A DNA stretch of 64,000 nt. Source: Thermococcus camini. Lineage in GTDB: Archaea; Methanobacteriota_B; Thermococci; Thermococcales; Thermococcaceae. The stretch spans positions 438,277 to 502,276 of the forward strand of contig NZ_LR881183.1 of the NCBI RefSeq assembly GCF_904067545.1, read 5' to 3'. Below are positions 1-64,000 of this stretch, piece by piece. Below the pieces are notes generated by a model, which saw only the letters and a list, made by a program, of their open reading frames with translations, was not told where the DNA came from and did no database searches. Positions within the stretch are counted from its first letter, which is position 1, and the number at the start of each line of letters is the position of its first letter. Both the position numbers and the translations under genes were made by a program.

Positions 1-398
1 GCTGCGGCTACGGTGCTATAGGAATAGTCACCTCCCGATTCGTGGACTACGTCGTCATGACCGACGTGAACAGGAGAGCGGTTAGCATAGCGAGGAAAAA
101 TTTAAAAATCAACGGCGTTAGAAACGCCGAGGTGAGATGGGGAAGCCTCTATGAACCCGTTAGGGGCGAAAAGTTCGACACAATCATCACTAATCCCCCG
201 GTGCACGCGGGGAAGGAAGTGCTGAGGGAAATAGTTATAAACGCTCCCCGGCATCTCAACGATGGAGGCCTCCTGCAGTTAGTGATTAAGACGAAGCAGG
301 GGGCAAAGTATATTAAGGCTCTGATGAATGACCACTTCACCGAAGTGAGAGAGCTGGCGAAGGGGAGCGGCTACCGCGTGTATGCCGGGATCGCCTAG
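1..398 (+). CDS. RsmC-like class I SAM-dependent methyltransferase, 5' end missing
   Basis: Only the C-terminal part is present; the reading frame is open from base 3 at the window edge. The first residues read CGYGAIGI, which is the SAM-binding motif I (usually D-x-G-C-G-x-G). An acidic strand end (TDVN) follows, and then the motif IV ITNPPVHAG near residue 62. That order and the NPP motif are typical of the RsmC/RlmG type N2-guanine methyltransferases (COG2813). The target, rRNA or tRNA, cannot be told from sequence. The stop codon (396-398) lies inside the following tRNA-Ser gene on the same strand, so the gene's last 15 bases are also the tRNA acceptor and D-arm start. Family assignment is firm; the substrate is not. 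Confidence 0.8.
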   Translation, partial: CGYGAIGIVTSRFVDYVVMTDVNRRAVSIARKNLKINGVRNAEVRWGSLYEPVRGEKFDTIITNPPVHAGKEVLREIVINAPRHLNDGGLLQLVIKTKQGAKYIKALMNDHFTEVRELAKGSGYRVYAGIA

Positions 399-470
399 CC
401 TGGGATGGCGCGGGCCTTGAGAGCCCGTGTCCGTATGGACACCGGGGTTCAAATCCCCGTCCCGGCGCCA
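384..470 (+). tRNA. tRNA-Ser(TGA)
   Basis: This is a class II cloverleaf. The acceptor GCCGGGA (384-390) pairs with TCCCGGC (460-466). The anticodon loop CTTGAGA gives anticodon TGA, a long variable arm (GTCCGTATGGAC) follows, and the T-arm loop is TTCAAAT. The discriminator is G and CCA is encoded at 468-470. It overlaps the end of the upstream methyltransferase gene by 15 bases and precedes the ribosomal protein S13 gene, so it may be processed out of a longer transcript. Confidence 0.93.
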
Positions 471-509
471 AAATCCTCTCTGAAGGATTGAGATGGAGGT
501 GTATTCGTA

Positions 510-959
510 ATGACGGACAACTTCAGACACATAGTCCGTGTAGCGGGAGTTGATTTGAACGGGAATAAGCAGCTGAGATGGGCCCTTACGGGCATCAGGG
601 GTATAGGCATAAACTTCGCCACTATGGTGCTCAGGGTTGCAGGAATCGACCCGTACATGAAGACCGGTTACCTGACCGACGAGCAGGTCAAGAAGATTGA
701 GAAGGTGCTCGAAGACCCGATCGCCCACGGTATACCCGCCTGGGCCGTTAACAGGCAGAAGGACTACGAGACCGGCAAGGACATGCACCTCATCACCGCC
801 AAGCTCGTCATGGCCTGGCGTGAGGACGTCAACAGGCTCAGGAGAATACGCGCTTACCGCGGCATAAGGCACGAGCTCGGCCTCCCGCTCCGCGGCCAGA
901 GGACCAGGTCGAACTTCAGGCACGGCAGCACCCTCGGTGTGAGCAGAAGGAAGAAGTGA
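510..959 (+). CDS. rps13p: Small ribosomal subunit protein S13 (uS13)
   Basis: The 149-residue protein carries the S13 features: an N-terminal [12 protein letters not shown] segment, the helix-two-turn-helix region with a GIRGIGI motif (about residues 28-34), and a basic C-terminal tail with [19 protein letters not shown] before a KK end. Length matches archaeal S13, which is longer than the bacterial protein. In the subunit head it contacts S19, 16S rRNA and P-site tRNA. The ATG at 510 follows GGAGGT at 495-500. It opens the alpha-operon-like cluster S13-S4-S11-RpoD, with 10 bases before S4. Confidence 0.97.
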
Positions 960-969
960 GGTGATGTAG

Positions 970-1512
970 ATGGGAGACCCCAAGAGGCAGAGGAAGAGGT
1001 ACGAGACTCCCTCTCACCCCTGGATTAAGGAGAGGCTCGACCGCGAGAGAGTCCTCATGAAGAAGTACGCCCTCAAGAACAAGAAGGAGCTCTGGAGGCA
1101 CGAGACCCAGCTCAAGGAGTTCAGGCGTAGGGCCAGGCGCCTACTAGCTGCCCGCGGCAAGCAGGCCGAGGTTGAGAGGGCCCAGCTCCTCCAGAGGCTC
1201 AACAGGCTTGGCCTCCTTCCGGCCGATGCCGCTCTCGATGACGTTCTCTCCCTGACGGTTGAGGACGTCCTCGACAGGCGCCTTCAGACTCTCGTCTACA
1301 AGAAGGGCCTCGCCAGGACCATCGGACAGGCCAGGCAGCTCATAGTTCACGGCCACATCGAGATAAACGGTCAGATAATACGCTCTCCTGGCTACCTCGT
1401 CCTCAGGGAAGAGGAAGACACCATAACCTACTCGAAGACCTCTCCTTTCGCTAAGGAGAGCCACCCCGAGAGGATGGTTATTGAACAGGCTAAGCAGGGT
1501 GAGGCCTCATGA
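970..1512 (+). CDS. rps4p: Small ribosomal subunit protein S4 (uS4)
   Basis: The 180-residue protein has the archaeal/eukaryotic S9-type S4 layout: a basic N-terminal helical region and then an S4 RNA-binding domain at about residues 105-160 ([13 protein letters not shown], followed by [17 protein letters not shown]). S4 is a primary 16S rRNA binder near the mRNA entry. The ATG at 970 follows GAGGTGATG. The stop overlaps the S11 start as ATGA, which indicates translational coupling. Confidence 0.97.
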
Positions 1513-1928
1513 GCGAGCAGACCCAGCAGGTTAACCTTAAGAAGAAGGAGAAGTGGGGAGTTGCCCACATCTACTCCTCCTACAACAACACCATCATCCA
1601 CATCACCGACCTCACCGGGGCCGAGACCGTCAGCAGGTGGAGCGGTGGTATGGTCGTCAAGGCCGACAGGGACGAGCCCTCCCCGTACGCGGCCATGATA
1701 GCAGCTAGGAGGGCCGCTGAGGAGGCCATGGAGAAGGGCTTCACCGGAGTCCACATCAAGGTCCGCGCCCCCGGTGGAAGCAGGAGCAAGAGCCCGGGAC
1801 CGGGTGCCCAGGCCGCCATCCGTGCCCTCTCCAGGGCCGGCCTCAGGATCGGAAGGGTTGAGGACGCCACCCCGATTCCGCACGACGGCACCAGGCCGAA
1901 GGGCGGAAGAAGGGGCAGGCGCGTCTGA
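1509..1928 (+). CDS. rps11p: Small ribosomal subunit protein S11 (uS11)
   Basis: The 139-residue protein has clear S11 signatures: [22 protein letters not shown] near the N-terminus, [13 protein letters not shown] in the middle, and the C-terminal [21 protein letters not shown] rRNA-binding tail. It sits on the platform of the small subunit next to the Shine-Dalgarno helix. The start ATG overlaps the S4 stop by four bases. It precedes RNA polymerase subunit D, the conserved archaeal order. Confidence 0.98.
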
Positions 1929-1957
1929 TTCCCACAACTTCTTTTTTGGTGATGCCG

Positions 1958-2743
1958 ATGGAGCCAAAGTTTCAGATTCTTGAGAAAAGGGAGGACTCGA
2001 TTAAGTTCATCGTCGAGGGAGTTGATGTACCCTTCGCCAACGCCCTGAGGAGGACCATCCTCGCGGACGTCCCGACCTTTGCGGTGGATGAGGTTGAGTT
2101 CTTCGAGAACGATTCCGCCCTCTTCGACGAGATAATCGCCCACAGGGTGGGTATGATACCTCTCACCACTCCCCACGAGAGGTTTTCCCTCGATTCACTG
2201 GAGCTTGACGAGTACACGGTTACGCTCTCCCTCGAGGCAGAGGGTCCTGGAATGGTTTACTCCGGTGACCTTAAGAGCAGCGATGAGGGTGTGAAGCCCG
2301 CCAACCCCAACATCCCAATAGTCAAGCTTGCCGAGGGCCAGAGACTTACGTTTAACGCCTACGCAAAACTCGGTCGCGGAAAGGACCACGCCAAGTGGCA
2401 GCCCGGCTTTGTCTACTACAAGTACCTTACCAGGATTCACGTGAGCAAGGAAGTTCCCGACTGGAAGGAGCTCAAGGAGCTCGCCGAGAGGCGCGGTCTT
2501 CCGGCGGAGGAGACCGATGAGGAGCTTGTTATAACCACGATCAAGGCGTTCTACCTTCCGCGGAAGTTTGACGCCTACGTAGGGGAGAAGATCAGAGAAG
2601 AGGCCGTACCCAACGCCTTTGTCTTCACCGTCGAGACCAATGGGGAACTTCCGGTTGAGGAAATCGTGACCATAGCCCTCAAAATCCTCATGAGGAAGAG
2701 CGATAGATTTATAAGCGAACTCCATAAATTAGCGTCCGACTGA
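1958..2743 (+). CDS. rpoD: DNA-directed RNA polymerase subunit D
   Basis: This is the archaeal alpha/Rpb3 homologue that pairs with RpoL and seeds polymerase assembly. It shows the alpha-like dimerisation motif ([10 protein letters not shown], about residues 26-35), an inserted middle domain, and a C-terminal return to the dimerisation domain ending with [12 protein letters not shown]. The translated sequence has no cysteine, so the [Fe-S] cluster of some archaeal RpoD proteins cannot form here, as known for Thermococcales. The frame is open from a TTG at 1946 and an ATG at 1952. The ATG at 1958 (MEPKFQ) is preferred because GGTGAT at 1948-1953 is spaced correctly for it. Confidence 0.95.
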
Positions 2744-2744
2744 C

Positions 2745-2832
2745 GCGGGGGTAGCCGAGCCTGGCCAAAGGCGCGGGATTCAGGGTCCCGTCCCGTAGGG
2801 GTTCCGGGGTTCAAATCCCCGCCCCCGCACCA
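2745..2832 (+). tRNA. tRNA-Leu(CAG)
   Basis: This class II tRNA has acceptor GCGGGGG (2745-2751) pairing with CCCCCGC (2822-2828). The anticodon stem CGGGA/TCCCG encloses loop TTCAGGG with anticodon CAG. The variable arm is long, the T loop is TTCAAAT, and CCA is encoded at 2830-2832. It starts two bases after the rpoD stop codon, which suggests processing from the operon transcript. Confidence 0.94.
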
Positions 2833-2900
2833 GTATTTACGCTCACCCCGTTGGACCTGTCGGTTTCCCACCTGCGAGAGAGCGTTAAGGAGGTATGTTC

Positions 2901-3266
2901 ATGGTCAAGAGAACCGGACCCACTGACATCAACCTGAGGAGGCTCATCCGCTACCTCAGAAAGAAGTCTAACGAGGAAGGGGTTAAGATATGGAAGGACA
3001 TTGCCTGGCGCCTTGAGGGGCCCAGGAGGCAGAGGGCTGAGGTGAACGTCAGCAGGATCAACCGCTATACCAAGGACGGTGACACCGTCATTGTTCCCGG
3101 AAGCGTCCTCGGTGCAGGAAAGCTTGAGCACAAGGTCACCGTTGCCGCCTGGAAGTTCAGCGAGACTGCCAAGAAGAAGATAGTCGAGGCCGGTGGAGAG
3201 GTCCTCACGATTGAGGAGCTCATCGAGAGAAATCCGAAGGGTAGTGGAGTAATCATAATGGAGTGA
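2901..3266 (+). CDS. rpl18e: Large ribosomal subunit protein L18e (eL18)
   Basis: The 121-residue archaeal/eukaryote-specific L15-fold protein has an N-terminal [21 protein letters not shown] segment and the central motif [26 protein letters not shown]. An ATG also exists at 2895, but the AAGGAGGT ribosome site (2887-2894) abuts it. The ATG at 2901, six bases downstream, is therefore the likely start. It heads the L18e-L13-S9-RpoN-RpoK-enolase-like-S2 part of the cluster. Confidence 0.96.
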
Positions 3267-3272
3267 TGGGCC

Positions 3273-3701
3273 ATGAGGATAATTAACGCTGAAGGACTCA
3301 TACTCGGAAGGCTCGCCTCGAAGGTCGCCAAGATGCTCCTTGAGGGCGAGGAAATTGTCATAGTCAACGCTGAGAAGGCCATCATCACCGGAAACCGCGA
3401 GGACATCTTCGCCAAGTACAAGCAGAGAACCGAGCTGAGAACTAGAACCAACCCGAGGAAGGGTCCGTTCTACCCGAAGAGGAGCGATGAGATAGTCAGA
3501 AGAACCGTCAGGGGAATGCTCCCCTGGAAGACCGACCGCGGAAGGAAGGCCTTCAAGAGGCTCAAGGTTTACGTCGGCGTTCCGAAGGAGTTCGAGGGCA
3601 GGGAGCTTGAGACCATAAGCGAGACCCACAGCTCGAGGATCGCAACCCCGAAGTACGTTACCGTTGGCGAGGTTGCCAAGTTCCTCGGTGGAAAGTTCTG
3701 A
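3273..3701 (+). CDS. rpl13p: Large ribosomal subunit protein L13 (uL13)
   Basis: The 142-residue protein has the L13 hallmarks: [26 protein letters not shown], the conserved [23 protein letters not shown] block, and a C-terminal VAKFLGGKF. It binds 23S rRNA early in large-subunit assembly. The ATG at 3273 lies six bases after the L18e stop. S9 follows after 11 bases in the usual L13-S9 pair. Confidence 0.97.
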
Positions 3702-3712
3702 GGTGAGAGAAG

Positions 3713-4120
3713 ATGAAGGTCATCCAGACTGCTGGTAAGAGGAAGACGGCCATCGCGAGGGCCACCATCAGGGAAGGAAAGGGTCGCGTCAGGATCAACC
3801 ACAAGCCGGTTGAGATAATCGAGCCGGAGATAGCGCGCTTCACCATCATGGAGCCGCTCGTCCTCGCCGGAGAGGAGATAGTTGGCAAGGTTGACATCGA
3901 CGTCAAGGTCGAGGGCGGAGGCTTCATGGGACAGGCTGAGGCAGCGAGGGTTGCCATAGCTCGCGCTTTAGTCGAGTGGACCAACGACATGAACCTCAAG
4001 GACAAGTTCATGAAGTACGACAGGACCATGCTCGTCGGCGACAGCAGGAGAACCGAGATGCACAAGCCCAACCGCTCAACCAAGGGTCCGCGCGCCAAGA
4101 GGCAGAAGTCCTACCGCTGA
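3713..4120 (+). CDS. rps9p: Small ribosomal subunit protein S9 (uS9)
   Basis: The 135-residue S9 protein begins [27 protein letters not shown], has the [20 protein letters not shown] block in the middle, and ends in KRQKSYR. The tail of this family reaches the P-site tRNA, and the terminal arginine is the conserved contact. The ATG at 3713 follows GAGGTGAGAG. RpoN follows 38 bases downstream. Confidence 0.97.
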
Positions 4121-4158
4121 TGGCTTTCCTTTAATATTCATTCGAGAAGGTGATACGG

Positions 4159-4356
4159 GTGATAGTCCCCGTCAGGTGCTTCACGTGTGGAAAGGTCATA
4201 GGAGACAAATACTACGAGTTTAAGGCCCGCGTTGAGAAGGGCGAGGATCCCGAGAGGGTGCTCGACGACCTCGGGGTCGAAAGATACTGCTGCAGGAGGA
4301 CCCTCCTCAGCCACGTCGAGCTCGTAGATAGCGCCATGAAGTACAGGGTGTATTAA
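4159..4356 (+). CDS. rpoN: DNA-directed RNA polymerase subunit N
   Basis: The 65-residue Rpb10 homologue has the zinc bundle cysteines in VRCFTCGK (Cys 6 and 9) and the RYCCRR pair. It clamps the D/L assembly platform of RNA polymerase. The frame is also open from a GTG at 4150, but AAGGTGAT at 4147-4154 fits a GTG start at 4159 (MIVPVRCF). That also gives the usual subunit length. Confidence 0.95.
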
Positions 4357-4372
4357 AAACCGCACTTCTTGG

Positions 4373-4450
4373 GGGGCCGTGGGGTAGCTTGGTCTATCCT
4401 CCCGGCTTGGGGTGCCGGAGACCCGGGTTCAAATCCCGGCGGCCCCACCA
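4373..4450 (+). tRNA. tRNA-Pro(GGG)
   Basis: The acceptor GGGGCCG (4373-4379) pairs with CGGCCCC (4440-4446). The anticodon stem CCGGC/GCCGG encloses loop TTGGGGT, giving anticodon GGG. The T loop is TTCAAAT, the discriminator is A, and CCA is encoded at 4448-4450. It lies between rpoN and rpoK on the operon strand. Confidence 0.94.
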
Positions 4451-4502
4451 AATGTTTGCAGTGGATGTTTGATGCGGAATGTGGAAGGCAGGGGTGGTAG
4501 TC

Positions 4503-4676
4503 ATGTTTAAGTATACCCGCTTTGAGAAGGCCCGTATCATCGGAGCAAGGGCCCTCCAGATAGCGATGGGTGCGCCCATACTCATCGACGTCCCGGAAGG
4601 AATCACACCGCTCGACGCCGCGATGCTCGAGTTTGAGAAAGGAATAATCCCGCTCACCGTAATAAGGCCGAGCTGA
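4503..4676 (+). CDS. rpoK: DNA-directed RNA polymerase subunit K
   Basis: The 57-residue Rpb6/omega homologue contains the family block YTRFEKARIIGARALQIAMGAP and ends with EKGIIPLTVIRP. It latches the largest subunit during polymerase assembly. The frame is open from 4479, but the ATG at 4503 follows GGGGTGGTAG and gives the normal short RpoK without an N-terminal extension. Confidence 0.95.
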   Translation: MFKYTRFEKARIIGARALQIAMGAPILIDVPEGITPLDAAMLEFEKGIIPLTVIRPS

Positions 4677-4682
4677 TGAGAG

Positions 4683-5708
4683 ATGACCGTAATAGAGAAC
4701 GTAATCGGCAGGGTTGCGGTGCTCAAGGGGGGCAGATACTCCGTTGAAGTAGACGTTGTGACGAGCTCTGGCTTTGGCCGCTTTGCCGCGCCCGTGGACG
4801 AGAACCCGAGCCTCTATATAGCCGAGGCCCACCGCGCTGTGAGCGAGGTTGACGAGATAATCGGGCCCGAGCTGATAGGCTTCGATGCCAGCGAGCAGGA
4901 GCTCATAGACAGCTATCTCTGGGAGATAGATGGCACCGAGGACTTCAGCCACATCGGGGCCAACACGGCTTTGGCCGTCTCGATAGCAGTTGCCAAAGCT
5001 GCCGCAAGCGTCAAGAGGATGCCCCTGTACAGCTACATCGGCGGAACCTTCACCACCGAGCTTCCAGTTCCGATCCTTGAGATTGCGAGCGGTGAGGCCT
5101 TCGACTACTACGTCATGGTCAGGGACCTCATGGAGATAACCGACGTGGTCGATGCAGTAAACAGGGTGCTTGAGCATGCAGGGGCCGGTACTGTGGAGGC
5201 CTTCTCGAAGGCCACCGAAAAAGCAACCGACGAACTCGGCCTCGAGGTTGCCCTCGGCCTCGTGCAGAGGGTTCCAATGGATATGGAGGAAGTGCTCTCC
5301 ATAGTCGAGGACAACAACGTGGCCTACATAAAGCCCCTCGGTGACGAGGAGCTGTTCCTCGAGCTAATCGCTGGCACCCACGAGGTGTTCGTTGACGGCG
5401 AGCACCTCTTCCGCGAGAAGGACATACTGGACAGGCGCTACTACAACGCCCTGTCAATAAAGCCGATAAACCTCGGCACGCTCACCGACTTATACAACCT
5501 CGTGAACGACGCGAAGTCGGAGAGGATAGTTCCTATCCTCGCGGAGGCTCGCTACGAGTCCTCCGATGAGGCACTGGCCCACGTTGCGGTGGGCCTTCGC
5601 TGTCCGGCGATGGTGCTCCGTAAGGATTCCATCGCCAAGCTGAACGAGCTGATTCGCATAGCCGAAGATTTGGGTGAAAGGGGTAGGATAATAACCTTTG
5701 AAGGATGA
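4683..5708 (+). CDS. Enolase-like protein, probably a pseudoenzyme
   Basis: This 341-residue protein is clearly derived from enolase. It has IGANTALAVSIAVAKAAA (about residues 91-108, the enolase LGANAILGVSLA block), PLYSYIGG, and LSIKPINLGTLT (about 257-268, keeping the Lys of the enolase KVNQIGT strand). The family is normally about 410-430 residues. The SHRSGE catalytic loop is replaced by AEARYESSDE, and the metal-binding aspartates are not recognisable. It lies between RpoK and S2, where bacterial-like operons often carry true enolase, so it probably evolved from an operonic eno. A structural or regulatory role is an inference. Confidence 0.8.
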   Translation: MTVIENVIGRVAVLKGGRYSVEVDVVTSSGFGRFAAPVDENPSLYIAEAHRAVSEVDEIIGPELIGFDASEQELIDSYLWEIDGTEDFSHIGANTALAVSIAVAKAAASVKRMPLYSYIGGTFTTELPVPILEIASGEAFDYYVMVRDLMEITDVVDAVNRVLEHAGAGTVEAFSKATEKATDELGLEVALGLVQRVPMDMEEVLSIVEDNNVAYIKPLGDEELFLELIAGTHEVFVDGEHLFREKDILDRRYYNALSIKPINLGTLTDLYNLVNDAKSERIVPILAEARYESSDEALAHVAVGLRCPAMVLRKDSIAKLNELIRIAEDLGERGRIITFEG

Positions 5709-5721
5709 GGAGGTGTGAAGA

Positions 5722-6327
5722 ATGGAGGAATACCTCGTTCCACTCGACCAGTACCTTGCTGCCGGTGTCCACATCGGAACCCAGCAGAAGACCCAGGACA
5801 TGAAGAGGTTTATTTACCGCGTCAGGCAGGACGGTCTCTACGTGCTTGATGTCAGGAAGACCGACGAGAGGCTCCGCGTTGCTGGTAAGTTCCTCGCCAA
5901 GTTCGACCCGGAGAACATTCTCGCCGTCAGCGTCAGGCTCTACGGTCAGAAGCCTGTCAAGAAGTTCGGCGACGTCACCGGCGTTCGCTCGATACCCGGC
6001 CGTTTCCTCCCGGGAACCATGACCAACCCGCAGGTCAAGAACTTCATGGAGCCGGACGTCCTCATCGTCACCGACCCGAGGGCCGACCACCAGGCCATGA
6101 AGGAGGCCATCGAGATTGGCATACCGATAGTAGCCCTCGTTGACACCGAGAACTTCCTCAGCTACGTTGATGTTGCAATTCCGACCAACAACAAGGGCAG
6201 GAAAGCTTTGGCTCTCATCTACTGGATCCTCGCGAGGGAAATCCTCTACAACAGAAAGGAGATCGAGAGCAGGGAGGACTTCAAGGTTCCGGTCGAGGAC
6301 TTTGAGATGAGGATCATCAGGACCTGA
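5722..6327 (+). CDS. rps2p: Small ribosomal subunit protein S2 (uS2)
   Basis: The 201-residue archaeal-type S2 (SA family) has [14 protein letters not shown] near the N-terminus, [21 protein letters not shown], and [10 protein letters not shown] around residue 91-100. It lies at the head-platform junction, where it closes the mRNA exit channel. The ATG at 5722 follows GGAGGTG with good spacing. It closes the plus-strand protein block before a tRNA-Leu. Confidence 0.96.
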
Positions 6328-6367
6328 GGGGAAAGCTTTTAATTCCCCTCGCTTTACACTCCCTCGC

Positions 6368-6455
6368 GCGGGGGTGCCCGAGCCTGGCCAAAGGGGGCGG
6401 ACTTAAGATCCGCTGCCGAAGGGCTACGCGGGTTCGAATCCCGTCCCCCGCACCA
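6368..6455 (+). tRNA. tRNA-Leu(TAA)
   Basis: This class II tRNA has acceptor GCGGGGG (6368-6374) pairing with CCCCCGC (6445-6451). The anticodon stem GCGGA/TCCGC encloses loop CTTAAGA, giving anticodon TAA. The variable arm is long, the T loop is TTCGAAT, the discriminator is A, and CCA is encoded at 6453-6455. It lies between S2 and L40e. Confidence 0.94.
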
Positions 6456-6513
6456 AAGCTTTAAAAGCCCGGATGTATAGGTGAAGACGGTTTAAGATCA
6501 TGAGGTGATCACG

Positions 6514-6672
6514 ATGGCGAGATTTCCCGAGGCTGAGGCCAGAATCTTTAGGAAGTACGTGTGCATGCGCTGCGGTGCCACTAACCCGTGGAAGGCCAAG
6601 AAGTGCAGGAAGTGCGGCTACAAGGGTCTCCGCCCGAAGGCGAGAGAGCCGCGCGGTGGAATGGGACGCTGA
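6514..6672 (+). CDS. rpl40e: Large ribosomal subunit protein L40e (eL40)
   Basis: This is a 52-residue gene. The protein has a CxxC...CxxC zinc ribbon (Cys 17, 20, 31 and 34) in a basic context with the order [23 protein letters not shown], as in archaeal L40e, which lacks the ubiquitin fusion found in eukaryotes. The ATG at 6514 follows GAGGTGAT at 6503-6510. An upstream A/T-rich stretch after the tRNA (GCTTTAAAAGCCC at about 6457) could serve as a promoter. Confidence 0.93.
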
Positions 6673-6720
6673 AGTCCCAACCTTTTACTTCCCTCTTTCT
6701 ACGCTTCTCAATTCTATGCT

Positions 6721-6757
6721 TTTCTGAGCAACTTCAGAAACGCAAAAATTATTTGCG
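6721..6757. repeat. Two adjacent perfect inverted repeats between convergent genes
   Basis: TTTCTGA (6721-6727) and TCAGAAA (6734-6740) form a 7-bp inverted repeat with a 6-base spacer. Directly after it, CGCAAA and TTTGCG (6741-6757) form a 6-bp inverted repeat with a 5-base spacer. They sit in the 99-base gap between the ends of L40e and the PadR gene, so a transcript 3'-end or bidirectional terminator role is the simplest inference. Confidence 0.5.
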
Positions 6758-6771
6758 GGCAATCGCCCCCT

Positions 6772-7101
6772 TCATGCGCCTTTCAGCTTCGCAACCATGT
6801 CCTCAAGAAAAGCTATCCCATCCTCAAGGAGACTCTCCCCTTCAGGGGTGAGCTTGTAGTACTTTCTGGAGGGCTTTCCCGTCTGGCTCTCCTGCCACTC
6901 CGCGGTAACGTACCCCTCTTTCTCGAGCTTGTAGAGGACGACGTACGAGCTGACGGTCGCGGGCTCGAAGTTGAACGCCTCCCTTATCCTCTCCTTCAGT
7001 TCGTAGGCGTACATGGGCCTCTCCCGCAGTAGCCGGAGTATGTACAGCCAGAGAACCTCTTTCGTTATCTTGTTCTTGAGCCTCTCCATTGGGGTTGTCA
7101 T
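6772..7101 (-). CDS. PadR family transcriptional regulator
   Basis: The 109-residue protein consists of one PadR winged helix. It has the entry helix EVLWLYILRLLRERPMYAYELKERI (residues about 14-38), a recognition region around ATVSSYVVLYKLEKEGYV, and a wing ending RKYYKLTPEGESLLED. A short C-terminal helix for dimerisation follows. PadR proteins are usually local repressors responding to small molecules. No obvious target is adjacent; the FUN14-like gene lies divergent about 107 bases away and is the nearest candidate. Confidence 0.9.
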   Translation of the reverse strand: MTTPMERLKNKITKEVLWLYILRLLRERPMYAYELKERIREAFNFEPATVSSYVVLYKLEKEGYVTAEWQESQTGKPSRKYYKLTPEGESLLEDGIAFLEDMVAKLKGA

Positions 7102-7208
7102 GCTCTCACCCGACTTTTATGGTCTGTAAATATTTTGGCTTCGTTTAATTTAAACGTTTTGGCAACAAGTTTTTATCCGATGAAGTGCAAGGATTCTGGG
7201 GTGGTAGA

Positions 7209-7508
7209 ATGGAGTTCGACCTGAACGCCATGATGGGCGACATGGGAGTTGGGGCTATCGTTGGCTTCGTAACGGGCTTTGCCCTCAAAAAGCTCATGAA
7301 GCTGGCGCTGGCTATAATCGGGGCGTACATGCTGAGCCTCTTCTGGCTTGAGCAGAAGGGCGTCATAATAATCGACAAGGACAGGCTCTTCAACCTCGCC
7401 GGGGACTGGAGCCACGAAATCCTGACCCTCGGGGAGAAGGTTATGGGCATCCTGCCGGGAACGGCGGCGTTCATGGGAGGATTTTACCTGGGTTTCCGTA
7501 AGGGTTGA
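7209..7508 (+). CDS. FUN14 family small membrane protein
   Basis: The 99-residue protein has the FUN14 layout: a glycine-rich amphipathic start (MMGDMGVGAIVGFVTGFALKK), a hydrophobic segment LALAIIGAYMLSLFWLEQKG, and a second membrane stretch near the C-terminus ending in GFYLGFRKG. Function in archaea is unknown. ATG 7209 is chosen over a GTG at 7185 because GGGGTGGTAG immediately precedes it. The TATA-like TTTAATTTAAA lies about 60 bases upstream. Confidence 0.75.
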   Translation: MEFDLNAMMGDMGVGAIVGFVTGFALKKLMKLALAIIGAYMLSLFWLEQKGVIIIDKDRLFNLAGDWSHEILTLGEKVMGILPGTAAFMGGFYLGFRKG

Positions 7509-7664
7509 TTCTGCGTTTTTTCTTCGGGTTTCTCTTAAAATCCTCTTTTGGGCGATCGTCCTGTTTCTTCGGGAATTTGAATGAATCCCCGCGCGATATG
7601 TTCGGGACAAAACCTCTTAAGGATCCGAATCTCGAGAATCGACGTCCGTTAGAAGATTGTGTGA

Positions 7665-7742
7665 TGGCGGACCGGCGGGGATTCGAACCCCGGACCTGCG
7701 GCTTAGGAGGCCGCCGCCCTATCCTAGCTAGGCTACCGGTCC
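7665..7742 (-). tRNA. tRNA-Arg(CCT)
   Basis: Read on the minus strand, the acceptor GGACCGG pairs with CCGGTCC. The anticodon stem GCGGC/GCCGC encloses loop CTCCTAA, giving anticodon CCT. The T loop is TTCGAAT, the discriminator is G, and CCA is encoded (7665-7667 on the plus strand reads TGG). A TATA-like TTTAAA about 32 bases upstream (7774-7779) can serve as its promoter. Confidence 0.94.
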
Positions 7743-7771
7743 ACTGCCCGCTATTCCCTCCAAGGGAAGGG

Positions 7772-7779
7772 TATTTAAA
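7772..7779. promoter_or_regulatory. Palindromic TATA core shared by divergent tRNA-Arg and Lrp genes
   Basis: TATTTAAA lies 32 bases from the tRNA-Arg 5' end on the minus strand and 34 bases before the Lrp GTG start on the plus strand. TTTAAA reads the same on both strands and both distances suit archaeal TATA-dependent initiation. The 70-base gap has no other TATA-like site. Confidence 0.55.
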
Positions 7780-7812
7780 GTTTACGGTCTACTCGGGAGG
7801 GGGTGGGATACG

Positions 7813-8262
7813 GTGGATGAACTCGACCTGAGGATACTCTCGCTGCTCCAGGAAAACGCCCGGCTCTCGTACCGTGAGATAGCGCGGGAGCTCAAAGTGG
7901 CCGTTGGAACCGTGTACAACCGCATTAAAAGGATGGAGGAGGAAGGTGTAATCAAGGGGTTTGCCCCGATCCTTGACTACGAGAAGCTCGGCTTTGGACT
8001 GACCGCGGTCATAGGTGTCAAGGCCAGGGGAAGACGTATCTTGGATATAGAGCGCGAGATAGCCAAAAACGAGAGGGTAATTCTGGTCTATGACATAACC
8101 GGTGAGTTCGATATAGTCCTGGTGGCGAAGTTCAGGGATAGGGCAGACATGAACCGCTTCGTTAAGTGGTTGCTCTCCCTTGAGGGAGTGGAAAAAACGA
8201 ACACGAGTGTTGCGATGCAGGTGGTTAAAGAGGACACAAGGTTAAAGCTAACGGAGGACTAG
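7813..8262 (+). CDS. Lrp/AsnC family transcriptional regulator
   Basis: The 149-residue protein has the full Lrp architecture. An N-terminal helix-turn-helix spans about residues 1-55 (ELDLRILSLLQENARLSYREIARELKVAVGTVYNRIKRMEEEGVI). It is followed by a RAM ligand-binding domain with the VYDITGEFDIVLVAKF strand. Lrp proteins form dimers and octamers that sense amino acids. GTG 7813 follows a GGTGG site. The 3' end overlaps the convergent gene at 8248-8574 by 15 bases. Confidence 0.93.
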   Translation: MDELDLRILSLLQENARLSYREIARELKVAVGTVYNRIKRMEEEGVIKGFAPILDYEKLGFGLTAVIGVKARGRRILDIEREIAKNERVILVYDITGEFDIVLVAKFRDRADMNRFVKWLLSLEGVEKTNTSVAMQVVKEDTRLKLTED

Positions 8263-8574
8263 AACTTCATCCAGGAACCTCTTCGCAAAGTCGTCGAAGC
8301 TCTCAACCGGAAGGATAACTTCCTTTCCGTTGACTTTACCCTCAAAAATCAGGTTTCTTGCCGTTATCTCCAGTATCTTTTTGAAGTCGGGGTTTTCCGC
8401 GATGGTGTCCCTGAGAACCCTCGTGAACTCTGCCTCCTCCGCGTGCCGCACCACGCCCTCTATGACCACCTTTTTTCCGCACTCCTCCTCGGTGCATATG
8501 AATTTAAAAGGGAGGCCGGGTTCGACCTCCACCGGAATCGTCAGGCCGTCGGCGTTGTATATGAACACCTTCAT
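8248..8574 (-). CDS. Conserved hypothetical protein, 108 aa
   Basis: The family is not recognised. From ATG 8574 the protein begins MKVFIYNADGLTIPVEVEPG and contains a C-x5-C pair (FICTEEECGKKV). The rest is mixed alpha/beta with many acidic and lysine residues and no membrane segment. The frame continues to 8700, but GGAGTGAT just upstream of ATG 8574 and overlap with the upstream gene's stop argue for the shorter form. It is five bases downstream of the GfcR-like gene, so they are probably co-transcribed. Its last five codons overlap the convergent Lrp gene. Confidence 0.75.
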   Translation of the reverse strand: MKVFIYNADGLTIPVEVEPGLPFKFICTEEECGKKVVIEGVVRHAEEAEFTRVLRDTIAENPDFKKILEITARNLIFEGKVNGKEVILPVESFDDFAKRFLDEVLVLR

Positions 8575-8579
8575 GGGAA

Positions 8580-9296
8580 TCACTCCAGCCTTATGAGGCT
8601 CTCCACCGGGATGCTGTACTCCTCGCGCAGCCGCTCTATAACGTCCCCGACGCTTATGAGGAAGAACATTCCGACGGGCTTCGCACCAGCCTGCCGGCAC
8701 ATCTCCAGGAGCGCCCTCTGGGTCTCGCCGCTCCTTATGACGTCGTCAACTATGAGGACGTTTTCGCCCTTCTTGAGGGCCCACTGCGGGAGGTACAGCG
8801 TTGTGACGCTTCCCGAGGCGCTCGGAACATAGCTGACCTCGTAGAACTTCTCAACGCCGACTTCCTTCTTCTTCTTGGCGTAGACAACATCGACGTTCAG
8901 CTCCCTCGCCACGTGGACGCCGAGGGCTATTCCGTCCGTTGCGGCGGTGAGGACTTTGTCCACGTTCTTGTCCATGTATCTGCCAGCCACCTCCTCGGCG
9001 ATGAGGCTCATAAGGGATGTATCGCTGAGCACCGGCATGTTGTCAAAGAACCCGTACTCGTCAAATTTTATTCTCTTTCTGACCTCCTCCTCTATGTTGA
9101 TGTACGGGAGGAGCAGGCTGAGGAGCTCCTTCGTTCTCTCGGCGCTCGGCAGGACCTTTCCCCTCACGTACCTGTTCAGCACTGTGATGGGGAGGCCCGT
9201 TATCTTGGAGAGCTCCTCGTAGGTGTAGGTCTTCTTGAGCAGTCTGAGCACCCTGACCAGTCTCAGCTTTTCCTGTACGGACTTCAGCTGACTCAC
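8580..9296 (-). CDS. GfcR-like transcriptional regulator: HTH plus orotate-PRTase-like domain
   Basis: The 238-residue protein has an N-terminal helix-turn-helix (about residues 8-55, EKLRLVRVLRLLKKTYTYEELSKITGLPITVLNRYVRG) followed by a type I phosphoribosyltransferase fold. The PRPP loop is VLIVDDVIRSGETQRAL at about residues 180-196. It is often annotated as orotate phosphoribosyltransferase-like. The same arrangement in haloarchaea (GfcR) and in bacterial PurR-type proteins regulates transcription in response to PRPP or related ligands. Regulation rather than catalysis is an inference from the fused DNA-binding domain. The downstream 108-residue gene is its likely operon partner. Confidence 0.82.
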   Translation of the reverse strand: MSQLKSVQEKLRLVRVLRLLKKTYTYEELSKITGLPITVLNRYVRGKVLPSAERTKELLSLLLPYINIEEEVRKRIKFDEYGFFDNMPVLSDTSLMSLIAEEVAGRYMDKNVDKVLTAATDGIALGVHVARELNVDVVYAKKKKEVGVEKFYEVSYVPSASGSVTTLYLPQWALKKGENVLIVDDVIRSGETQRALLEMCRQAGAKPVGMFFLISVGDVIERLREEYSIPVESLIRLE

Positions 9297-9350
9297 GCTC
9301 TCACCTCCGGTGCCCCTGAATTAACAAGAAAATGTATAAATAGGTTTCGG

Positions 9351-9851
9351 TCACTCCCGGCTCTTCACAACTTTTCTGCGGTACTCCTCTATGACGTCGC
9401 CGTACTCCCTGAGGAGGAACTCCCTCGTCACGGCCTCCCCCTCTGGATGGTCGATGCCGGGGCAGAAGGAGTCCTTTTTGACGTAGATTTCCATCTTTTT
9501 TCCGTGCTTCACAAAGACGAACGGATAGAGCCTGCACGCGAGGGGCCGGTGGTCGTAGATTTTGCAGCGCATGGTCTCGGGATCAAGGAAAACGCAGCCC
9601 CCGTCGAAGGGGCGCTTTTTGAGGGCGTAGCTGAGGAACTTGTCTCCGCGGTAGAACATCTTATCGTAGTCCACGAATTCCCAGGCACTGTAGCCCAGTT
9701 CCTCTATTCTGGCTATATCTTCATCCCTAACCGGTATCTCCAGCTCGTAGCAGCATTTCCCGCAGTTTTCGAGGCACTTAAATTTAAAGGTGGGGTCGTG
9801 CTCGACCTCCAGGGTCTCGAGGTCGATGGTGGCCACCCACCGCCTCTCCAA
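9351..9851 (-). CDS. YkgJ family cysteine-cluster protein
   Basis: The 166-residue protein has the family cysteine cluster CLENCGKCCYELEIPV at about residues 26-41. Further cysteines follow in the GGCVFLDPETMRCKIYDHRPLACRLYPF block and an SFCPG motif. This arrangement is predicted to bind zinc or an iron-sulfur cluster. Function is unknown. It lies four bases downstream of the stand-alone RAM-domain gene and reads in the same direction as SRP54, so the three probably share a transcript. Confidence 0.85.
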   Translation of the reverse strand: MERRWVATIDLETLEVEHDPTFKFKCLENCGKCCYELEIPVRDEDIARIEELGYSAWEFVDYDKMFYRGDKFLSYALKKRPFDGGCVFLDPETMRCKIYDHRPLACRLYPFVFVKHGKKMEIYVKKDSFCPGIDHPEGEAVTREFLLREYGDVIEEYRRKVVKSRE

Positions 9852-9855
9852 CCCC

Positions 9856-10095
9856 TCACCCCCTGTAGGAGCTGGCTATCAGCGTCTCCGTCATTTCGAT
9901 GTTTTTTATCCTCCTCAGAACCTCGTCGTGGAACCTGTCCAGCTCCTCTATGCTGCCGACCTCCACGCGGAGGATCAGGTCGTACTCCCCATAGACCCTG
10001 TATATCTCGTTTATCTTCTCGTTGCCCCGGAGGGTCTCGTAGACCTTCTCCTCGGTTCCGGGTTTAACAACAACCAGGACAAACGCTTCCATCAT
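9856..10095 (-). CDS. Stand-alone RAM (Lrp/AsnC ligand-binding) domain protein
   Basis: The 79-residue protein is only the RAM domain of Lrp-type regulators: a beta-alpha-beta start [21 protein letters not shown] and the [15 protein letters not shown] strand pair, with no helix-turn-helix. Such proteins are thought to form ring oligomers and may bind amino acids or modulate full-length Lrp proteins. The first ATG overlaps the SRP54 stop codon as ATGA, so translation is coupled to SRP54. Why these two are linked is not evident. Confidence 0.88.
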
Positions 10096-11438
10096 AGGCC
10101 GAACCCCCCGAAGTTAAACCTCTTGGCCATCTTGGCCAGCTTCCTCTTGTCCATGCTCTTGAACATCTTCTTCATCTGATTGTACTGGTTGAGGAGCTCC
10201 CTTACCTCTGCGGTGCTGGTTCCCGAGCCGCGGGCTATGCGTTTGATCCTCGAGTAGTTGATTATCTCCGGGTGCTCGAGCTCCTCCTCGGTCATGGAGT
10301 CCATGATTACCCTGTACCTCCGGAGCTTCTCCTCGCCCACCCTGACGGCGTCATCCGGCAGGGAGTAGCCCAGTCCGGGAATCATCTGAAGAACCTGCTT
10401 CAGCGGTCCCATCTTCTGCATCGCCTCGAGCTGGGCGTACATGTCCTTCAGGTTGAACTTGCCCTTGAGGAACTTTTCGAGGTCTTCCTCGCTGACGGCC
10501 TGCTGTTTCTGGAGCTCCTCGAGCTTCTCCAGGAGTCCCTCGATGTCCCCCATTCCGAGGAGCCGCGAAACAAAGCGCTTCGGATCGAAGGCCTCGAGGT
10601 CGTCTATCCTCTCGCCAACACCAATGAACTTTATCGGGGCGCCAGTTGCGGCGACGGCCGAGAGTGCGCCACCACCCTTGGCCGAACCGTCGAGCTTGGT
10701 GACTATTATCGAGCCTATTGGCGTTGCCTCCTTGAACGCCAGGGCCTGGTTATACGCCTGCTGGCCTATGGTTCCGTCTATGACGAGTATGACCTCGTGG
10801 GGCTTTATGGCCTGGCTTATCTGCCTCATCTCCTCTATAAGGCCGGACTCCTCCTTGTGCCTTCCTGCGGAGTCCACGATTATGACATCCACGTCCTTCC
10901 CCCGGAAGTACTCGACACCCTCGTAGGCGAGCTTGACTGCGTCCTTCTCCTCGGGATCGCCGGAGACCTCTATTCCGTACGGTTCGAGGAGCTGTTTGAG
11001 CTGGTAGTAGGCTCCTGGCCTCCAGGTGTCCGAGCAGACGACGCCCACCTTGTAGCCCCTCTTCTGGAGGTGCCTTGCAAGTTTCGCCACGCTGGTTGTT
11101 TTACCCGAACCCTGAATACCGACGGTGAGCAGTACGGTGGGTTTCTCTTTTATCTCGAGGGGTTTGGCCTCCTTTCCGAGAAATTTGGTCAGCTCTTCGT
11201 AGACTATCTGGATTATGTGCTCCTTCTTTGAAGCCCCTGCCGGGGGCTCCTCCTCAAGTGCCCTCTTCTCTATTGTTTTGGTCAGCTGAAGAACGAGCCT
11301 CACGTTAACGTCCGCCTGGATGAGTGCCCTCTGGATATCTCGCACTACCTCCTTTATCGTCGCCTCGTCCACGGTTTTCGAGCGGGCGAGCTTTTTCAGG
11401 GCGCTGTTCAGTGCCTTCCCGAGCTTCTCTAGGGCCAT
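10092..11438 (-). CDS. srp54: Signal recognition particle protein SRP54
   Basis: The 448-residue GTPase targets ribosome-nascent chains to the membrane with 7S RNA and SRP19. The N domain is helical (about 1-95). The G domain has [15 protein letters not shown] (about 109-123), the DSAGRH switch (about 190) and [11 protein letters not shown] (about 247-257). The M domain from about 300 includes [18 protein letters not shown], and the C-terminus ends [13 protein letters not shown]-like site (AAGTTTATAAAC on the plus strand near 11468) lies about 30 bases upstream of the start. Confidence 0.98.
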
Positions 11439-11718
11439 TTTCTCTCACCGTAGTGATGGCGTCTCCAAAGTTTATAAACAGTTGGGTCGGCTTCCGGAAA
11501 AAGTCGATGTTCTAATGTGCGCTTTCTTCTTAATCGGAAATGTTAGAGCAGATTTAGTCGAACATATCTGTACATCCAACTACAAAGGCGGACGACATTG
11601 CTTTTTTGAAGGAATAAAGAACTCCAAGAGTCACTTATGGAAATTTGGGGGCTGACAAAGCTTTTAAACCTCTGAGGGGCCAGATATTATTGAAAACGGG
11701 GAAACGGAGGTGACACGG
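11439..11718. other. Intergenic region between divergent srp54 and a 36-codon ORF
   Basis: The 280-base gap holds the srp54 promoter near 11468 (minus strand) and a plus-strand TATA-like site AGCTTTTAAACC at about 11659-11670. The latter is followed about 50 bases later by GGAGGTGA. The middle part (about 11500-11640) is A/T-rich; I see no gene, tRNA, C/D box pair or repeat in it. Confidence 0.4.
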
Positions 11719-11829
11719 ATGATGTGGATGGCCCACCTGTACGGATACATGCTCGAGAGGGAGATGGAGAGGAGGAAGCGCAAGTCCATCCCCGAGGAGC
11801 TTGCGTACGTTGAAACCCTTAGAGCTTGA
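11719..11829 (+). CDS. Small uncharacterised protein, 36 aa
   Basis: A 36-codon ORF (MMWMAHLYGYMLEREMERRK... ending ETLRA) is preceded by a perfect GGAGGTGA at 11706-11713 and by a TATA-like TTTTAAA at about 11663. It therefore carries its own expression signals. The peptide is aromatic at the start, then strongly charged and probably helical (EREMERRKRKS). Start ATG 11719 or 11722. The family is not recognised. The signals make it more likely real than chance, but conservation is untested. Confidence 0.55.
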   Translation: MMWMAHLYGYMLEREMERRKRKSIPEELAYVETLRA

Positions 11830-11886
11830 TGGTTGAATCATCCCTCACTTTAATAAGGCGCGGTTCTATTTTTACCCGGTGGTGTT

Positions 11887-12750
11887 ATGAGGATCCACTA
11901 TGAGTGCATCGCTTGTGCCGTTAACCAGGCTCAGAAGATAACCGAGATGAGTGCCGAGGACTCTGGAAAGCGCAGGAAGGCCATGCTTTTTGTGGCCGGG
12001 AAACTTGGCGAGCTGTTTAGCGAGGATTCAATTCCCGCGGTGAGCGGGGGTATGCTATTCCTTGAACTGTACCGCTTCCTTGGGGATGATGACCCGTTCA
12101 GCGGTTACAAGGAGACCTCCAGGAAGCTGGCTCAAAGGGTTGCCGGGGATCTCGGGGTTCCAGTGGACTTCAAAACAGCTCTCAAGCTGGCGATAGCGGG
12201 CAACATCATAGACTTCGCCGTTGGCTACGACCCCTCAAAAATAGAGGAGGACATCATTGGAGTGACCCGGGAGGAGCTTGGCATAGACCACAGCGATGAG
12301 CTTCTCAGGGCGCTCGAGAACGCCGAAATACTGCTGTACCTCACCGATAACTGCGGGGAGGTGTACTTTGACAGGCTGCTGCTTGAGTTCATACGTGGGA
12401 GATTTCCCGACCTGAGGATATACGTGGCCGCGAAGGACGGTCCGATAATCAATGACGCCACGGTCAGGGACCTGCTGGAGGCGGGGTTCAACGAGTTTGC
12501 TGAAGTTATATCCACGGGCTCCAGGCTTCCGGGCACTCCACTGGAATACGCCTCCGAGGAATTCCGGAGAATCTTCAACGCCGTCGACGTCGTAATCGCC
12601 AAGGGGCAGGCCAACTTTGAGACTCTGAGCGACCTGGGGGACAGCAGGATGTTCTTCCTCCTCAAGGCCAAGTGTCCTCCAATCGCCCGCGAGCTTGGTG
12701 TCGAGAGGGGCTCACTGCTCTGTGTGAGGGGCGGAAAAATAGACGATTGA
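11887..12750 (+). CDS. DUF89 (damage-control phosphatase type) protein
   Basis: The 287-residue protein shows the DUF89/ARMT1-like signature blocks in order: an N-terminal CIAC, DNCGEVYFDRLLLE (about residues 154-167), KDGPIINDAT (about 183-192), KGQANFETLS, and LKAKCPPIARELGV near the C-terminus. The Asp, Asn and Asp/Lys positions of these blocks form the metal-dependent phosphatase site. The family is proposed to dephosphorylate reactive or misfolded sugar phosphates and related metabolites. The exact substrate here is unknown. ATG 11887 follows GGTGGTG. Confidence 0.85.
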   Translation: MRIHYECIACAVNQAQKITEMSAEDSGKRRKAMLFVAGKLGELFSEDSIPAVSGGMLFLELYRFLGDDDPFSGYKETSRKLAQRVAGDLGVPVDFKTALKLAIAGNIIDFAVGYDPSKIEEDIIGVTREELGIDHSDELLRALENAEILLYLTDNCGEVYFDRLLLEFIRGRFPDLRIYVAAKDGPIINDATVRDLLEAGFNEFAEVISTGSRLPGTPLEYASEEFRRIFNAVDVVIAKGQANFETLSDLGDSRMFFLLKAKCPPIARELGVERGSLLCVRGGKIDD

Positions 12751-12824
12751 CGATATTATCTTTGACGAATGTCTATTAGAAACCTTTTTATATTTTCAAG
12801 TGGTATATACTCATGGTGATATCT

Positions 12825-13034
12825 GTGACAACGGTAATCCGGAAAGATGCGGAAAGGTTTTTGAGGGAGTTAAAGGCCCATTACGGCGATGCCTGGAGGA
12901 TGCCACGCAGTAACTACCTGTCCAAGCCAGATTTTGTTGTGGTCGACCCCAAGAGCGGCAAAAAGACAAAAGTAAGCTTCGTTTCCCTTGACGATGGTGA
13001 AGTCGTCGGCGTCGTTTATGACGACCTTGGCTGA
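12825..13034 (+). CDS. Hypothetical protein, about 69 aa
   Basis: The family is not recognised. The product is a small soluble alpha/beta protein with a basic N-terminal helix (VIRKDAERFLRELKAHYG), a strand segment PDFVVVDPKSGKKTKVSFVSL, and an acidic end VVYDDLG. An ATG at 12813 is also possible. However, GGTGAT at 12815-12820 best serves the GTG at 12825, and the TATA-like TTTATATT at 12787-12794 predicts transcription beginning near or just after 12813. Confidence 0.6.
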   Translation: MTTVIRKDAERFLRELKAHYGDAWRMPRSNYLSKPDFVVVDPKSGKKTKVSFVSLDDGEVVGVVYDDLG

Positions 13035-13124
13035 ACTTTCGCTTTTTGACTAATTGCCCCTATTCTGTTTTGGCCGTTGGAAACCATTAAATACTTCCAT
13101 ATCGTAAATTTTCCGGTGGAAATA

Positions 13125-14426
13125 ATGGCCGCCGATGTTTACCGCGAGGCCCTTCGGCTGGCCTCTGATATACGGGACAAGTACCTGCGAGCAGTCACCT
13201 ACGCTAAAATTGGCTATTACATGCACCGGGCTAAGAACCCCGAGTACGGTACTGCGTTTAAGTACGCCTTCAACGCGGTCGCCTCCATCGAGAACCCAGT
13301 TCTGGCAGTCAGGGCTCTTATGGAGATAGGCACCTACCTTCATCTGGCAGAAAAGAAGACGTCCAGAAAAGTCTTTGGACAGGCCCACGATGCAGTGCTC
13401 GACTTCCCCCAACCTCTCCGCGACGACCTCCTCAGTGAGCTTGTAGTGAGGCTTCTGGAGCTTGACCTGGTCGATGATGCCCTTTTCTACGTTGCCGACA
13501 TCGAGGATACCGTAAAGCGCAACGACCTCCTTCTGAAGATACTCCGTGCGTACCTGAATCGCGGTAATATGCGCAGGGCCGCGAGGATCATCGAACAGAT
13601 TGACGAGGAGCCCTGGCACTCAATAGCGGCCATCGAAGCGGTGAAGGAGCACCTTAAACGGGAGGAGTTCGGCAGTGCAATACGCGCCCTGTCTGAACTC
13701 AGGAGTGACTATTGGCTTGGCGAGGCCATGAGGGAGGTCGCAGTATATCTGAAAACATCCGACGTCCCCAAGGCAACCTACGAGAAGTTTGTGGATATAG
13801 CGCTGTCCCTCTCCGGTGAGACGGGTTCGGATGTTCTCAACTCCCTTCTAATCGGCCTTGGGAACCAGGGTGAGCTCGAGTTCGTCATGGGGATATTGAA
13901 ACGGTTGCCCCCCGAGCAGAGAACCGCCGTACTCGAGGGAATCGTCAAGGTATCCGCCGACAGGGAGGAGATACTCTCCAGACTGCTGGAGCTTCTGAAG
14001 GGGGAGGAGTTTGAACACATAGCGGGTTTTGTGGTGGACCAGCTGCTCTCCAGGCCCATCAGCGAGAGGTACTCCAGTCTCGTTAAGTCAATAGGTGAGA
14101 GAACCCGGGAGGATGCGGTTCTCGTCAAAGTTGCCACGTACCTCTCCAAGCTTGGAGACTTTGACGGTGCATGGGAATTCGCCTCCCGCGTTCGTGGCCA
14201 CTACCTCCGCTCGTTGGCCTTTGGCAGCATAGCTGTGGCGAAGCTCAATGCCGGGGATATAGACGGGGCGATAGATGCGGCCCTTGAGGTGAAGGACGCC
14301 AAGTGGGGCTCTTGGCTCCTCAGCGAGATACTGACGAAGATACTGGAACTCCAGACTGAGGGTGAGGTTAGAGAGGACATCGAGGAGCGGGCGGAGTACC
14401 AGAGGGGGCTCTGGGAAAAGGGCTAA
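13125..14426 (+). CDS. Alpha-helical repeat (TPR/HEAT-like) protein
   Basis: The 433-residue protein is built almost wholly from about 30-residue helical pairs. Recurring patterns are ALRLASDIRDKYLRAVTYAKIGYYMHRA, AVRALMEIGTYLHLAE, LLKILRAYLNRGNMRRAARIIEQI and HYLRSLAFGSIAVAKLNAGDIDGAIDAAL. No signal peptide or enzymatic motif is visible. Such proteins are usually scaffolds; the partner is unknown. ATG 13125 follows GGTGGA at 13115-13120. An in-frame TTG at 13077 precedes the likely TATA region (CATTAAATAC) and is rejected. Confidence 0.75.
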   Translation: MAADVYREALRLASDIRDKYLRAVTYAKIGYYMHRAKNPEYGTAFKYAFNAVASIENPVLAVRALMEIGTYLHLAEKKTSRKVFGQAHDAVLDFPQPLRDDLLSELVVRLLELDLVDDALFYVADIEDTVKRNDLLLKILRAYLNRGNMRRAARIIEQIDEEPWHSIAAIEAVKEHLKREEFGSAIRALSELRSDYWLGEAMREVAVYLKTSDVPKATYEKFVDIALSLSGETGSDVLNSLLIGLGNQGELEFVMGILKRLPPEQRTAVLEGIVKVSADREEILSRLLELLKGEEFEHIAGFVVDQLLSRPISERYSSLVKSIGERTREDAVLVKVATYLSKLGDFDGAWEFASRVRGHYLRSLAFGSIAVAKLNAGDIDGAIDAALEVKDAKWGSWLLSEILTKILELQTEGEVREDIEERAEYQRGLWEKG

Positions 14427-14466
14427 CGTTTTAAGACCGCCGCCCTTTCATCTTCCAGGTGATGCC

Positions 14467-15270
14467 ATGCCGAGGATAGCAATTATTGGAGGTTCCGGAG
14501 TCTACGATCCGAAGCTGCTTCAGAACATCAGGGAGGAGTTCGTGAACACTCCCTATGGAAAGGTCCGGGTGAAGATCGGGGAGTACGACGGGGAGGAGAT
14601 AGCCTTCCTCGCGAGGCACGGTGAGGGGCACAGCGTTCCTCCGCACAAGATAAACTACCGTGCCAACATCTGGGCGCTCTATGAGCTCGGTGTGGAGAGG
14701 ATTCTTTCCACTTCAGCGGTTGGCTCCCTCAACGAGGCCATGAAGCCGGGCGACTTCGTCGTTCTCGACCAGCTTCTGGACTTCACCAAGACGAGGCACT
14801 ACACATTCTACGACGGCGACGAGAGCCCGCATGACAGGAAGTTCGTTGCCCACGTGGACTTCACGGACCCGTACTGTCCCGAGCTCAGGAAGGCCCTGAT
14901 AACCGCCGCCAAGGAGCTTGGCTTCGACTATCACCCAACGGGCACCTACGCCTGCATGGAGGGTCCGAGGTTCGAGACGAGGGCGGAGATACGGGCGCTC
15001 AAGATACTCGGTGCCGATGTCGTTGGAATGACTCAGTGTCCCGAGGCAGCCTTGGCGAGGGAGCTGGAGATATGCTACGCCAGCGTGGCCATAGTTACCA
15101 ACTTCGCCGCCGGAATAAGCAGGGATAAGCTCACCCACACCGAGGTCGTTGAGCTGATGGCCAAGAAGAGCGAGGAGATAAAGTACCTCCTCATGAAGTC
15201 CATCAGGTACATTCCGAAGGAGCGCCACTGCGCCTGCAAGGACGCCCTGAAGGGCGCGACCGGAGACTGA
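14467..15270 (+). CDS. mtnP: S-methyl-5'-thioadenosine phosphorylase
   Basis: The 267-residue PNP/MTAP family protein begins PRIAIIGGSGVYDP, with the phosphate-binding GGSG. It also has RHGEGHSVPPHKINYRANIWAL (about residues 44-65), the ribose/base-site block TYACMEGPRFETRAEIR, and MTQCPEAALARELEI. The C-terminal Cys-Ala-Cys (HCACKD) is the CxC disulfide motif found in hyperthermophilic MTAPs. It cleaves MTA from polyamine synthesis to adenine and 5-methylthioribose-1-phosphate. The frame is open from 14362, but ATG 14467 follows GGTGATG and matches the family start. Confidence 0.93.
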   Translation: MPRIAIIGGSGVYDPKLLQNIREEFVNTPYGKVRVKIGEYDGEEIAFLARHGEGHSVPPHKINYRANIWALYELGVERILSTSAVGSLNEAMKPGDFVVLDQLLDFTKTRHYTFYDGDESPHDRKFVAHVDFTDPYCPELRKALITAAKELGFDYHPTGTYACMEGPRFETRAEIRALKILGADVVGMTQCPEAALARELEICYASVAIVTNFAAGISRDKLTHTEVVELMAKKSEEIKYLLMKSIRYIPKERHCACKDALKGATGD

Positions 15271-15376
15271 TGTCCTTTCCTGTTCTTTTATCCTCTTAAA
15301 AGTGCTTACGTTTTGAACTCGAGGTTAAAGAAATCGTTTAATAGTAGGCCGCCCTAATTCTTCATGGTGATGGAAA

Positions 15377-16714
15377 GTGAAGTACGACGTTGTTATTATC
15401 GGAGCAAGCGCCGGGGGCCTGACCACGGCGATCTCGGCCCGGAAGTTCTACCCCGACAAAAGCGTTCTGGTCATCAAGAGGGAAGATATCTCCATGATTC
15501 CCTGCGGCATCCCGTACATCTTTGGCACGCTGAATAGTGTTGATGATGATATTCTCCCTGTCGAGAAATTCCTGGAGCCGCTCGGCGTGGATGTCTTGAC
15601 GGATGAGGTTACTGAGATCGACCCGAGGGCAAAGCTCGTGAGGACCGCCTCCGGGAAGGAGATCGCCTGGGAGAAGCTCGTCCTTGCGACCGGTTCAAAA
15701 CCCGTGAAGCCGGAGTTCCCTGGCTCGGAGCTGGAGGGAGTTTACACCGTCCCGAAAGACTACCGCTACCTGAAGGAGTTCCGCGAGAGGGTTAAAACTG
15801 CGGAGAGAATAGTCATCGTTGGAGGCGGCTTCATAGCACTCGAGGTCGGTGATGAGATAAGAAAGCTCGGAAAGGACGTGACGATTCTCGTGAGGAGCAG
15901 GCTCCTGAGAAGCTCCTTCGATAGGGAGTTCAGCGAGATGGTCGCGGAACGACTTGAGGAGAGGAGCATAAAGGTTATCCATGGACAGGTTGAGCGGATC
16001 CTTGGTGGGGAAAGGGTCGAGCGGGTGAGGCTCATCGACGGAAGCGAGCTCCCTGCGGACCTCGTTATATTCTCCATCGGATACCGCCCGAACGTTGAGC
16101 TGGCCGTTAAGGCTGGCCTCAGGGTTACGCGCTACGGCATCTGGACCGACGAGTACATGAGAACCTCTCACCCGGACATCTTCGCCGTTGGCGACTGCGT
16201 GGAGCACAGGGACTTCTTCACGGGCAAGCCCTACGGTCTGATGCTTGCTTCAACGGCAACCTTCGAGGCAAGAATAGCCGGTGCGAACCTCTTCAAGCTC
16301 CAGATCGTCAGGGAGAACAGAAGGACGATAGGCGTCTATTCCACCAATGTTGCCGGTCTCACCCTTGCGGCCGCGGGCCTCACCGAGGAGGCCGCCAGAA
16401 GGGAGGGCTTCGAGGTCATAGTTGGCTATGGAAAAGGTCCCGACAGGCACCCGGCTAAGTTCCCGGACACCTCGATGGTGACGGTTAAGCTGATATTCTC
16501 CCGTGACAGGGGAGCGATACTCGGTGCCCAGATAGCCGGTGGAAAGAGTGTTGGCGAGATGATAAACATTCTCGCCCTCGCGATACAGAAGAGACTCACC
16601 GCGAGCGAGCTTTACACACTCCAGATAGCGACCCACCCCCTCCTAACGGCTTCTCCGGTCGGCTATCAGATACTCCAGGCGGCTGAGGATGCGTTGGCAA
16701 AGCTGAGAGCCTGA
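15377..16714 (+). CDS. cdr: CoA-disulfide reductase / NAD(P)H oxidase (pyridine nucleotide-disulfide family)
   Basis: The 445-residue flavoprotein has the FAD motif VVIIGASAGGLTTA (residues 5-18), the single active-site Cys43 in SMIPCGIPY, and a second Rossmann motif IVIVGGGFIALEVGDEI at about 151-167. The FAD block is DIFAVGDCVE, and a C-terminal dimerisation domain follows. A single redox Cys rather than a CxxC pair identifies the CoADR/NADH-oxidase type. In Thermococcales this enzyme reduces CoA disulfides and links to sulfur metabolism. GTG 15377 follows GGTGATG; TATA-like CGTTTAATAG lies about 40 bases upstream. Confidence 0.92.
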   Translation: MKYDVVIIGASAGGLTTAISARKFYPDKSVLVIKREDISMIPCGIPYIFGTLNSVDDDILPVEKFLEPLGVDVLTDEVTEIDPRAKLVRTASGKEIAWEKLVLATGSKPVKPEFPGSELEGVYTVPKDYRYLKEFRERVKTAERIVIVGGGFIALEVGDEIRKLGKDVTILVRSRLLRSSFDREFSEMVAERLEERSIKVIHGQVERILGGERVERVRLIDGSELPADLVIFSIGYRPNVELAVKAGLRVTRYGIWTDEYMRTSHPDIFAVGDCVEHRDFFTGKPYGLMLASTATFEARIAGANLFKLQIVRENRRTIGVYSTNVAGLTLAAAGLTEEAARREGFEVIVGYGKGPDRHPAKFPDTSMVTVKLIFSRDRGAILGAQIAGGKSVGEMINILALAIQKRLTASELYTLQIATHPLLTASPVGYQILQAAEDALAKLRA

Positions 16715-16858
16715 GGAGCTTTGTGCGATTTCCAGCTTCTTTTTTTGTTTTGGCCTTTTGGAAAAAGTTGGTCGAAAATATTCTTCTCTCCGAAAGGTAA
16801 AAAGTAAGTTGTGCAGTACAGAGACATTTGATCAAACTTTTCTCCAGAAAAGTTTGTG

Positions 16859-16936
16859 TGGTGCGGTGGCCGGGATTTGAACCCGGGCCAGCGGCGTGGC
16901 AGGCCGCTGTCCTAGACCAGGCTAGACTACCACCGC
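16859..16936 (-). tRNA. tRNA-Gly(GCC)
   Basis: On the minus strand the acceptor GCGGTGG pairs with CCACCGC. The anticodon stem GCGGC/GCCGC encloses loop CTGCCAC, giving anticodon GCC. The T loop is TTCAAAT, the discriminator is A, and CCA is encoded (16859-16861 on the plus strand reads TGG). A TATA-like ATTTATAAAT lies about 35 bases upstream, near 16970. Confidence 0.94.
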
Positions 16937-17042
16937 ATTCCGCGGCCCGTTACATACTCACCTGCGGTTGATTTATAAATCTTTCGGTCCTGTGGGACGG
17001 TTAAATTTATAAAGCGTTTCCGGGAAGGTTTAGCTGGCAAGT

Positions 17043-17120
17043 GCCCCGGTGGCCTAGTCTGGATAGGGCGCAAGGCTGCGGACCTTGAGGTCCGGGGTTC
17101 GAATCCCCGCCGGGGCGCCA
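17043..17120 (+). tRNA. tRNA-Arg(GCG)
   Basis: The acceptor GCCCCGG (17043-17049) pairs with CCGGGGC (17110-17116). The anticodon stem CAAGG/CCTTG encloses loop CTGCGGA, giving anticodon GCG. The T loop is TTCGAAT, the discriminator is G, and CCA is encoded at 17118-17120. TATA-like TTAAATTTATAAAG at 17000-17013 lies about 30 bases upstream, divergent from tRNA-Gly. Confidence 0.94.
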
Positions 17121-17318
17121 CAAAAACTTCGTCTTCACAAAGTTGCTCGGTAGGGGCTTATCAAAGTTGGTAGCTCCTTCTGGAAGCTGAATAGCTAGAA
17201 ATTTTAATTCATCCAACTACTCCATTGGCGCAGGTTTAACTTTAAATCCACACCCGAATGGCGTTAATAAGAGATAAAGAAATCTTTGCAGGCGTTTTAA
17301 GAAAACAAAAACTTGGTG

Positions 17319-18155
17319 TCAAACCCTCCTCAGCCCCGGGAACCAGACCTTCTTTCCGGCCTTCTCCTTTTCCTCGTCCCACTCGGCGAGTATCTTGACC
17401 GCCTCGCTGGCAACCAGCGCTGCCTCCTTTTCACCGGCCTTGCCGAACTCGTTGGTTATCCTGTTGGCGAAGACCGCACAGACGCATCCTGCACGCAGTC
17501 CGTATATGTTCGCGAGGGTGTAGAGCGTCGCCGCCTCCATCTCGAAGTTGGTAACCCTAGCCTGCCTCAGGTCGTCGAGTATGTTCTTTGCGAAGCTCGG
17601 GAAGTAGCCGTTTAAACCGGGCCTTCCCTGGCCGAGGTAGAAGCTGTCGGTTGAAGCGGTTATGCCGATGTGGTAGCGCACTCCGAGGGTCTCAGCGGCT
17701 TCAATCAGTGCGAGGGTGACTTCAAGGTCTGCAACCGCGGGATACTCAACCCTCACATACTGCTTCGAAGTTCCTTCGAGCCTAACCGCCGCTTTCGCTA
17801 TAATCAGGTCGCCTATCTCCATTCCGGGCTGTATCGCGCCGGTGGAGCCGACGCGGATGAAGGTGTCGGCACCTATCGCCGCGAGCTCCTCTATGGCTAT
17901 CGCCGTCGAGGGCCCGCCTATTCCGGTCGAGGTAACGCTTATTGGAACTCCTTTGTATTTCCCGGTGTGAGTTCTGTACTCCCTGTGGAAGGCTATCTCC
18001 TTCGCCTCATCCCAGAGGGAGCTTATCTTCGGCACCCTCTCCGGATCCCCTGGCAGAAGGACGTACCTCGAAACGTCCCCCGGCTTGCAGGCGATGTGGT
18101 ACTGGTACCCTTCCTTCGTTTGGGGCCTGTCCGCTGAAACAAACTTTTCCACCAT
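17319..18155 (-). CDS. udp: Uridine phosphorylase (NP-I family)
   Basis: The 278-residue nucleoside phosphorylase has the phosphate-binding YVLLPGDPERV (about residues 31-41), STGIGGPSTAIAIEEL (about 76-91), the RVGSTGAIQPGMEIGDL block, and NFEMEAATLYTLANI near residue 206, whose Glu-Met-Glu contacts ribose. It phosphorolyses uridine in pyrimidine salvage. The frame extends to 18194, but AAGGTGGT just upstream supports ATG 18155. It is divergent from the threonine synthase gene across 69 bases. Confidence 0.9.
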   Translation of the reverse strand: MVEKFVSADRPQTKEGYQYHIACKPGDVSRYVLLPGDPERVPKISSLWDEAKEIAFHREYRTHTGKYKGVPISVTSTGIGGPSTAIAIEELAAIGADTFIRVGSTGAIQPGMEIGDLIIAKAAVRLEGTSKQYVRVEYPAVADLEVTLALIEAAETLGVRYHIGITASTDSFYLGQGRPGLNGYFPSFAKNILDDLRQARVTNFEMEAATLYTLANIYGLRAGCVCAVFANRITNEFGKAGEKEAALVASEAVKILAEWDEEKEKAGKKVWFPGLRRV

Positions 18156-18224
18156 GGCAACCACCTTTTTATTCACCTGTGCCATAGATATCAACGCACG
18201 CCCTAAAAAGCCTTGGGTGGTACC

Positions 18225-19289
18225 ATGCTCGTCTGTTCACACTGTGGAAAAGTGCACCCTGAGACGTTTCGCCTGACCTGTGACTGCGGCGGCACTCTGT
18301 TTGTGGAGAGGGACTACGTCGATTTCTTTGGTGGCCTCAGGCCCCATATCGATATGCGGCGCTACCTAAATTTCCTTCCGGTGGGAGAAGGTTACCTCCC
18401 TCCAGCAACGCCGGCGATAACCCCCGTGAGTGCCCTTCGCATCGGCCAGGTCAGTGGATTCTTCAAGCTCGAATACCTCCAGCCAAGTGGTTCCTTCAAG
18501 GACAGGGGCACCTACGTGACGGTGGCGAAGCTGAGGGAAGAAGGCATCACCGAGGTTGTCCTCGACAGCTCCGGAAACGCGGCTCTAAGCTTTGCCCTCT
18601 ACGGACTCTCCGCGGGAATAAGGGTTCACACGTTCGTTTCCTACGATACAAGTCCCGGAAAGCTCTCACTCCTCCAGCGCTTTGGGGCGGTGATGCACTT
18701 CGTTGACGGCGACAGGATGACCGTTCACAAAAAAGCTAAAGAGTTCGCGGAGCAGAGCGGGATTATCTACGTCTCCCACTGGCTCAACTCCTACTTCATC
18801 GAGGGAACAAAGACGGTTGCCTTTGAGGTTTTTGAGCAACTCGGCATTCCCGACTACGTCCTATCGCCGGCGGGCAGCGGGACGCTCTTCCTTGGCCTCT
18901 GGAAAGGATTTTCGGAACTTATGAAGATGGGCGTGGTTGATGAACTTCCGAGGCTCGTTGCCGTTCAAGCTTCCGGCTACGAAAGCCTCTGCGAGCGCTC
19001 ATCAATGAAGAACGATACTGCGGATGGTATAACGATTCCTGAACCTCCCCGGCTTCATGATATGAAGAGGGCGCTTAAGGAAACCAACGGCCTGTGCGTA
19101 AGCGTGGATGAGCTTGAAACAATGGAAGCGCTCAACTGGCTCAAGAGGCATGGCTTCCTCGTCGAGCCGACCTCCGCGGTAGTTCTCGCGGCCCTCTGGA
19201 AGCTAATGGAATCGGGATGGATTGGGGGAGGGTCAAGGGTTCTCCTACCGCTTACAGGCTCCGGGCTAAAGATGGTTGAAGGTATTTAA
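18225..19289 (+). CDS. thrC: Threonine synthase (PLP-dependent, zinc-ribbon type)
   Basis: The 354-residue fold-type II PLP enzyme has an N-terminal zinc ribbon (Cys 4, 7, 19 and 21). The Schiff-base Lys92 is in QPSGSFKDRG, the substrate loop DSSGNAALS follows, and the PLP phosphate-binding SPAGSGTLFLG lies around residue 210. It converts O-phosphohomoserine to threonine. ATG 18225 follows GGGTGG; the frame's TTG at 18213 is rejected. It differs from the second threonine-synthase-like gene at 61707-63038, which lacks the lysine. This one is therefore the credible enzyme. Confidence 0.85.
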   Translation: MLVCSHCGKVHPETFRLTCDCGGTLFVERDYVDFFGGLRPHIDMRRYLNFLPVGEGYLPPATPAITPVSALRIGQVSGFFKLEYLQPSGSFKDRGTYVTVAKLREEGITEVVLDSSGNAALSFALYGLSAGIRVHTFVSYDTSPGKLSLLQRFGAVMHFVDGDRMTVHKKAKEFAEQSGIIYVSHWLNSYFIEGTKTVAFEVFEQLGIPDYVLSPAGSGTLFLGLWKGFSELMKMGVVDELPRLVAVQASGYESLCERSSMKNDTADGITIPEPPRLHDMKRALKETNGLCVSVDELETMEALNWLKRHGFLVEPTSAVVLAALWKLMESGWIGGGSRVLLPLTGSGLKMVEGI

Positions 19290-19323
19290 GGATTGAATCC
19301 CAAGAATCCTTGGGGGTGAGACT

Positions 19324-20202
19324 ATGGAAGTAAGGTATCCCGCAGTTGCAGGCAGCTTCTATCCATCTGGGGATGCTCTCATCGAGATGCTTGAGGAGTT
19401 CTTGGGCGACCTGGGAGAGGAGGGGAGTGACAGGAGGATAACCGCTGGAGTTGCACCCCACGCGGGTTATATATTCTCGGGCTACACCGCATCGAGGACA
19501 TACAAGACAATCTTTGAAGACGGCCTTCCCGAGACCTTCGTACTCCTCGGGCCGAACCACACCGGCCTCGGCTCTCCGATAGCGGTCTATCCCTCTGGAA
19601 AGTGGCGCACACCGCTCGGTGACGTCGATGTTGATTCCGAGATGGCCAGAGCTATAGCGAAGCTCTCCGGTATAGCGGATTTGGACGAGATTGCCCACAA
19701 ATACGAGCACTCGATAGAGGTTCAGCTTCCCTTCATCCAGTATCTGGCCGAGAAAGCGGGAAGGGAAGTCAAGATAGTTCCAATAGCCCTCGGCATTCAG
19801 GATGAGGAGGTTTCTGAAGACCTCGGAAAAGCTATCCTTGAAGCCTCTAAGGAGCTCGGCAGGGACGTCCTCGTTATTGCCAGCACGGACTTCATGCACT
19901 ACGGAGCAATGTACGGCTACGTGCCCTTCAGAGCGAGGGCTGATGAGCTCCCGCACAGGATAAAGGAGTGGGATTTTCGCATAATAAGGAGGATTCTCGA
20001 CTTCGATGTTGGGGGCATGTTCAGGGAGCTCCGCGAGATGGGCCACACAATGTGTGGGCCGGGTGGAGTTGGAACTGCGGTGGTTTACTCCCGCCTTGCC
20101 GGAGCGCTTGAGGCGGAGCTGCTTCACTACACGACGAGCTATGAGGTGAGCCGCTCCACGGATGCCATCGTGGGCTACGCGAGTATCGTCTTCAAGCGGT
20201 GA
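19324..20202 (+). CDS. MEMO1 family protein
   Basis: The 292-residue protein begins [14 protein letters not shown] and contains the metal-site blocks [19 protein letters not shown] (about residues 42-60), [24 protein letters not shown] and STDFMHYG. A cysteine in GHTMCGPGG is also conserved. The fold is related to extradiol dioxygenases/LigB. It starts the isoprenoid gene run (MEMO, mevalonate kinase, isopentenyl phosphate kinase, IPP isomerase), a known archaeal association whose biochemical basis is unclear. Confidence 0.9.
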
Positions 20203-20239
20203 ACGAAAAGGCCATAAGGGGCTTTTCTTATTTCCTACC

Positions 20240-20548
20240 ATGCAGACCACACGCATTGGAACGCTTGAGGATGTTCAAAGAATCCTGCGTGCCCACAGGA
20301 AGGAACTGAGGGAGAAATACGGTGTTAAGCGTATTGGTATCTTCGGCTCTTATTCCCGAAACGAGCAGAGGATAGACAGCGACGTTGACATTCTCGTGGA
20401 GTTCGAGCAGCCCGTTGGGTTAATGACCTTCGTCTGTCTCCAGGAATACCTAGAGGAACTCCTTGGGGTCAAAGTTGACCTTGTAACCAAGGGCGCCCTG
20501 AAGAGACGCATTAGAGAACGGATTCTTAAAGAGGTGAAGTACGTATGA
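20240..20548 (+). CDS. mntA: MntA-type minimal nucleotidyltransferase
   Basis: The 102-residue MNT-fold protein has the polymerase-beta motif GIFGSYSRNEQRIDSDVDILVEF (about residues 33-55): GSYSR plus the metal-binding Asp-x-Asp (SDVDILVE). MntA proteins neutralise their HepT (HEPN RNase) partners by AMPylating the tyrosine of the RX4HXY motif. The gene ends in ATGA, overlapping a short HepT fragment. It sits as an insertion between MEMO and mevalonate kinase. The ATG follows a T-rich stretch; no strong Shine-Dalgarno site is seen, so it may be leaderless. Confidence 0.88.
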   Translation: MQTTRIGTLEDVQRILRAHRKELREKYGVKRIGIFGSYSRNEQRIDSDVDILVEFEQPVGLMTFVCLQEYLEELLGVKVDLVTKGALKRRIRERILKEVKYV

Positions 20549-20667
20549 GAGACAAGTTAATTCACGCTTATTTCGGTGTTGACCTCTCGCTTATCTGGTA
20601 CACTGTTCAGAACGAGCTTGACGATTTGGAAAACGTTATGAGAAAGCTTTTGGAGGGTCAAAGATGA
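20545..20667 (+). CDS. Truncated HepT (HEPN, DUF86) protein, 40 aa
   Basis: The 40 codons starting at ATG 20545 encode [20 protein letters not shown] followed by a short helix. This matches only the C-terminal third of HepT, whose usual size is above 100 residues. The RX4HXY motif is intact (Arg2, His7, Tyr9), so both the RNase residues and the AMPylation tyrosine are present. The two N-terminal helices are missing. GAGGTGA at 20531-20537 precedes the start. It overlaps mntA and mevalonate kinase by ATGA at both ends. It could be a degraded remnant or a functional mini-protein. Confidence 0.75.
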
Positions 20668-21668
20668 GGGTTCTGGCATCCGCTCCGGCTAAAATTATCC
20701 TCTTCGGCGAACACAGCGTCGTTTACGGCAAGCCTGCCATTGCCGCAGCAATAGACCTCAGAACCTATGTCTGGGCTGAGTTCAACGATAGAGGTGCAAT
20801 TAAGATAGAGGCCAAGGACATACGCGTCCCTGGTTTGACCGTTTCATTCTCCGAGGACGAGATTTACTTTGAGAGCGACTATGGTAAAGCTGCCGAGGTT
20901 CTCAGCTATGTCCGTCAGGCGATAGAGCTTGTTAGAGAGGAGGCCGATGCTAATGGGAAAGGGATTACAGTCTCGATAACGTCCCAGATTCCAGTTGGGG
21001 CTGGTCTCGGCTCATCTGCTGCCGTTGCGGTTGCGACCATCGGGGCGGTCTCAAAACTGCTCGGCCTTGAGCTGACCAACGAGGAGATAGGAAAGCTGGG
21101 TCATAGGGTCGAACTCCTCGTCCAGGGGGCATCGAGCGGTATAGACCCAACGGTTTCGGCCATAGGTGGCTTCATCCACTACGAGAAGGGGAACTTCGAG
21201 CACCTGCCCTTCATGGAGCTGCCCATAGTCGTCGGCTACACGGGTTCGAGCGGGTCAACCAAGGAACTCGTGGCTATGGTAAGGAGAACCTACGAGGAGA
21301 TGCCGGAGGTTATAGAACCGGTGCTCATAGCGATGGGCAAGATAGTCGAGAAAGCCCGGGAGGTAATAACCTCGGACCTCGATGACGAAATCCGCTTCGT
21401 CCAGCTGGGCAGGCTCATGAACATCAACCATGGTCTCCTCGATGCCCTCGGGGTCTCGACGAAAAAGCTCAGCGAGCTGGTCTATGCCGCGAGGGTTGCG
21501 GGGGCTATAGGGGCAAAGATAACCGGTGCCGGTGGTGGCGGCTGCATGTACGCCTTGGCTCCCGAGAACCAGAGCGAAGTGGCAACGGCCATAACGATAG
21601 CCGGCGGGACGCCGATGATAACGAGGATAAGCCGTGAAGGGCTTCGCATAGAGGAGGTTCTGCCATGA
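20664..21668 (+). CDS. mvk: Mevalonate kinase
   Basis: The 334-residue GHMP kinase has [22 protein letters not shown] at the N-terminus, the ATP-binding [15 protein letters not shown] (about residues 110-124), and the C-terminal motif [14 protein letters not shown]. It phosphorylates mevalonate for archaeal lipid isoprenoids. The ATG overlaps the HepT fragment stop, and its own stop overlaps the isopentenyl phosphate kinase start, so the run is tightly coupled. Confidence 0.96.
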
Positions 21669-22456
21669 TAATCGTCAAGGTTGGCGGCAGCGTTTTCAGC
21701 GACAAGAAAGGTGAACCGGAGAACTTTGACCATGAAACCGTGGGGAACATAGCGAGGGAGATAGCGGGCTTTTACCCCCGTGAGGACTTCATCATCGTCC
21801 ACGGCGGCGGGAGCTTCGGCCACCATTACGCCAAGAAATATGGAATAAGAGAAGGCCTTCCGGAGGACTGGGATACCGCCAACTTCAGGAGGATAGGCTT
21901 CACCGAGACACATCAGGCCATGCTCCGGGCAAATGCGAACTTTATCAAAGCCTTCATCCGCGAGGGTCTGCCGGCCTTCTCGGTCTCGACATCGTCCGTC
22001 TTCATAACCGAGAACGGCGAAGTTGTTTACGGTGACCTTGAGATAATCGAAAGGCTCCTTGAACTCAGGTTCATTCCCGTTCTCTTCGGAGACGTCTCGA
22101 TAGACCTCGCGAAGGGCATCGACATACTCTCCGGCGACCAGATCATCACTTACCTCGCCAAGATGCTCGGGCCGAAGAAGGTGATATTCCTCATGGACGT
22201 TGACGGCATCTACGACGGCAGGCCCGGCGAAGGGAGACTGATTCAGAACCTCTCGAAGGGAGATATAGACCCCCTCCTCGAAAGGCTCCACTGCACAGCA
22301 GCTGGAACCGACGTCACCGGCGGAATCTGCAACAAGCTGAGGGAGGCGAAGAAGATAGCGGAGCACTCGGAGGTCTGGTTCGTCAACGGGAAGGTTCCGA
22401 GAAGGCTGAGTGGAGCGATAAGGGGCGACGGCTTCGGAACGAAGATTAGAGGGTAA
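21665..22456 (+). CDS. ipk: Isopentenyl phosphate kinase
   Basis: The 263-residue amino-acid-kinase-fold protein has [12 protein letters not shown] at the N-terminus, [16 protein letters not shown] (about residues 45-60, containing the IPK-specific histidine), [19 protein letters not shown], and the ADP-binding [17 protein letters not shown]. It converts isopentenyl phosphate to IPP in the alternative archaeal mevalonate pathway. GGAGGT precedes ATG 21665, which overlaps the mevalonate kinase stop. Confidence 0.96.
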
Positions 22457-22513
22457 CGTCCACAAATCGTAAACTTTTTATTTTCATCCAGGTATTCGCC
22501 ACGGGGATTCGTG

Positions 22514-23242
22514 ATGGGTAGAAAGGCTCTCGCCGTTGTGCTTATCCTTGTGGTCTTCGGATGGGCGTTCCTCGGCATTGAAACGGCCGCCAGAATGGGC
22601 GCTCTGAACGACTTCATGGCCGGCCCGGAGGACCTCAGGGTCACCAGCTCCGTTGTGGAGACATCGAACGGGTCTGTACTTGTCATCGAGTGGCATCTTC
22701 AGAGGAAGCCCCTGGAGCGGCTCCTGAACGACCGTGACTCGGTGTTCCTGTTCTACCCATCAGGGATTCATATATCGGGAGGCGTTTACCCGGTAATGGG
22801 CCGCCTTCCATGGGTGAACCTCACCGTTTACCCCTCTGGGAGGCTGGTAAACCGGAGCGAGATTGATTATACCATATGGTACTACGACACCCCAGGCTGG
22901 GCCGTTCCGAAGGTTGAGATGGTGAGGGCGGTCTATCCCGTTCCCCCAAACGTGAGCGGGGGTAGGATAGAAATTCCCCTTGTGGCAACCGGTTGGTCTC
23001 TCTGTTCCTCTGTCCCAGTAATCTTCGCTTACTTCCATGACACCGGCGGAAAGCATGTTAATCCGGATTACATTGCCCTCAGGCCTGAGCTTCACCTCGG
23101 TCCGAACTACCCCCTCTTCGGCAACGGCACGCTTGAGGTGCTCTTTGACTTCAACACGACCCACTGGGTCGAACGGTATGTGGGGAAGCGCGGCGGCTGG
23201 GTGGAGGTTGGGGTCTTCAACGTGACGCTGCCCTGCAACTGA
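22514..23242 (+). CDS. Predicted exported, membrane-anchored protein, 242 aa
   Basis: The family is not recognised. An N-terminal hydrophobic segment (ALAVVLILVVFGWAFLGIE, about residues 5-23) serves as signal or anchor. The remainder is beta-rich with several N-x-S/T sites (NGS, NLT, NRS, NVS, NGT, NTT, NVT), consistent with an extracellular glycoprotein, and has only two cysteines. It lies between the kinase and isomerase of the isoprenoid cluster but has its own TATA-like AACTTTTTATTTTC at about 22470. Confidence 0.6.
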   Translation: MGRKALAVVLILVVFGWAFLGIETAARMGALNDFMAGPEDLRVTSSVVETSNGSVLVIEWHLQRKPLERLLNDRDSVFLFYPSGIHISGGVYPVMGRLPWVNLTVYPSGRLVNRSEIDYTIWYYDTPGWAVPKVEMVRAVYPVPPNVSGGRIEIPLVATGWSLCSSVPVIFAYFHDTGGKHVNPDYIALRPELHLGPNYPLFGNGTLEVLFDFNTTHWVERYVGKRGGWVEVGVFNVTLPCN

Positions 23243-23293
23243 AGTTCCAAAAACCTCTTAACTTCCCCCATCCTTTTTCCATCGGTGGTGTGA

Positions 23294-24412
23294 ATGCAGG
23301 CGTTCGATAAGGAGGAGCTCACGATCATCAGGAAGTTCGAGCACATAGAGCACTGCCTGAAGAGAAACGTTCAGGCCCACGTTTCCAACGGTTTTGAGGA
23401 TGTTCACTTCGTCCACATGAGCCTGCCTGAGATAGACAAGGAGGAGATAGACCTCAGCGTTGAGTTCCTTGGGAGGAAGTTCGATTACCCGATTTTCATA
23501 GCCGGAATGACCGGCGGAACGAAAGGCTCTCAGCTCGCCGGGAAGATAAACAAGACTTTAGCGAAGGCCGCCCAGGAACTCAATATACCGATGGGCGTTG
23601 GAAGTCAGAGAGCGATGATAAGGAAGCCCGAGACGTGGGAGAGTTACTACGTTAGAGACGTTGCCCCTGATGTTTTCCTCGTCGGCAACCTCGGGGCACC
23701 GCAGTTTTCCGAGACCATTAAAGAGCGCTACGGAATTGATGAGGCGCTGAAAGCGGTCGGGACGATTCAGGCGGACGCTCTGGCGATCCACATGAACCCG
23801 CTCCAGGAGAGCGTCCAGCCGGAGGGGGACACGCAGTACAGGGGTGTTTTGAATGCCCTGGCAGAACTCAAGGCCGAGTTTCCATATCCCATAATAGCGA
23901 AGGAAACCGGTGCCGGCGTTTCGATGGAGGTCGCGATAAGGCTTGAGGGCATCGGCATAGACGCCATCGATGTTGGTGGCCTCGGTGGGACGAGCTGGAG
24001 CGGTGTTGAATACTACCGCGCCAAGGACGAGATGGGCAGGAACCTCGCCCTGAAATTCTGGGACTGGGGAATTAAGACGGCCATAAGCGTCGCCGAGGTT
24101 CGCTACGCCACCGACCTGCCGATAATAGCCACCGGCGGAATGCGCGACGGGATAACGATGGCTAAGGCATTGGCGATGGGTGCGACCTTCGCAGGAGTGG
24201 CTCTACCGCTCCTCAAACCTGCTGTCAAAGGCGACGTTGAGGGAGTCATCAAAATCCTCAGGCGCTACATAGAGGAGATTCGCAATGCAATGTTCCTCGT
24301 TGGAGCCAGAAACGTCGAGGAGCTTAGAAGGGTCCCGCTCGTTATCACTGGCTTCACACGGGAGTGGCTGGAGCAGAGGGTGGATTTGGGACTGTATTTG
24401 CGGAGCAGGTAA
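23294..24412 (+). CDS. fni: Isopentenyl-diphosphate delta-isomerase, type 2
   Basis: The 372-residue FMN-dependent enzyme has [19 protein letters not shown] (about residues 67-85), [14 protein letters not shown], the [14 protein letters not shown] active-site block, [17 protein letters not shown], and [18 protein letters not shown]. It interconverts IPP and DMAPP using reduced FMN. ATG 23294 follows GGTGGTG. It is part of the isoprenoid run, with idsA further downstream. Confidence 0.97.
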
Positions 24413-24469
24413 TTCTCCTTTTGGGTTATCTTTTTAAACTCTCGATTATAGTAATCTCTGGGGGCCATC

Positions 24470-24787
24470 ATGGAGAAGGAAAAGGAATCTAAGGTTAGGC
24501 TCGCCGCGGACTTGGTAGAAGGTTTTGCGCTCACATGGAATCCCTTTACGATGGCCCTTTCAGTTGCCGCATCTTTTCTTGAGACGATTATCACGAAGTT
24601 TGAAACAACCCTCCGGAGAAACGCCTTCTACCTCCTGGGTGCGTTGGTGGGAACTCTTTCCTCCTATTATTCTGCTGGTACCTGGTTCATGGAGTAGGAC
24701 GGAATCTGGTGGATACCAGCTGGCCTGGTTATTGCCTCTGCCCTCGGGATCCCGGTAACTTGGTACTTTGAGCAAAAAGAAACCTGA
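24470..24787 (+). pseudogene. Small membrane protein gene with an in-frame amber stop
   Basis: ATG 24470 opens a 75-codon ORF ending TWFME-TAG (24695-24697). The same frame then continues without interruption for another 29 codons to TGA at 24785-24787. The continuation encodes a plausible membrane helix and tail (DGIWWIPAGLVIASALGIPV, then TWYFEQKET). The first part has hydrophobic stretches around VAASFLETII and FYLLGALVGTLSSYY. The simplest reading is a 105-codon membrane protein gene cut by a nonsense mutation; a genuine 75-residue product is the alternative. Family not recognised. Confidence 0.55.
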
Positions 24788-24836
24788 GATGAATGCACAC
24801 CTTTTTAAACCCCTGCCCACAACTAAGACCAACGCA

Positions 24837-24865
24837 GCCCCACGCCTCAGGAGAGGCCTGGGGGC
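24837..24865 (+). promoter_or_regulatory. 5'-leader hairpin of the RNase J mRNA
   Basis: GCCCC (24837-24841) pairs with GGGGC (24861-24865), and GCCTC (24844-24848) with GAGGC (24853-24857), closing on loop AGGA. The TATA-like CTTTTTAAACC lies at 24801-24811, so transcription should begin within a few bases of this hairpin. The ribosome site AAGGAGG follows at 24868-24874. Structure is read from base complementarity only. Confidence 0.5.
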
Positions 24866-24881
24866 GTAAGGAGGAATAGAC

Positions 24882-26216
24882 ATGATAAAAATCTACACCA
24901 TTAGCGGTTACGAGGAAGTCGGCAAGAACATGACCGCCGTCGGCTACTCTAACGGCGGCCGGGAAGAGGTCGTTATAATTGACATGGGGATAAGGCTCGA
25001 CCGCGTTCTCATCCACGAGGACGTCAATATCCAGCAGTTTCCGGCCAAGGAGCTCCAGAAGCTCGGCGCCATTCCAGATGATTCCATTCTCAGGAACAAG
25101 AAGGTCGTCGCCATAACCTTCACCCACGGGCACCTGGACCACATAGGCGCCATCGGTAAACTCGCGCCCCACTATCCTGACGTGCCCATATACGGAACGC
25201 CGTATACAATAAAGCTCGCCAAGAGCGAGGTAAAGAGCGAGCAGTATTTTGAGGTCAAGAACCCCATGTACGAGACCGGGTTTGGTGAAATAGTCCAGGT
25301 GAGTGAGAACCTGGCGATAGAGTTCGTCCAGATAACCCACTCCATTCCCCAGGCGGCTATGGTCGTCGTCCACACGCCCGAGGGCGCGGTCGTCCACACA
25401 GGCGACTTCAAGTTCGACAACAACAATCCCCTCGGCGAGAGGCCCGACTACAAACGCCTGAAGGAGCTCGGCAAGGAGGGCGTCAAGGTTCTCATTCCAG
25501 AATCCACGCGCGTAGCCGAGCCGACCAAAACCCCGAGCGAGGCAGTGGCTCAGATGCTTCTGGAGGACTTCTTCCTCTACGAGGGCATGGAGGCCGATGG
25601 GCTGATAGCGACGACCTTCGCCAGCCACATCCCCAGGCTCCAGGAGCTCATATGGATAGCCAACAAGATGGGCAGGCAGGCGGTCTTCGTGGGCCGCTCC
25701 CTGGCCAAATACACCGGCATCGCCAAGCAGCTCGGGCTGATAAGAATGAAGGGCGCCCGAGCTGTCAGGAGTCCCAACGCCATAAGGAAGGTTCTCGCGG
25801 AGGTCTCGGGCGCGAGGGAGAACTACCTTCTCGTGGTCACCGGACACCAGGGAGAGCCAGGTGCGGTCCTCACGAGGATGGCCAACGGGGAGCTATACGA
25901 CATCGGCAAGCGCGACACCGTTGTCTTCTCCGCCGGGACGATACCGAATCCGCTCAACAAGGCCCAGCGATACGTCCTTGAGACGAAACTCAAGATGAAG
26001 GGAGTCAGAATGATAAAAGACCTCCACGTCAGCGGCCACGCCAGCAGGGAAGATCACAGGTACCTCATCAGAATGCTGAACCCGGAGAACATAGTTCCAG
26101 CGCACGGTGAGTTCAGAATGCTCACCCACTACGCGGAGCTGGCCGAGGAGGAAGGCTACCTGATAGGCAGGGACGTCTTCGTGTCGAGGAACGGCTACCT
26201 GGTCGAGATAAGGTAG
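24882..26216 (+). CDS. Archaeal RNase J, beta-CASP 5'-3' exoribonuclease
   Basis: The 444-residue metallo-beta-lactamase/beta-CASP nuclease has the metal motif THGHLDHIGAIG (residues 81-92), HTGDFKFDNN, the beta-CASP region with FASHIPRLQELI, and the C-terminal HVSGHASREDHRYLI and VPAHGEFRM motifs. It is a processive 5'-3' RNA exonuclease in RNA turnover. It lacks the long C-terminal extension of bacterial RNase J. ATG 24882 follows GGAGG. A second beta-CASP enzyme (aCPSF1) lies at 59735-61681. Confidence 0.95.
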   Translation: MIKIYTISGYEEVGKNMTAVGYSNGGREEVVIIDMGIRLDRVLIHEDVNIQQFPAKELQKLGAIPDDSILRNKKVVAITFTHGHLDHIGAIGKLAPHYPDVPIYGTPYTIKLAKSEVKSEQYFEVKNPMYETGFGEIVQVSENLAIEFVQITHSIPQAAMVVVHTPEGAVVHTGDFKFDNNNPLGERPDYKRLKELGKEGVKVLIPESTRVAEPTKTPSEAVAQMLLEDFFLYEGMEADGLIATTFASHIPRLQELIWIANKMGRQAVFVGRSLAKYTGIAKQLGLIRMKGARAVRSPNAIRKVLAEVSGARENYLLVVTGHQGEPGAVLTRMANGELYDIGKRDTVVFSAGTIPNPLNKAQRYVLETKLKMKGVRMIKDLHVSGHASREDHRYLIRMLNPENIVPAHGEFRMLTHYAELAEEEGYLIGRDVFVSRNGYLVEIR

Positions 26217-26283
26217 GGTAAAACTGATAAAGAGTTGCCCTATTTTTCCTTTAGATTGCTTTCATCACTCACGGGGTGATACA

Positions 26284-27315
26284 ATGGGGAAGTACGATGA
26301 GCTGTTCGCAAGGGTTAAAGCCAAAGCTAAGGACGTTGATAAAACAATATTCGATCTCATCCCGGAAAAGGAGCCGAGGGCCCTCTATGAGGCGTCCAGA
26401 CACTATCCGCTCGCCGGTGGAAAGAGGGTTCGCCCCTTCGTGGTTCTCCGTGCCGCTGAAGCCGTCGGCGGCGACCCAAGAAAGGCCCTATATCCAGCAG
26501 CAGCCGTCGAGTTCATCCACAACTACTCCCTCGTCCACGACGACATAATGGACATGGATGAGCTGAGGCGCGGAAGACCGACCGTCCACAAGCTCTGGGG
26601 CGTCAACATGGCGATTCTGGCTGGAGACCTGCTCTTCAGCAAGGCCTTTGAGGCGATAGCCAGGGCCGATGTTAGTCCGGAGAAGAAGGCTAAAATCCTT
26701 GACGTTCTGGTCAGGACATCCAACATGCTCTGCGAGGGACAGGCCCTCGACATCGAGTTCGAGACCAGAAAGGAGGTTACCGTCGAGGAGTACCTCAAGA
26801 TGATCAGCGGAAAAACCGGTGCCCTTTTCCAGGGTTCGGCCGAGATAGGCGCGATAGTTGGGACCGATAACGGAGAGTACATCAAAGCCCTCGCCAAGTG
26901 GGGAATGAACGTCGGAATAGCCTTCCAGATATGGGACGACGTGCTGGATTTGATTGCCGATGAGGAGAAGCTTGGAAAACCCGTGGGGAGTGACATACGC
27001 AAGGGTAAGAAGACGCTGATAGTGGGGCACTTCTTCCAGAACGCGAGCGAGGAAGATAAGGCCGAGTTCCTTAAGGTCTTTGGCAAATACGCCGGCGATG
27101 CCAAGGGCGATGCGCTGATACACGACGAGCAGGTTAAGGGGGAAGTTGCTAAAGCCATCGAGCTTCTCAAAAAGTACGGCAGCATCGATTACGCCGCACA
27201 ATACGCCAAGAACCTGGTTGAGGAGGCCAACGAAGCTTTGAAAGTCCTCCCGGAGAGCGAGGCGAGGAAGGACCTTGAACTCCTTGCCGAGTTCCTCGTG
27301 GAGAGGGAGTTCTGA
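26284..27315 (+). CDS. idsA: Short-chain isoprenyl diphosphate synthase (GGPP/FPP synthase)
   Basis: The 343-residue trans-prenyltransferase has the first aspartate-rich motif DDIMD (in LVHDDIMDMDELRRGRPTVH, about residues 85-104) and the second DDVLD (in FQIWDDVLDLIAD). GGKRVRPFVVLRAAEA lies near the N-terminus. A tyrosine five residues before the first motif is a chain-length determinant position. Products would be FPP and/or GGPP for archaeal membrane lipids. ATG 26284 follows GGGGTGAT; the stop overlaps the next start by one base. Confidence 0.95.
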   Translation: MGKYDELFARVKAKAKDVDKTIFDLIPEKEPRALYEASRHYPLAGGKRVRPFVVLRAAEAVGGDPRKALYPAAAVEFIHNYSLVHDDIMDMDELRRGRPTVHKLWGVNMAILAGDLLFSKAFEAIARADVSPEKKAKILDVLVRTSNMLCEGQALDIEFETRKEVTVEEYLKMISGKTGALFQGSAEIGAIVGTDNGEYIKALAKWGMNVGIAFQIWDDVLDLIADEEKLGKPVGSDIRKGKKTLIVGHFFQNASEEDKAEFLKVFGKYAGDAKGDALIHDEQVKGEVAKAIELLKKYGSIDYAAQYAKNLVEEANEALKVLPESEARKDLELLAEFLVEREF

Positions 27316-27926
27316 TGGGGGAGCTGAGGCTCTCCGATTATTCCTCGGATATTTTTATCCTGTCCCTTATCCTGCTCGTTGTTTCAGGGCTGGCGGTGCC
27401 GTGGGCCCAAGTGTCCGTAAGCTCTCTTGGGGAGTTCCTTTACCTTCTCGTTCTGCCGTGGCTCGTACTGATTCCGCTCCACGAGGGCCTGCACGCGCTT
27501 GTTGCCAGGCTCTTCGGCGCGAGGGTTAGGTTCGGGGTGACCTCTTTCGGAAAGCTCATCGTCGCTCCATACGTTGCCATCGAAACGCCTCTCCGCGCGA
27601 GGAGATACGCCCTCGTCTCACTTGCCCCGCTCCTCCCCTCAGCTGTCTTCCTGTCCCTGGCCTGGTTCCTCCGTTCCAACTTCTGGGCTCTTGCCTATGT
27701 CTTCAACACGGCCGGCATGGCGGGTGATTTCCTCACGGCCCTTTGGCTCCTCAGGTTGCCTCCCGATTCGGAAGTCTTCGACGACGGGACGGCCCTCGTC
27801 TCCGATGCAGAGATTTCCACCTCCTATCCAGGATGGGTTTCACCTGCCCTGAAGGTCGCGATTCTTCTGCTCTTTCTCGTGATTCTCATCCTGGGCCGGG
27901 TGGAAGTCGTCGTCGAGAACGGCTGA
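27315..27926 (+). CDS. DUF3267-type membrane protein with HExxH motif
   Basis: The 203-residue protein has four to five hydrophobic segments and a zincin-like HEGLH at residues 56-60 inside a membrane helix (VLIPLHEGLHALVARLFGA). This places it with the DUF3267/putative intramembrane metallopeptidase-like proteins. The start overlaps the idsA stop (TGATG), so it is translated with the lipid synthase. A protease role is unproven. Confidence 0.75.
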   Translation: MGELRLSDYSSDIFILSLILLVVSGLAVPWAQVSVSSLGEFLYLLVLPWLVLIPLHEGLHALVARLFGARVRFGVTSFGKLIVAPYVAIETPLRARRYALVSLAPLLPSAVFLSLAWFLRSNFWALAYVFNTAGMAGDFLTALWLLRLPPDSEVFDDGTALVSDAEISTSYPGWVSPALKVAILLLFLVILILGRVEVVVENG

Positions 27927-27973
27927 GCAAACCTTATAACATCGCTCCCCGAAATGGTTCTCTGGTGGATTAA

Positions 27974-29488
27974 GTGGGACAGTCTAAGTGGGGAGTTCTC
28001 TACGTAATGAGTGCGGCGCTCTTCATAATGTTCATCGACACAACGATGATGAACGTTTCCATAAGCGCCCTTGTTAAGGATTTGGACACCACCGTGACTG
28101 GTGTCCAGGGCGCGATAGCCCTTTACGCCCTTGTAATGGCCGCGTTCATGATACCGGGTGCAAAACTTGCCGATATTTGGGGGACGAGGAAGGTCTTTTT
28201 CAGAGGGCTGGTTATATATACCGTTGGAACGCTGATGGCAGCTTTCGCCCCCAACCTGGCTTTTCTGTTCCTTGGATGGTCTATCCTTGAGGGCATAGGC
28301 GCTGCGATGATGATGCCCGCAACGGTTACCTACATAACAAAGGCTTACACTGGCCGGGACAGGGCCTTTGCCTTTGGTGTCTGGGGTGGCGTCGGCGGCG
28401 CTGCCGCTGCCTTCGGTCCGATAATCGGGGGGTTCTTTACGACTTACTTCACCTGGCGCCTCGGCTTCTTTATGGAGGCAATAATAGCGGCTGGAATCTT
28501 TGCCCGCTTGAGGATACTCTCGGACTACAGACCCAGGCGGAAAGTAAATCTCGACGTTGTTGGTGCCATCCTGGTTGGGGTGGGTCTGTTTCTCCTGACT
28601 CTCTCGGTGCTCATCATGGACCCTCTATCTAATCCGCCGGTTCTGCTCCTCATGGTTCTCGGCCTTGTAACCCTGTTTCTCTTTTGGCGTCACGAGAAGA
28701 ATCTGAGGGGTAAGGAGGATGTCTTAATCGACGTGGAAGTCTTCAGGTCAAGGGCCTTCACTGTGGCTAACCTCGTGAGCCTCTTTTTCCAGGTAAGCCT
28801 TGCCGGCCTGATGTTCACTGTTCCCGTCTTCGTTCAGCAGTACCTCGGGTACAACGCCATCCAAACTGGTTTTGTCGTGATTCCCCTTTCGGTGATGATG
28901 TTCCTCTCTTCATTGGCCGGTCAGAAGTTTGCAAAACACCTCACGCCCAAGAGGATAATCCAGCTTGGAATAGGACTGACGTTCTTTGGTCTTTACTTTA
29001 TTCTCGATGTTCTGGGGCCGGGGGTTACCGGAAAAGAGTTTGCCCCTGGCTTTGCCCTCTATGGAACGGGATACGGTCTGATATTCTCCCAGATAACCAA
29101 CCTGGCCATGATGGGGGTCAAGCCGGAACAGCAGGCCGACGCATCGGGAATATTCAACGCCCAGAAGCAGTTTGGATTATCTCTCGGCACTGCATTCATA
29201 GGGGCGGTTCTGGTTCTGGGGGTTATCCAGAGCATAACCCGGCAGATATATGAGTCTGGGCTCTTCGAGGGGAGCAGAGAGGAGATAAGAGAGGCAGTGA
29301 TTCAGTGGATACTAAAAATGCAGGCCGGAGAGCTCAGCGTGCCGCCGGAGTATCACGATTTGGTTATCAAAATCCTGAGGATTTCGTTCGTCGATGCGAT
29401 GAGGCTGGCGATGGCCGTTATGATGGGATTGTTAGTCATCAGCGTGGCCCTGTCCTTCTTCCTGCCCGCTGGCGAGGGAGGGGGCTAA
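27974..29488 (+). CDS. MFS transporter, DHA2 (14-TM drug:H+ antiporter) family
   Basis: The 504-residue protein has about 14 hydrophobic segments. The loop 2-3 motif ADIWGTRKVFFRGLVIYTVG (about residues 66-85), the motif C-like region GPIIGGFFTTYFTWRLGFFMEA, and an early ALYALVMAAFMIPGAKLAD are characteristic of the DHA2/EmrB group. It probably exports drugs or other small compounds with proton exchange; the substrate is unknown. GTG 27974 follows GGTGGAT. The stop codon shares the four bases CTAA with the convergent methyltransferase gene. Confidence 0.88.
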   Translation: MGQSKWGVLYVMSAALFIMFIDTTMMNVSISALVKDLDTTVTGVQGAIALYALVMAAFMIPGAKLADIWGTRKVFFRGLVIYTVGTLMAAFAPNLAFLFLGWSILEGIGAAMMMPATVTYITKAYTGRDRAFAFGVWGGVGGAAAAFGPIIGGFFTTYFTWRLGFFMEAIIAAGIFARLRILSDYRPRRKVNLDVVGAILVGVGLFLLTLSVLIMDPLSNPPVLLLMVLGLVTLFLFWRHEKNLRGKEDVLIDVEVFRSRAFTVANLVSLFFQVSLAGLMFTVPVFVQQYLGYNAIQTGFVVIPLSVMMFLSSLAGQKFAKHLTPKRIIQLGIGLTFFGLYFILDVLGPGVTGKEFAPGFALYGTGYGLIFSQITNLAMMGVKPEQQADASGIFNAQKQFGLSLGTAFIGAVLVLGVIQSITRQIYESGLFEGSREEIREAVIQWILKMQAGELSVPPEYHDLVIKILRISFVDAMRLAMAVMMGLLVISVALSFFLPAGEGGG

Positions 29489-30288
29489 CCTTCCACGATC
29501 AGCCAGCCAACCGGCGGATGCTCCGCGCCTCTCTTCCACTTTTCGTAGGCTTTGTCCCACCTCCTCAGGAGTTCAGCGCGCTTTTTCTCGTCCTTTATCT
29601 TTTCCACGTACTCGCGCGGGATGTAGGCGAGATAGTGCGGCAGGTCCGGTTCAAGGGTTCCACTCTCGATAACCTCTCCGCCGGCTTTTTCAATCAGCTC
29701 GGTTAGTTTCTCAAGCGTCGGGTAGTGCAGGTCGTCTTTCTCACCGAACAGCGCCTCAAAAATCTCCTCGCGCAGGTTGTACAGCTCAAGGTGCGCCCTC
29801 TGCCTCTCGTTGTTTGCTATGGGCAGACTCTCCGCGATGAAGACCTTCTCGGAAACCCGGAGCATCTCCGAGATGACCTTTACCATAGTTTCCTCGCTCT
29901 TCAGGCTCCGGATTCCGTGGACGAGAACGGCTAAATCAAAGGCCTTAAACGGGAACGGGAGCTCCCTTGCATCAACCTTGAGCGGGATTATCCGGTGCTT
30001 TAGGCCAGTCGCGGTTGTTATCTCATCGAAGAAGCGCCACCTTGAGACCTCCACCGCCACAACACGGCCGCTTTCTCCGACGAGGTAAGCCAATGGAACG
30101 GTAGTTAATGCATGTGCGCCACACCCAACCTCAAGGACGTTCATGCCCTTCTCAAGCGGTGCAAATTGAAGGACGCGGAAGCGTTCGAGCATTTCCATAT
30201 GCAACCAGTTTGGAGGTAGAGGAGGCTCGTTCCGGGAAGGAATTTTTGGGAGGACTTCTTTCTTAAACGTTTTTTCATTAAAACGCAT
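29485..30288 (-). CDS. SAM-dependent methyltransferase, class I
   Basis: The 267-residue protein has SAM motif I VLEVGCGAHALTTVPLAYL (about residues 50-68), the acidic VVAVEVSRWR strand end, VDARELPFPFKAFDLAVLVHG (motifs III-IV), and a UbiE/Methyltransf_11-like core. A C-terminal lysine-rich extension follows. The acceptor substrate is unknown. A GTG at 30297 is in frame, but a GGTG just upstream fits ATG 30288. Confidence 0.82.
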   Translation of the reverse strand: MRFNEKTFKKEVLPKIPSRNEPPLPPNWLHMEMLERFRVLQFAPLEKGMNVLEVGCGAHALTTVPLAYLVGESGRVVAVEVSRWRFFDEITTATGLKHRIIPLKVDARELPFPFKAFDLAVLVHGIRSLKSEETMVKVISEMLRVSEKVFIAESLPIANNERQRAHLELYNLREEIFEALFGEKDDLHYPTLEKLTELIEKAGGEVIESGTLEPDLPHYLAYIPREYVEKIKDEKKRAELLRRWDKAYEKWKRGAEHPPVGWLIVEG

Positions 30289-30441
30289 GGAAGACACCAG
30301 AAAAAGCTAAAGGCGTTCTCTTTAAGGCTTTTTTGGAGAAAAGGTTTTATAAGCTGGGGGAGAATTAATGGCAGGGTTAAAATTCTTCTTAGTGTGGTCT
30401 CTGACGCTGGTGAGTCATCATCTTAGTTACATATTGCACGA

Positions 30442-30600
30442 TTGCATCGTCATGCAACTCTTTTACTCAGCTTTCTTTTGGACAGTTCTAAGGGGAAAAC
30501 ATGTATTAGAATAAATTCGTACTTAGAAAAGACAAGAAAAGGAAATTACTAATAATACAAGGAAAAACTTATAACGGATAAACAATCCAAATAGTAATAC
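30442..30600 (+). promoter_or_regulatory. Shared upstream control module, copy 1
   Basis: The module comprises, in order: the inverted repeat TTGCAT-N4-ATGCAA (30442-30457); the block CTCTTTTACTCAGCTTTCTT starting at 30458; the block AAAACATGTATTAGAATAAA starting at 30496; and BRE/TATA GGAAAAACTTATAA (30561-30574). Copies 2 and 3 lie at 36932 and 40294. The rest of the 300-base gap (30300-30441) between the divergent methyltransferase and this module holds no gene I can see. Confidence 0.8.
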
Positions 30601-30624
30601 AAAAACCATGAGGAGGTGAACCAT

Positions 30625-31830
30625 GTGAAGGGGAAGCAGTTGTTCTCAGTCCTTCTGGGACTGCTGATGGTTGGAATGGTTCTTGTAAGTGCGTCAGACA
30701 CTGTGAAGCCTACCAAAATTTCCTCAATACCCTCTGATGGAATCTCGATATCACCTCTTCCCGGCCATGAGAAAGGTATCATCATGAAAACGTTCACGGG
30801 CAAGCTAAGCCTACATCTGGCCGAGCAGTTCCTACAGAAGTATTGGGATATGCTGACACTCAGAATAAAGTTCGAGGAATTCGGTGACGCCACCTTCGTT
30901 GGAATCGCTCTGAGGCCCCTTCCTTCGGGCGCGTATGTACCGCTGTATTACTTCGGGTATGATAGTGATGACTTAGATGTTAAGACCCTTACAAAGGACT
31001 TCTATTCTGAGGTTAGTAAGTTTGAAAACACGCCCCTTGAAGTGAAAGGCGCCCTTTCAGACGAGCCCCCCCGGGCTTGGAAATACTTGGGGGCGATACT
31101 CTCGTTGAGGACCTCCCGGGAGATAAAGGTCGCCCCTGCCCCCTGGATCGTCCGAAAGGCAACGGTTTACAACGGCGTTGGAGCCGAGTTTTGGGGCACT
31201 TACGGGGAGTGGGGTCAGTACGTCTACTACGTAGCCATAACCCATTCGGCAGAGGTTCCGTCTGATAGGGATCTTCCGTCGGACTTCAAGATTGCAGTCA
31301 AGGAGGTTAAAGACAGGGTTACGGTGTTGAATTCCGACGATGCGTTTATCGGGTACGGTAGCTTCAGACCCGATGATAGTGGTTCAACATCTCAATCCGT
31401 GGTGACCTGGGGGCTGAATCTTGATTTCGGTATTGATGCAACCGGGAGGCCACTTCCCACGGCTCAGGCGGGGTTTAGTGAAAGCCACACGACGGGACTG
31501 GGTTTCAAATGGTACACCCGCATCATTGACCCGAATTATGACGTTCAGTTCGAGTTCTACGACCTCAAGAAGAAGGGGCTGTTAACGAGCTCCCCTGCGT
31601 GGGGTCAGATTTTTGTTTCCCGTCCGGTCGTTTTGGTGCACGTCAAACAGGGAACACCGTTTTACGAGGGCAAAATACGGGTGAGGGCGGACGCTACGTT
31701 TGTTTATGAGGTGCCCGTCGATTCGCCGTTTAGCGGAACTTACGTGGTGAAAAAAGACGTGAACGCTCCGCCCGTGGAGTTCACCGTGGAGATGTTCCCC
31801 TGGGAAGGAATGATTCAACTTCGAGATTAG
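30625..31830 (+). CDS. Secreted protein of unknown function, 401 aa
   Basis: The family is not recognised. GTG 30625 sits five bases after GGAGGTGA (30612-30619). It gives a lysine start followed by a hydrophobic signal sequence (LFSVLLGLLMVGMVLVSAS) with likely cleavage after ASA-type residues. The mature part is soluble, beta-rich, free of obvious cysteines, and contains aromatic patches (YGEWGQYVYYVAITH) and a long polar region. No catalytic motif is seen. It is the first of three secreted-protein genes with the shared upstream module. Confidence 0.7.
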   Translation: MKGKQLFSVLLGLLMVGMVLVSASDTVKPTKISSIPSDGISISPLPGHEKGIIMKTFTGKLSLHLAEQFLQKYWDMLTLRIKFEEFGDATFVGIALRPLPSGAYVPLYYFGYDSDDLDVKTLTKDFYSEVSKFENTPLEVKGALSDEPPRAWKYLGAILSLRTSREIKVAPAPWIVRKATVYNGVGAEFWGTYGEWGQYVYYVAITHSAEVPSDRDLPSDFKIAVKEVKDRVTVLNSDDAFIGYGSFRPDDSGSTSQSVVTWGLNLDFGIDATGRPLPTAQAGFSESHTTGLGFKWYTRIIDPNYDVQFEFYDLKKKGLLTSSPAWGQIFVSRPVVLVHVKQGTPFYEGKIRVRADATFVYEVPVDSPFSGTYVVKKDVNAPPVEFTVEMFPWEGMIQLRD

Positions 31831-31913
31831 AACACGGGAGGCCTCCTTTTCTTTACTTTTTGACGACCGTCACTTATTCGAGTTGAAAATAGATGGGAAA
31901 GAAATAACGGCCT

Positions 31914-34814
31914 CTACTCAACAAACACCGCCGGCTTCAGCGGCATCGCGGCCTTCTTCTTTCCTCCTTTGTCTTCCTCCGGGTTGATGATTATCTCGAT
32001 GCCAAGTTCTTTCTCGATGAAGTCCTTGGCTTCCCTTAGTGCCTTCTCCTCGTCGATGCGCTTTACGTCAAAGGCCCTCTCCTTGATGAGCCTTTGTATC
32101 AGCTTGCTTATCTCCTTGCCATGCTTTCTCATCTCTTGGTCTTTCATCAGCTCTGCCATAGCCGATTTGAAGTCCTTCTTCTCCGCGACGACTTCCACAA
32201 CGCGCCACTTCCACTCCGGGGCGGTGTAGACGTAGGCCCTCTTGGCGTCCTCTATCTTTGCCACGCGGATTATCTCCTTGATGTCCTCGATTAAGCTTTT
32301 TACGAACTCCTCCTCGGCCTCGATTGTCTCGTTCCACCACTCTGGAACGGGCTCCGGCCAGGGAGCGAGGCTAACAAAGCCCTCTCCGCCCAGCTTCTCC
32401 CAGAGCTCCTCGCTGATGTGCGGGGTGAACGGCGCCATCAGCCTGACCCATACATCCGCCAGCGTTCTCAGGACGAAGCGCTTTGCCTCGTCGTCCCTGC
32501 CCTCGGTCCTCCTCATGTACCAGCGCAGGTCGTTGAGGACTGAGTAGAAAGCCCACTGCACGGCCGTTCTCGTCCTGAACTCCTCCAGGGCCTTGGTGGC
32601 TCCTTCGATGGCCCTGTTCAGGCGGTGCAGCATCCACCTGTCGATGTCCTTGAGCGTGGTCTCTTTAGCCTCATAGGTGGCGAACTCACTTATCAGCTCG
32701 TAGAACCTCTCGACCTGCCTGCGGAGCTTTCCGACCTCCTTTCTGCGCCAGTCGAAGTCGCTGTCATGCTCGGCCAAACCCATTATGTAGAGCCTCACCA
32801 CATCGGCACCGTTCTCCTCGATGGCATCTATGAAGTTCAGCACGTTGCCCTTGCTCTTGCTCATCTTGGTGCCCTCGAGCGTTCCGAAGCCGTTGACGGC
32901 TATGCCCCTCGGCCAGTGCTCCTTTCTGAATATAGCCGTGTGGTTGAAGATGAAGAACGTCAGGTGATTTGGGATGAGGTCTTTGGCGGAGCAGCGCCAG
33001 TCGAGCGGGTACCAGTACTCGAACTCCTCCTTCATCTCGTGGATAACCTCGGCCGGGATTCCGGTCTTCTCGTCAAGTTCTCTCTCCTTCTCTTCGCTGA
33101 ACTCCTCCAGGAACAGGTAGTCGAAGAACTCCCTGCTTAACTTCTCGGGGTTGAGCCTGCCTTCCTCCCTCAGCCTGTTCATGTGCCTGCTTATGGTGTA
33201 GTAGGCCATGTAAATGGTCGAGTCGCTCAGGCTCTCGATGACCCAGTCGGGGTCCCACGGGAGCGGCGTTCCAAGGCCAACTTTCCTCGCGCAGGCCTTC
33301 TTGTCGAGCCAGTCAACTATAGCCTCGAACTGGGCCCTTCTGCTCTCCGGGTAGATGGTCATGTTCGCGAGGGCCTCACGGGCCTTTTCCTTCCACTCGG
33401 GGTTTCCGTAGTCTATGAACCACTGGTCGTGGATTATCTTGATGACCGCCTGGTTGCCGAAGCGCGAGATGACCGGCTTTTCCGCGAACTCGTACATTAT
33501 CTCGGCGATGCCCTTCTCCTGGAGCTCTTTGGCTATGAGGTCTTTGGCCTCCTGGACGGACTTGCCGGCGTAGGGCTCTATCTTGAAGACTCCCTTGTGA
33601 TATTCGGCCTTGTAGATGTTCTTGGTGGCCTCTTCGAGCTTCTCAACGTCCTTCTGACTCTTTACGCCGAGCCTCTCTGCCTCTTCCACAGCTGGAAAGT
33701 CGCCGTAGCCCTCAAGCTTTATCAGAGAGATGTAGCTTATCTCCTCGACCACGCGCGGGTCGACCTCGTACTTCAGCAGGATTTCGGTCTCCTTCTTGAG
33801 GTCTTCAATTGCTACATGATCGAAGGGAGCATGAGCGGGAACGCTCATGACAACGCCGGTAGCGTTGTCCGGATCAACGAACTCCGCCGGCAGGATTATG
33901 ACCTCGTCGCCGGTGACGGGGTTCCTTACGTATTTGCCTATCAACCTCTCACCCTTGAACTCCTCGATGACCTCGATCTCCCTGTCCTGGAAGGAAAGCT
34001 TATATGCTGCTTCCTTGCTGATTATCCAGGTCTCCACCTTCTCGCCGCGCTTAACTCTGGCCTTCACGTAGGTTGCCTCTGGATTCAGCCACATGTTGGT
34101 TACTCCGTAGACCGTCTCCGGCCTCAGCGTCGCGGCCGGCATGTAGACTTCCTCACCGTTCTCCTCCAGGATGAACTTGATGATGACGTAGTCCAGTATC
34201 TGGACGTCTTCGCCCTCCATTATGTCGTGGTCTCCGAGGGGAGTTCCGACGACCGGATCCCATCTCACGCGGTGAGCGCCCTTGACGACCAGTCCCTTAT
34301 CCTTGAGCGTCCAGAACTGCCACTCTATGAACTTGCTGAACGGGGGAAAGAGGCTCGTCGTGTGGAACTCGCGCGTCCAGTCAACGGAGAAGCCAGCCCG
34401 GATAAAGGTCTCCTTCGCGGCCCTCATGAAGTAGTTGACTATCTCCCTGGGGTCCTCAAACTTCCAGAGTATATCCTCAGGCACCTTGTAAACGTCGCGG
34501 TAGATGTGTATCGTCTTCGGGTCGCGGTGCTTTATCCTCTCGGCGATTCCGACTATCGGCGCTCCTGTGATGTGCCACGCCATGGGGAACAGCACGTTGT
34601 AGCCCTGCATGCGCTTGAATCGCGCTATGACGTCGGGAATCGTGTAGGTCCTCGCGTGGCCGACGTGGAGGTGCCCCGAGAGATAGGGGAAGGCGACAGT
34701 GATGTAGAACTTTTTCTCCTTGGGTTTTTCATTCGCTTTCGGCTCGAAGGCCTTCTCTTCCAGCCAGCGCTTCTGCCATTTCTCCTCAATGGCCTTGAAG
34801 TTAAGCTCAGCCAT
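31914..34814 (-). CDS. leuS: Leucyl-tRNA synthetase
   Basis: The 966-residue archaeal/eukaryotic-type LeuRS has HLHVGHAR (residues 48-55, the HIGH motif) and the KMSKSKGN signature. The large CP1 editing domain lies between them ([14 protein letters not shown] and [16 protein letters not shown] blocks), followed by anticodon-binding helices and a C-terminal extension. The open frame runs to 35063. AGGAGGT precedes two ATGs, and the second (34814, MAELNF) has the correct spacing. The leader is about 125 bases long (see 34815-34970). Confidence 0.97.
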
Positions 34815-34970
34815 GGTCATACCTCCTAAGAATTTTTTCAAAAAAGCGTGAGCGATACTCCAGAATAGGGGGGTTATCTGGGAAATCAGGCACGGTTGCG
34901 ATTCCAGCGATGGAGAAGACACTCCCCCCTCATTGGCATCGGAGCGAGTAGGATTCCTGATATTTAAATC
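34815..34970 (-). promoter_or_regulatory. leuS promoter and long 5' leader
   Basis: A minus-strand TATA-like element (plus strand TATTTAAAT, 34961-34969) predicts transcription starting near 34940, leaving a leader of about 125 bases before ATG 34814. Within it, plus-strand AGGGGGG (34867-34873) and CCCCCCT (34924-34930) are complementary and could close a stem around about 50 bases. No T-box or known riboswitch pattern is visible. Confidence 0.45.
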
Positions 34971-35067
34971 TTTTGGAATCCACCCTGGACGATGATTTGC
35001 CAACCGCAGCATGGGGGCATCCATGGAAAGGAAAAATAAATGTGTTCGGGGCTCACGTGGCATGTCT

Positions 35068-36138
35068 TCAGAGCCGGATGAGCTCCCTCTCTGCCCTCGT
35101 CAGCCTCTTTCCCCTTCCATCGTGAACGACGACGTCGTCCTCTATGCGAACACCACCCAGGCCCGGAACGTAGATTCCGGGTTCTATGGTGAAGGTCATG
35201 CCGTTCTCCAGGACCACGTTTCCGTCCGGACCAATGTAGGGCTCTTCGTGGACGTCCAGCCCGAGTCCGTGTCCGGTTCTGTGAGTGAAGTACTCGCCGT
35301 AGCCTGCTTTTGCTATCGTCTCCCTCGCGGCCCCGTCCACTTCCCTCGCGAGAGTACCTTCACGGACGGCCCGGTATGCCCTCTCCTGTGCCTCTTTGAC
35401 GACCTCGTAGATTTCCACCAGCCTCTCGTCAGGTCGTCCAAGGGCGATGGTTCTCGTGATGTCCGAGCAGTAGCCCTTCCACTTCGCCCCGTAGTCGAGT
35501 ATCACCAGGTCGCCCTTCCTGAGCCTCCTGTCCCCAGGCGCGTGATGGGGGTTGGCGGCGTTCTCACCGCTGGCCACTATTGGCTCGAAGGAAATCCCAT
35601 CACTGAGCTCCCTTATTGCCAGCTCTATCTTCAAAGCCAGCTCCCTCTCGCGCATGCCAAGTAAATCCCAGCTCAGAATCTCATCGAAGACCCTGTCCGC
35701 TGCCTTGGCGGCGTGTCCCATCATCTCTATCTCGTGCTTGTCCTTTCTCATGCGGAGCTCCCTCATGAGCGAGCTTAGGGGGTGGAATTCGAAGCTGCCG
35801 AGGCGGATGACTTTCATGAGCCAGTCGGCGCGCATCGTGTCCTCTATGAGGAGCCTCCCGCCCGACAGGTGGAACTCCGCCAGGATCCAGGCGAGCTTGT
35901 CGTAGGGGTTCTCCCCGTCGCGCCAGAATGTCACCGGGAAGTTTCTGACAACGTTTTCATAGAGGCTCGGGGCCAGGAGCCGGTAGTCACCGTCGGCGCT
36001 CACAACCAGAACGGTGAGCCTCTCACCAGCCTCGTGGATGTGGAGGCCCGTGAGATAGTAGAGATTGGTCCCGGGACTGATCAGGGCACCGTCGAAGTTC
36101 CTTTCCTTCATGAGGGAAACCAGGTTGCTGAGCCGCAT
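35068..36138 (-). CDS. pepQ: Xaa-Pro dipeptidase (prolidase), M24B
   Basis: The 356-residue pita-bread metalloprotease has all five metal ligands in recognisable context: Asp in VILDYGAKW, Asp in YCSDITRTI, His in [13 protein letters not shown], Glu in TIEPGIY and Glu in RIEDDVVV. The N-terminal domain (about residues 1-120) is the creatinase-type dimerisation domain. It cleaves X-Pro dipeptides in peptide catabolism. ATG 36138 follows GGTGATG; the frame extends to 36156. Confidence 0.95.
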
Positions 36139-36265
36139 TTCATCACCGCTACCCATTATTCCGCAACCCTTAAAAACTCAACCTCGAACCTCGAGCGACT
36201 AGGCGGGGCAAACCCGCGGGATGTTCCCGTAAGGGAGAACCACAAACAGAGAAGAGGTGAACGAG

Positions 36266-36850
36266 ATGAGCATGTACAAGTACATTAGGGAAGCCTGGAA
36301 GAGCCCGAAGAAGAGCTACGTTGGGGACCTTCTCAAGGTCAGAATGATCAAATGGAGGAGGGAGCCGGTCGTCGTCCGCGCCGAGAGGCCGACCAGGCTC
36401 GACCGCGCCAGGAGCCTCGGCTACCAGGCCAAGCAGGGCTACGTTATCGTCCGCGTCCGCGTCAGGAAGGGCGGAAGGAAGAGGCCCAGGTGGAAGGGCG
36501 GAAGGAAGCCGAGCAAGATGGGTCAGGTCAAGTACAGCCCGAAGAAGAGCCTCCAGTGGATAGCCGAGGAGAAGGCAGCCAGAAAGTTCCCGAACCTCGA
36601 GGTTCTCAACTCCTACTGGGTCGGCGAGGACGGAATGTACAGGTGGTTTGAGGTCATAATGGTGGACCCGCACCACCCGGTCATCAAGGCTGACCCCAAG
36701 ATCAACTGGATAACCGGCAAGGCCCACAAGGGTAGGGTCTTCCGCGGACTCACTTCAGCAGGCAGGAAGAGCAGGGGACTTAGGAACAAGGGCAAGGGCG
36801 CCGAGAAGGTCAGGCCCAGCATAAGGGCCAACAAGGGCAAGGGCAAGTGA
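36266..36850 (+). CDS. rpl15e: Large ribosomal subunit protein L15e (eL15)
   Basis: The 194-residue basic protein has the L15e blocks [76 protein letters not shown], and a glycine/lysine-rich end [12 protein letters not shown] 36266 follows GAGGTGA with five bases of spacing; the GTG at 36257 overlaps that site. It is monocistronic here, divergent from pepQ. Confidence 0.97.
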
Positions 36851-36931
36851 TTCCTCTTCTAATCTTTTGATCGTTTACTGTTTAGAGCTTAGAGTCCAGT
36901 TGGGGCTTCGTCTGGTTCTTATTTTAACCTG

Positions 36932-37090
36932 TTGCATTTCCATGCAACTCTTTTACTCGGGTTTCTTTTGGATTGTTTTGGGAGTAAAACATGTATTAGA
37001 ATGAATTCGTATTCGAGGAGGAAATGGAATGATATTTACTATAAATATTGGAAAAGTTTATAAAGGATATAATATCCAGACAGTAATGTA
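36932..37090 (+). promoter_or_regulatory. Shared upstream control module, copy 2
   Basis: The same elements occur at the same spacing as copy 1: TTGCAT-N4-ATGCAA (36932-36947), CTCTTTTACTCGGGTTTCTT from 36948, AAAACATGTATTAGAATGAA from 36986, and BRE/TATA GGAAAAGTTTATAAA (37060-37074). The first two-thirds align with copy 1 without gaps. It lies after the L15e stop and before the A/T-rich secreted-protein gene. Confidence 0.8.
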
Positions 37091-37113
37091 AAAGCTATAC
37101 TGGGGTGAACCAC

Positions 37114-38526
37114 TTGAAGTGGCGCCTGATGGTGGCGGCTATCTTAGGACTACTCGTTCTGTTGATGGGGTCCAATCCGAATGCAACTAATATCGTCTAT
37201 AGTGAGCCTTCAGTTAAAACAATGTTTATCCTACATGTACCACAGAATGACAACTATAATGAAAAAACATGTGCAGAGTTTGACCCTGAGATGGCCCTCA
37301 AAGAGATAAACATTACGCTTTGGGGGCTTACATTAGAGATTAGCCAGAAGGAAAGTCAACTGTACAGGCTTTCTAAAGAAGTAAATATTACAAAAGATTC
37401 CCAGCTATTAAAGAGAGTAGTTGAGCTATATAGGGAAGTTGAATTATTAAAAAGTAAAAGGGCATTCTATCAAAGGAAATGGCAGAGTATCTGGCTATAC
37501 AAGCAGTATCTAAATGGGGAGTACATAGAATTAACAACTAAAGATTTGGAAGAATACAAAGATAAAATGGCCCCATTACAGAACATCAAAACTCCCGAAG
37601 ATGCTATAACAAGACTTTCAGTTGCAGGAGAGATGACATTTGACAGGATAATATTAATTGATAGTGAGATAAATAAGATACTTGAAAACGCGACCAATTC
37701 AAAAAATGTAGCCGATAACGTCATTACTAGAGTTTTTTTGTTGATAAATAACGAATCGGTACTATGGAATAAACTTAGAGAATATACATCACTAAGAGAT
37801 GAATTACAGGCCAAATTTTTACTGTTAAAAAGCAATAGTTATACTCCCACTAATGATGTAAGTCACAATTGCCAATTAAAGAATAGGAATGTAAAAAAAG
37901 TAAACTGTAGAGAAATTCAAAAAGGGTACAATGAAGATTTTGAATGTTGTTTAAGCTTTTATAGGATGCTGTCCCCACTTGAGAGTTATCAAACATATAC
38001 CTTTGTTAGCCTCAGACCCGTGGCGGTTTGGGTTGGAATGTACGATTCAGATTTTCCGAGTATTGGTTCTCATCGTGGAGATTGGTGTACTTACACATTT
38101 CCTCAGGACAACAAAGAATCAACTATAAGAACGCTATACTGGAATACCGCCCAAGAGATAAGCAGAAAGTGGGGACTTAACGTGAAGTCTATCCAAATAA
38201 AGTTCTTCTACTCAGCTAGAGTATACCGCCAAGAAACAAGAAAATACGAGGAAACGAATCTAATATTTGAGTATAATTGCTATTTAAGTGGGGACAGTGT
38301 GAGATGCTTGCCTTCGCCATCTTATGGAAAATCTTTGTTTGTAAATCCTAAAAGTCCTCCATACAGATACACCACTAAAATAGTCACAAACCCTTACTGG
38401 TTGGCGTGTAGATCAGGAGGAAACTGTAATGGATACGGTTGCCAGTATGCGAAGTGGGCAAATGCCCACTGTGGGGGTTGTTTTGCACCTGATAAATCTG
38501 CCAGCCAGTATTTCGCAAAGTCCTAG
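37114..38526 (+). CDS. A/T-rich secreted protein with coiled coil and cysteine-rich C-terminus
   Basis: The family is not recognised. TTG 37114 is positioned like the GTG of the 30625 gene (GGGGTGAACCAC-TTG-AAG) and gives a signal sequence (WRLMVAAILGLLVLLMG). Residues about 60-240 are rich in charged heptad-like helices. The C-terminal half contains 12 cysteines (for example ECC, DWC and GGC near the end), suggesting disulfides outside the cell. Base use is unlike its neighbours: line 37381-37440 has 19 G+C of 60, while 36421-36480 in rpl15e has 38 of 60. This points to recent transfer. Confidence 0.7.
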   Translation: MKWRLMVAAILGLLVLLMGSNPNATNIVYSEPSVKTMFILHVPQNDNYNEKTCAEFDPEMALKEINITLWGLTLEISQKESQLYRLSKEVNITKDSQLLKRVVELYREVELLKSKRAFYQRKWQSIWLYKQYLNGEYIELTTKDLEEYKDKMAPLQNIKTPEDAITRLSVAGEMTFDRIILIDSEINKILENATNSKNVADNVITRVFLLINNESVLWNKLREYTSLRDELQAKFLLLKSNSYTPTNDVSHNCQLKNRNVKKVNCREIQKGYNEDFECCLSFYRMLSPLESYQTYTFVSLRPVAVWVGMYDSDFPSIGSHRGDWCTYTFPQDNKESTIRTLYWNTAQEISRKWGLNVKSIQIKFFYSARVYRQETRKYEETNLIFEYNCYLSGDSVRCLPSPSYGKSLFVNPKSPPYRYTTKIVTNPYWLACRSGGNCNGYGCQYAKWANAHCGGCFAPDKSASQYFAKS

Positions 38527-38537
38527 GAGGGAATAAC

Positions 38538-39788
38538 GTGAGAGGAAGAGCTTCTGTCTTTGTTCTTTTTGTTGTTATGATTTTAACCACCACATATTCA
38601 GACAATGCTCTCGCTCAAAACTGGACGCTCGGAGATGCCGTGATTTCAGGGGGGGAGATATACGCTCTAACAGAAAATGGTACCATAGTAAAGATGACCC
38701 TTACATGGATTTCCGAATGGACCATCAAAATTCCAGACAGAATTCATGTTCTTAATCTTGTCCCGGCCAGTGATGGCGTTCTTCTTGTGGGTGATGAAGT
38801 TTTAGCCAAGTTCAGTAAGGATGGGGACATTATCTGGGCGAAAAACCTGAGTGTGAATGATGCAGCGGTTCTGCCAGATGGAAACGTTGCGTTTACCAGT
38901 GGAAAGATCGTTGGGGTTCTGGACTCAAACGGGAACGTTCTCTGGACCGGCCGGCTTACGCTGGGGCAAATCAACGAATCATTGTCCAGTGGAAGTGTAC
39001 AACTGACCACCATAACATACATTGAGAAGATAATCATCGTAGCGGGAACCGCCAGTTTTTCCGAAGACCCCAGGTCTCACATTTTCCTCGCGGCGATTTC
39101 GTTAAACGGGACTCTCAACTGGGCCGAAGTCCTCAGTACGGGTTATTATGATAGGCCTGAGGAATCATCACCATTGGGGGGTTATGCCGTCGTTGCAGGC
39201 GTTTACGGTGGTGGAAGCGATGCACCGTGGATATCCGACTACTTTGTCTTGAAGGTTTCTTTGGACGGTGAAATTAAGTGGTTTAACTCCTACCTCTGCG
39301 ACCGTGAGGAAGATTGGGACGACTTCTGGAGTATAAAAGTGTTGGGCTTATCCTGCAATGAAAAGATGTGTGCTCTCGGAACCACGACGGGGGCTTTTGT
39401 CATCGATGAAAATGGAACTCCCTTAGCGTATCTCAATACTACTGGGAAGGTTGCAGAAATCGTTGATGGCTCCTTACTTGTGCTCTCAAACGGGACGCTG
39501 CCTAAAATTAATCCCGAACAAAGTGCGGGAGCGGAAAATTGCTATATCGGGAGGGTATCCTTCAGCGAGATGCCAGTTCAAGTGGAAATTCGCCCTGCAG
39601 GGTTCAGTGCACCAGAAGTCCCTGTGAACGTGCTGGTAGTGCAGAGAACGGACGGTTCTGGTGAAGAACATTCTGGATTTAGACCTCAATCTAAGAAACA
39701 GTGGAACAATGGAGGGTACTTTGGTATTGCGCTCTTAATCGCTGTAATACTTGTGGTCACTCTAATGTTGACCAAACGTGAGTCGTAA
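38538..39788 (+). CDS. Exported beta-propeller-like protein with C-terminal membrane anchor
   Basis: The 416-residue protein has a signal sequence (ASVFVLFVVMILTTTYSDNALA). It then has repeated beta units of the PQQ/WD-like type (DGDIIWAKNLS, SNGNVLWTGRL, LNGTLNWAEVL, LDGEIKWFNSYL), and a C-terminal helix GYFGIALLIAVILVVTLMLT followed by KRES. This topology places a propeller on the cell surface. GTG 38538 follows GGAGGG. It is 11 bases after the cysteine-rich gene, probably in one transcript. Ligand unknown. Confidence 0.72.
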   Translation: MRGRASVFVLFVVMILTTTYSDNALAQNWTLGDAVISGGEIYALTENGTIVKMTLTWISEWTIKIPDRIHVLNLVPASDGVLLVGDEVLAKFSKDGDIIWAKNLSVNDAAVLPDGNVAFTSGKIVGVLDSNGNVLWTGRLTLGQINESLSSGSVQLTTITYIEKIIIVAGTASFSEDPRSHIFLAAISLNGTLNWAEVLSTGYYDRPEESSPLGGYAVVAGVYGGGSDAPWISDYFVLKVSLDGEIKWFNSYLCDREEDWDDFWSIKVLGLSCNEKMCALGTTTGAFVIDENGTPLAYLNTTGKVAEIVDGSLLVLSNGTLPKINPEQSAGAENCYIGRVSFSEMPVQVEIRPAGFSAPEVPVNVLVVQRTDGSGEEHSGFRPQSKKQWNNGGYFGIALLIAVILVVTLMLTKRES

Positions 39789-39798
39789 GGGTGATTGT

Positions 39799-40269
39799 AT
39801 GAAAGGCCAGAAAGTTCTGCTTATCATAACCCTTTCTTTGATTATTTCCTCCTCAGTGATCGGCTGGGCGGTGGTCTCGATATCCATGAACGAAATGAGA
39901 AAATCCGGAACATCAGATTTTGCCTCCATCTATCGAAGCCTGCACCTGGGTTTTCTGATTCCCGCGGCGCTCTTCTTCTGCCTTGGATACCTCCTCGGAA
40001 GACTCCTCGGTAAGGACAGCTTTTCGAGCATTGGGATTCCGGTATGGATACTCTCGTTCCTCCTCACGCTCCCCCTCTCCACGCCCCTCGACGCAATCCT
40101 AACTCCCTGGGAGGTCTCCCCGGAAGGAGTATGCCGCAGGGCGCCGTACCTTCCCGAGGAATACCTGTTGCCCATAGCGCTTACGGCCGGTGCCTCCATG
40201 CTACTCATAATCGGCTGGGCAATAGCGGTAACGGGGAGCAACACCAGCAAGGACTCGAAATCGGCATAA
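39799..40269 (+). CDS. Polytopic membrane protein, 156 aa
   Basis: The family is not recognised. About four hydrophobic segments are visible: VLLIITLSLIISSSVIGWAVV, LGFLIPAALFFCLGYLLG, IPVWILSFLLTLPLS and LLPIALTAGASMLLIIGWAIA. The C-terminus is short and polar. ATG 39799 follows GGGTGAT. It starts 10 bases after the propeller gene and probably belongs to the same operon; an accessory role to the two exported proteins is inference only. Confidence 0.65.
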   Translation: MKGQKVLLIITLSLIISSSVIGWAVVSISMNEMRKSGTSDFASIYRSLHLGFLIPAALFFCLGYLLGRLLGKDSFSSIGIPVWILSFLLTLPLSTPLDAILTPWEVSPEGVCRRAPYLPEEYLLPIALTAGASMLLIIGWAIAVTGSNTSKDSKSA

Positions 40270-40293
40270 CACCCTCTTAGCTTTTGGTTGAAT

Positions 40294-40450
40294 GCAGTGC
40301 ACTGCGACACGACTCCTTTACTCGGGTTTCTTTTAAACGGTTCTAAAAGGAAAATATTGGTTGGAACAAATGTATACTGGAAAAAAAGAAAATATTTTAC
40401 TTGTAGTAAATGGAAAAATTTATAAGGTAAAGTTTCATAATATTGAATGC
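40294..40450 (+). promoter_or_regulatory. Shared upstream control module, copy 3 (diverged)
   Basis: The equivalent positions hold a perfect palindrome GCAGTGCACTGC (40294-40305), the block CTCCTTTACTC-GGGTTTCTTTT (40313-40334), and BRE/TATA GGAAAAATTTATAAGG (40412-40427). The distance from palindrome centre to TATA is about 122 bases, as in copy 1. The middle block is less similar (GGTTCTAAAAGGAAAATATT). Confidence 0.7.
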
Positions 40451-40504
40451 AAGCTATCCCTGGAATGCAGACCTACAACAACACCTCTTGAGGGGTGATT
40501 GACC

Positions 40505-41365
40505 TTGAAGAAACCGTATGTGCCTTTTATCATTCTCCTTTTCCTTGTCCTCTTGGTGGGTGTGGGAAAAGCGTCGCTCAATACAGGTTCCTCTTCCAAG
40601 CCGCTGAACCTCAGGCCGGGAGAATACCGGGGCTACGTTTACACCGTTTCAGGCTCCACTTTTGAGTTGCCGGTGTACATCTGCGAAAACGCTTCGGGGA
40701 ACGTGACCGTTGAGGCTTCATATCTTGAGCACCTCTCTCTTGAAAGGTGGCGGGTGGAGTATGATACCAGCTCTCCTGATTCCCTTGTCGATGCAGTTAG
40801 GGGACGTTTTCCATTGAGAATCCCTCTGAAGGTCGGCGGCCCCTCCAGGGAGGGGGGAGAAATAAGGCTCACGCTATTTACGCGTCGGGGGGAGACATTT
40901 ACTGGTAAACTAAAACTGAGCAAATTCACCGTTGAAACCGCTCCTGCAGTGAACATCACGGAAATAACCTTCGGCGACAGGAGCAGGGGCACGGTTTACT
41001 TCCACGAGGGCGAGCCGAGCACGGTGGTATATACTGTTATGGTTAGAAATGGTCTGGACGTGCCAATTGAGCTTCTCAACGTATCTTACAAAATTCCTGG
41101 AGTGTCCCCTATTGGTTTTTGGGTTTTCTATACCGACAGCATTACTGACGTGCCCGATGAGGTTCCCTGGGGTCATGTCAGAACTGGCATCATCTCGCCG
41201 GGCTCCTCAGCAGTGGTAGCTGTTTATATGGGCGTCAGCGGGGACGTTGATGGGTTTTACCTGAAGCCCAAGTTCACGTTTAAGGTTGGCAACAGGACCA
41301 TTTCCATTCCAGGTCCAGAGTATTTTTACGTCCAGGTTGGGGAAGCGTGCGCCTCCGGGGGATAA
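40505..41365 (+). CDS. Secreted beta-sandwich-like protein, 286 aa
   Basis: The family is not recognised. TTG 40505 is chosen because GGGGTGAT (40491-40498) is spaced for it and the two sister genes begin the same way; TTG 40499 is also in frame. The signal sequence is VPFIILLFLVLLVGVGKAS. The rest is beta-rich with N-glycosylation-type sites (NAS, NVT, NIT, NVS, NRT) and resembles a CARDB/Ig-like extracellular domain (TVYFHEGEPSTVVYTVMVRNG). The end is EACASGG. Confidence 0.68.
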   Translation: MKKPYVPFIILLFLVLLVGVGKASLNTGSSSKPLNLRPGEYRGYVYTVSGSTFELPVYICENASGNVTVEASYLEHLSLERWRVEYDTSSPDSLVDAVRGRFPLRIPLKVGGPSREGGEIRLTLFTRRGETFTGKLKLSKFTVETAPAVNITEITFGDRSRGTVYFHEGEPSTVVYTVMVRNGLDVPIELLNVSYKIPGVSPIGFWVFYTDSITDVPDEVPWGHVRTGIISPGSSAVVAVYMGVSGDVDGFYLKPKFTFKVGNRTISIPGPEYFYVQVGEACASGG

Positions 41366-41371
41366 TTCTCT

Positions 41372-41740
41372 CTATTTTTCTGGACTTTCGAGCTTTATCC
41401 TTTTGATTCCCGCCCTGTCAAAGGCTTTGTCCGAGCTTATTATCCTTCCCCCGCATTTTGCCGCGTGAACAGCATCGAAAGGATTGAGACTATGCTCCTT
41501 CATGTAGTATGCTGCACGGAGGTAGTCCTCGTTTTCTTCCCCTATTATCGCCATGACCGCTGCCAAAAGTCTAACAGGGTCAAGGCTGAACTTCTTTGAG
41601 AGTATCAGTAGCTCAAGAAACGTTGCTTCTGAAGTTGTTATCTCGTCCATGTATCTTTCGTAGATTTTTCTGGCGTTTTCATTAAGCCAGTCGGAGGGCT
41701 TTAAAAGGGCTAGAAAAAAGTCGGTGTCAGCATAGACCAT
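41372..41740 (-). CDS. vapC: VapC-type PIN-domain toxin
   Basis: The 122-residue PIN RNase has conserved acidic residues: Asp in MVYADTDFFLALL (residues 4-6), Glu in TSEATFLELL, and Asp in LNPFDAVHAA plus SSDKAF near the end. It would cut RNA, classically tRNA or rRNA. ATG 41740 lies one base after the antitoxin stop and follows GGTGAGTG; a GTG at 41749 is the alternative. The antitoxin gene lies directly upstream. Confidence 0.9.
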   Translation of the reverse strand: MVYADTDFFLALLKPSDWLNENARKIYERYMDEITTSEATFLELLILSKKFSLDPVRLLAAVMAIIGEENEDYLRAAYYMKEHSLNPFDAVHAAKCGGRIISSDKAFDRAGIKRIKLESPEK

Positions 41741-41741
41741 T

Positions 41742-41972
41742 TCACTCACCTGCTAGCTTTTCGGCCTCTTTTAGGATTTCCACCCTGATTTCCTCAATCG
41801 GGATGTCCGGAAGGTTTTTTCCAAGCTCTTCAAGCTCCTTTAAGGGGTCTTCTGGCTTGGGAACTATGAGTATGCCAGCATCCACCCTGACGAGGTAAAC
41901 CTCTTTTGGGAGATTCTTCCTCAGCTCCTTGGGGAGGTACAGTCTTCCCTTTGGGTCCACTTTTGCCAGCAT
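41742..41972 (-). CDS. vapB: AbrB/MazE-type antitoxin (VapB)
   Basis: The 76-residue protein has a swapped-hairpin AbrB fold at the N-terminus (LAKVDPKGRLYLPKELRKNL, then VYLVRVDAGILIVPK) and an acidic C-terminal region (ELEELGKNLPDIPIEEIR) that would cover the toxin. It represses its own promoter in characterised systems. A TATA-like stretch (plus strand ATTTAAAT at about 42005-42012) lies upstream. Confidence 0.9.
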   Translation of the reverse strand: MLAKVDPKGRLYLPKELRKNLPKEVYLVRVDAGILIVPKPEDPLKELEELGKNLPDIPIEEIRVEILKEAEKLAGE

Positions 41973-42076
41973 ATTCCCACCATAGTTAGTTTAATGGGAT
42001 TTTATTTAAATTTTTCCCAAACGGTAGTTGCGGTTACCTTTTAAAGCACCGGCCCCAATTTTCCCCGGTGAGGGCA

Positions 42077-42532
42077 ATGGGGAAGATAAGGGCGCACCAT
42101 GTCAGGATTACCACTTTCATCCAGGCAACGGAAGACGAGGACAAGGTTCTTGAGGCTATCGGGACCTTCATCCCCGAGGAGATAGACGACGAGGACATAA
42201 TCTTTGACATAGACGAGACCACGGGGTTCTTCGGCAACCCCATCAAGGTCGTCAACGTGGAGATAAAGCGGAGCAGGGCGGTTAGAAAGTTCATTGACTA
42301 CTTCAGGGAGCTTTTAGATGAAGACGCAAGGAGATACATCCTTGAGAACCTCGATGAGAAGGTGGACGAGGAGGGGACCTTCTACGTCCGCTTCAACAAG
42401 CAGAGGGCCTACCTCGGCGAGCCGGAGATAGGCGAGGGGTCGGACGTGGTGCAGGTCAGGATAAAGGTCAAGGCCTTTCCCATGAAGAAGGAAGCGGTAG
42501 TTAAAGCCGTTCGGGAGTGGCTGGAGGAATGA
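42077..42532 (+). CDS. Exosome-associated RNA-binding protein (COG1325)
   Basis: The 151-residue protein begins KIRAHHVRITTFIQATEDEDKVLEAI and has the FFGNPIKVVNVEIKRSRAVRKFI block, typical of the archaeal COG1325 family. This family is encoded with exosome and RNase P genes and is predicted to bind RNA. The start is ATG 42077, after GGTGAG; GTG 42068 is the alternative. The stop overlaps the RNase P gene start (ATGA). Confidence 0.88.
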   Translation: MGKIRAHHVRITTFIQATEDEDKVLEAIGTFIPEEIDDEDIIFDIDETTGFFGNPIKVVNVEIKRSRAVRKFIDYFRELLDEDARRYILENLDEKVDEEGTFYVRFNKQRAYLGEPEIGEGSDVVQVRIKVKAFPMKKEAVVKAVREWLEE

Positions 42533-43218
42533 GCGTCGGGACGCCACTTGAGGATGGGGAGGGGGAGGTATCTTTCTCCCGCGACCACTTCGTTGAGATG
42601 GACGTGAGGAGCGAGGAAGCCTACGAGCTGGCCAGTGAGTGGTTTGATGAGGTCGTCTTCACGAAGAAGCTCGTTCTTGATGGTCCCCCCGACTGGGGCG
42701 AGCTCAAAGATGAGCTCAGGCTCCTCCGTGAGAGGTACGAAAAGGTTGCCCTCCTGCTCGTTACAAGCAGGCCGGGTCTGATAAAGGAGGTAAAGAAGAG
42801 GAACCTCCGTGCCCTCCTCTACGTTCAGGGCGGGGACATGAGGGTGAACCGTCTTGCCATTGAGAACGGTGTTGATGCCCTCATAAGCCCCTGGTTCGGG
42901 AGAAAGGATCCGGGATTTGACCACACCCTCGCGGGAATGGCTGCCAGGAGGGGAGTCGCCATAGGGTTCTCCCTGGCGCCCCTGCTCTCTGCGGGCCCCT
43001 ACGAGAGGGTTCAGATACTACGATTCATGAGGAAGACCTGGCAGCTGGTGGACAAATACGGTGTGCCGAGGTTCATCACGAGCTCCGCGGAGACGAAGTG
43101 GGAGGTTCGCGGGCCAGGGGATTTGATGGGCCTCGGGAGAAACATAGGCATGGACGCCCCAAGGGCGAGGGCGAGCCTGAACTTCTATCCGAGAAGAATC
43201 CTGTCAAGGTTAAAGTAA
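42529..43218 (+). CDS. rnp3: RNase P protein component 3 (Rpp30)
   Basis: The 229-residue PHP-like TIM-barrel protein has FVEMDVRSEEAYELA, the central GVDALISPWFGRKDPGFDHTLA block (about residues 113-134), AIGFSLAPLL, and FITSSAETKWEVRGP. It partners with Pop5 to activate the RNase P RNA for tRNA 5' processing. The start ATG 42529 overlaps the preceding stop. The N-terminus has about 15 residues beyond the usual start, so an internal start is possible but none is obvious. Confidence 0.94.
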   Translation: MSVGTPLEDGEGEVSFSRDHFVEMDVRSEEAYELASEWFDEVVFTKKLVLDGPPDWGELKDELRLLRERYEKVALLLVTSRPGLIKEVKKRNLRALLYVQGGDMRVNRLAIENGVDALISPWFGRKDPGFDHTLAGMAARRGVAIGFSLAPLLSAGPYERVQILRFMRKTWQLVDKYGVPRFITSSAETKWEVRGPGDLMGLGRNIGMDAPRARASLNFYPRRILSRLK

Positions 43219-43238
43219 AAGTTAAAGGTGGGGAAGGC

Positions 43239-44564
43239 TCATTCTTCCATGGCAGGGAACTGCTCAGGCTCGTAGTCCTCAAGCTTTCCATCGAGGTAGT
43301 CCTCGTAGCCCTTGAGGTCAAGCAGGCCGTGTCCGCTCAGGGTGAAGAGAATGACCTCTTCCCTGCCCTCTTCCTTTGCCTTCAGCGCCCTGTCAATGAC
43401 GCCCTTGACGGCGTGGGCGCTCTCCGGTGCTGGAATTATGCCTTCTGTCTTTGCAAAGAGTTCGGCGGCCTGGAAGACCTCGTTCTGGTGGTAGGCTACC
43501 GGTTTAACGATGCCGTGGTTTATGAGCACGCTGAGCGTCGGGGCGAGGCCGTGGTAGCGAAGTCCACCGGCGTGAATCTGCGGGACGTAATAGGTGTGGC
43601 CGAGGGTGTACATCTTCATCTTCGGTGTGTATCCTCCTGAATCGCCGAAGTCGTACTTGTAAACTCCCCTTGTCATGCTCGGCGCGGCCTTCGGTTCAAC
43701 AGCTATGAACTCGTAGTCGGCCTTTCCGCTCAGGAGGTCCCTCACGAAGGGGTACGCCAGACCCGCGAAGTTGCTCCCACCGCCGACACAGCCGACTATC
43801 ACGTCTGGCTCTTCAAACTCCTTCATCTGTTCCATTGCCTCCAAACCGATGACCGTCTGGTGCATGAGCACGTGATTGAGAACACTCCCGAGGGCATAGC
43901 GTGCCTTCTCATCGCGGAGGACGTCTTCTATCGCCTCGCTTATCGCTATTCCGAGGCCTCCGGGGTGGTTTGGGTCTTCAGCTAAAAACTTCCTGCCTAT
44001 TTCGGTTCTGTCGCTTGGACTCGGATAGATTTCGGCACCATAGAGGCGCATTATCGTCTTTCTGTAGGGCTTCTGGAAATAGCTTGCCCTCGCCATGTAA
44101 ACGCGAACTTTCAGCCCGAGAAGCGCTCCGGCCAAACTCAGGGCCGTCCCCCACTGGCCTGCTCCAGTTTCAGTTATAAGCTTCTCTATTCCCTGTTCCT
44201 TCGCGTAGTAGGCTTGAGCCAATGCTGTGTTTATCTTGTGGCTGCCCGTTACGGTTGCGCCTTCGTATTTGAAGTATATCCTCGCCGGCGTTCCGAGGGT
44301 CTTTTCCAGGTTGGTCGCGCGGAAGAGAGGTGTGGGCCTTCCAATCTTGGCGTACAGCTCGCGGACTTTCCTGGGAATCTCAACGTACCTTTCAGTGCTC
44401 ATCTCCTGCTTTACGAGTTCTTCTGCGAAAATCCTCAACAGTTTCTCTGGTTTCATCGGCTCATCTGTCTCCGGGTCGAGGGGCGGCGCTAAAGGCTCCG
44501 GGAGGTCTGGCAGTATGTTGTACCACCTCTTTGGTATCTTTGAATCCCCCAGAACGGCTTTCAT
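43239..44564 (-). CDS. trpB2: TrpB2-type tryptophan synthase beta chain
   Basis: The 441-residue fold-type II PLP enzyme has [13 protein letters not shown], the Schiff-base Lys in [12 protein letters not shown] (about residues 106-117), [14 protein letters not shown], and the phosphate-binding [13 protein letters not shown]. The N-terminal extension and overall length mark the TrpB2 (long) form, which acts on serine plus indole or phosphoserine and is often without TrpA. No trpA is adjacent. ATG 44564 follows GGAGGTG. Confidence 0.93.
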
Positions 44565-44857
44565 TCTAACACCTCCGCTGGTTTAGATACCTCGGAAAGA
44601 ACAAGTCCCAAAGTCGAGGGAATAATGAGCGCAATGGCTAACACAGAGCGGAAAATCTCGGTCGTGAGGTGTGGGCTTACTCCTCTAAAACCTCCAAAAA
44701 CGAGCCCCCCTATCAGTCAGGCCAAAAACAATCCCGTCCTTGAGCTGTTAGGTTAACCTGAACATCTAGAAGAATCTTAGAGACGCCAAAAACAATCACT
44801 CCTGGTAATCATGGCGCATCGACCTATGGGGATCAAACCCCCTTAAGTTCTTTTTGG
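44565..44857. other. Intergenic region upstream of trpB2
   Basis: In about 290 bases between the start of trpB2 and the end of the next minus-strand gene, the only repeat I find is a 13-base direct repeat GCCAAAAACAATC (44721-44733 and 44785-44797). No convincing ORF, tRNA or C/D box pair is present. The trpB2 promoter must lie here, but I cannot fix its TATA element with confidence. Confidence 0.35.
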
Positions 44858-46177
44858 TCATTTTATTGACGATAAAACAACGCTCACGCTTTTAGCATCT
44901 CCCTCAATCGCCACGGTGACAAAGTATCCTTCCCGCCCGATGCAGATTGACGTCGTATTTTCTCCGGTGTCGAGCAGGTAGCGGGCGTAGTTGCACTGCC
45001 ATTGAGTACCGTAAACGAGAACCGTCACGCTCAGGTTTTCGTCCACCAACTTCTCCCCCGCGAAGGCCCAGAGCGCAGGTTCTCCGGCGGGTTTCAGGGC
45101 AGAGCTCCTGTTGAGCGCAGACACCACGAGGTTGAGCACTTCTCCCGGCGTCTTCCCTTCGGCTTTCCGGCTGTTCTTCAGCCCACAGGGCGAAACCTTC
45201 TCCGCGGTTCTTTCAACGTCTTCCGTTTTCCCGCTCAACACGAGGATTTCTTTGCCTTTAATAGCTAGATAGTGTGATTTCTCCCCCCTCGTCCAGAGGG
45301 ACCACCTGCAGTCCCCGGTTTTTCCCTCCATCCGCTTGACGTATCCAGTTCCTTTGAGCTCGATGCAGATGGCATCGTAGGTGTTCTTCACCCATTCCTT
45401 CGGCCATTCCACTGGGGTGAATCTCCCGATTTTAACGCCATCCTTTGAGTTCCAGTTGAAGCGGTATTCTTTGAAAATTGGGGGCTCGCTCGCGTTCCAG
45501 AGGTAGTCGCCGTGCCGGCGAAGTGCGAACCCCTTAACGCCCCTGCACGGACCACGTGCTGAAATAACTGCGAGACCCCCACCGAGAACCCTAGTTTCCA
45601 TCAGGTAGATACACTCTCTTCCTTTAACGAACAGGGCATCTTTTATGGTGTGGGAGTACGTTCCGTAGTTCTCCGCGAGCTTGATGTAGTCTTTGGATTC
45701 GAGGCGTTCTGTGGCCTGGCGGTAGGCTTTATCCGCCTTCCCTCGTGGTTCATAGAGGGTTACGAAACCGCCGAGGAGGGGCAGTTCAACACTGACTGAT
45801 TTCCATGCGACACCGCTGACGCGAACCGTCGAGTACGCAGCTATCTCGTTGCAGGAATAGGTGAGCTCTCCCTCGCTTAGAGGCCATATATCCCCTTCCT
45901 TTTCCCAGCAGCCCGTGGCAAAGTAGAGGCCGAAATAGATGTTGGGGCCGGAGACCGGAGGGGGTCGGAAGAGGAGCATCAGGATGAGCGATGCCGCCAG
46001 AAACGGTGCCAGCCGGAGGGGCTTTTCCCTGTAGTAGTCCCTGAAAACAACCTGTGGTATGATAACCGCCGAGATGAAGAGGAATGCCCCGAGGAAGTGG
46101 TTGAGCTGGAGAAGTATCCACGCGAGGAAAGAGAGCAACACCGAGATGGCGATGGAGACAGCCAGTTTGCCCGCCAT
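44858..46177 (-). CDS. Membrane-anchored extracellular protein, 439 aa
   Basis: The family is not recognised. The N-terminal 80 residues hold two to three hydrophobic segments (LAVSIAISVLLSFLAWILLQL, FLGAFLFISAVIIP, LAPFLAASLILMLLF). The remaining about 350 residues are predicted outside, with scattered cysteines (GCWEKEG, YSCNEIA, ECIYLME, DCRW) and N-glycosylation-type sites. ATG 46177 follows GGAGGAAC. A TATA-like CCTTATAACC lies about 40 bases upstream. Confidence 0.68.
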   Translation of the reverse strand: MAGKLAVSIAISVLLSFLAWILLQLNHFLGAFLFISAVIIPQVVFRDYYREKPLRLAPFLAASLILMLLFRPPPVSGPNIYFGLYFATGCWEKEGDIWPLSEGELTYSCNEIAAYSTVRVSGVAWKSVSVELPLLGGFVTLYEPRGKADKAYRQATERLESKDYIKLAENYGTYSHTIKDALFVKGRECIYLMETRVLGGGLAVISARGPCRGVKGFALRRHGDYLWNASEPPIFKEYRFNWNSKDGVKIGRFTPVEWPKEWVKNTYDAICIELKGTGYVKRMEGKTGDCRWSLWTRGEKSHYLAIKGKEILVLSGKTEDVERTAEKVSPCGLKNSRKAEGKTPGEVLNLVVSALNRSSALKPAGEPALWAFAGEKLVDENLSVTVLVYGTQWQCNYARYLLDTGENTTSICIGREGYFVTVAIEGDAKSVSVVLSSIK

Positions 46178-46293
46178 GTTCCTCCATAACCTCTACGTCG
46201 TGGAGGGTTATAAGGTTTGCAATTGTTTCAAATTATATTGAAGCGTTTCCGGAAGGGTTATTAGAGTAGGTGCCGTAGGGTCTTTGATGTCCC

Positions 46294-47295
46294 ATGCTCC
46301 GGTTGGAGATCTACTGCGACGAGGGCGAGGGTGAAAAAGTTAGTGGGGTTCTGACCGAATGGAACCTCCAGTTCTACGCCGAGGAAGTGCAGAGCAACGG
46401 GCACCGGGCGCTCAAATTCACCGTCCTCGTGCCGGATTTTGTGATTAACGACGTCGTCGATGAACTGATGAAGGCCGTTGACCTGCGGAAGGGGCACTCC
46501 TCGATAACTTGGGCGCCCGTCAGCGGGAAGTCCGTGAAGTACGCAAACTCGGTAAAGTCCCTTAGAAAGTTCAAGCGCCGCTGGAGTCTCGCTGCCATAG
46601 AAGGCCTCATCGAGAACGCCAACAACCAGGCACGGGTCGACCCGATTCAGCTCACCCTTGGTGCCGTTGCCTCGATCATAGCGCTCTTCGGTTTGATAAA
46701 CGACAGCATAGTGATGATAATCTCGGCCATGCTCCTCTCACCTATTCTCGGCCCGCTCTACGGCTTCTCCCTCAACGTCGTCATGGGCAAGGGGAGGGAT
46801 GCCCTCGATGCCGTTTCCTCAATCTTAAAGCTTCTCGGCGTCATATTCCTCTCGGCCCTTGTGGTGTCCTTGATCCTCAATCTTACTGGATCGATGCCGG
46901 CGGAGCCGACCCACGAGATACTGTTGAGGGGCCAGTCGGGGCTGGTGTACATCCTCCTCGCGGTAATCCTCGGCTACGCGGGAATAGTTGCCATAGTTAG
47001 CAGAATCCCGGAGATTCTGGCCGGCGTCTCGATCGCCGCTGCCCTCGTTCCGCCGACAACTGTCGTAGGGATATCCCTCGCGATGGGCTGGTGGGGAATT
47101 TTTAGGGGCTCTCTTGTCCTCACCGTTGAGAACGTTCTCGGTCTTCTCAGCGGTTCCCTTCTCGGCCTCTACATCCTCAACGTCTCTCCACGGAGCTACT
47201 ATGAAAAGAGGGCCGCGAAGCTATACACGAAGAGGACTGTGCTGGTACTGGCGGTCATGCTCGCCGCTCTCGTCTTTGTGGAGCTTCTCGGCTAG
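46294..47295 (+). CDS. DUF389 family membrane protein (TIGR00341-like)
   Basis: The 333-residue protein has a soluble N-terminal ACT-like half (about residues 1-95). Then comes a membrane domain starting at DPIQLTLGAVASIIALFGLINDSIVMIISAMLLSPILGP, the DUF389 hallmark. Further helices include AGVSIAAALVPPTTVVGISLAMGWWGI. Function is unknown. The C-terminal stop uses the shared tetranucleotide CTAG, which also encodes the stop of the convergent gene. Confidence 0.85.
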   Translation: MLRLEIYCDEGEGEKVSGVLTEWNLQFYAEEVQSNGHRALKFTVLVPDFVINDVVDELMKAVDLRKGHSSITWAPVSGKSVKYANSVKSLRKFKRRWSLAAIEGLIENANNQARVDPIQLTLGAVASIIALFGLINDSIVMIISAMLLSPILGPLYGFSLNVVMGKGRDALDAVSSILKLLGVIFLSALVVSLILNLTGSMPAEPTHEILLRGQSGLVYILLAVILGYAGIVAIVSRIPEILAGVSIAAALVPPTTVVGISLAMGWWGIFRGSLVLTVENVLGLLSGSLLGLYILNVSPRSYYEKRAAKLYTKRTVLVLAVMLAALVFVELLG

Positions 47296-47738
47296 GCGAC
47301 CTCAGTCTGCTCGTAGATAGGCATCCCTTTCCTGTGCTTAACAAGGAGCCCATAGAGGAACTCCTTGAGGTCGGGTCCCATCTCGTCGTCGAGGAGCAGG
47401 TCCGCCCTGCCCAGATACTCTTTCTCCGCCCTCGTTATCAGGAGGGCTATGGCCGGTGTCAGCTGCCCGAGGAGGATTTTAACGAGCTCGGGGTAGGCCT
47501 CTTCGTCTATTTCCTCGTCCGCCTCCATGCCGAGGTACACCACGAAGCCCTTCATCTGGACGGCGAGGACGAATTCGTTCTCGCTCAGCTCGAAGAAGGA
47601 GAAGTTGTAGCCCCTCGAGTCGATCCTCGCGAGAAGGACGCCCCTGATTGAAACCGTCACGGGCTCCTCCTCGATCTCGAACACCAGGTCCTTGGCCAGT
47701 TCCCTCTGGGCTATTGCGTAGAGTTCCTCCATCGTCAT
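47292..47738 (-). CDS. Conserved hypothetical protein, 148 aa
   Basis: The family is not recognised. The protein is soluble and acidic and begins [20 protein letters not shown]. It has a beta-rich central part ([42 protein letters not shown]) and helical ends. The open frame continues to 48194, but that extension is antisense to nikR. AAGGTAGC before ATG 47738 supports the short form. Divergent from nikR over 81 bases. Confidence 0.65.
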
Positions 47739-47819
47739 GGGGCTACCTTCTCGGGCCCGAATAAAAGGCTTTCGCGTCACGTTTTTAACGAGGACACCCA
47801 AAGGAATTACGGTGGTGTT

Positions 47820-48236
47820 ATGAAGATCACTCGCTTCGGTGTATCGGTTCCGGATGAATTGCTCGAAAAGTTCGACCGTATAATCGAGGAAAAAGGGTAT
47901 GTCAACAGGAGCGAGGCAATAAGGGATATGATGAGGGACTTCATAGTCCGGCACGAGTGGGAGCAGGGTGAGGGTGAGGTCGCAGGTACGATAACCATGC
48001 TCTACAACCACGACGAGGCGGAAGTGGTCAAAGGACTCCTTGACCTCCAGCACGACTACCTGAGCGAGATAATCTCCAGCATCCATGTCCACATGGACGA
48101 GCACAACTGCCTGGAGGTCATCATAGTGAAGGGGAAGGCGAGCAGGATAAAGGAGATAGCGGACAGGTTGCTGAGCCTCAAGGGTGTAAAGCACGGCAAG
48201 CTCGTCATGACCGGGACCGGAAAGGAGCTGGTTTAG
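47820..48236 (+). CDS. nikR: NikR-type nickel-responsive transcriptional regulator
   Basis: The 138-residue protein has an N-terminal ribbon-helix-helix ([38 protein letters not shown]). The C-terminal ACT-like domain carries the high-affinity nickel residues His78, His89, His91 and Cys97 (QHDY and [10 protein letters not shown]). NikR represses nickel uptake when nickel is replete, relevant to the Ni-Fe hydrogenases of these organisms. ATG 47820 follows GGTGGTG. No nickel transporter is adjacent. Confidence 0.93.
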
Positions 48237-48248
48237 GGGGGCGTTTTA

Positions 48249-48659
48249 ATGAGGCTGGTGAGCTTTCTGACGTCTCTGATCGTCCTGCTTTCCTTTGCTC
48301 TCCCCTGGCTCAGGCCTCCCTCTGGGGAAATGACGTTCATCGGTATCCTCGATCAAGTTCTGACCACCCCCCACGGCTTTGAGGGCGTCTTCTGGTGGCT
48401 CAACCCCGCCAGCACGGGCTCGATACTTACCTTCGTTACCTTCTTCGCGGGGATGTTCCTTGTGCTCCTGGGCGTCTTTTTTGGAATACTTGGTGGGAGG
48501 CTCGGTCCGGGCGTTGGACTTGTTGGGATGTTCCTCTTCACCACCGTGGCGTGGTACATATACGGCGAGGGATTCGTGGATATAATCGGGGAGGGCTACC
48601 TTCTGGGACTCGGCGGCTTCGTGGCAGGGTTTGTTCTTGGTGGAGGCAAGTACCTCTAG
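48249..48659 (+). CDS. Four-helix membrane protein, 136 aa
   Basis: The family is not recognised. Hydrophobic segments are LVSFLTSLIVLLSFALPWL, ILTFVTFFAGMFLVLLGVFFGIL, GVGLVGMFLFTTVAWYIYG and GYLLGLGGFVAGFVLGGG. Its first segment and proline/tryptophan boundary resemble small archaeal DUF-type membrane proteins. It begins 12 bases after nikR and may be co-transcribed. The stop shares CTAG with the convergent rqcH gene. Confidence 0.6.
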   Translation: MRLVSFLTSLIVLLSFALPWLRPPSGEMTFIGILDQVLTTPHGFEGVFWWLNPASTGSILTFVTFFAGMFLVLLGVFFGILGGRLGPGVGLVGMFLFTTVAWYIYGEGFVDIIGEGYLLGLGGFVAGFVLGGGKYL

Positions 48660-50608
48660 CCCACAACTTCGACCACATCGCCGTTCCCAGGGGGAAGGAC
48701 GGCCATGATGTCCTCTTCCCTCACCTTGTAGCCCCACTTTTCGAGGATGCGCCTTATCCTCTTCACCAGCTCGCTCTTCTTGAGTGAACCGGGGCGGATT
48801 ACGATGTGCCTCTCCGTGTGGGCCTTTATGGCATCAACCGGTGCACAGACGACGAAGTCTTCGCCCTCATAGTTGATTACACCGACGGCGAGCTTGAGAG
48901 GCAGACCATGGAGCCAGTTCCTTTTTCCATAGACCATGAAGGCCCCCTTGCCCAGGTACTCGCCGCTGGGAGTCTGCTTTGTGACCTGGTTCGGATAGGT
49001 CCAATAAGCATCTTCGCTGTAAACACCTCTGCTCCACGCCTTGCTCATCGAAACCGCAAACTGACAGGCCTCAAAGATGGTCTTTTCTCCCGCCTTCTGA
49101 CCGTCCTTGATGACGACGTGTGGAGCACCGTAAACGTCGGCGTGGCAGTAGAGGTCGCTCTCGCCCATATGCCTCTTTATGAGAATCTCGTTGGTGCTCG
49201 CATCTTTGCCCCCTAATACGAGAAATCCCTCGCTCGAAACGAACCAGCGGAACTTCTCGAACCACTTCTTCTTTCTCCGCTCTATGCGCTTGACGTTCAG
49301 CTCCTTCTTGAGCTCCTCCTCGATGAGCCCCTCTATCTCGTCCAGCTTCCTCTTCGTGTCCTCGTAGGCCTTTAGGGCACCCTCGTACTTGTGGCGGAAC
49401 TTCTTGGCCTTCTCGTAGTAGAGCTCCGCGTTCTCGCCTATGCTTCTATTGAGGTAGAGCTTTACCTTCTTCCCCTCAAGCTCTATTGTCACCGCTTTTT
49501 CCTTTGGGTCGGTTCCTTTCACCATGAGCGCTATTTTGTTGCCGGCTTTCTTGCCTTCCTCGATTCTCTTCCTGAACTCGTCCCAGCCAAGCTTTTCGGT
49601 TGCCTTCCTGAATTCCTCCAAAATCTTCTCTATGAGGGAGTAGTTCGCGTAGATCAGGTCCCCTATCTCCTGGTTTGCCTTTGCCCCCTCCTCGAAGCCC
49701 TTCAGCATCTCCTCCTGCTTTTTAAGCGTCATGAGGAGCTGCCTCTTCTTGGCTTCGAGCCTCTTCGTCTGCTCGACCCTCGCCTTCTCAAGGGTTATCT
49801 TCCCAAAGTACTCGTCGAGGGCCTCGCTGAAGGTGGTAAAATAGCGCTTCTCGAACCCCTCGTAGATCCTCAGCTCGATTGGAACGACATCATGCAGGTT
49901 CCCGTCCTTGAGGACTATGTTCGGCTTTGCTTCATCGTTGAAGGTGTCTATCATCGCCTCGTATACTTTCAGCAGGTCGTCGTCGCTCAGCTCTTTAACC
50001 TGCGTCGTCTTGTCGAAGCCGGCCCGTATGGAGATTTCCTCCGCGTACATGCCGCCCATGTTGAGCTTTCTCGCCAAAGCGCGCACGAGCTCAAGCTCCC
50101 CGTTTTCACGCATCAGCTCGATGAACCTCTCTCTCGTTACCTCCAGCGGGTTCTCCCTCGCCGGCGGGAACCTGTATTCAGCCTTCGGCATTATTCTTCT
50201 GTCCTTGTACTCCTCGTAGCGTAACGCCGCAACGATTTTGTTCTCCCCGTCAACGAGTATGACGTTTCCCCTCCTGAATAGCTCACCGATGAGGGTGTAG
50301 TCCCCAACGCGGATCTTAACTATTCTGTCGAAGCCGTGCTGCTCTATTTCATCGATGAACCCACCGCTGAGGTGCTTCCTGAGGAGCATGGTGAAGCTCG
50401 ACGGGCTTTTGGGAGCTTCCTTCACGTACGTCGTCACGTGGAAGCGTTTCCCGGCCTGGAGGATTAAATCCCGCCTTCCCTCCTTTGTCCTGAGCTTTAT
50501 TCTAATCTCGTCGCCGTCGTGGTAAATCTTGTCAACGCGAGAGCCAACGAGCGACTGAAGTTCCCTCACGATGTAGCGTATGTCAACGCTGCTCATCTCC
50601 TCCTTCAT
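48656..50608 (-). CDS. rqcH: RqcH/NEMF family ribosome-associated quality control factor
   Basis: The 650-residue protein has the NFACT-N domain (SSVDIRYIVRELQ at residues 6-18, and the conserved Asp-Arg in HGFDRIV at about 94-95), helix-hairpin-helix and coiled-coil arms rich in Lys/Glu (about 290-460), and the NFACT-R domain (FVSSEGFLVLGGKDASTNEILIKRHM, then AYWTYPNQVTKQTPSGEYLGKGAFMVYGKRNW). Homologues bind split 50S subunits and add alanine tails to stalled nascent chains. ATG 50596 is an alternative start. Confidence 0.93.
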   Translation of the reverse strand: MKEEMSSVDIRYIVRELQSLVGSRVDKIYHDGDEIRIKLRTKEGRRDLILQAGKRFHVTTYVKEAPKSPSSFTMLLRKHLSGGFIDEIEQHGFDRIVKIRVGDYTLIGELFRRGNVILVDGENKIVAALRYEEYKDRRIMPKAEYRFPPARENPLEVTRERFIELMRENGELELVRALARKLNMGGMYAEEISIRAGFDKTTQVKELSDDDLLKVYEAMIDTFNDEAKPNIVLKDGNLHDVVPIELRIYEGFEKRYFTTFSEALDEYFGKITLEKARVEQTKRLEAKKRQLLMTLKKQEEMLKGFEEGAKANQEIGDLIYANYSLIEKILEEFRKATEKLGWDEFRKRIEEGKKAGNKIALMVKGTDPKEKAVTIELEGKKVKLYLNRSIGENAELYYEKAKKFRHKYEGALKAYEDTKRKLDEIEGLIEEELKKELNVKRIERRKKKWFEKFRWFVSSEGFLVLGGKDASTNEILIKRHMGESDLYCHADVYGAPHVVIKDGQKAGEKTIFEACQFAVSMSKAWSRGVYSEDAYWTYPNQVTKQTPSGEYLGKGAFMVYGKRNWLHGLPLKLAVGVINYEGEDFVVCAPVDAIKAHTERHIVIRPGSLKKSELVKRIRRILEKWGYKVREEDIMAVLPPGNGDVVEVVG

Positions 50609-50737
50609 TCTCCCACCCCTTCCGGGTTGTCCCTTTCCCCTTTAAACCTAACCGGTGTCCGCAATTGTCCACGGGCTCAACCCTGTTCCGGATAAGGTTA
50701 AATACTTCAAGTGTGATAACACTCCTGGTGATACAGA

Positions 50738-52726
50738 ATGAAAGGCTACTTCACGTTCGTCCTACACACCCACCTTCCCTACGTCCGGAAGCACGGCAAA
50801 TGGCCCTTCGGCGAGGAATGGCTCTACGAGGCGATGAGCGAGACCTACATCCCCCTCCTTATGGAGTTTGAGCGCCTCCGTTCTTCGGGCGTCAGGTTCG
50901 GGCTCGTGATCAACATAACTCCCGTGCTTGTTGAGCAGCTCAGCGATGACTACATCAAAGCCGAGTTTGAAAAATACATCCTCAGGAAGATTAAAACCAC
51001 GGAGGAAGACCTGAAATCCGGCAAGTATGATGAAAGAGCCGTCAAAGCCTCCCTCGACCACTTCAGGAAGGTTTACGACCACTGGAGGGCGATAAACGGG
51101 GACATCATCGGTAAGTTCCGCGAGTTTCAGGATTCTGGCTATCTCGAAATAATAACCTCGGCGGCAACGCACGGCTATCTGCCACTCCTCGGCAGGGACG
51201 AGACGATAATGGCGCAGCTTGCAAACGGTGTAGCAACCTACGAGAAGCACTTCGGCAAAAGGCCGAGGGGGATGTGGCTGCCTGAGTGCGCATACAGACC
51301 TGCTGGAGAATGGGAACTCCCAGGCGGGAGAAAGATCAAAAGACCTGGTATAGAGAAGTTCCTGGAGGAGTTCGGCATCGAGTACTTCTTCGTTGAGAGC
51401 AACCTTATCGATGAGGGCCCGGTGACAAAGGGCTACGGCGAGATTCCGCTCTACGGGGGTGATAAGAGCACCCTCAGGCCGTACTGGATCAAGGGCTCCC
51501 ACATAGCGGTCTTTGCCCGCAACAGGGAAACCGGCCACCAGGTCTGGAGCGCGCACTACGGCTACCCCGGCGACTTCTGGTACAGGGAGTTCCACAGGAA
51601 GGCACCTAAAAGCGGGGGGCAGTACTGGCGTGTGACGGGCAAAAACGTTGATCTCGGCGAGAAAGAGTTCTACGACCCCGATAAAGCGATGGAGCGCGTT
51701 GAAGAGCACGCGAGGCACTTCGTCTCGCTGGTGGAGAGGCTTTTGAGTGAGTTCGAGGAGAGGTTCGGGGAGAAGGGAATAGTCGTTTCACCCTACGACA
51801 CCGAGCTCTTTGGCCACTGGTGGTTTGAGGGCGTTAAGTGGCTCGGCAGGGTTCTTGAACTGATGGCTGAGAGGGGAATAGTCACAACGACGCTCTCCGC
51901 CTTCCTCGACAACTACCGCGGTGAGAGGCACGAGATTGAGCTTCCGGAGGGTTCGTGGGGGGCCAACGCAGACCACTCGACCTGGTGGAACGAGGAGACG
52001 GAGTGGACGTGGAAGCACATCTACCGCGCCGAAGAGAGAATGGTGGCTCTGGCGAGCAGGTACTACGGAAGGGACAGAACCGCCGATAGAATCCTTGAGC
52101 AGCTCGCGAGGGAGTTGCTGATACTCGAAGCTAGCGACTGGCAGTTTTTGATAACGACCGGTCAGGCAAAGGAATATGCAAAGCGGAGGGTTTTAATCCA
52201 CAGCGGGGACTTTCAGAGGCTGGCGAACGAGCTGGTGAGATATATCAGAACCGGGGAGTTTGATGCTGAGCTCCTAGGGAAGCTTGAGGAGAGGGACAAC
52301 CCATTCAGACCGGTGATTGTTGGCATCTACGTGAGCGGAAATCCCCCTGAGCTTGAGGAGTACGTGGAGCCCCCTGAGGTTCCACCGGAGGAGAGCGAAA
52401 GGCCCGCTGAACGGCATAGGAGCGTTCCCGAGAGAGCCTATGCCACGGAGGTCGTTAAGGAGATGTCAGTTAAGCCGCCTGGAAAGGTAAAGGGGCCTGG
52501 TTCGGAAGAATCCAGAAAGCCCTGGACGCGGAAGAAGAGAAAATCCGGCAAGGCCGAGAGCGACCTCCTTTCTATAAAGGGCATCGGACCAAAAACGCTG
52601 GCAAAGCTCCAGAGTGCAGGAATTTACACGGTGGAAGACCTTAAAAACGCCAACCTTGAGGGGCTGGCCAGAAAAACGCGTATCTCACCTAAAAGGCTGA
52701 GGAGGTTCCTGGCCCAGGTTTCTTAG
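50738..52726 (+). CDS. 1,4-alpha-glucan branching enzyme, GH57, with C-terminal HhH
   Basis: The 662-residue protein starts with the GH57 signature FTFVLHTHLPYVRKHG. The catalytic nucleophile is Glu183 (WLPECAY) and the acid/base is Asp354 (SPYDTELFGHWW). A helical domain with WGANADHSTWWNEETEWTW follows. After a charged linker (about 540-610), a helix-hairpin-helix pair (LLSIKGIGPKTLAKLQSAGI) ends the protein, as in the characterised T. kodakarensis enzyme. It makes alpha-1,6 branches in glycogen-like storage polymer. The ATG follows GGTGAT; TATA-like GGTTAAATACTTC at about 50697. Confidence 0.95.
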   Translation: MKGYFTFVLHTHLPYVRKHGKWPFGEEWLYEAMSETYIPLLMEFERLRSSGVRFGLVINITPVLVEQLSDDYIKAEFEKYILRKIKTTEEDLKSGKYDERAVKASLDHFRKVYDHWRAINGDIIGKFREFQDSGYLEIITSAATHGYLPLLGRDETIMAQLANGVATYEKHFGKRPRGMWLPECAYRPAGEWELPGGRKIKRPGIEKFLEEFGIEYFFVESNLIDEGPVTKGYGEIPLYGGDKSTLRPYWIKGSHIAVFARNRETGHQVWSAHYGYPGDFWYREFHRKAPKSGGQYWRVTGKNVDLGEKEFYDPDKAMERVEEHARHFVSLVERLLSEFEERFGEKGIVVSPYDTELFGHWWFEGVKWLGRVLELMAERGIVTTTLSAFLDNYRGERHEIELPEGSWGANADHSTWWNEETEWTWKHIYRAEERMVALASRYYGRDRTADRILEQLARELLILEASDWQFLITTGQAKEYAKRRVLIHSGDFQRLANELVRYIRTGEFDAELLGKLEERDNPFRPVIVGIYVSGNPPELEEYVEPPEVPPEESERPAERHRSVPERAYATEVVKEMSVKPPGKVKGPGSEESRKPWTRKKRKSGKAESDLLSIKGIGPKTLAKLQSAGIYTVEDLKNANLEGLARKTRISPKRLRRFLAQVS

Positions 52727-52779
52727 TCCCGGTTTCTTATGAATTTTTCACATTTCGAAAGCCTTTTCTGGAGTTTTGA

Positions 52780-53118
<339 letters not shown>

Positions 53119-53129
53119 GGGCTTCTTTT

Positions 53130-53864
53130 TCACAGGAACGCATGCCTGTTCCTGTAGAGTTCGACGAGGGAGCTGGCTATCAGGTATATCTCCACCGCCG
53201 AGAGGAGGACGAGGAATATCAGGTATCCCTGCGCAAAGGATACGCTCTTCCCCAGGTGCTCCGCTATGGTGCTCACCTGGTGGGGGTCGCGCAGGGCACT
53301 CAGTGAATAGACTATCGCGTTGAAGCCCACGACCAGGGGAATTGGGGCCGAGGCGTAGGCCAGCAGGAGTCCGGTGTAGCCCCTCCTCTGAAGGGACAGC
53401 ATCGACAGGATTATCGGGATGGCCAGGATAAGCGCCGTTATAGCGAAGAACTGATTGAGATATGCCCCCGTCAGGACGAAGAAAGACGTCATTCCGAAGA
53501 TGTATTTCCGGTATGCCCTCTTCAGCTCGACGAGCTTTTTGGGGCTGAAGTCGTACTCGGCCGACCTGGAATACAGGAGGACCTTGTTCACCGCTTTCAG
53601 GTAGTTCTTTTTGCCCTCCTTCTCTATGGCCTTGTCCGTGCTCATCAATTTGAGCTCCTTGGCTTTTTTGAAGAAGAACTCGGCCAGCTCCTCGTTGTCC
53701 TTCTCGACCCTGGATGCGACCTCCCGGAAGTTCCCCGCGGCCTCCCCCAGGGATTTCTTGACTTTTGTCTTCTCCTTTTCACTTAGGCTGCCGAGCCTCT
53801 CGATCTTTTCAAGGGTTGATTCGAGAACGTCGGCAGTTTCAAGAAGTATTTTTTCGCTTTTCAC
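53130..53864 (-). CDS. Membrane protein with N-terminal coiled coil, 244 aa
   Basis: The family is not recognised. Residues 1-115 are strongly charged and heptad-like (ETADVLESTLEKIERL, VASRVEKDNEELAEFFFKKAKELK). They are followed by four hydrophobic segments (IFGMTSFFVLTGAYLNQFFAITALILAIPIILSML, GLLLAYASAPIPLVVGFNAIVYSLSAL, GYLIFLVLLSAVEIYLIASSLVELY). It reads downstream of the MetS-like gene on the same strand with a 33-base gap, and may belong to that unit. Confidence 0.65.
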   Translation of the reverse strand: MKSEKILLETADVLESTLEKIERLGSLSEKEKTKVKKSLGEAAGNFREVASRVEKDNEELAEFFFKKAKELKLMSTDKAIEKEGKKNYLKAVNKVLLYSRSAEYDFSPKKLVELKRAYRKYIFGMTSFFVLTGAYLNQFFAITALILAIPIILSMLSLQRRGYTGLLLAYASAPIPLVVGFNAIVYSLSALRDPHQVSTIAEHLGKSVSFAQGYLIFLVLLSAVEIYLIASSLVELYRNRHAFL

Positions 53865-53897
53865 CTATACCCCCCCAAAATGGGAAAGAAAAAGGGT

Positions 53898-54005
53898 TTA
53901 AGACACTTCCCCTCTTTCCGCCTTGAGCAGCTTGTTGATGCTCCAGCCCATCATGGCGAATATTGCCAGCCACGCTATCAGCATGTAGATTACCCAGCTT
54001 TCCAT
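53898..54005 (-). CDS. MetS-like small subunit of NSS transporter, 35 aa
   Basis: The 35-codon gene is preceded by GAGGTGAT, which overlaps the end of the transporter gene. The product is one hydrophobic helix (WVIYMLIAWLAIFAMMGWSI) followed by a basic/acidic tail (NKLLKAERGEVS). This matches the size, topology and position of the MetS-type small subunit that accompanies NSS methionine/alanine importers in bacteria. Functional pairing with the 54016-55584 transporter is inferred from adjacency. Confidence 0.75.
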   Translation of the reverse strand: MESWVIYMLIAWLAIFAMMGWSINKLLKAERGEVS

Positions 54006-54015
54006 TGCGATCACC

Positions 54016-55584
54016 TCAGACCCTTATGATGACCTCGTTCTTCTCGAGCTCCTCGCCGTACTTGCGCTTGATGGAGTAGTAGCTTTCCACTGCACCGACG
54101 ATCCACATGAAGATTATTGCCAGTCTGGCCGGCCACTCGAGGGTCGCTCCGACGAGGCTCTGGGCGGATCCTATCAGCGGTATCAGCAGGAGTATTGGGG
54201 CTATGTAGAGCAGTATCGGCTTGTACCATCCGGGGACTTTCATGTAGGCTCCCTGGTGCAGCTCCTTCCAGAAGTTGTCCGGCTTGAAGAGGTACACCGC
54301 CACTATGATGTCGAAGAGCGCCAGCAGCGTGAGCTGGAAGCTGACCCATGCGTCAACCTGGTCGAGGTAGCCGCTGATGTACACCACCGGAAGGCCCGCG
54401 ATGAAGTAGAGCACGAGCACTACCCAGGTTCCGACCTTCCTCTTGATGTTGAGGTCCTCCTCGAGGAGGGCGGTGAGGTAGTTGTACATGGCTATGGCTG
54501 AGGTGAAGCCCGCGAACCAGAGGAGGAGGAACCACATTGCTCCAAAGAGCTTTCCTATGTCACCCATGCTGACAAAGACGTTGGGCAGGCTGGTGTAGGA
54601 GAATCCAAGGCCGAACTTCTGGCCTATCCACGCGAGGGCCTCGTTCTTACCCTGGGCAAGAACCTCGGGCGGTACTATCTTGGGGGCGTAGGCGGTCGCC
54701 AGCGGGACGGCGAGTGAACCACCGAGAACTACCTCCGCGAACTCGTTCAGGGAGACCGTCGCGAGACCGCTGAGGGCAACGTCGTCATCAGGGCCGAGGT
54801 AGCTGGCGTAGTTCTGGATGATACCCATACCGAGCGAGAGGGTGAAGAATATCTGCCCAGTTGCGGCGAGCATGACCGTCGCGAAGTGGTCCTTGAGGTA
54901 CGCCCAGTTGGGGCTCCAGATGAACCTGAATCCATCAATGGTGCTCCAGTTGGGGTCTATTGGTGAGCCGAGGACGAACACGTAGCCGACCATTATGATG
55001 GCGAAGACGTAGAGGAGCGGCATCATGACCTTGACCCATCTTTCTATTCCCTTGCTGACGCCCTGTCCGACGGCTATGGCAAGGAGGATCACGGTTATGC
55101 CCCAGAAGAGCATGACCTGGGCGTGGTTGCCGAGGTAGTTGCTGAAGAACTCTCCGGTGCTCTGGCCGAAGTAGGCTCCAGTGGCGCTGAAGTAGGAGTA
55201 AGCCGCGGACCAGCCGATGAGGTGGAGGTAGTAGCTGTTCAGGAGAACGGTCAGTGAAAAGGCCAGCATTCCGCTGATAACTCCCCACCACAGTGCGCCT
55301 CTTGGCTTGACGCGCTCCCTGGCCATGAGGTAGTACGTGGGACCGAGGGTGCCGTGACCATACTTTCCACCGTAGCGACCGGCGACCCATTCAATCCACA
55401 TCACTGGTATTCCTAGGAAGAACAGAGCTATAAAGTACGGCACCATAAAGGCTCCGCCACCGTTCTGGGCAACCTGCGTTGGAAACCTCACGAAGTTGCC
55501 CAGACCGACGGCGTTTCCAGCCATTGCTAAAATCAAACCAATCTTAGTTGCCCATTGATCCCTCTGTTGTTCCACAATATTCAC
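54016..55584 (-). CDS. Sodium-dependent transporter, NSS (SNF) family
   Basis: The 522-residue protein has about 12 membrane helices and the NSS sodium/substrate motif IGLILAMAGNAVGLGNFVRFP (about residues 16-36). The unwound TM6 region contains SLGMGIIQNYASYL, and TM8 has FTSAIAMYNYLTALLEE. NSS proteins import amino acids with sodium; pairing with a MetS-like subunit suggests methionine or alanine. ATG 55584 is preceded by GGGGGTGAAT. A minus-strand TATA-like element (plus TTATGTATAAGG) lies at about 55636-55647. Confidence 0.92.
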   Translation of the reverse strand: MNIVEQQRDQWATKIGLILAMAGNAVGLGNFVRFPTQVAQNGGGAFMVPYFIALFFLGIPVMWIEWVAGRYGGKYGHGTLGPTYYLMARERVKPRGALWWGVISGMLAFSLTVLLNSYYLHLIGWSAAYSYFSATGAYFGQSTGEFFSNYLGNHAQVMLFWGITVILLAIAVGQGVSKGIERWVKVMMPLLYVFAIIMVGYVFVLGSPIDPNWSTIDGFRFIWSPNWAYLKDHFATVMLAATGQIFFTLSLGMGIIQNYASYLGPDDDVALSGLATVSLNEFAEVVLGGSLAVPLATAYAPKIVPPEVLAQGKNEALAWIGQKFGLGFSYTSLPNVFVSMGDIGKLFGAMWFLLLWFAGFTSAIAMYNYLTALLEEDLNIKRKVGTWVVLVLYFIAGLPVVYISGYLDQVDAWVSFQLTLLALFDIIVAVYLFKPDNFWKELHQGAYMKVPGWYKPILLYIAPILLLIPLIGSAQSLVGATLEWPARLAIIFMWIVGAVESYYSIKRKYGEELEKNEVIIRV

Positions 55585-55845
55585 CCCCGTTCTTAAATGT
55601 CCGGATCATGAAACCCCTGTGTATGGCTTTGGGGCATTATGTATAAGGTGAGGCATTCTATAAAAAGCTTTCTGATAGTTTTTTTCGACAAAAGACGATT
55701 TACTCAAGCGTTAAACTGTGGCAGTTCCTTTCTCGTCATTTCTTTAATGTGTTGAAAAAACCTTAATTTCGGCTCTGGCATTATGACAATTATGGTGTCC
55801 GGATACCACAGAATGACAAATCATTTTCGGTGCATTTCCATCAAG

Positions 55846-55852
55846 TATTTAA
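55846..55852 (+). promoter_or_regulatory. TATA element of the C/D box sRNA
   Basis: AAGTATTTAACC with TATTTAA at 55846-55852 lies about 24-30 bases before the terminal stem of the sRNA (55876), the spacing expected for archaeal transcription initiation just upstream of the RNA. Confidence 0.5.
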
Positions 55853-55875
55853 CCTTGTGATGCTACCCCTGGGAT

Positions 55876-55939
55876 GGTGCCCGATGATTGGAACAAGAGT
55901 GAGCTGATGGGTGATGACCGACTTCTCGCTGAGGGCGCC
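55876..55939 (+). ncRNA. C/D box guide sRNA
   Basis: The terminal stem GGTGCCC (55876-55882) pairs with GGGCGCC (55933-55939). The C-like box ATGATTG (55884-55890, imperfect) is followed by a 13-base guide, D' box CTGA (55904-55907), a 3-base linker, a perfect C' box GTGATGA (55911-55917), an 11-base guide CCGACTTCTCG (55918-55928), and D box CTGA (55929-55932). Size and spacing match Thermococcales 2'-O-methylation guides bound by L7Ae, Nop5 and fibrillarin. The targets are not determined. The imperfect C box is the weakest point. Confidence 0.7.
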
Positions 55940-56034
55940 GCATCCCGGATCGTTCCGAGATCTGGAGGGTTCTGTTTTGGGTTCATTGATGCAGTTTTGT
56001 GTTCTCCGATGTATAGAAAATCTTGGATGTACAT

Positions 56035-56075
56035 CCCTCTTTTTGCCCGAAGATTTCGGGAGGGTTTTTCTTTTT
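56035..56075 (+). terminator. Hairpin followed by T-runs
   Basis: CCCGAA (56046-56051) and TTCGGG (56055-56060) form a tight inverted repeat, extended outward by CCCT/AGGG. It is followed by TTTTTCTTTTT (56065-56075). It lies downstream of the sRNA and upstream of the gdhA promoter, so it may end the sRNA transcript or insulate gdhA. Confidence 0.45.
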
Positions 56076-56142
56076 GCCGAAAATTTCCGTACATAACTTT
56101 TTGTTTGAAATCAACCGTTCTCCTGCCTTCTTTATCGAAAGG

Positions 56143-56150
56143 TTTATATA
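56143..56150 (+). promoter_or_regulatory. gdhA TATA box
   Basis: CGAAAGGTTTATATATGC contains a strong BRE-TATA pair (TTTATATA at 56143-56150). Transcription would begin near 56175, leaving a short leader with GAGGTGG before ATG 56202. The strength of this element fits the high expression of glutamate dehydrogenase in Thermococcales. Confidence 0.75.
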
Positions 56151-56201
56151 TGCAAATGCCTAAGAGTACCTCGCAAATTACCGAAACCTGAGGTGGTAAA
56201 G

Positions 56202-57461
56202 ATGGTCGAGATTGACCCGTTTGAGATGGCCGTTCAGCAGCTCGAGAGGGCTGCCCAGTTCATGGACATAAGCGAAGAGGCCCTTGAGTGGCTCAAGAAG
56301 CCCATGAGGATTGTTGAGGTCTCAGTTCCGCTTGAGATGGACGACGGTTCTGTTAAGGTTTTCACCGGTTTCCGTGTTCAGCACAACTGGGCCCGCGGTC
56401 CGACCAAGGGTGGTATAAGGTGGCACCCGGCCGAGACCCTCAGCACCGTTAAGGCCCTCGCCACCTGGATGACCTGGAAGGTCGCCGTCGTTGACCTCCC
56501 CTACGGTGGAGGTAAGGGTGGTATCATCGTCAACCCGAAGGAGCTCAGCGAGAGGGAGAAGGAGAGGCTCGCGAGGAACTACATAAGGGCCATCTACGAC
56601 GTCATCAGCCCGTACACCGACATTCCGGCCCCGGACGTTTACACCAACCCGCAGATCATGGCCTGGATGATGGATGAGTACGAGGTCATCAGCAGGAGGA
56701 AGGGCCCGAGCTTCGGTGTCATCACCGGCAAGCCGCCCGGAGTTGGCGGTATCGTCGCCAGGATGGACGCCACCGCCCGCGGTGCCAGCTACACCGTCCG
56801 TGAGGCCGCCAAGGCTCTCGGCATGGACCTCAAGGGCAAGACCATCGCCATCCAGGGTTACGGTAACGCCGGCTACTTCATGGCCAAGATCATGAGCGAG
56901 GAGTACGGCATGAAGGTCGTCGCCGTCAGCGACAGCAAGGGCGGCATCTACAACCCGGACGGTCTCAACGCCGACGAGATCCTCGAGTGGAAGAAGAAGA
57001 ACGGCAGCGTCAAGGACTTCCCAGGCGCGACCAACATCACCAACGAGGAGCTCCTCGAGCTCGAGGTCGACGTCCTCGCCCCGAGCGCCATCGAGGGTGT
57101 CATCACCAAGGACAACGCCGACAAGATCAAGGCCAAGATCGTCGCCGAGCTCGCCAACGGTCCGACCACCCCGGAGGCCGACGAGATCCTCCACGAGAAG
57201 GGCGTCCTCATCATACCGGACTTCCTCTGTAACGCCGGCGGTGTTACCGTCAGCTACTTTGAGTGGGTCCAGAACATCAACGGCTTCTACTGGACCGTCG
57301 AGGAGACCAGGAAGAGGCTCGACGACAAGATGACCAAGGCCTTCTGGGACGTCTACAACACCCACAAGGAGAAGAACATCCCGATGAGGGATGCCGCCTA
57401 CGTCGTCTCAGTCCAGAGGGTCTACGACGCCATGAAGCACCGCGGATGGGTGAAGAAGTGA
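56202..57461 (+). CDS. gdhA: Glutamate dehydrogenase
   Basis: The 419-residue hexameric enzyme has [13 protein letters not shown] (about residues 67-79) and the catalytic region [10 protein letters not shown] (about 98-107) with its lysine. The Rossmann motif [16 protein letters not shown] lies around 216-231 and ANGPTTPEA near 310. It interconverts glutamate and 2-oxoglutarate plus ammonia with NAD(P). Length matches the well-studied Pyrococcus/Thermococcus enzymes. ATG 56202 follows GAGGTGG. Codon use is highly biased (GGC, CTC, AAG), as expected of an abundant protein. Confidence 0.98.
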
Positions 57462-57476
57462 TTTCTTCTCCCTTTT

Positions 57477-57827
57477 CTATTCGTTTCTTCCGCCCTGCAT
57501 CCGGTAGAGCCTTGCTATGGCCTGCATCGCCGCGGCCACCATTATGCCCGTGAATATCATCCCCAGTAGGGGCAGGATAAATGCCGTGAGGAACTTTGTT
57601 AGGGCCTTCGTTGGGACTATATCCCCGTATCCAACGGTGTAAGCTGAAATAAAGGCGAAGTAGACCCCGTCCCATATGCTCAGGTTTTCCTTTCTGGCTA
57701 TAAGGACTCCGAGGGCGGTTATTATGAGGAACAGCCCGAGAAGAATGCTCCTTACGTAGTAGAGAACCCTCAAAAATTCGTGAAAAAAGGTGCGGAAGCC
57801 CACGAGTTCGAACTCGCTTTCTCCCAT
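57477..57827 (-). CDS. Two-TM potassium channel
   Basis: The 116-residue protein has an inward helix (VRSILLGLFLIITALGVLIA), a pore loop with selectivity filter TVGYGD (residues 64-69), and a second helix (FLTAFILPLLGMIFTGIMVAAAM). It thus has KcsA-like topology. There is no RCK/TrkA-N domain, unlike MthK. It starts three bases after the stop of the upstream kinase-like gene, so both are probably co-transcribed. Confidence 0.9.
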   Translation of the reverse strand: MGESEFELVGFRTFFHEFLRVLYYVRSILLGLFLIITALGVLIARKENLSIWDGVYFAFISAYTVGYGDIVPTKALTKFLTAFILPLLGMIFTGIMVAAAMQAIARLYRMQGGRNE

Positions 57828-57830
57828 GGC

Positions 57831-58994
57831 TCACACCTTGGCCCAGTACTCCTTCTCCTCGACCATGGCTTTTACCATCTCGTCCTCGTCCTTGAACATC
57901 GTCCTCCGCGATGGGTTCTGCATGCCGTAGAACTCCATGAATGGGCTTGGGCGGCGCTCAAACGGGAAGTAGAGGTATATCGCCGCCAGCGTTCTGTATG
58001 CCTCGGCCATCTCGCTGATAACGCCGGCGGAAACGCCTTCCGCATAGTGGTAAACCGCTATGGCCTTGCTGACATCGACGAGGTTGAAGTCCCTCTCGAC
58101 GAGCTGGCGCCTCAGTATGTCTGTGGCCTGCTCTATGTCCCCCCTGTCAAGTTCCTCCACCTGCTCTCCATCCAGGAGGTGTTTGATTCTGATGCGTGTT
58201 ATTGATGGGTCTCTGTTGACCTGGGCGTCGTATTCAGCAACGACCCACCAGTCGTCCAGGGCGCCGGGATCGAGGACGGTGAAGTGCTCGCTCAGCTTGG
58301 TGTAAAAGTCCCTGACGCGGTGGTAGTACTCCTCCTCGTGGCCGGTCATCGGATAGCTGAGGTAGACTAGCGGCTTTTCGGTCTCACGGAATATCAGGTC
58401 GAGGAAGACCCCGTAGGGGTGTCTTATGCCGAACTGGAGGATGTAGCGGACCTCGATGCCTTCTTTCTTCAGCTCGTGTATCAGAGTCTTGACGTGGTTT
58501 ATGGCATCCTCGCGCCACATGACGAGGGTCGTCAGCTTTATGTTCTCGGGATTCTCGCCGAAGCGCTCGAACCACTCCGGGTCGTTGATGATGCGCCTTC
58601 TGACCGATAAGACGTCGTCAAGGACTATTATCACGCGGTTCGGCCTCAGAAGCTTCAGATTGCTGGTCGTGAACCCTATAACGCTCCCGCTTCCCCAGCG
58701 GAAGAGGCTTGGAGTTGAAACGAGATGGAAGTTTTTGTCACTTTCGTCTATTTCCTTCCTTATTCTATTGAAAGCCTCGTCCCGTATCTCGTTCATCAGA
58801 TCCTGGTGGCTTATGGCGAAGTCGAGAACGTTCTTCCTCGTTATCTTGACACCCAGCTCCTTTCCGACCTCCCTGATGTAGTCGAAGACGTGGTAGTAGG
58901 CGTAGCTCTCCCCGTCGGCGAGCTTCAGCGCCTCGGTTATGTACTCGTCACGCCCGTTGAGGGGCGGCCCGGTTAGGAGTATTATCTCTTTCAT
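57831..58994 (-). CDS. P-loop NTPase fused to nucleoside 2-deoxyribosyltransferase-like domain
   Basis: The 387-residue protein begins KEIILLTGPPLNGRDEYITEAL, a modified Walker A (GPPLNGRDE) like that of adenylate-kinase-type P-loop proteins. A VIIVLDDVLSVRRRI strand near residue 130 could serve as Walker B. The C-terminal half opens with KPLVYLSYPMTGHEEEYYHRV and later has AIAVYHYAEGVSAGVISEMAEAY. This pattern (YLxxPMTG, then a Glu in SAGVxxEMxxA) resembles nucleoside 2-deoxyribosyltransferases. Both parts suggest nucleotide handling; the reaction is unknown. ATG 58994 follows GGTGGTG. Confidence 0.65.
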   Translation of the reverse strand: MKEIILLTGPPLNGRDEYITEALKLADGESYAYYHVFDYIREVGKELGVKITRKNVLDFAISHQDLMNEIRDEAFNRIRKEIDESDKNFHLVSTPSLFRWGSGSVIGFTTSNLKLLRPNRVIIVLDDVLSVRRRIINDPEWFERFGENPENIKLTTLVMWREDAINHVKTLIHELKKEGIEVRYILQFGIRHPYGVFLDLIFRETEKPLVYLSYPMTGHEEEYYHRVRDFYTKLSEHFTVLDPGALDDWWVVAEYDAQVNRDPSITRIRIKHLLDGEQVEELDRGDIEQATDILRRQLVERDFNLVDVSKAIAVYHYAEGVSAGVISEMAEAYRTLAAIYLYFPFERRPSPFMEFYGMQNPSRRTMFKDEDEMVKAMVEEKEYWAKV

Positions 58995-59112
58995 TTCACC
59001 ACCCCGCTGCATCTAAAAGGCCATTTTGGACGAAACCTTTAAATACTATTCCCCTAAAGTGGCGTTGTAGGGGTTCTTCTGTTCTAAAAACATACCAGCA
59101 GGGGTGTTGTAA

Positions 59113-59724
59113 TTGACTGAAAAACTAAAGGGAACGACTACGGTCGGCATTGTATGTAAGGACGGCGTAGTCCTGGCAGCGGACAGAAGGGCATCTCTGG
59201 GCAACATGGTGCTCTCAGAGAAGGTTACCAAGGTCTTCTGGATAGACAACCACCTTGCCCTTGCCGGTGCGGGGAGCGTCGGCGACATTCTCAGCCTCGT
59301 CAGGCTTCTGAGGGCCGAGGCCAAACTCTACCGGGCCAAGGTGGGTAAGGAGATGAGCGTTAAGGCCCTCGCAACCCTGACTTCTAACGTGCTTCACGGG
59401 AGCAGGTTCATGCCGTACTTTGGGTGGTTTCTCGTAGCGGGCCACACCGGACAGCCCAGGCTTTATTCGGTGGACATGGCCGGCGGGGTTACCGAAGACA
59501 GGTTCACCGCCGCCGGTTCGGGTATGGAGTTCGCCTTCTCGATACTTGAGGCGGAGTTTAAGGAGGAGATGACGCTGGAAGAGGGCGTTAAGCTCGCGCT
59601 CAAGGCGATAAAAGCCGCCGCCAGAAGGGACGTTTTTACGGGCGGCGGTGTTACCCTCGTTACCGTTACGGATGAAGGATACAAAGAGTGGAGCGAGGAG
59701 GAAATAAAGGGTCTTCTGGAATGA
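59113..59724 (+). CDS. psmB: 20S proteasome beta subunit
   Basis: The 203-residue precursor has a 7-residue propeptide ending in KG and then the N-terminal nucleophile Thr (TTTVGIV). Counting from it, Asp17 (AADRRAS) and Lys33 (KVTKVF) complete the active site. It forms the central rings of the 20S core with alpha subunits. The TTG start at 59113 follows GGGGTG. The ORF ends two codons before the GTG start of aCPSF1, an operon conserved in the order. TATA-like CCTTTAAATAC at about 59036. Confidence 0.96.
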
Positions 59725-59734
59725 GGTGATACCG

Positions 59735-61681
59735 GTGATAAGAAGAGAGACCTTCGTCGATGATATACTACGCGATATAAAAGCTGTAATAAGCCAGATG
59801 GTTCCACCTGAGGCGAGGATAACCGACGTTGAGTTCGAGGGTCCCGAGCTGGTCATATACGTCAGGAACCCGGAGGCCATAATGCGGGACGGGGAGCTGA
59901 TAAAGAACCTCGCCAAGGTTCTTAAAAAGCGCATAAGCGTCCGCCCCGACCCGGATGTTCTCCTCCCGCCAGAGAAGGCGGAGGACATGATAAAGGCCCT
60001 GGTTCCCGCCGAGGCGGAGATAACCAACATAAGCTTTGACCCATCCGTCGGTGAGGTTATCATAGAAGCCAAGAAGCCAGGTCTGGTTATCGGGAAGAAC
60101 GGCGAAACCCTTCGCTTAATAACCCAGAAGGTTCACTGGGCGCCGAGGGTCGTCAGAACCCCTCCGCTCCAGAGCCAGACCATCTACTCGATAAGGCAGA
60201 TACTCCAGGCGGAGGCGAAGGACAGGAGGAAGTTCCTCCGCCAGGCGGGCAGGAACATATACCGCAAGCCGGAGGTCAAGAGTGATTGGATACGCATAAC
60301 CGGTCTGGGAGGCTTCCGCGAGGTCGGAAGAAGCGCCCTCCTTGTCCAGACCAACGAGAGCTACGTTCTGGTTGACTTCGGTGTCAACATAGCGGCTATG
60401 CGCGATCCCAAAAAGGCCTTCCCGCACTTCGAGGCCCCGGAGTTCCGCTACGTCCTCGATGCCGGTCTGCTTGATGCCATCATAATAACCCACGCCCACC
60501 TCGACCACAGCGGAATGCTGCCCTACCTCTTCCGCTACAAGCTCTTCGACGGGCCGATATACACGACTCCCCCGACCAGGGATTTGATGGTTCTTCTCCA
60601 GCAGGACTTCATCGAGATTCAGAAGATGAACGGTGTCGAGCCGCTCTACAGGCCGAGGGACATCAAAGAGGTCATAAAGCACACGATAACCCTTGACTAC
60701 GGTGAGGTTCGCGACATCGCACCTGATATGAGGCTTACCCTTCACAACGCCGGCCACATCCTCGGATCGTCCATAGTGCACCTCCACATAGGCAACGGGC
60801 TCCACAACATAGCCATAACCGGCGACTTCAAGTTCATCCCGACGAGGCTCTTTGAGCCGGCCGTCAGCAGGTTCCCGCGCCTTGAGACCCTCGTCATGGA
60901 GTCCACCTACGGTGGAAGCAACGACTACCAGATGCCCAGGGAGGAGGCGGAGAAGAGGCTCATAGAGGTCATCCACCAGACCATCAGGCGCGGCGGAAAG
61001 GTGCTCATTCCGGCCATGGCCGTCGGTAGGGCGCAGGAGATAATGATGGTACTCGAGGAGTACGCCAGGATAGGCGGCCTCGAGGTTCCGATTTACCTGG
61101 ACGGCATGATATGGGAGGCGACTGCCATACACACCGCCTATCCGGAGTACCTCAGCAGGCACCTGCGCGAGCAGATATTCCACGAGGGCTACAACCCGTT
61201 CCTCAATCCGATATTCAAGAGCGTCGCCAACTCACGCGAGAGGCAGGACATCATAGACTCCGGCGAGCCGGCCATAATCATAGCCACCTCGGGCATGCTC
61301 GTTGGCGGACCGAGCGTCGAGTACTTCAAGCAGCTCGCCTCAGACCCGAAGAACAGCATAGTCTTCGTGAGCTACCAGGCGGAGGGAACCCTTGGAAGGC
61401 AGGTGCAGCGCGGCCTCCGCGAGATACCTCTCGTCGGAGAGGGCGGAAAGACGGAGGTAGTCAACGTTAACATGGAGGTTCACACCATAGACGGCTTCTC
61501 CGGTCACGCCGACAGGAGGGAACTCATAAGCTACATAGCCCGCCTGAGACCCAGGCCGGAGCGCGTCATAACTGTCCACGGCGAGGCCCACAAGTGCCTC
61601 GACCTCAGCACGAGCATACACAAGAAGTTCGGCCTCTCAACGCGCGCTCCAAACAACCTCGACGCCATAAGGCTCAAGTGA
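59735..61681 (+). CDS. fttA: aCPSF1/FttA, KH-containing beta-CASP ribonuclease
   Basis: The 648-residue protein has two N-terminal KH-type domains (GLVIGKNGETLRLI at about residues 116-129), a metallo-beta-lactamase domain with THAHLDHSG (about 252-260) and AGHILGSSIVHL, and a beta-CASP domain with VMESTYGG and KVLIPAMAVGRAQE. The C-terminal motifs are DGFSGHADRREL and TVHGEAHK. It cleaves nascent transcripts and acts as the archaeal transcription termination factor. GTG 59735 follows GAGGTGAT; the upstream in-frame GTG at 59726 overlaps that site. Confidence 0.96.
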   Translation: MIRRETFVDDILRDIKAVISQMVPPEARITDVEFEGPELVIYVRNPEAIMRDGELIKNLAKVLKKRISVRPDPDVLLPPEKAEDMIKALVPAEAEITNISFDPSVGEVIIEAKKPGLVIGKNGETLRLITQKVHWAPRVVRTPPLQSQTIYSIRQILQAEAKDRRKFLRQAGRNIYRKPEVKSDWIRITGLGGFREVGRSALLVQTNESYVLVDFGVNIAAMRDPKKAFPHFEAPEFRYVLDAGLLDAIIITHAHLDHSGMLPYLFRYKLFDGPIYTTPPTRDLMVLLQQDFIEIQKMNGVEPLYRPRDIKEVIKHTITLDYGEVRDIAPDMRLTLHNAGHILGSSIVHLHIGNGLHNIAITGDFKFIPTRLFEPAVSRFPRLETLVMESTYGGSNDYQMPREEAEKRLIEVIHQTIRRGGKVLIPAMAVGRAQEIMMVLEEYARIGGLEVPIYLDGMIWEATAIHTAYPEYLSRHLREQIFHEGYNPFLNPIFKSVANSRERQDIIDSGEPAIIIATSGMLVGGPSVEYFKQLASDPKNSIVFVSYQAEGTLGRQVQRGLREIPLVGEGGKTEVVNVNMEVHTIDGFSGHADRRELISYIARLRPRPERVITVHGEAHKCLDLSTSIHKKFGLSTRAPNNLDAIRLK

Positions 61682-61706
61682 GGGCCCGGATTGAGAAGTG
61701 ATGAAA

Positions 61707-63038
61707 ATGAAGATCCGCTGTCCCAGCTGCGGGCGCCTCTATTCTTTCCTTATTCCCCCCAGATGCTCCTGCGGGGAGCGTCTGGAGATATCCTACGATT
61801 ATGAGAAAGTTGACCCGTTCCGGTGGCGGAACCGTGAACCCGGCGTCTGGAGATACCGGGAGCTTCTGCCGGACGTCCCCGAGGTCGTGAGCCTTCGGGA
61901 GGGGGGCACGCCCCTCATAAGGGCCAAACTCGGCCGCGAGCTTGGGCTCAACGTCTTCATCAAGGACGAGACCAGGAACCCCACCGGCTCCTTCAGGGAC
62001 CGTCTCGCGACTGTCGCAGTCTCCCACGGCATGCTCCACGCAGAAAACGGCTTTGTGGTGGCGAGCAATGGGAACGCGGCAGCTTCTCTTGCCGCGTATG
62101 CCGCAAGGGCTGGCAGACCTGCCTACACCGTCGTGCCGAAGCTCATCGAGCAGGGCAAGCTCAATCAGATAGTGGCCCTCGGGGCGAAGATTATACGATA
62201 CGGGGAGAGCGTGGACGAGGGCATAAGCTACGCCGAGGGTCTGGCAGAGGGGAAGGGACTGTACAACGTCACCCCTGAGAGCAACCTCGTCGGTCTGGAG
62301 GGGCAGAAAACGCTGGCCTTCGAGCTCTGGGAGGATTTAAAGCCGACGCACGTGATAATCCCCACTGGGAGCGGCAGCAACCTCTACAGCATCTATAAAG
62401 GCTTCGTGGAGCTCATCGAGGTGGGTGCGGTTGAGGAGATGCCGAAACTGATCGCCGTTCAGGCCGAGAAGTGCTCCCCCATAGCGAGCGAGGTCCTCGG
62501 GACAGAACCGAAGGCCGAGCCGACCAAGGCGCTGGCCCTGTATGTGAAGAGCCCCGTCATGAAGGAGCTGGCTTTGGAGGCCATACACGCCAGTGGGGGA
62601 ACGGCGGTTCTCGTCGGCGAGGACGAGCTTGACCTGGGACAGCGGCTCCTTGCAGGAGAGGGGATATTCGCGGAGTACGCCTCTTCGGTTATCGTCCCGG
62701 CGCTCCTCAAACTGGCGGAGGAGAATTATTTCGAGCGTGACGACAGGATAGCCCTCATAGTGACAAGTTCGGGCCTCAAGGGGCATTACTCCGAGAGCAG
62801 GGAGAAATTCACCGTCGGTGGAACCAAGCTCGAAATATTGCGGTTGCTGAGCGGGAGGAGCATGTACGGCTATGAGATATGGGAGGCACTGGAGAAGCCG
62901 CTCAAGTACCAGGCTGTTTACCAGCACCTGCGCGAGCTCGAGAGCATGGGGCTTATCGAGGAGACCCACAGAAGGGGGAGGCGGGTCTATTACGGGCTGA
63001 CGGAGAGGGGCAGGAGGTTCCTTGAGACCATGGGGTAG
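61707..63038 (+). CDS. Threonine-synthase-like protein lacking the PLP lysine, fused to a PadR-type winged helix
   Basis: The 443-residue protein has an N-terminal zinc ribbon (Cys 5, 8, 20 and 22) and a complete fold-type II PLP body: EGGTPLIRAKLGRELGLNVFIKDE, SNGNAAASLAAYAARAG, PTGSGSNLYSI and TSSGLKGHY. The Schiff-base position reads PTGSFRDR with Arg97 (codon AGG) instead of Lys. Residues about 373-443 are a PadR-type winged helix (LEILRLLSGRSMYGYEIWEAL ... RRVYYGLTERGRRFL), similar to the free PadR protein at 6772-7101. A true threonine synthase with Lys lies at 18225-19289. A role as ligand-sensing regulator is inferred. ATG 61701 is an alternative start. Confidence 0.82.
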   Translation: MKIRCPSCGRLYSFLIPPRCSCGERLEISYDYEKVDPFRWRNREPGVWRYRELLPDVPEVVSLREGGTPLIRAKLGRELGLNVFIKDETRNPTGSFRDRLATVAVSHGMLHAENGFVVASNGNAAASLAAYAARAGRPAYTVVPKLIEQGKLNQIVALGAKIIRYGESVDEGISYAEGLAEGKGLYNVTPESNLVGLEGQKTLAFELWEDLKPTHVIIPTGSGSNLYSIYKGFVELIEVGAVEEMPKLIAVQAEKCSPIASEVLGTEPKAEPTKALALYVKSPVMKELALEAIHASGGTAVLVGEDELDLGQRLLAGEGIFAEYASSVIVPALLKLAEENYFERDDRIALIVTSSGLKGHYSESREKFTVGGTKLEILRLLSGRSMYGYEIWEALEKPLKYQAVYQHLRELESMGLIEETHRRGRRVYYGLTERGRRFLETMG

Positions 63039-63083
63039 AAAGGTTTTAAAGTCCCTTTTAAAAGCTAGTCGTAGGTGAAGAAT

Positions 63084-63452
63084 GTGAAACTGGCTATCGA
63101 GCATAAATTTTCACTCACGGTTTATCTATGGGGGATCATAACAGGGATAATCAGTGGAGTGGCCGCGGCTAAGATACAGTACGGGTGGCTCATAGGCCTA
63201 GCCCTGTACTTCGTCATCGACAGGTTCGTGCTCGCGGTTATCAAGGGACTGCCGCCCGAGATACCCGCGGAGCGGGCAGTGCTTAAGAAGGCCTTCTGGG
63301 GCTGGTTTCTCTTCTGGCTCTACTTCACAATGCTCAGCTATTCACTCATGATCAGCTTTACCCCGCAGTGCTACTCCAATCAGAGCCTGCTGTACAAGAT
63401 GGTGGTGAACGGAAACGCCACCGTGACCTGTAACCTGACTTCCGTGGGGTGA
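63084..63452 (+). CDS. Small membrane protein, 122 aa (possibly EMC6-like)
   Basis: The protein has three hydrophobic segments: FSLTVYLWGIITGIISGVAAA, YGWLIGLALYFVIDRFVLAVI and AFWGWFLFWLYFTMLSYSLMISF. A short exported tail has two cysteines (PQCYSN, VTCNLT). The first two helices, with a glycine-rich hairpin, recall archaeal EMC6-like proteins, but I cannot confirm this. GTG 63084 follows AGGTGA; the overlapping ATG at 63082 is out of frame. TATA-like GGTTTTAAAG lies at about 63042. Confidence 0.6.
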   Translation: MKLAIEHKFSLTVYLWGIITGIISGVAAAKIQYGWLIGLALYFVIDRFVLAVIKGLPPEIPAERAVLKKAFWGWFLFWLYFTMLSYSLMISFTPQCYSNQSLLYKMVVNGNATVTCNLTSVG

Positions 63453-63456
63453 TTGT

Positions 63457-64000
63457 ATGGAGGAACTCAAAAGGTCCGTCGCGAGGGAGGCGTTGAAGTT
63501 CATCGAGGACGACATGATAGTCGGCCTCGGCACCGGCTCGACCACGGCCTACTTCATCGAGTACCTCGGCAAGCTCATCATGGAGGAGGAGCTTGAGGAC
63601 GTCTACGGCGTCCCGACTTCGTATCAGGCGAGGCTCCTGGCCCTCGAGAACGGCGTTCCGGTAGTCGGCCTGGATGAGGTCGATGCAATTGATATAGCCA
63701 TCGATGGCGCTGACGAGGTTGACCCCCACCTGAACCTCATAAAGGGCCGCGGTGCCGCTTTGGCCATGGAGAAGATAATCGAGTACCGGGCAGGAACTTT
63801 CCTCGTCCTCGTTGACGAGAGCAAGCTGGTCGAGAGGCTCGGCCAGAAGATGCCCGTTCCCATCGAGGTGATTCCGGCCGCATGGCGCGCCATAGCCGAG
63901 GAGATAGAGGTCTTCAACGCAACGGCGGAGCTGAGGATGGCGAGCAAGAAGGACGGACCGGTCGTTACCGACAACGGCAACTTCATCCTTGACGCCAGGT
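63457..64000 (+). CDS. rpiA: Ribose-5-phosphate isomerase A, 3' end beyond the window
   Basis: The first 181 codons are present. The RpiA motifs are IVGLGTGSTTAYFIEYLG (residues about 22-39), GVPTSYQARLLALENG, IDIAIDGADEVDPHLNLIKGRGAAL (about 76-100, with the catalytic DGADE), and VDESKLVERLGQKMPVPIEVIP. It interconverts ribose-5-phosphate and ribulose-5-phosphate for the archaeal ribulose monophosphate route to pentoses. ATG 63457 follows GGGGTGAT. The frame is open to the last base of the window. Confidence 0.96.
   Translation, partial: MEELKRSVAREALKFIEDDMIVGLGTGSTTAYFIEYLGKLIMEEELEDVYGVPTSYQARLLALENGVPVVGLDEVDAIDIAIDGADEVDPHLNLIKGRGAALAMEKIIEYRAGTFLVLVDESKLVERLGQKMPVPIEVIPAAWRAIAEEIEVFNATAELRMASKKDGPVVTDNGNFILDAR

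Follow-up and report, generated by a model that had tools for sequence, protein, structure and literature searches.

Introduction

The closest described systems are the type VII MntA-HepT (MNT-HEPN) modules, represented by SO_3165/SO_3166 and by T. cleftensis CL1_0070/CL1_0071, and for a Thermococcus pair AMPylation of HepT has been demonstrated biochemically (PMC7641770). The locus reported here resembles these modules in carrying an MntA with the G-S-x10-D-x-D motif beside the HepT motif R-x4-H-x-Y. It differs from them in being composed of an antitoxin and a stub that corresponds to HepT codons 73-112, the HEPN bundle being gone, and hence not of a working pair. Two further precedents bear on it. 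In the parts of the E. coli and Klebsiella surveys that use the term "orphan antitoxin" (PMC10790755, PMC7192599), the likeness is an intact antitoxin gene whose toxin gene has been lost; unlike the cases in those parts, the locus has kept a reading frame that joins the antitoxin to an essential gene with no relation to it, and this has happened repeatedly and with two module types. As to ATGA overlaps in archaea, strict termination-reinitiation has been described for 13 of 14 tested pairs, 9 from Haloferax (PMC6728339). The locus shares with those pairs the successive 4-nt overlaps with internal ribosome-binding sites, whereas its middle cistron is a collapsed toxin gene, reduced in relatives to as few as 9 codons. 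Its components, orphan antitoxin and translational coupling, are thus known, and a disarmed MntA-HepT whose stub is most probably a relay is a variant of both.

Results

The window, that is, the whole stretch of 64,000 nucleotides that was analysed, covers positions 438277-502276 of the 2,022,529-bp genome of Thermococcus camini (G000). A preliminary description had placed an MntA gene and a 40-residue C-terminal HepT ORF with R-x4-H-x-Y ahead of mevalonate kinase, joined by a GAGGTGA site and two ATGA overlaps. All of these are present (Table 1): both ORFs have Pfam matches, and the kinase scores above the cut-off of its NCBIfam equivalog. MntA matches NTP_transf_2 (PF01909) with E=4e-20 and 72.4 bits (cut-off 21), and its G-S-x10-D-x-D motif is conserved in an alignment of 15 orthologues; with NF047752 it reaches 44.9 bits, below the cut-off of 60. 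The 40-aa ORF matches the HepT-like family PF01934 with E=6.5e-10 and 39.2 bits (cut-off 23.5), covering only positions 86-119 of the 120 in the profile. Its motif reads R2-DKLI-H7-A-Y9, so that the start adjoins R-x4-H-x-Y as had been described, but at one codon before the arginine and not at two. The possibility of a chance ORF is ruled out by this Pfam match and by full-length HepT relatives in the same slot, while the recurrence of this 40-codon ORF in a second genome, G003, together with other stubs elsewhere, makes a sequencing or assembly error unlikely.

Table 1. Features at the mntA-hepT-mevalonate kinase site, in window coordinates
Feature	Position	Strand	Remarks
Upstream neighbour	19324..20202	+	Conserved ORF, presumably a Memo-type protein; in most of the 85 genomes an orthologue flanks the site
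Predicted BRE/TATA promoter-like stretch, CGAAAAGGCCATAAGG	20204..20219	+	Directly 3' of the upstream stop codon; inferred
mntA, complete, 102-aa MNT adenylyltransferase antitoxin	20240..20548	+	G-S-x10-D-x-D motif intact (GSYSRNEQRIDSDVD)
GAGGTGA, Shine-Dalgarno-like site for the stub	20531..20537	+	Within the C-terminal codons of mntA; conserved in the type-1 loci listed
ATGA stop/start overlap, mntA-stub	20545..20548	+	Read from the sequence
hepT remnant, 40 codons	20545..20667	+	Codons 73-112 of intact HepT (Pfam, alignment to intact relatives)
ATGAGAGAC, remaining copy of the putative direct repeat	20545..20553	+	Repeat comparison with intact hepT
GGAGGGT, mevalonate kinase ribosome-binding site	20652..20658	+	Within the codons that end the stub (L-E-G-Q-R)
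ATGA stop/start overlap, stub-mevalonate kinase	20664..20667	+	Read from the sequence
Mevalonate kinase	20664..21668	+	NCBIfam NF003036, 495.5 bits (equivalog, cut-off 403); TIGR00549, 282.1 bits

The 40-mer lacks the whole HEPN helical bundle of more than 100 residues. According to an AlphaFold2 model (mean pLDDT 89.6) computed for an intact relative, HepT helices lie at residues 4-22, 27-32, 34-53, 56-61, 67-71, 73-81 and 86-111, and the stub would retain only the last two, namely the short helix bearing R-x4-H-x-Y and the C-terminal helix. Since the long helices 4-22 and 34-53 of the bundle are absent, RNase activity has presumably been lost and a working HEPN RNase is very unlikely to form from the 40-mer, which is not a HepT family toxin. 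A phmmer search with intact HepT found no PDB sequence match at E<=0.01. As for AMPylation of HepT, which another Thermococcus pair has (PMC7641770), it is at most predicted for the MntA of the window.

When 10 mntA-bearing and 14 module-free genomes are listed side by side, CGAAAAGGCCATAAGG stands at the place of CCAAAAGCCACATAAACTTT in module-free relatives. The assignment as a promoter-like stretch rests on this listing; scanning for sigma-70-type promoters says nothing useful about an archaeon. Module-bearing genomes have such a stretch upstream of mntA, at the place taken by AAAAGCCACATAAACTT ahead of the kinase in module-free genomes, and no promoter-like element is visible before the kinase in the module-bearing ones. 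A terminator-like hairpin with a T-rich tail (20207-20226) overlaps the promoter-like stretch before mntA; two such hairpins were found against 0.8 expected, and this one is possibly due to chance.

Of 94 Thermococcaceae genomes, 85 yielded a mevalonate kinase, and in each of these 85 the upstream stretch, up to 2 kb, was read. A scan of named genomes gave mainly MAGs. MntA of the kind seen in the window (type 1) lies directly upstream of the kinase in 20 of the 85, accompanied by a full HepT in 11, a frameshifted one in 1 and a stub in 8. The preliminary description had asked whether Thermococcus relatives carry an intact hepT and had considered a degraded toxin. Full-length HepT of 111-114 aa does occupy the same slot in 11 genomes (G058, G030, G049, G010, G035, G007, G017, G074, G081, G093 and G082), and the 40-mer is therefore a deletion product, which alignment derives from a normal HepT of 112 aa. 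The 11 intact loci have the same ATGA to mntA, and their hepT stops at or just before the kinase start.

The type-1 stubs measure 40 codons (G000, G003), 33 (G054, G043), 22 (G019) and 9 (G021, G008, G031), and six of the eight, those of 9, 22 and 33 codons, lack R-x4-H-x-Y. All keep an open frame from the ATGA of mntA, the length from stub ATG to kinase start being 2 modulo 3. That ATGA is kept in every intact and reduced type-1 locus except the frameshifted G086. In G019 the start of the kinase ORF lies 4 codons upstream of that in the query, with the overlap at this upstream ATG. The one stretch common to all stubs is the ribosome-binding site of the kinase: their terminal codons encode a tail like L-L-E-G-Q-R, where the DNA has GGAGGGT (GGAGGGC in G054), and we assign this function because the stretch lies upstream of the kinase in most genomes, module-free ones included. 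Beside its 9-codon stub, G031 (L058) has what is by its sequence a chimaeric antitoxin: the N-terminus of this MntA deviates (MNIDDAVRKILQ) and resembles that of the second MNT family, and the C-terminal part is type 1.

A second MNT/HepT pair is found at the kinase site in other species, with an MNT of 124 or 138 aa and a HepT of about 140 aa that also belongs to PF01934; both modules are present in G058, G010 and G049. This type-2 module has likewise given stubs, of 14 codons (G012, G006), 18 (G005), 28 (G002) and 36 (G040), each beside an intact MNT and with ATGA at both ends, so that stop/start overlaps are conserved in all 8 type-1 and all 5 type-2 stubs. In G082 (L118) and G093 (L107) the second toxin has been removed without trace and the stop of the second MNT overlaps the mntA start by ATGA (4 nt), leaving two antitoxin genes in tandem before a single HepT.

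The origin of the 40-codon stub can be proposed from a direct repeat. Intact hepT has ATGAGRGAY at its start and again at codon 73 (M-R-D-P and M-R-D-R), as a perfect repeat of 9 nt in G058, G010 and G093 and of 8 nt in G035. A deletion between the two copies would have removed the first 72 codons, yielding exactly a 40-codon ORF that starts with M-R-D at the motif; this repeat-mediated mechanism is deduced from the sequences compared. The exact start at R-x4-H-x-Y requires no selection, because the motif itself contains the Met-Arg-Asp of the repeat. An additional ATGAGA at stub codon 32 (ATGAGAAAG) could be the source of the M-R-N-L-L-E-G-Q-R stub of G021 and G008. The two genomes with the 40-codon ORF, G000 and G003, share four nucleotides exclusive to them among the eight relatives compared, and a tree of 119 nt groups them with weak support (65/73). 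A single origin of the deletion is conceivable, but the trees of mntA and of the fragment lack the length to establish it.

Divergence values also bear on how the module travels. Between G010 (L047) and G058 (L040), which have mntA-hepT at the same site, dS is 0 for mntA and 0.485 for the kinase, which is, as far as these values tell, a recent between-species transfer at that site. Between G008 and G021 it is 0.31 for mntA and 1.21 for the kinase. As mntA dS is far below kinase dS in both pairs, the module recombines between species. Values for the upstream neighbour in most pairs, and the G031 mntA row, were left out of the dN/dS comparisons, their unaligned lengths being different.

Toxin loss was also followed at the other MntA loci of the genus, in a survey anchored on MntA that was continued downstream regardless of HepT. 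Toxins there have decayed through stops and frameshifts as well, and large HepT deletions are in frame in 5 of 12 cases by hand count, near the 1/3 expected by chance. We discarded the idea that HepT decay elsewhere is always out of frame: it came from a set picked by homology to the 40-mer, which was biased. One of these loci belongs to the same genome outside the window (L221, G000:C1:965180-965449) and has an intact MntA with an in-frame HepT remnant of 11 codons (MSKEKMVKELC) after it and, it seems, no coupled gene further on. Stubs of this sort, 12 codons long, occur in G055 (L218) and G036 (L229). In G057, L185 (G057:C2:256800-258900) appears to be an in-frame fusion, joined at a shared E-K-Y, of the first ~22 residues of MntA with the C-terminal part of HepT including R-x4-H-x-Y, and no separate antitoxin gene was seen at this locus.

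Discussion

We think that the stub is probably a toxin relic kept mainly as a translational relay into mevalonate kinase. The MntA-HepT pair would stand between the promoter and the kinase gene, making the kinase the third cistron of an mntA-hepT-kinase chain linked by 4-nt stop/start overlaps. Ribosomes finishing mntA would restart at the stub ATG, and those finishing the stub would restart at the kinase ATG, aided by GGAGGGT in the last stub codons. Deletions that break the frame would then lower kinase synthesis and be purged, and only in-frame collapses would persist. Translation of the stub, and the dependence of kinase translation on it, are what we infer; the coupling may be no more than partial, since the kinase itself has a good ribosome-binding site.

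The relay is supported by the fact that, counting each distinct stub once, 9 of 10 classes at the kinase site have kept the frame (binomial P=3.6e-4 for an expected 1/3), although the classes were scored by hand and are not strictly independent events. The in-frame share at this site differs from that at the other MntA loci (Fisher P=0.026). A plain pseudogene, in which the toxin was lost by deletion and the stub is unselected, its open frame being due to chance and to an in-phase repeat, seems to us rather unlikely. Loss of toxin with retention of antitoxin by frameshift, stop or deletion is common at other loci of these genomes, where in-frame deletions are about as frequent as chance would have it, and no selection is required for the 40-mer taken alone, as the two ATGAGRGAY copies are in phase. 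What this explanation does not readily accommodate is that stub classes of two modules are in frame at the kinase site with both 4-nt overlaps exact (P about 4e-4), and that the 33-codon stub has stayed in frame despite free change of its amino acids. That stub, compared between G054 and G043, has 5.5 synonymous and 16.5 non-synonymous differences and is near-neutral; near-neutral amino acids in an open frame are the pattern predicted by a relay. Among the options raised beforehand, persistence because a deletion would disturb kinase translation is thus the best supported, with nine distinct stubs in two modules and the double ATGA relay kept.

Some observations count against the relay. At the kinase site itself, the remnant of G080 is out of frame and ends 29 nt inside the kinase, G086 has frameshifts in mntA-hepT and G034 an N-terminal HepT piece. 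In-frame stubs also occur at loci without an apparent coupled downstream gene (L221, L218, L229), and between G000 and G003 the 40-mer has a low non-synonymous rate, which is not what a pure relay would predict. A further exception at the site is the frameshifted MNT of G068.

The rate just mentioned is an argument for a working peptide, a reading that we hold to be unlikely; such a peptide might be a minimal substrate of MntA, a sink for AMP or a binder modulating intact HepT copies elsewhere. Over 40 codons, 9 synonymous and 5 non-synonymous changes separate G000 from G003 (dN/dS about 0.10), and neutrality would have P of 5e-4 to 5e-3 depending on transition bias, and of no more than 0.013 without the ends, provided that the deletion is shared. 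If a single deletion did precede the split of these genomes, the peptide has therefore been under constraint. Both carriers retain R-x4-H-x-Y intact and share their four exclusive nucleotides, and G000 has intact HepT copies elsewhere, with MntA genes adjoining (L031 and L032, two full MntA-HepT pairs). Nevertheless, the single origin is weakly supported by the short tree, and the pattern could equally come from separate deletions at this repeat, or from recombination with an intact hepT that refreshed the sequence, in a module that moves between species, as in G010 and G058. In the solved S. oneidensis complex, HepT N7 and R59 assist in holding the ATP analogue, and R70 is in contact with the attached AMP (PMC7641770); judging from position, the equivalents of all three would fall in the deleted part. 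Other lineages have discarded the motif entirely. It had been suggested that the fragment was selected as a substrate or sink keeping the exact motif: as a general rule this is rejected, since most stubs (six of eight in type 1) are without the motif and the repeat explains the start; for the 40-mer itself, which has fewer non-synonymous changes than expected, it could still apply. More specifically, that the 40-mer is selected as a free-standing AMPylation substrate or regulator, tuning MntA toward the intact HepT copies and relaying ribosomes as well, appears quite improbable; if true, it would connect isoprenoid (membrane lipid) synthesis with a network of RNase toxins.

Whichever way the stub is kept, the antitoxin beside it is conserved. 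Between G043 and G054, which have the same stub, mntA shows dS 0.46 and dN 0.078 (ratio 0.17), and the second MNT has dN/dS 0.047 between G012 and G006, both with the 14-codon stub. As judged by these ratios, MntA stays under purifying selection after toxin loss. It is even kept in G008 and G031, two nearly complete genomes in which no PF01934 match was found at E<=1e-5. Retention of MntA without HepT points to a second role of the antitoxin, and possible reasons would be protection in trans against an incoming HepT, an unrelated adenylyltransferase role or its position as first cistron in the coupled chain.

The site offers a natural series, from the full toxin to stubs of 40, 33, 22 and 9 codons, and of 36, 28, 18 and 14 codons in the second module, which shows how a toxin gene inside an essential operon can be disarmed while the reading frame stays. 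It also makes testable the question whether selfish modules become hard to remove when an essential downstream gene depends on their translation. MntA (20240-20548) additionally has matches to PADLOC models of phage-defence candidates, PDC-S09 (best E=3e-32), a possible clue to the persistence of toxin-less MNT genes.
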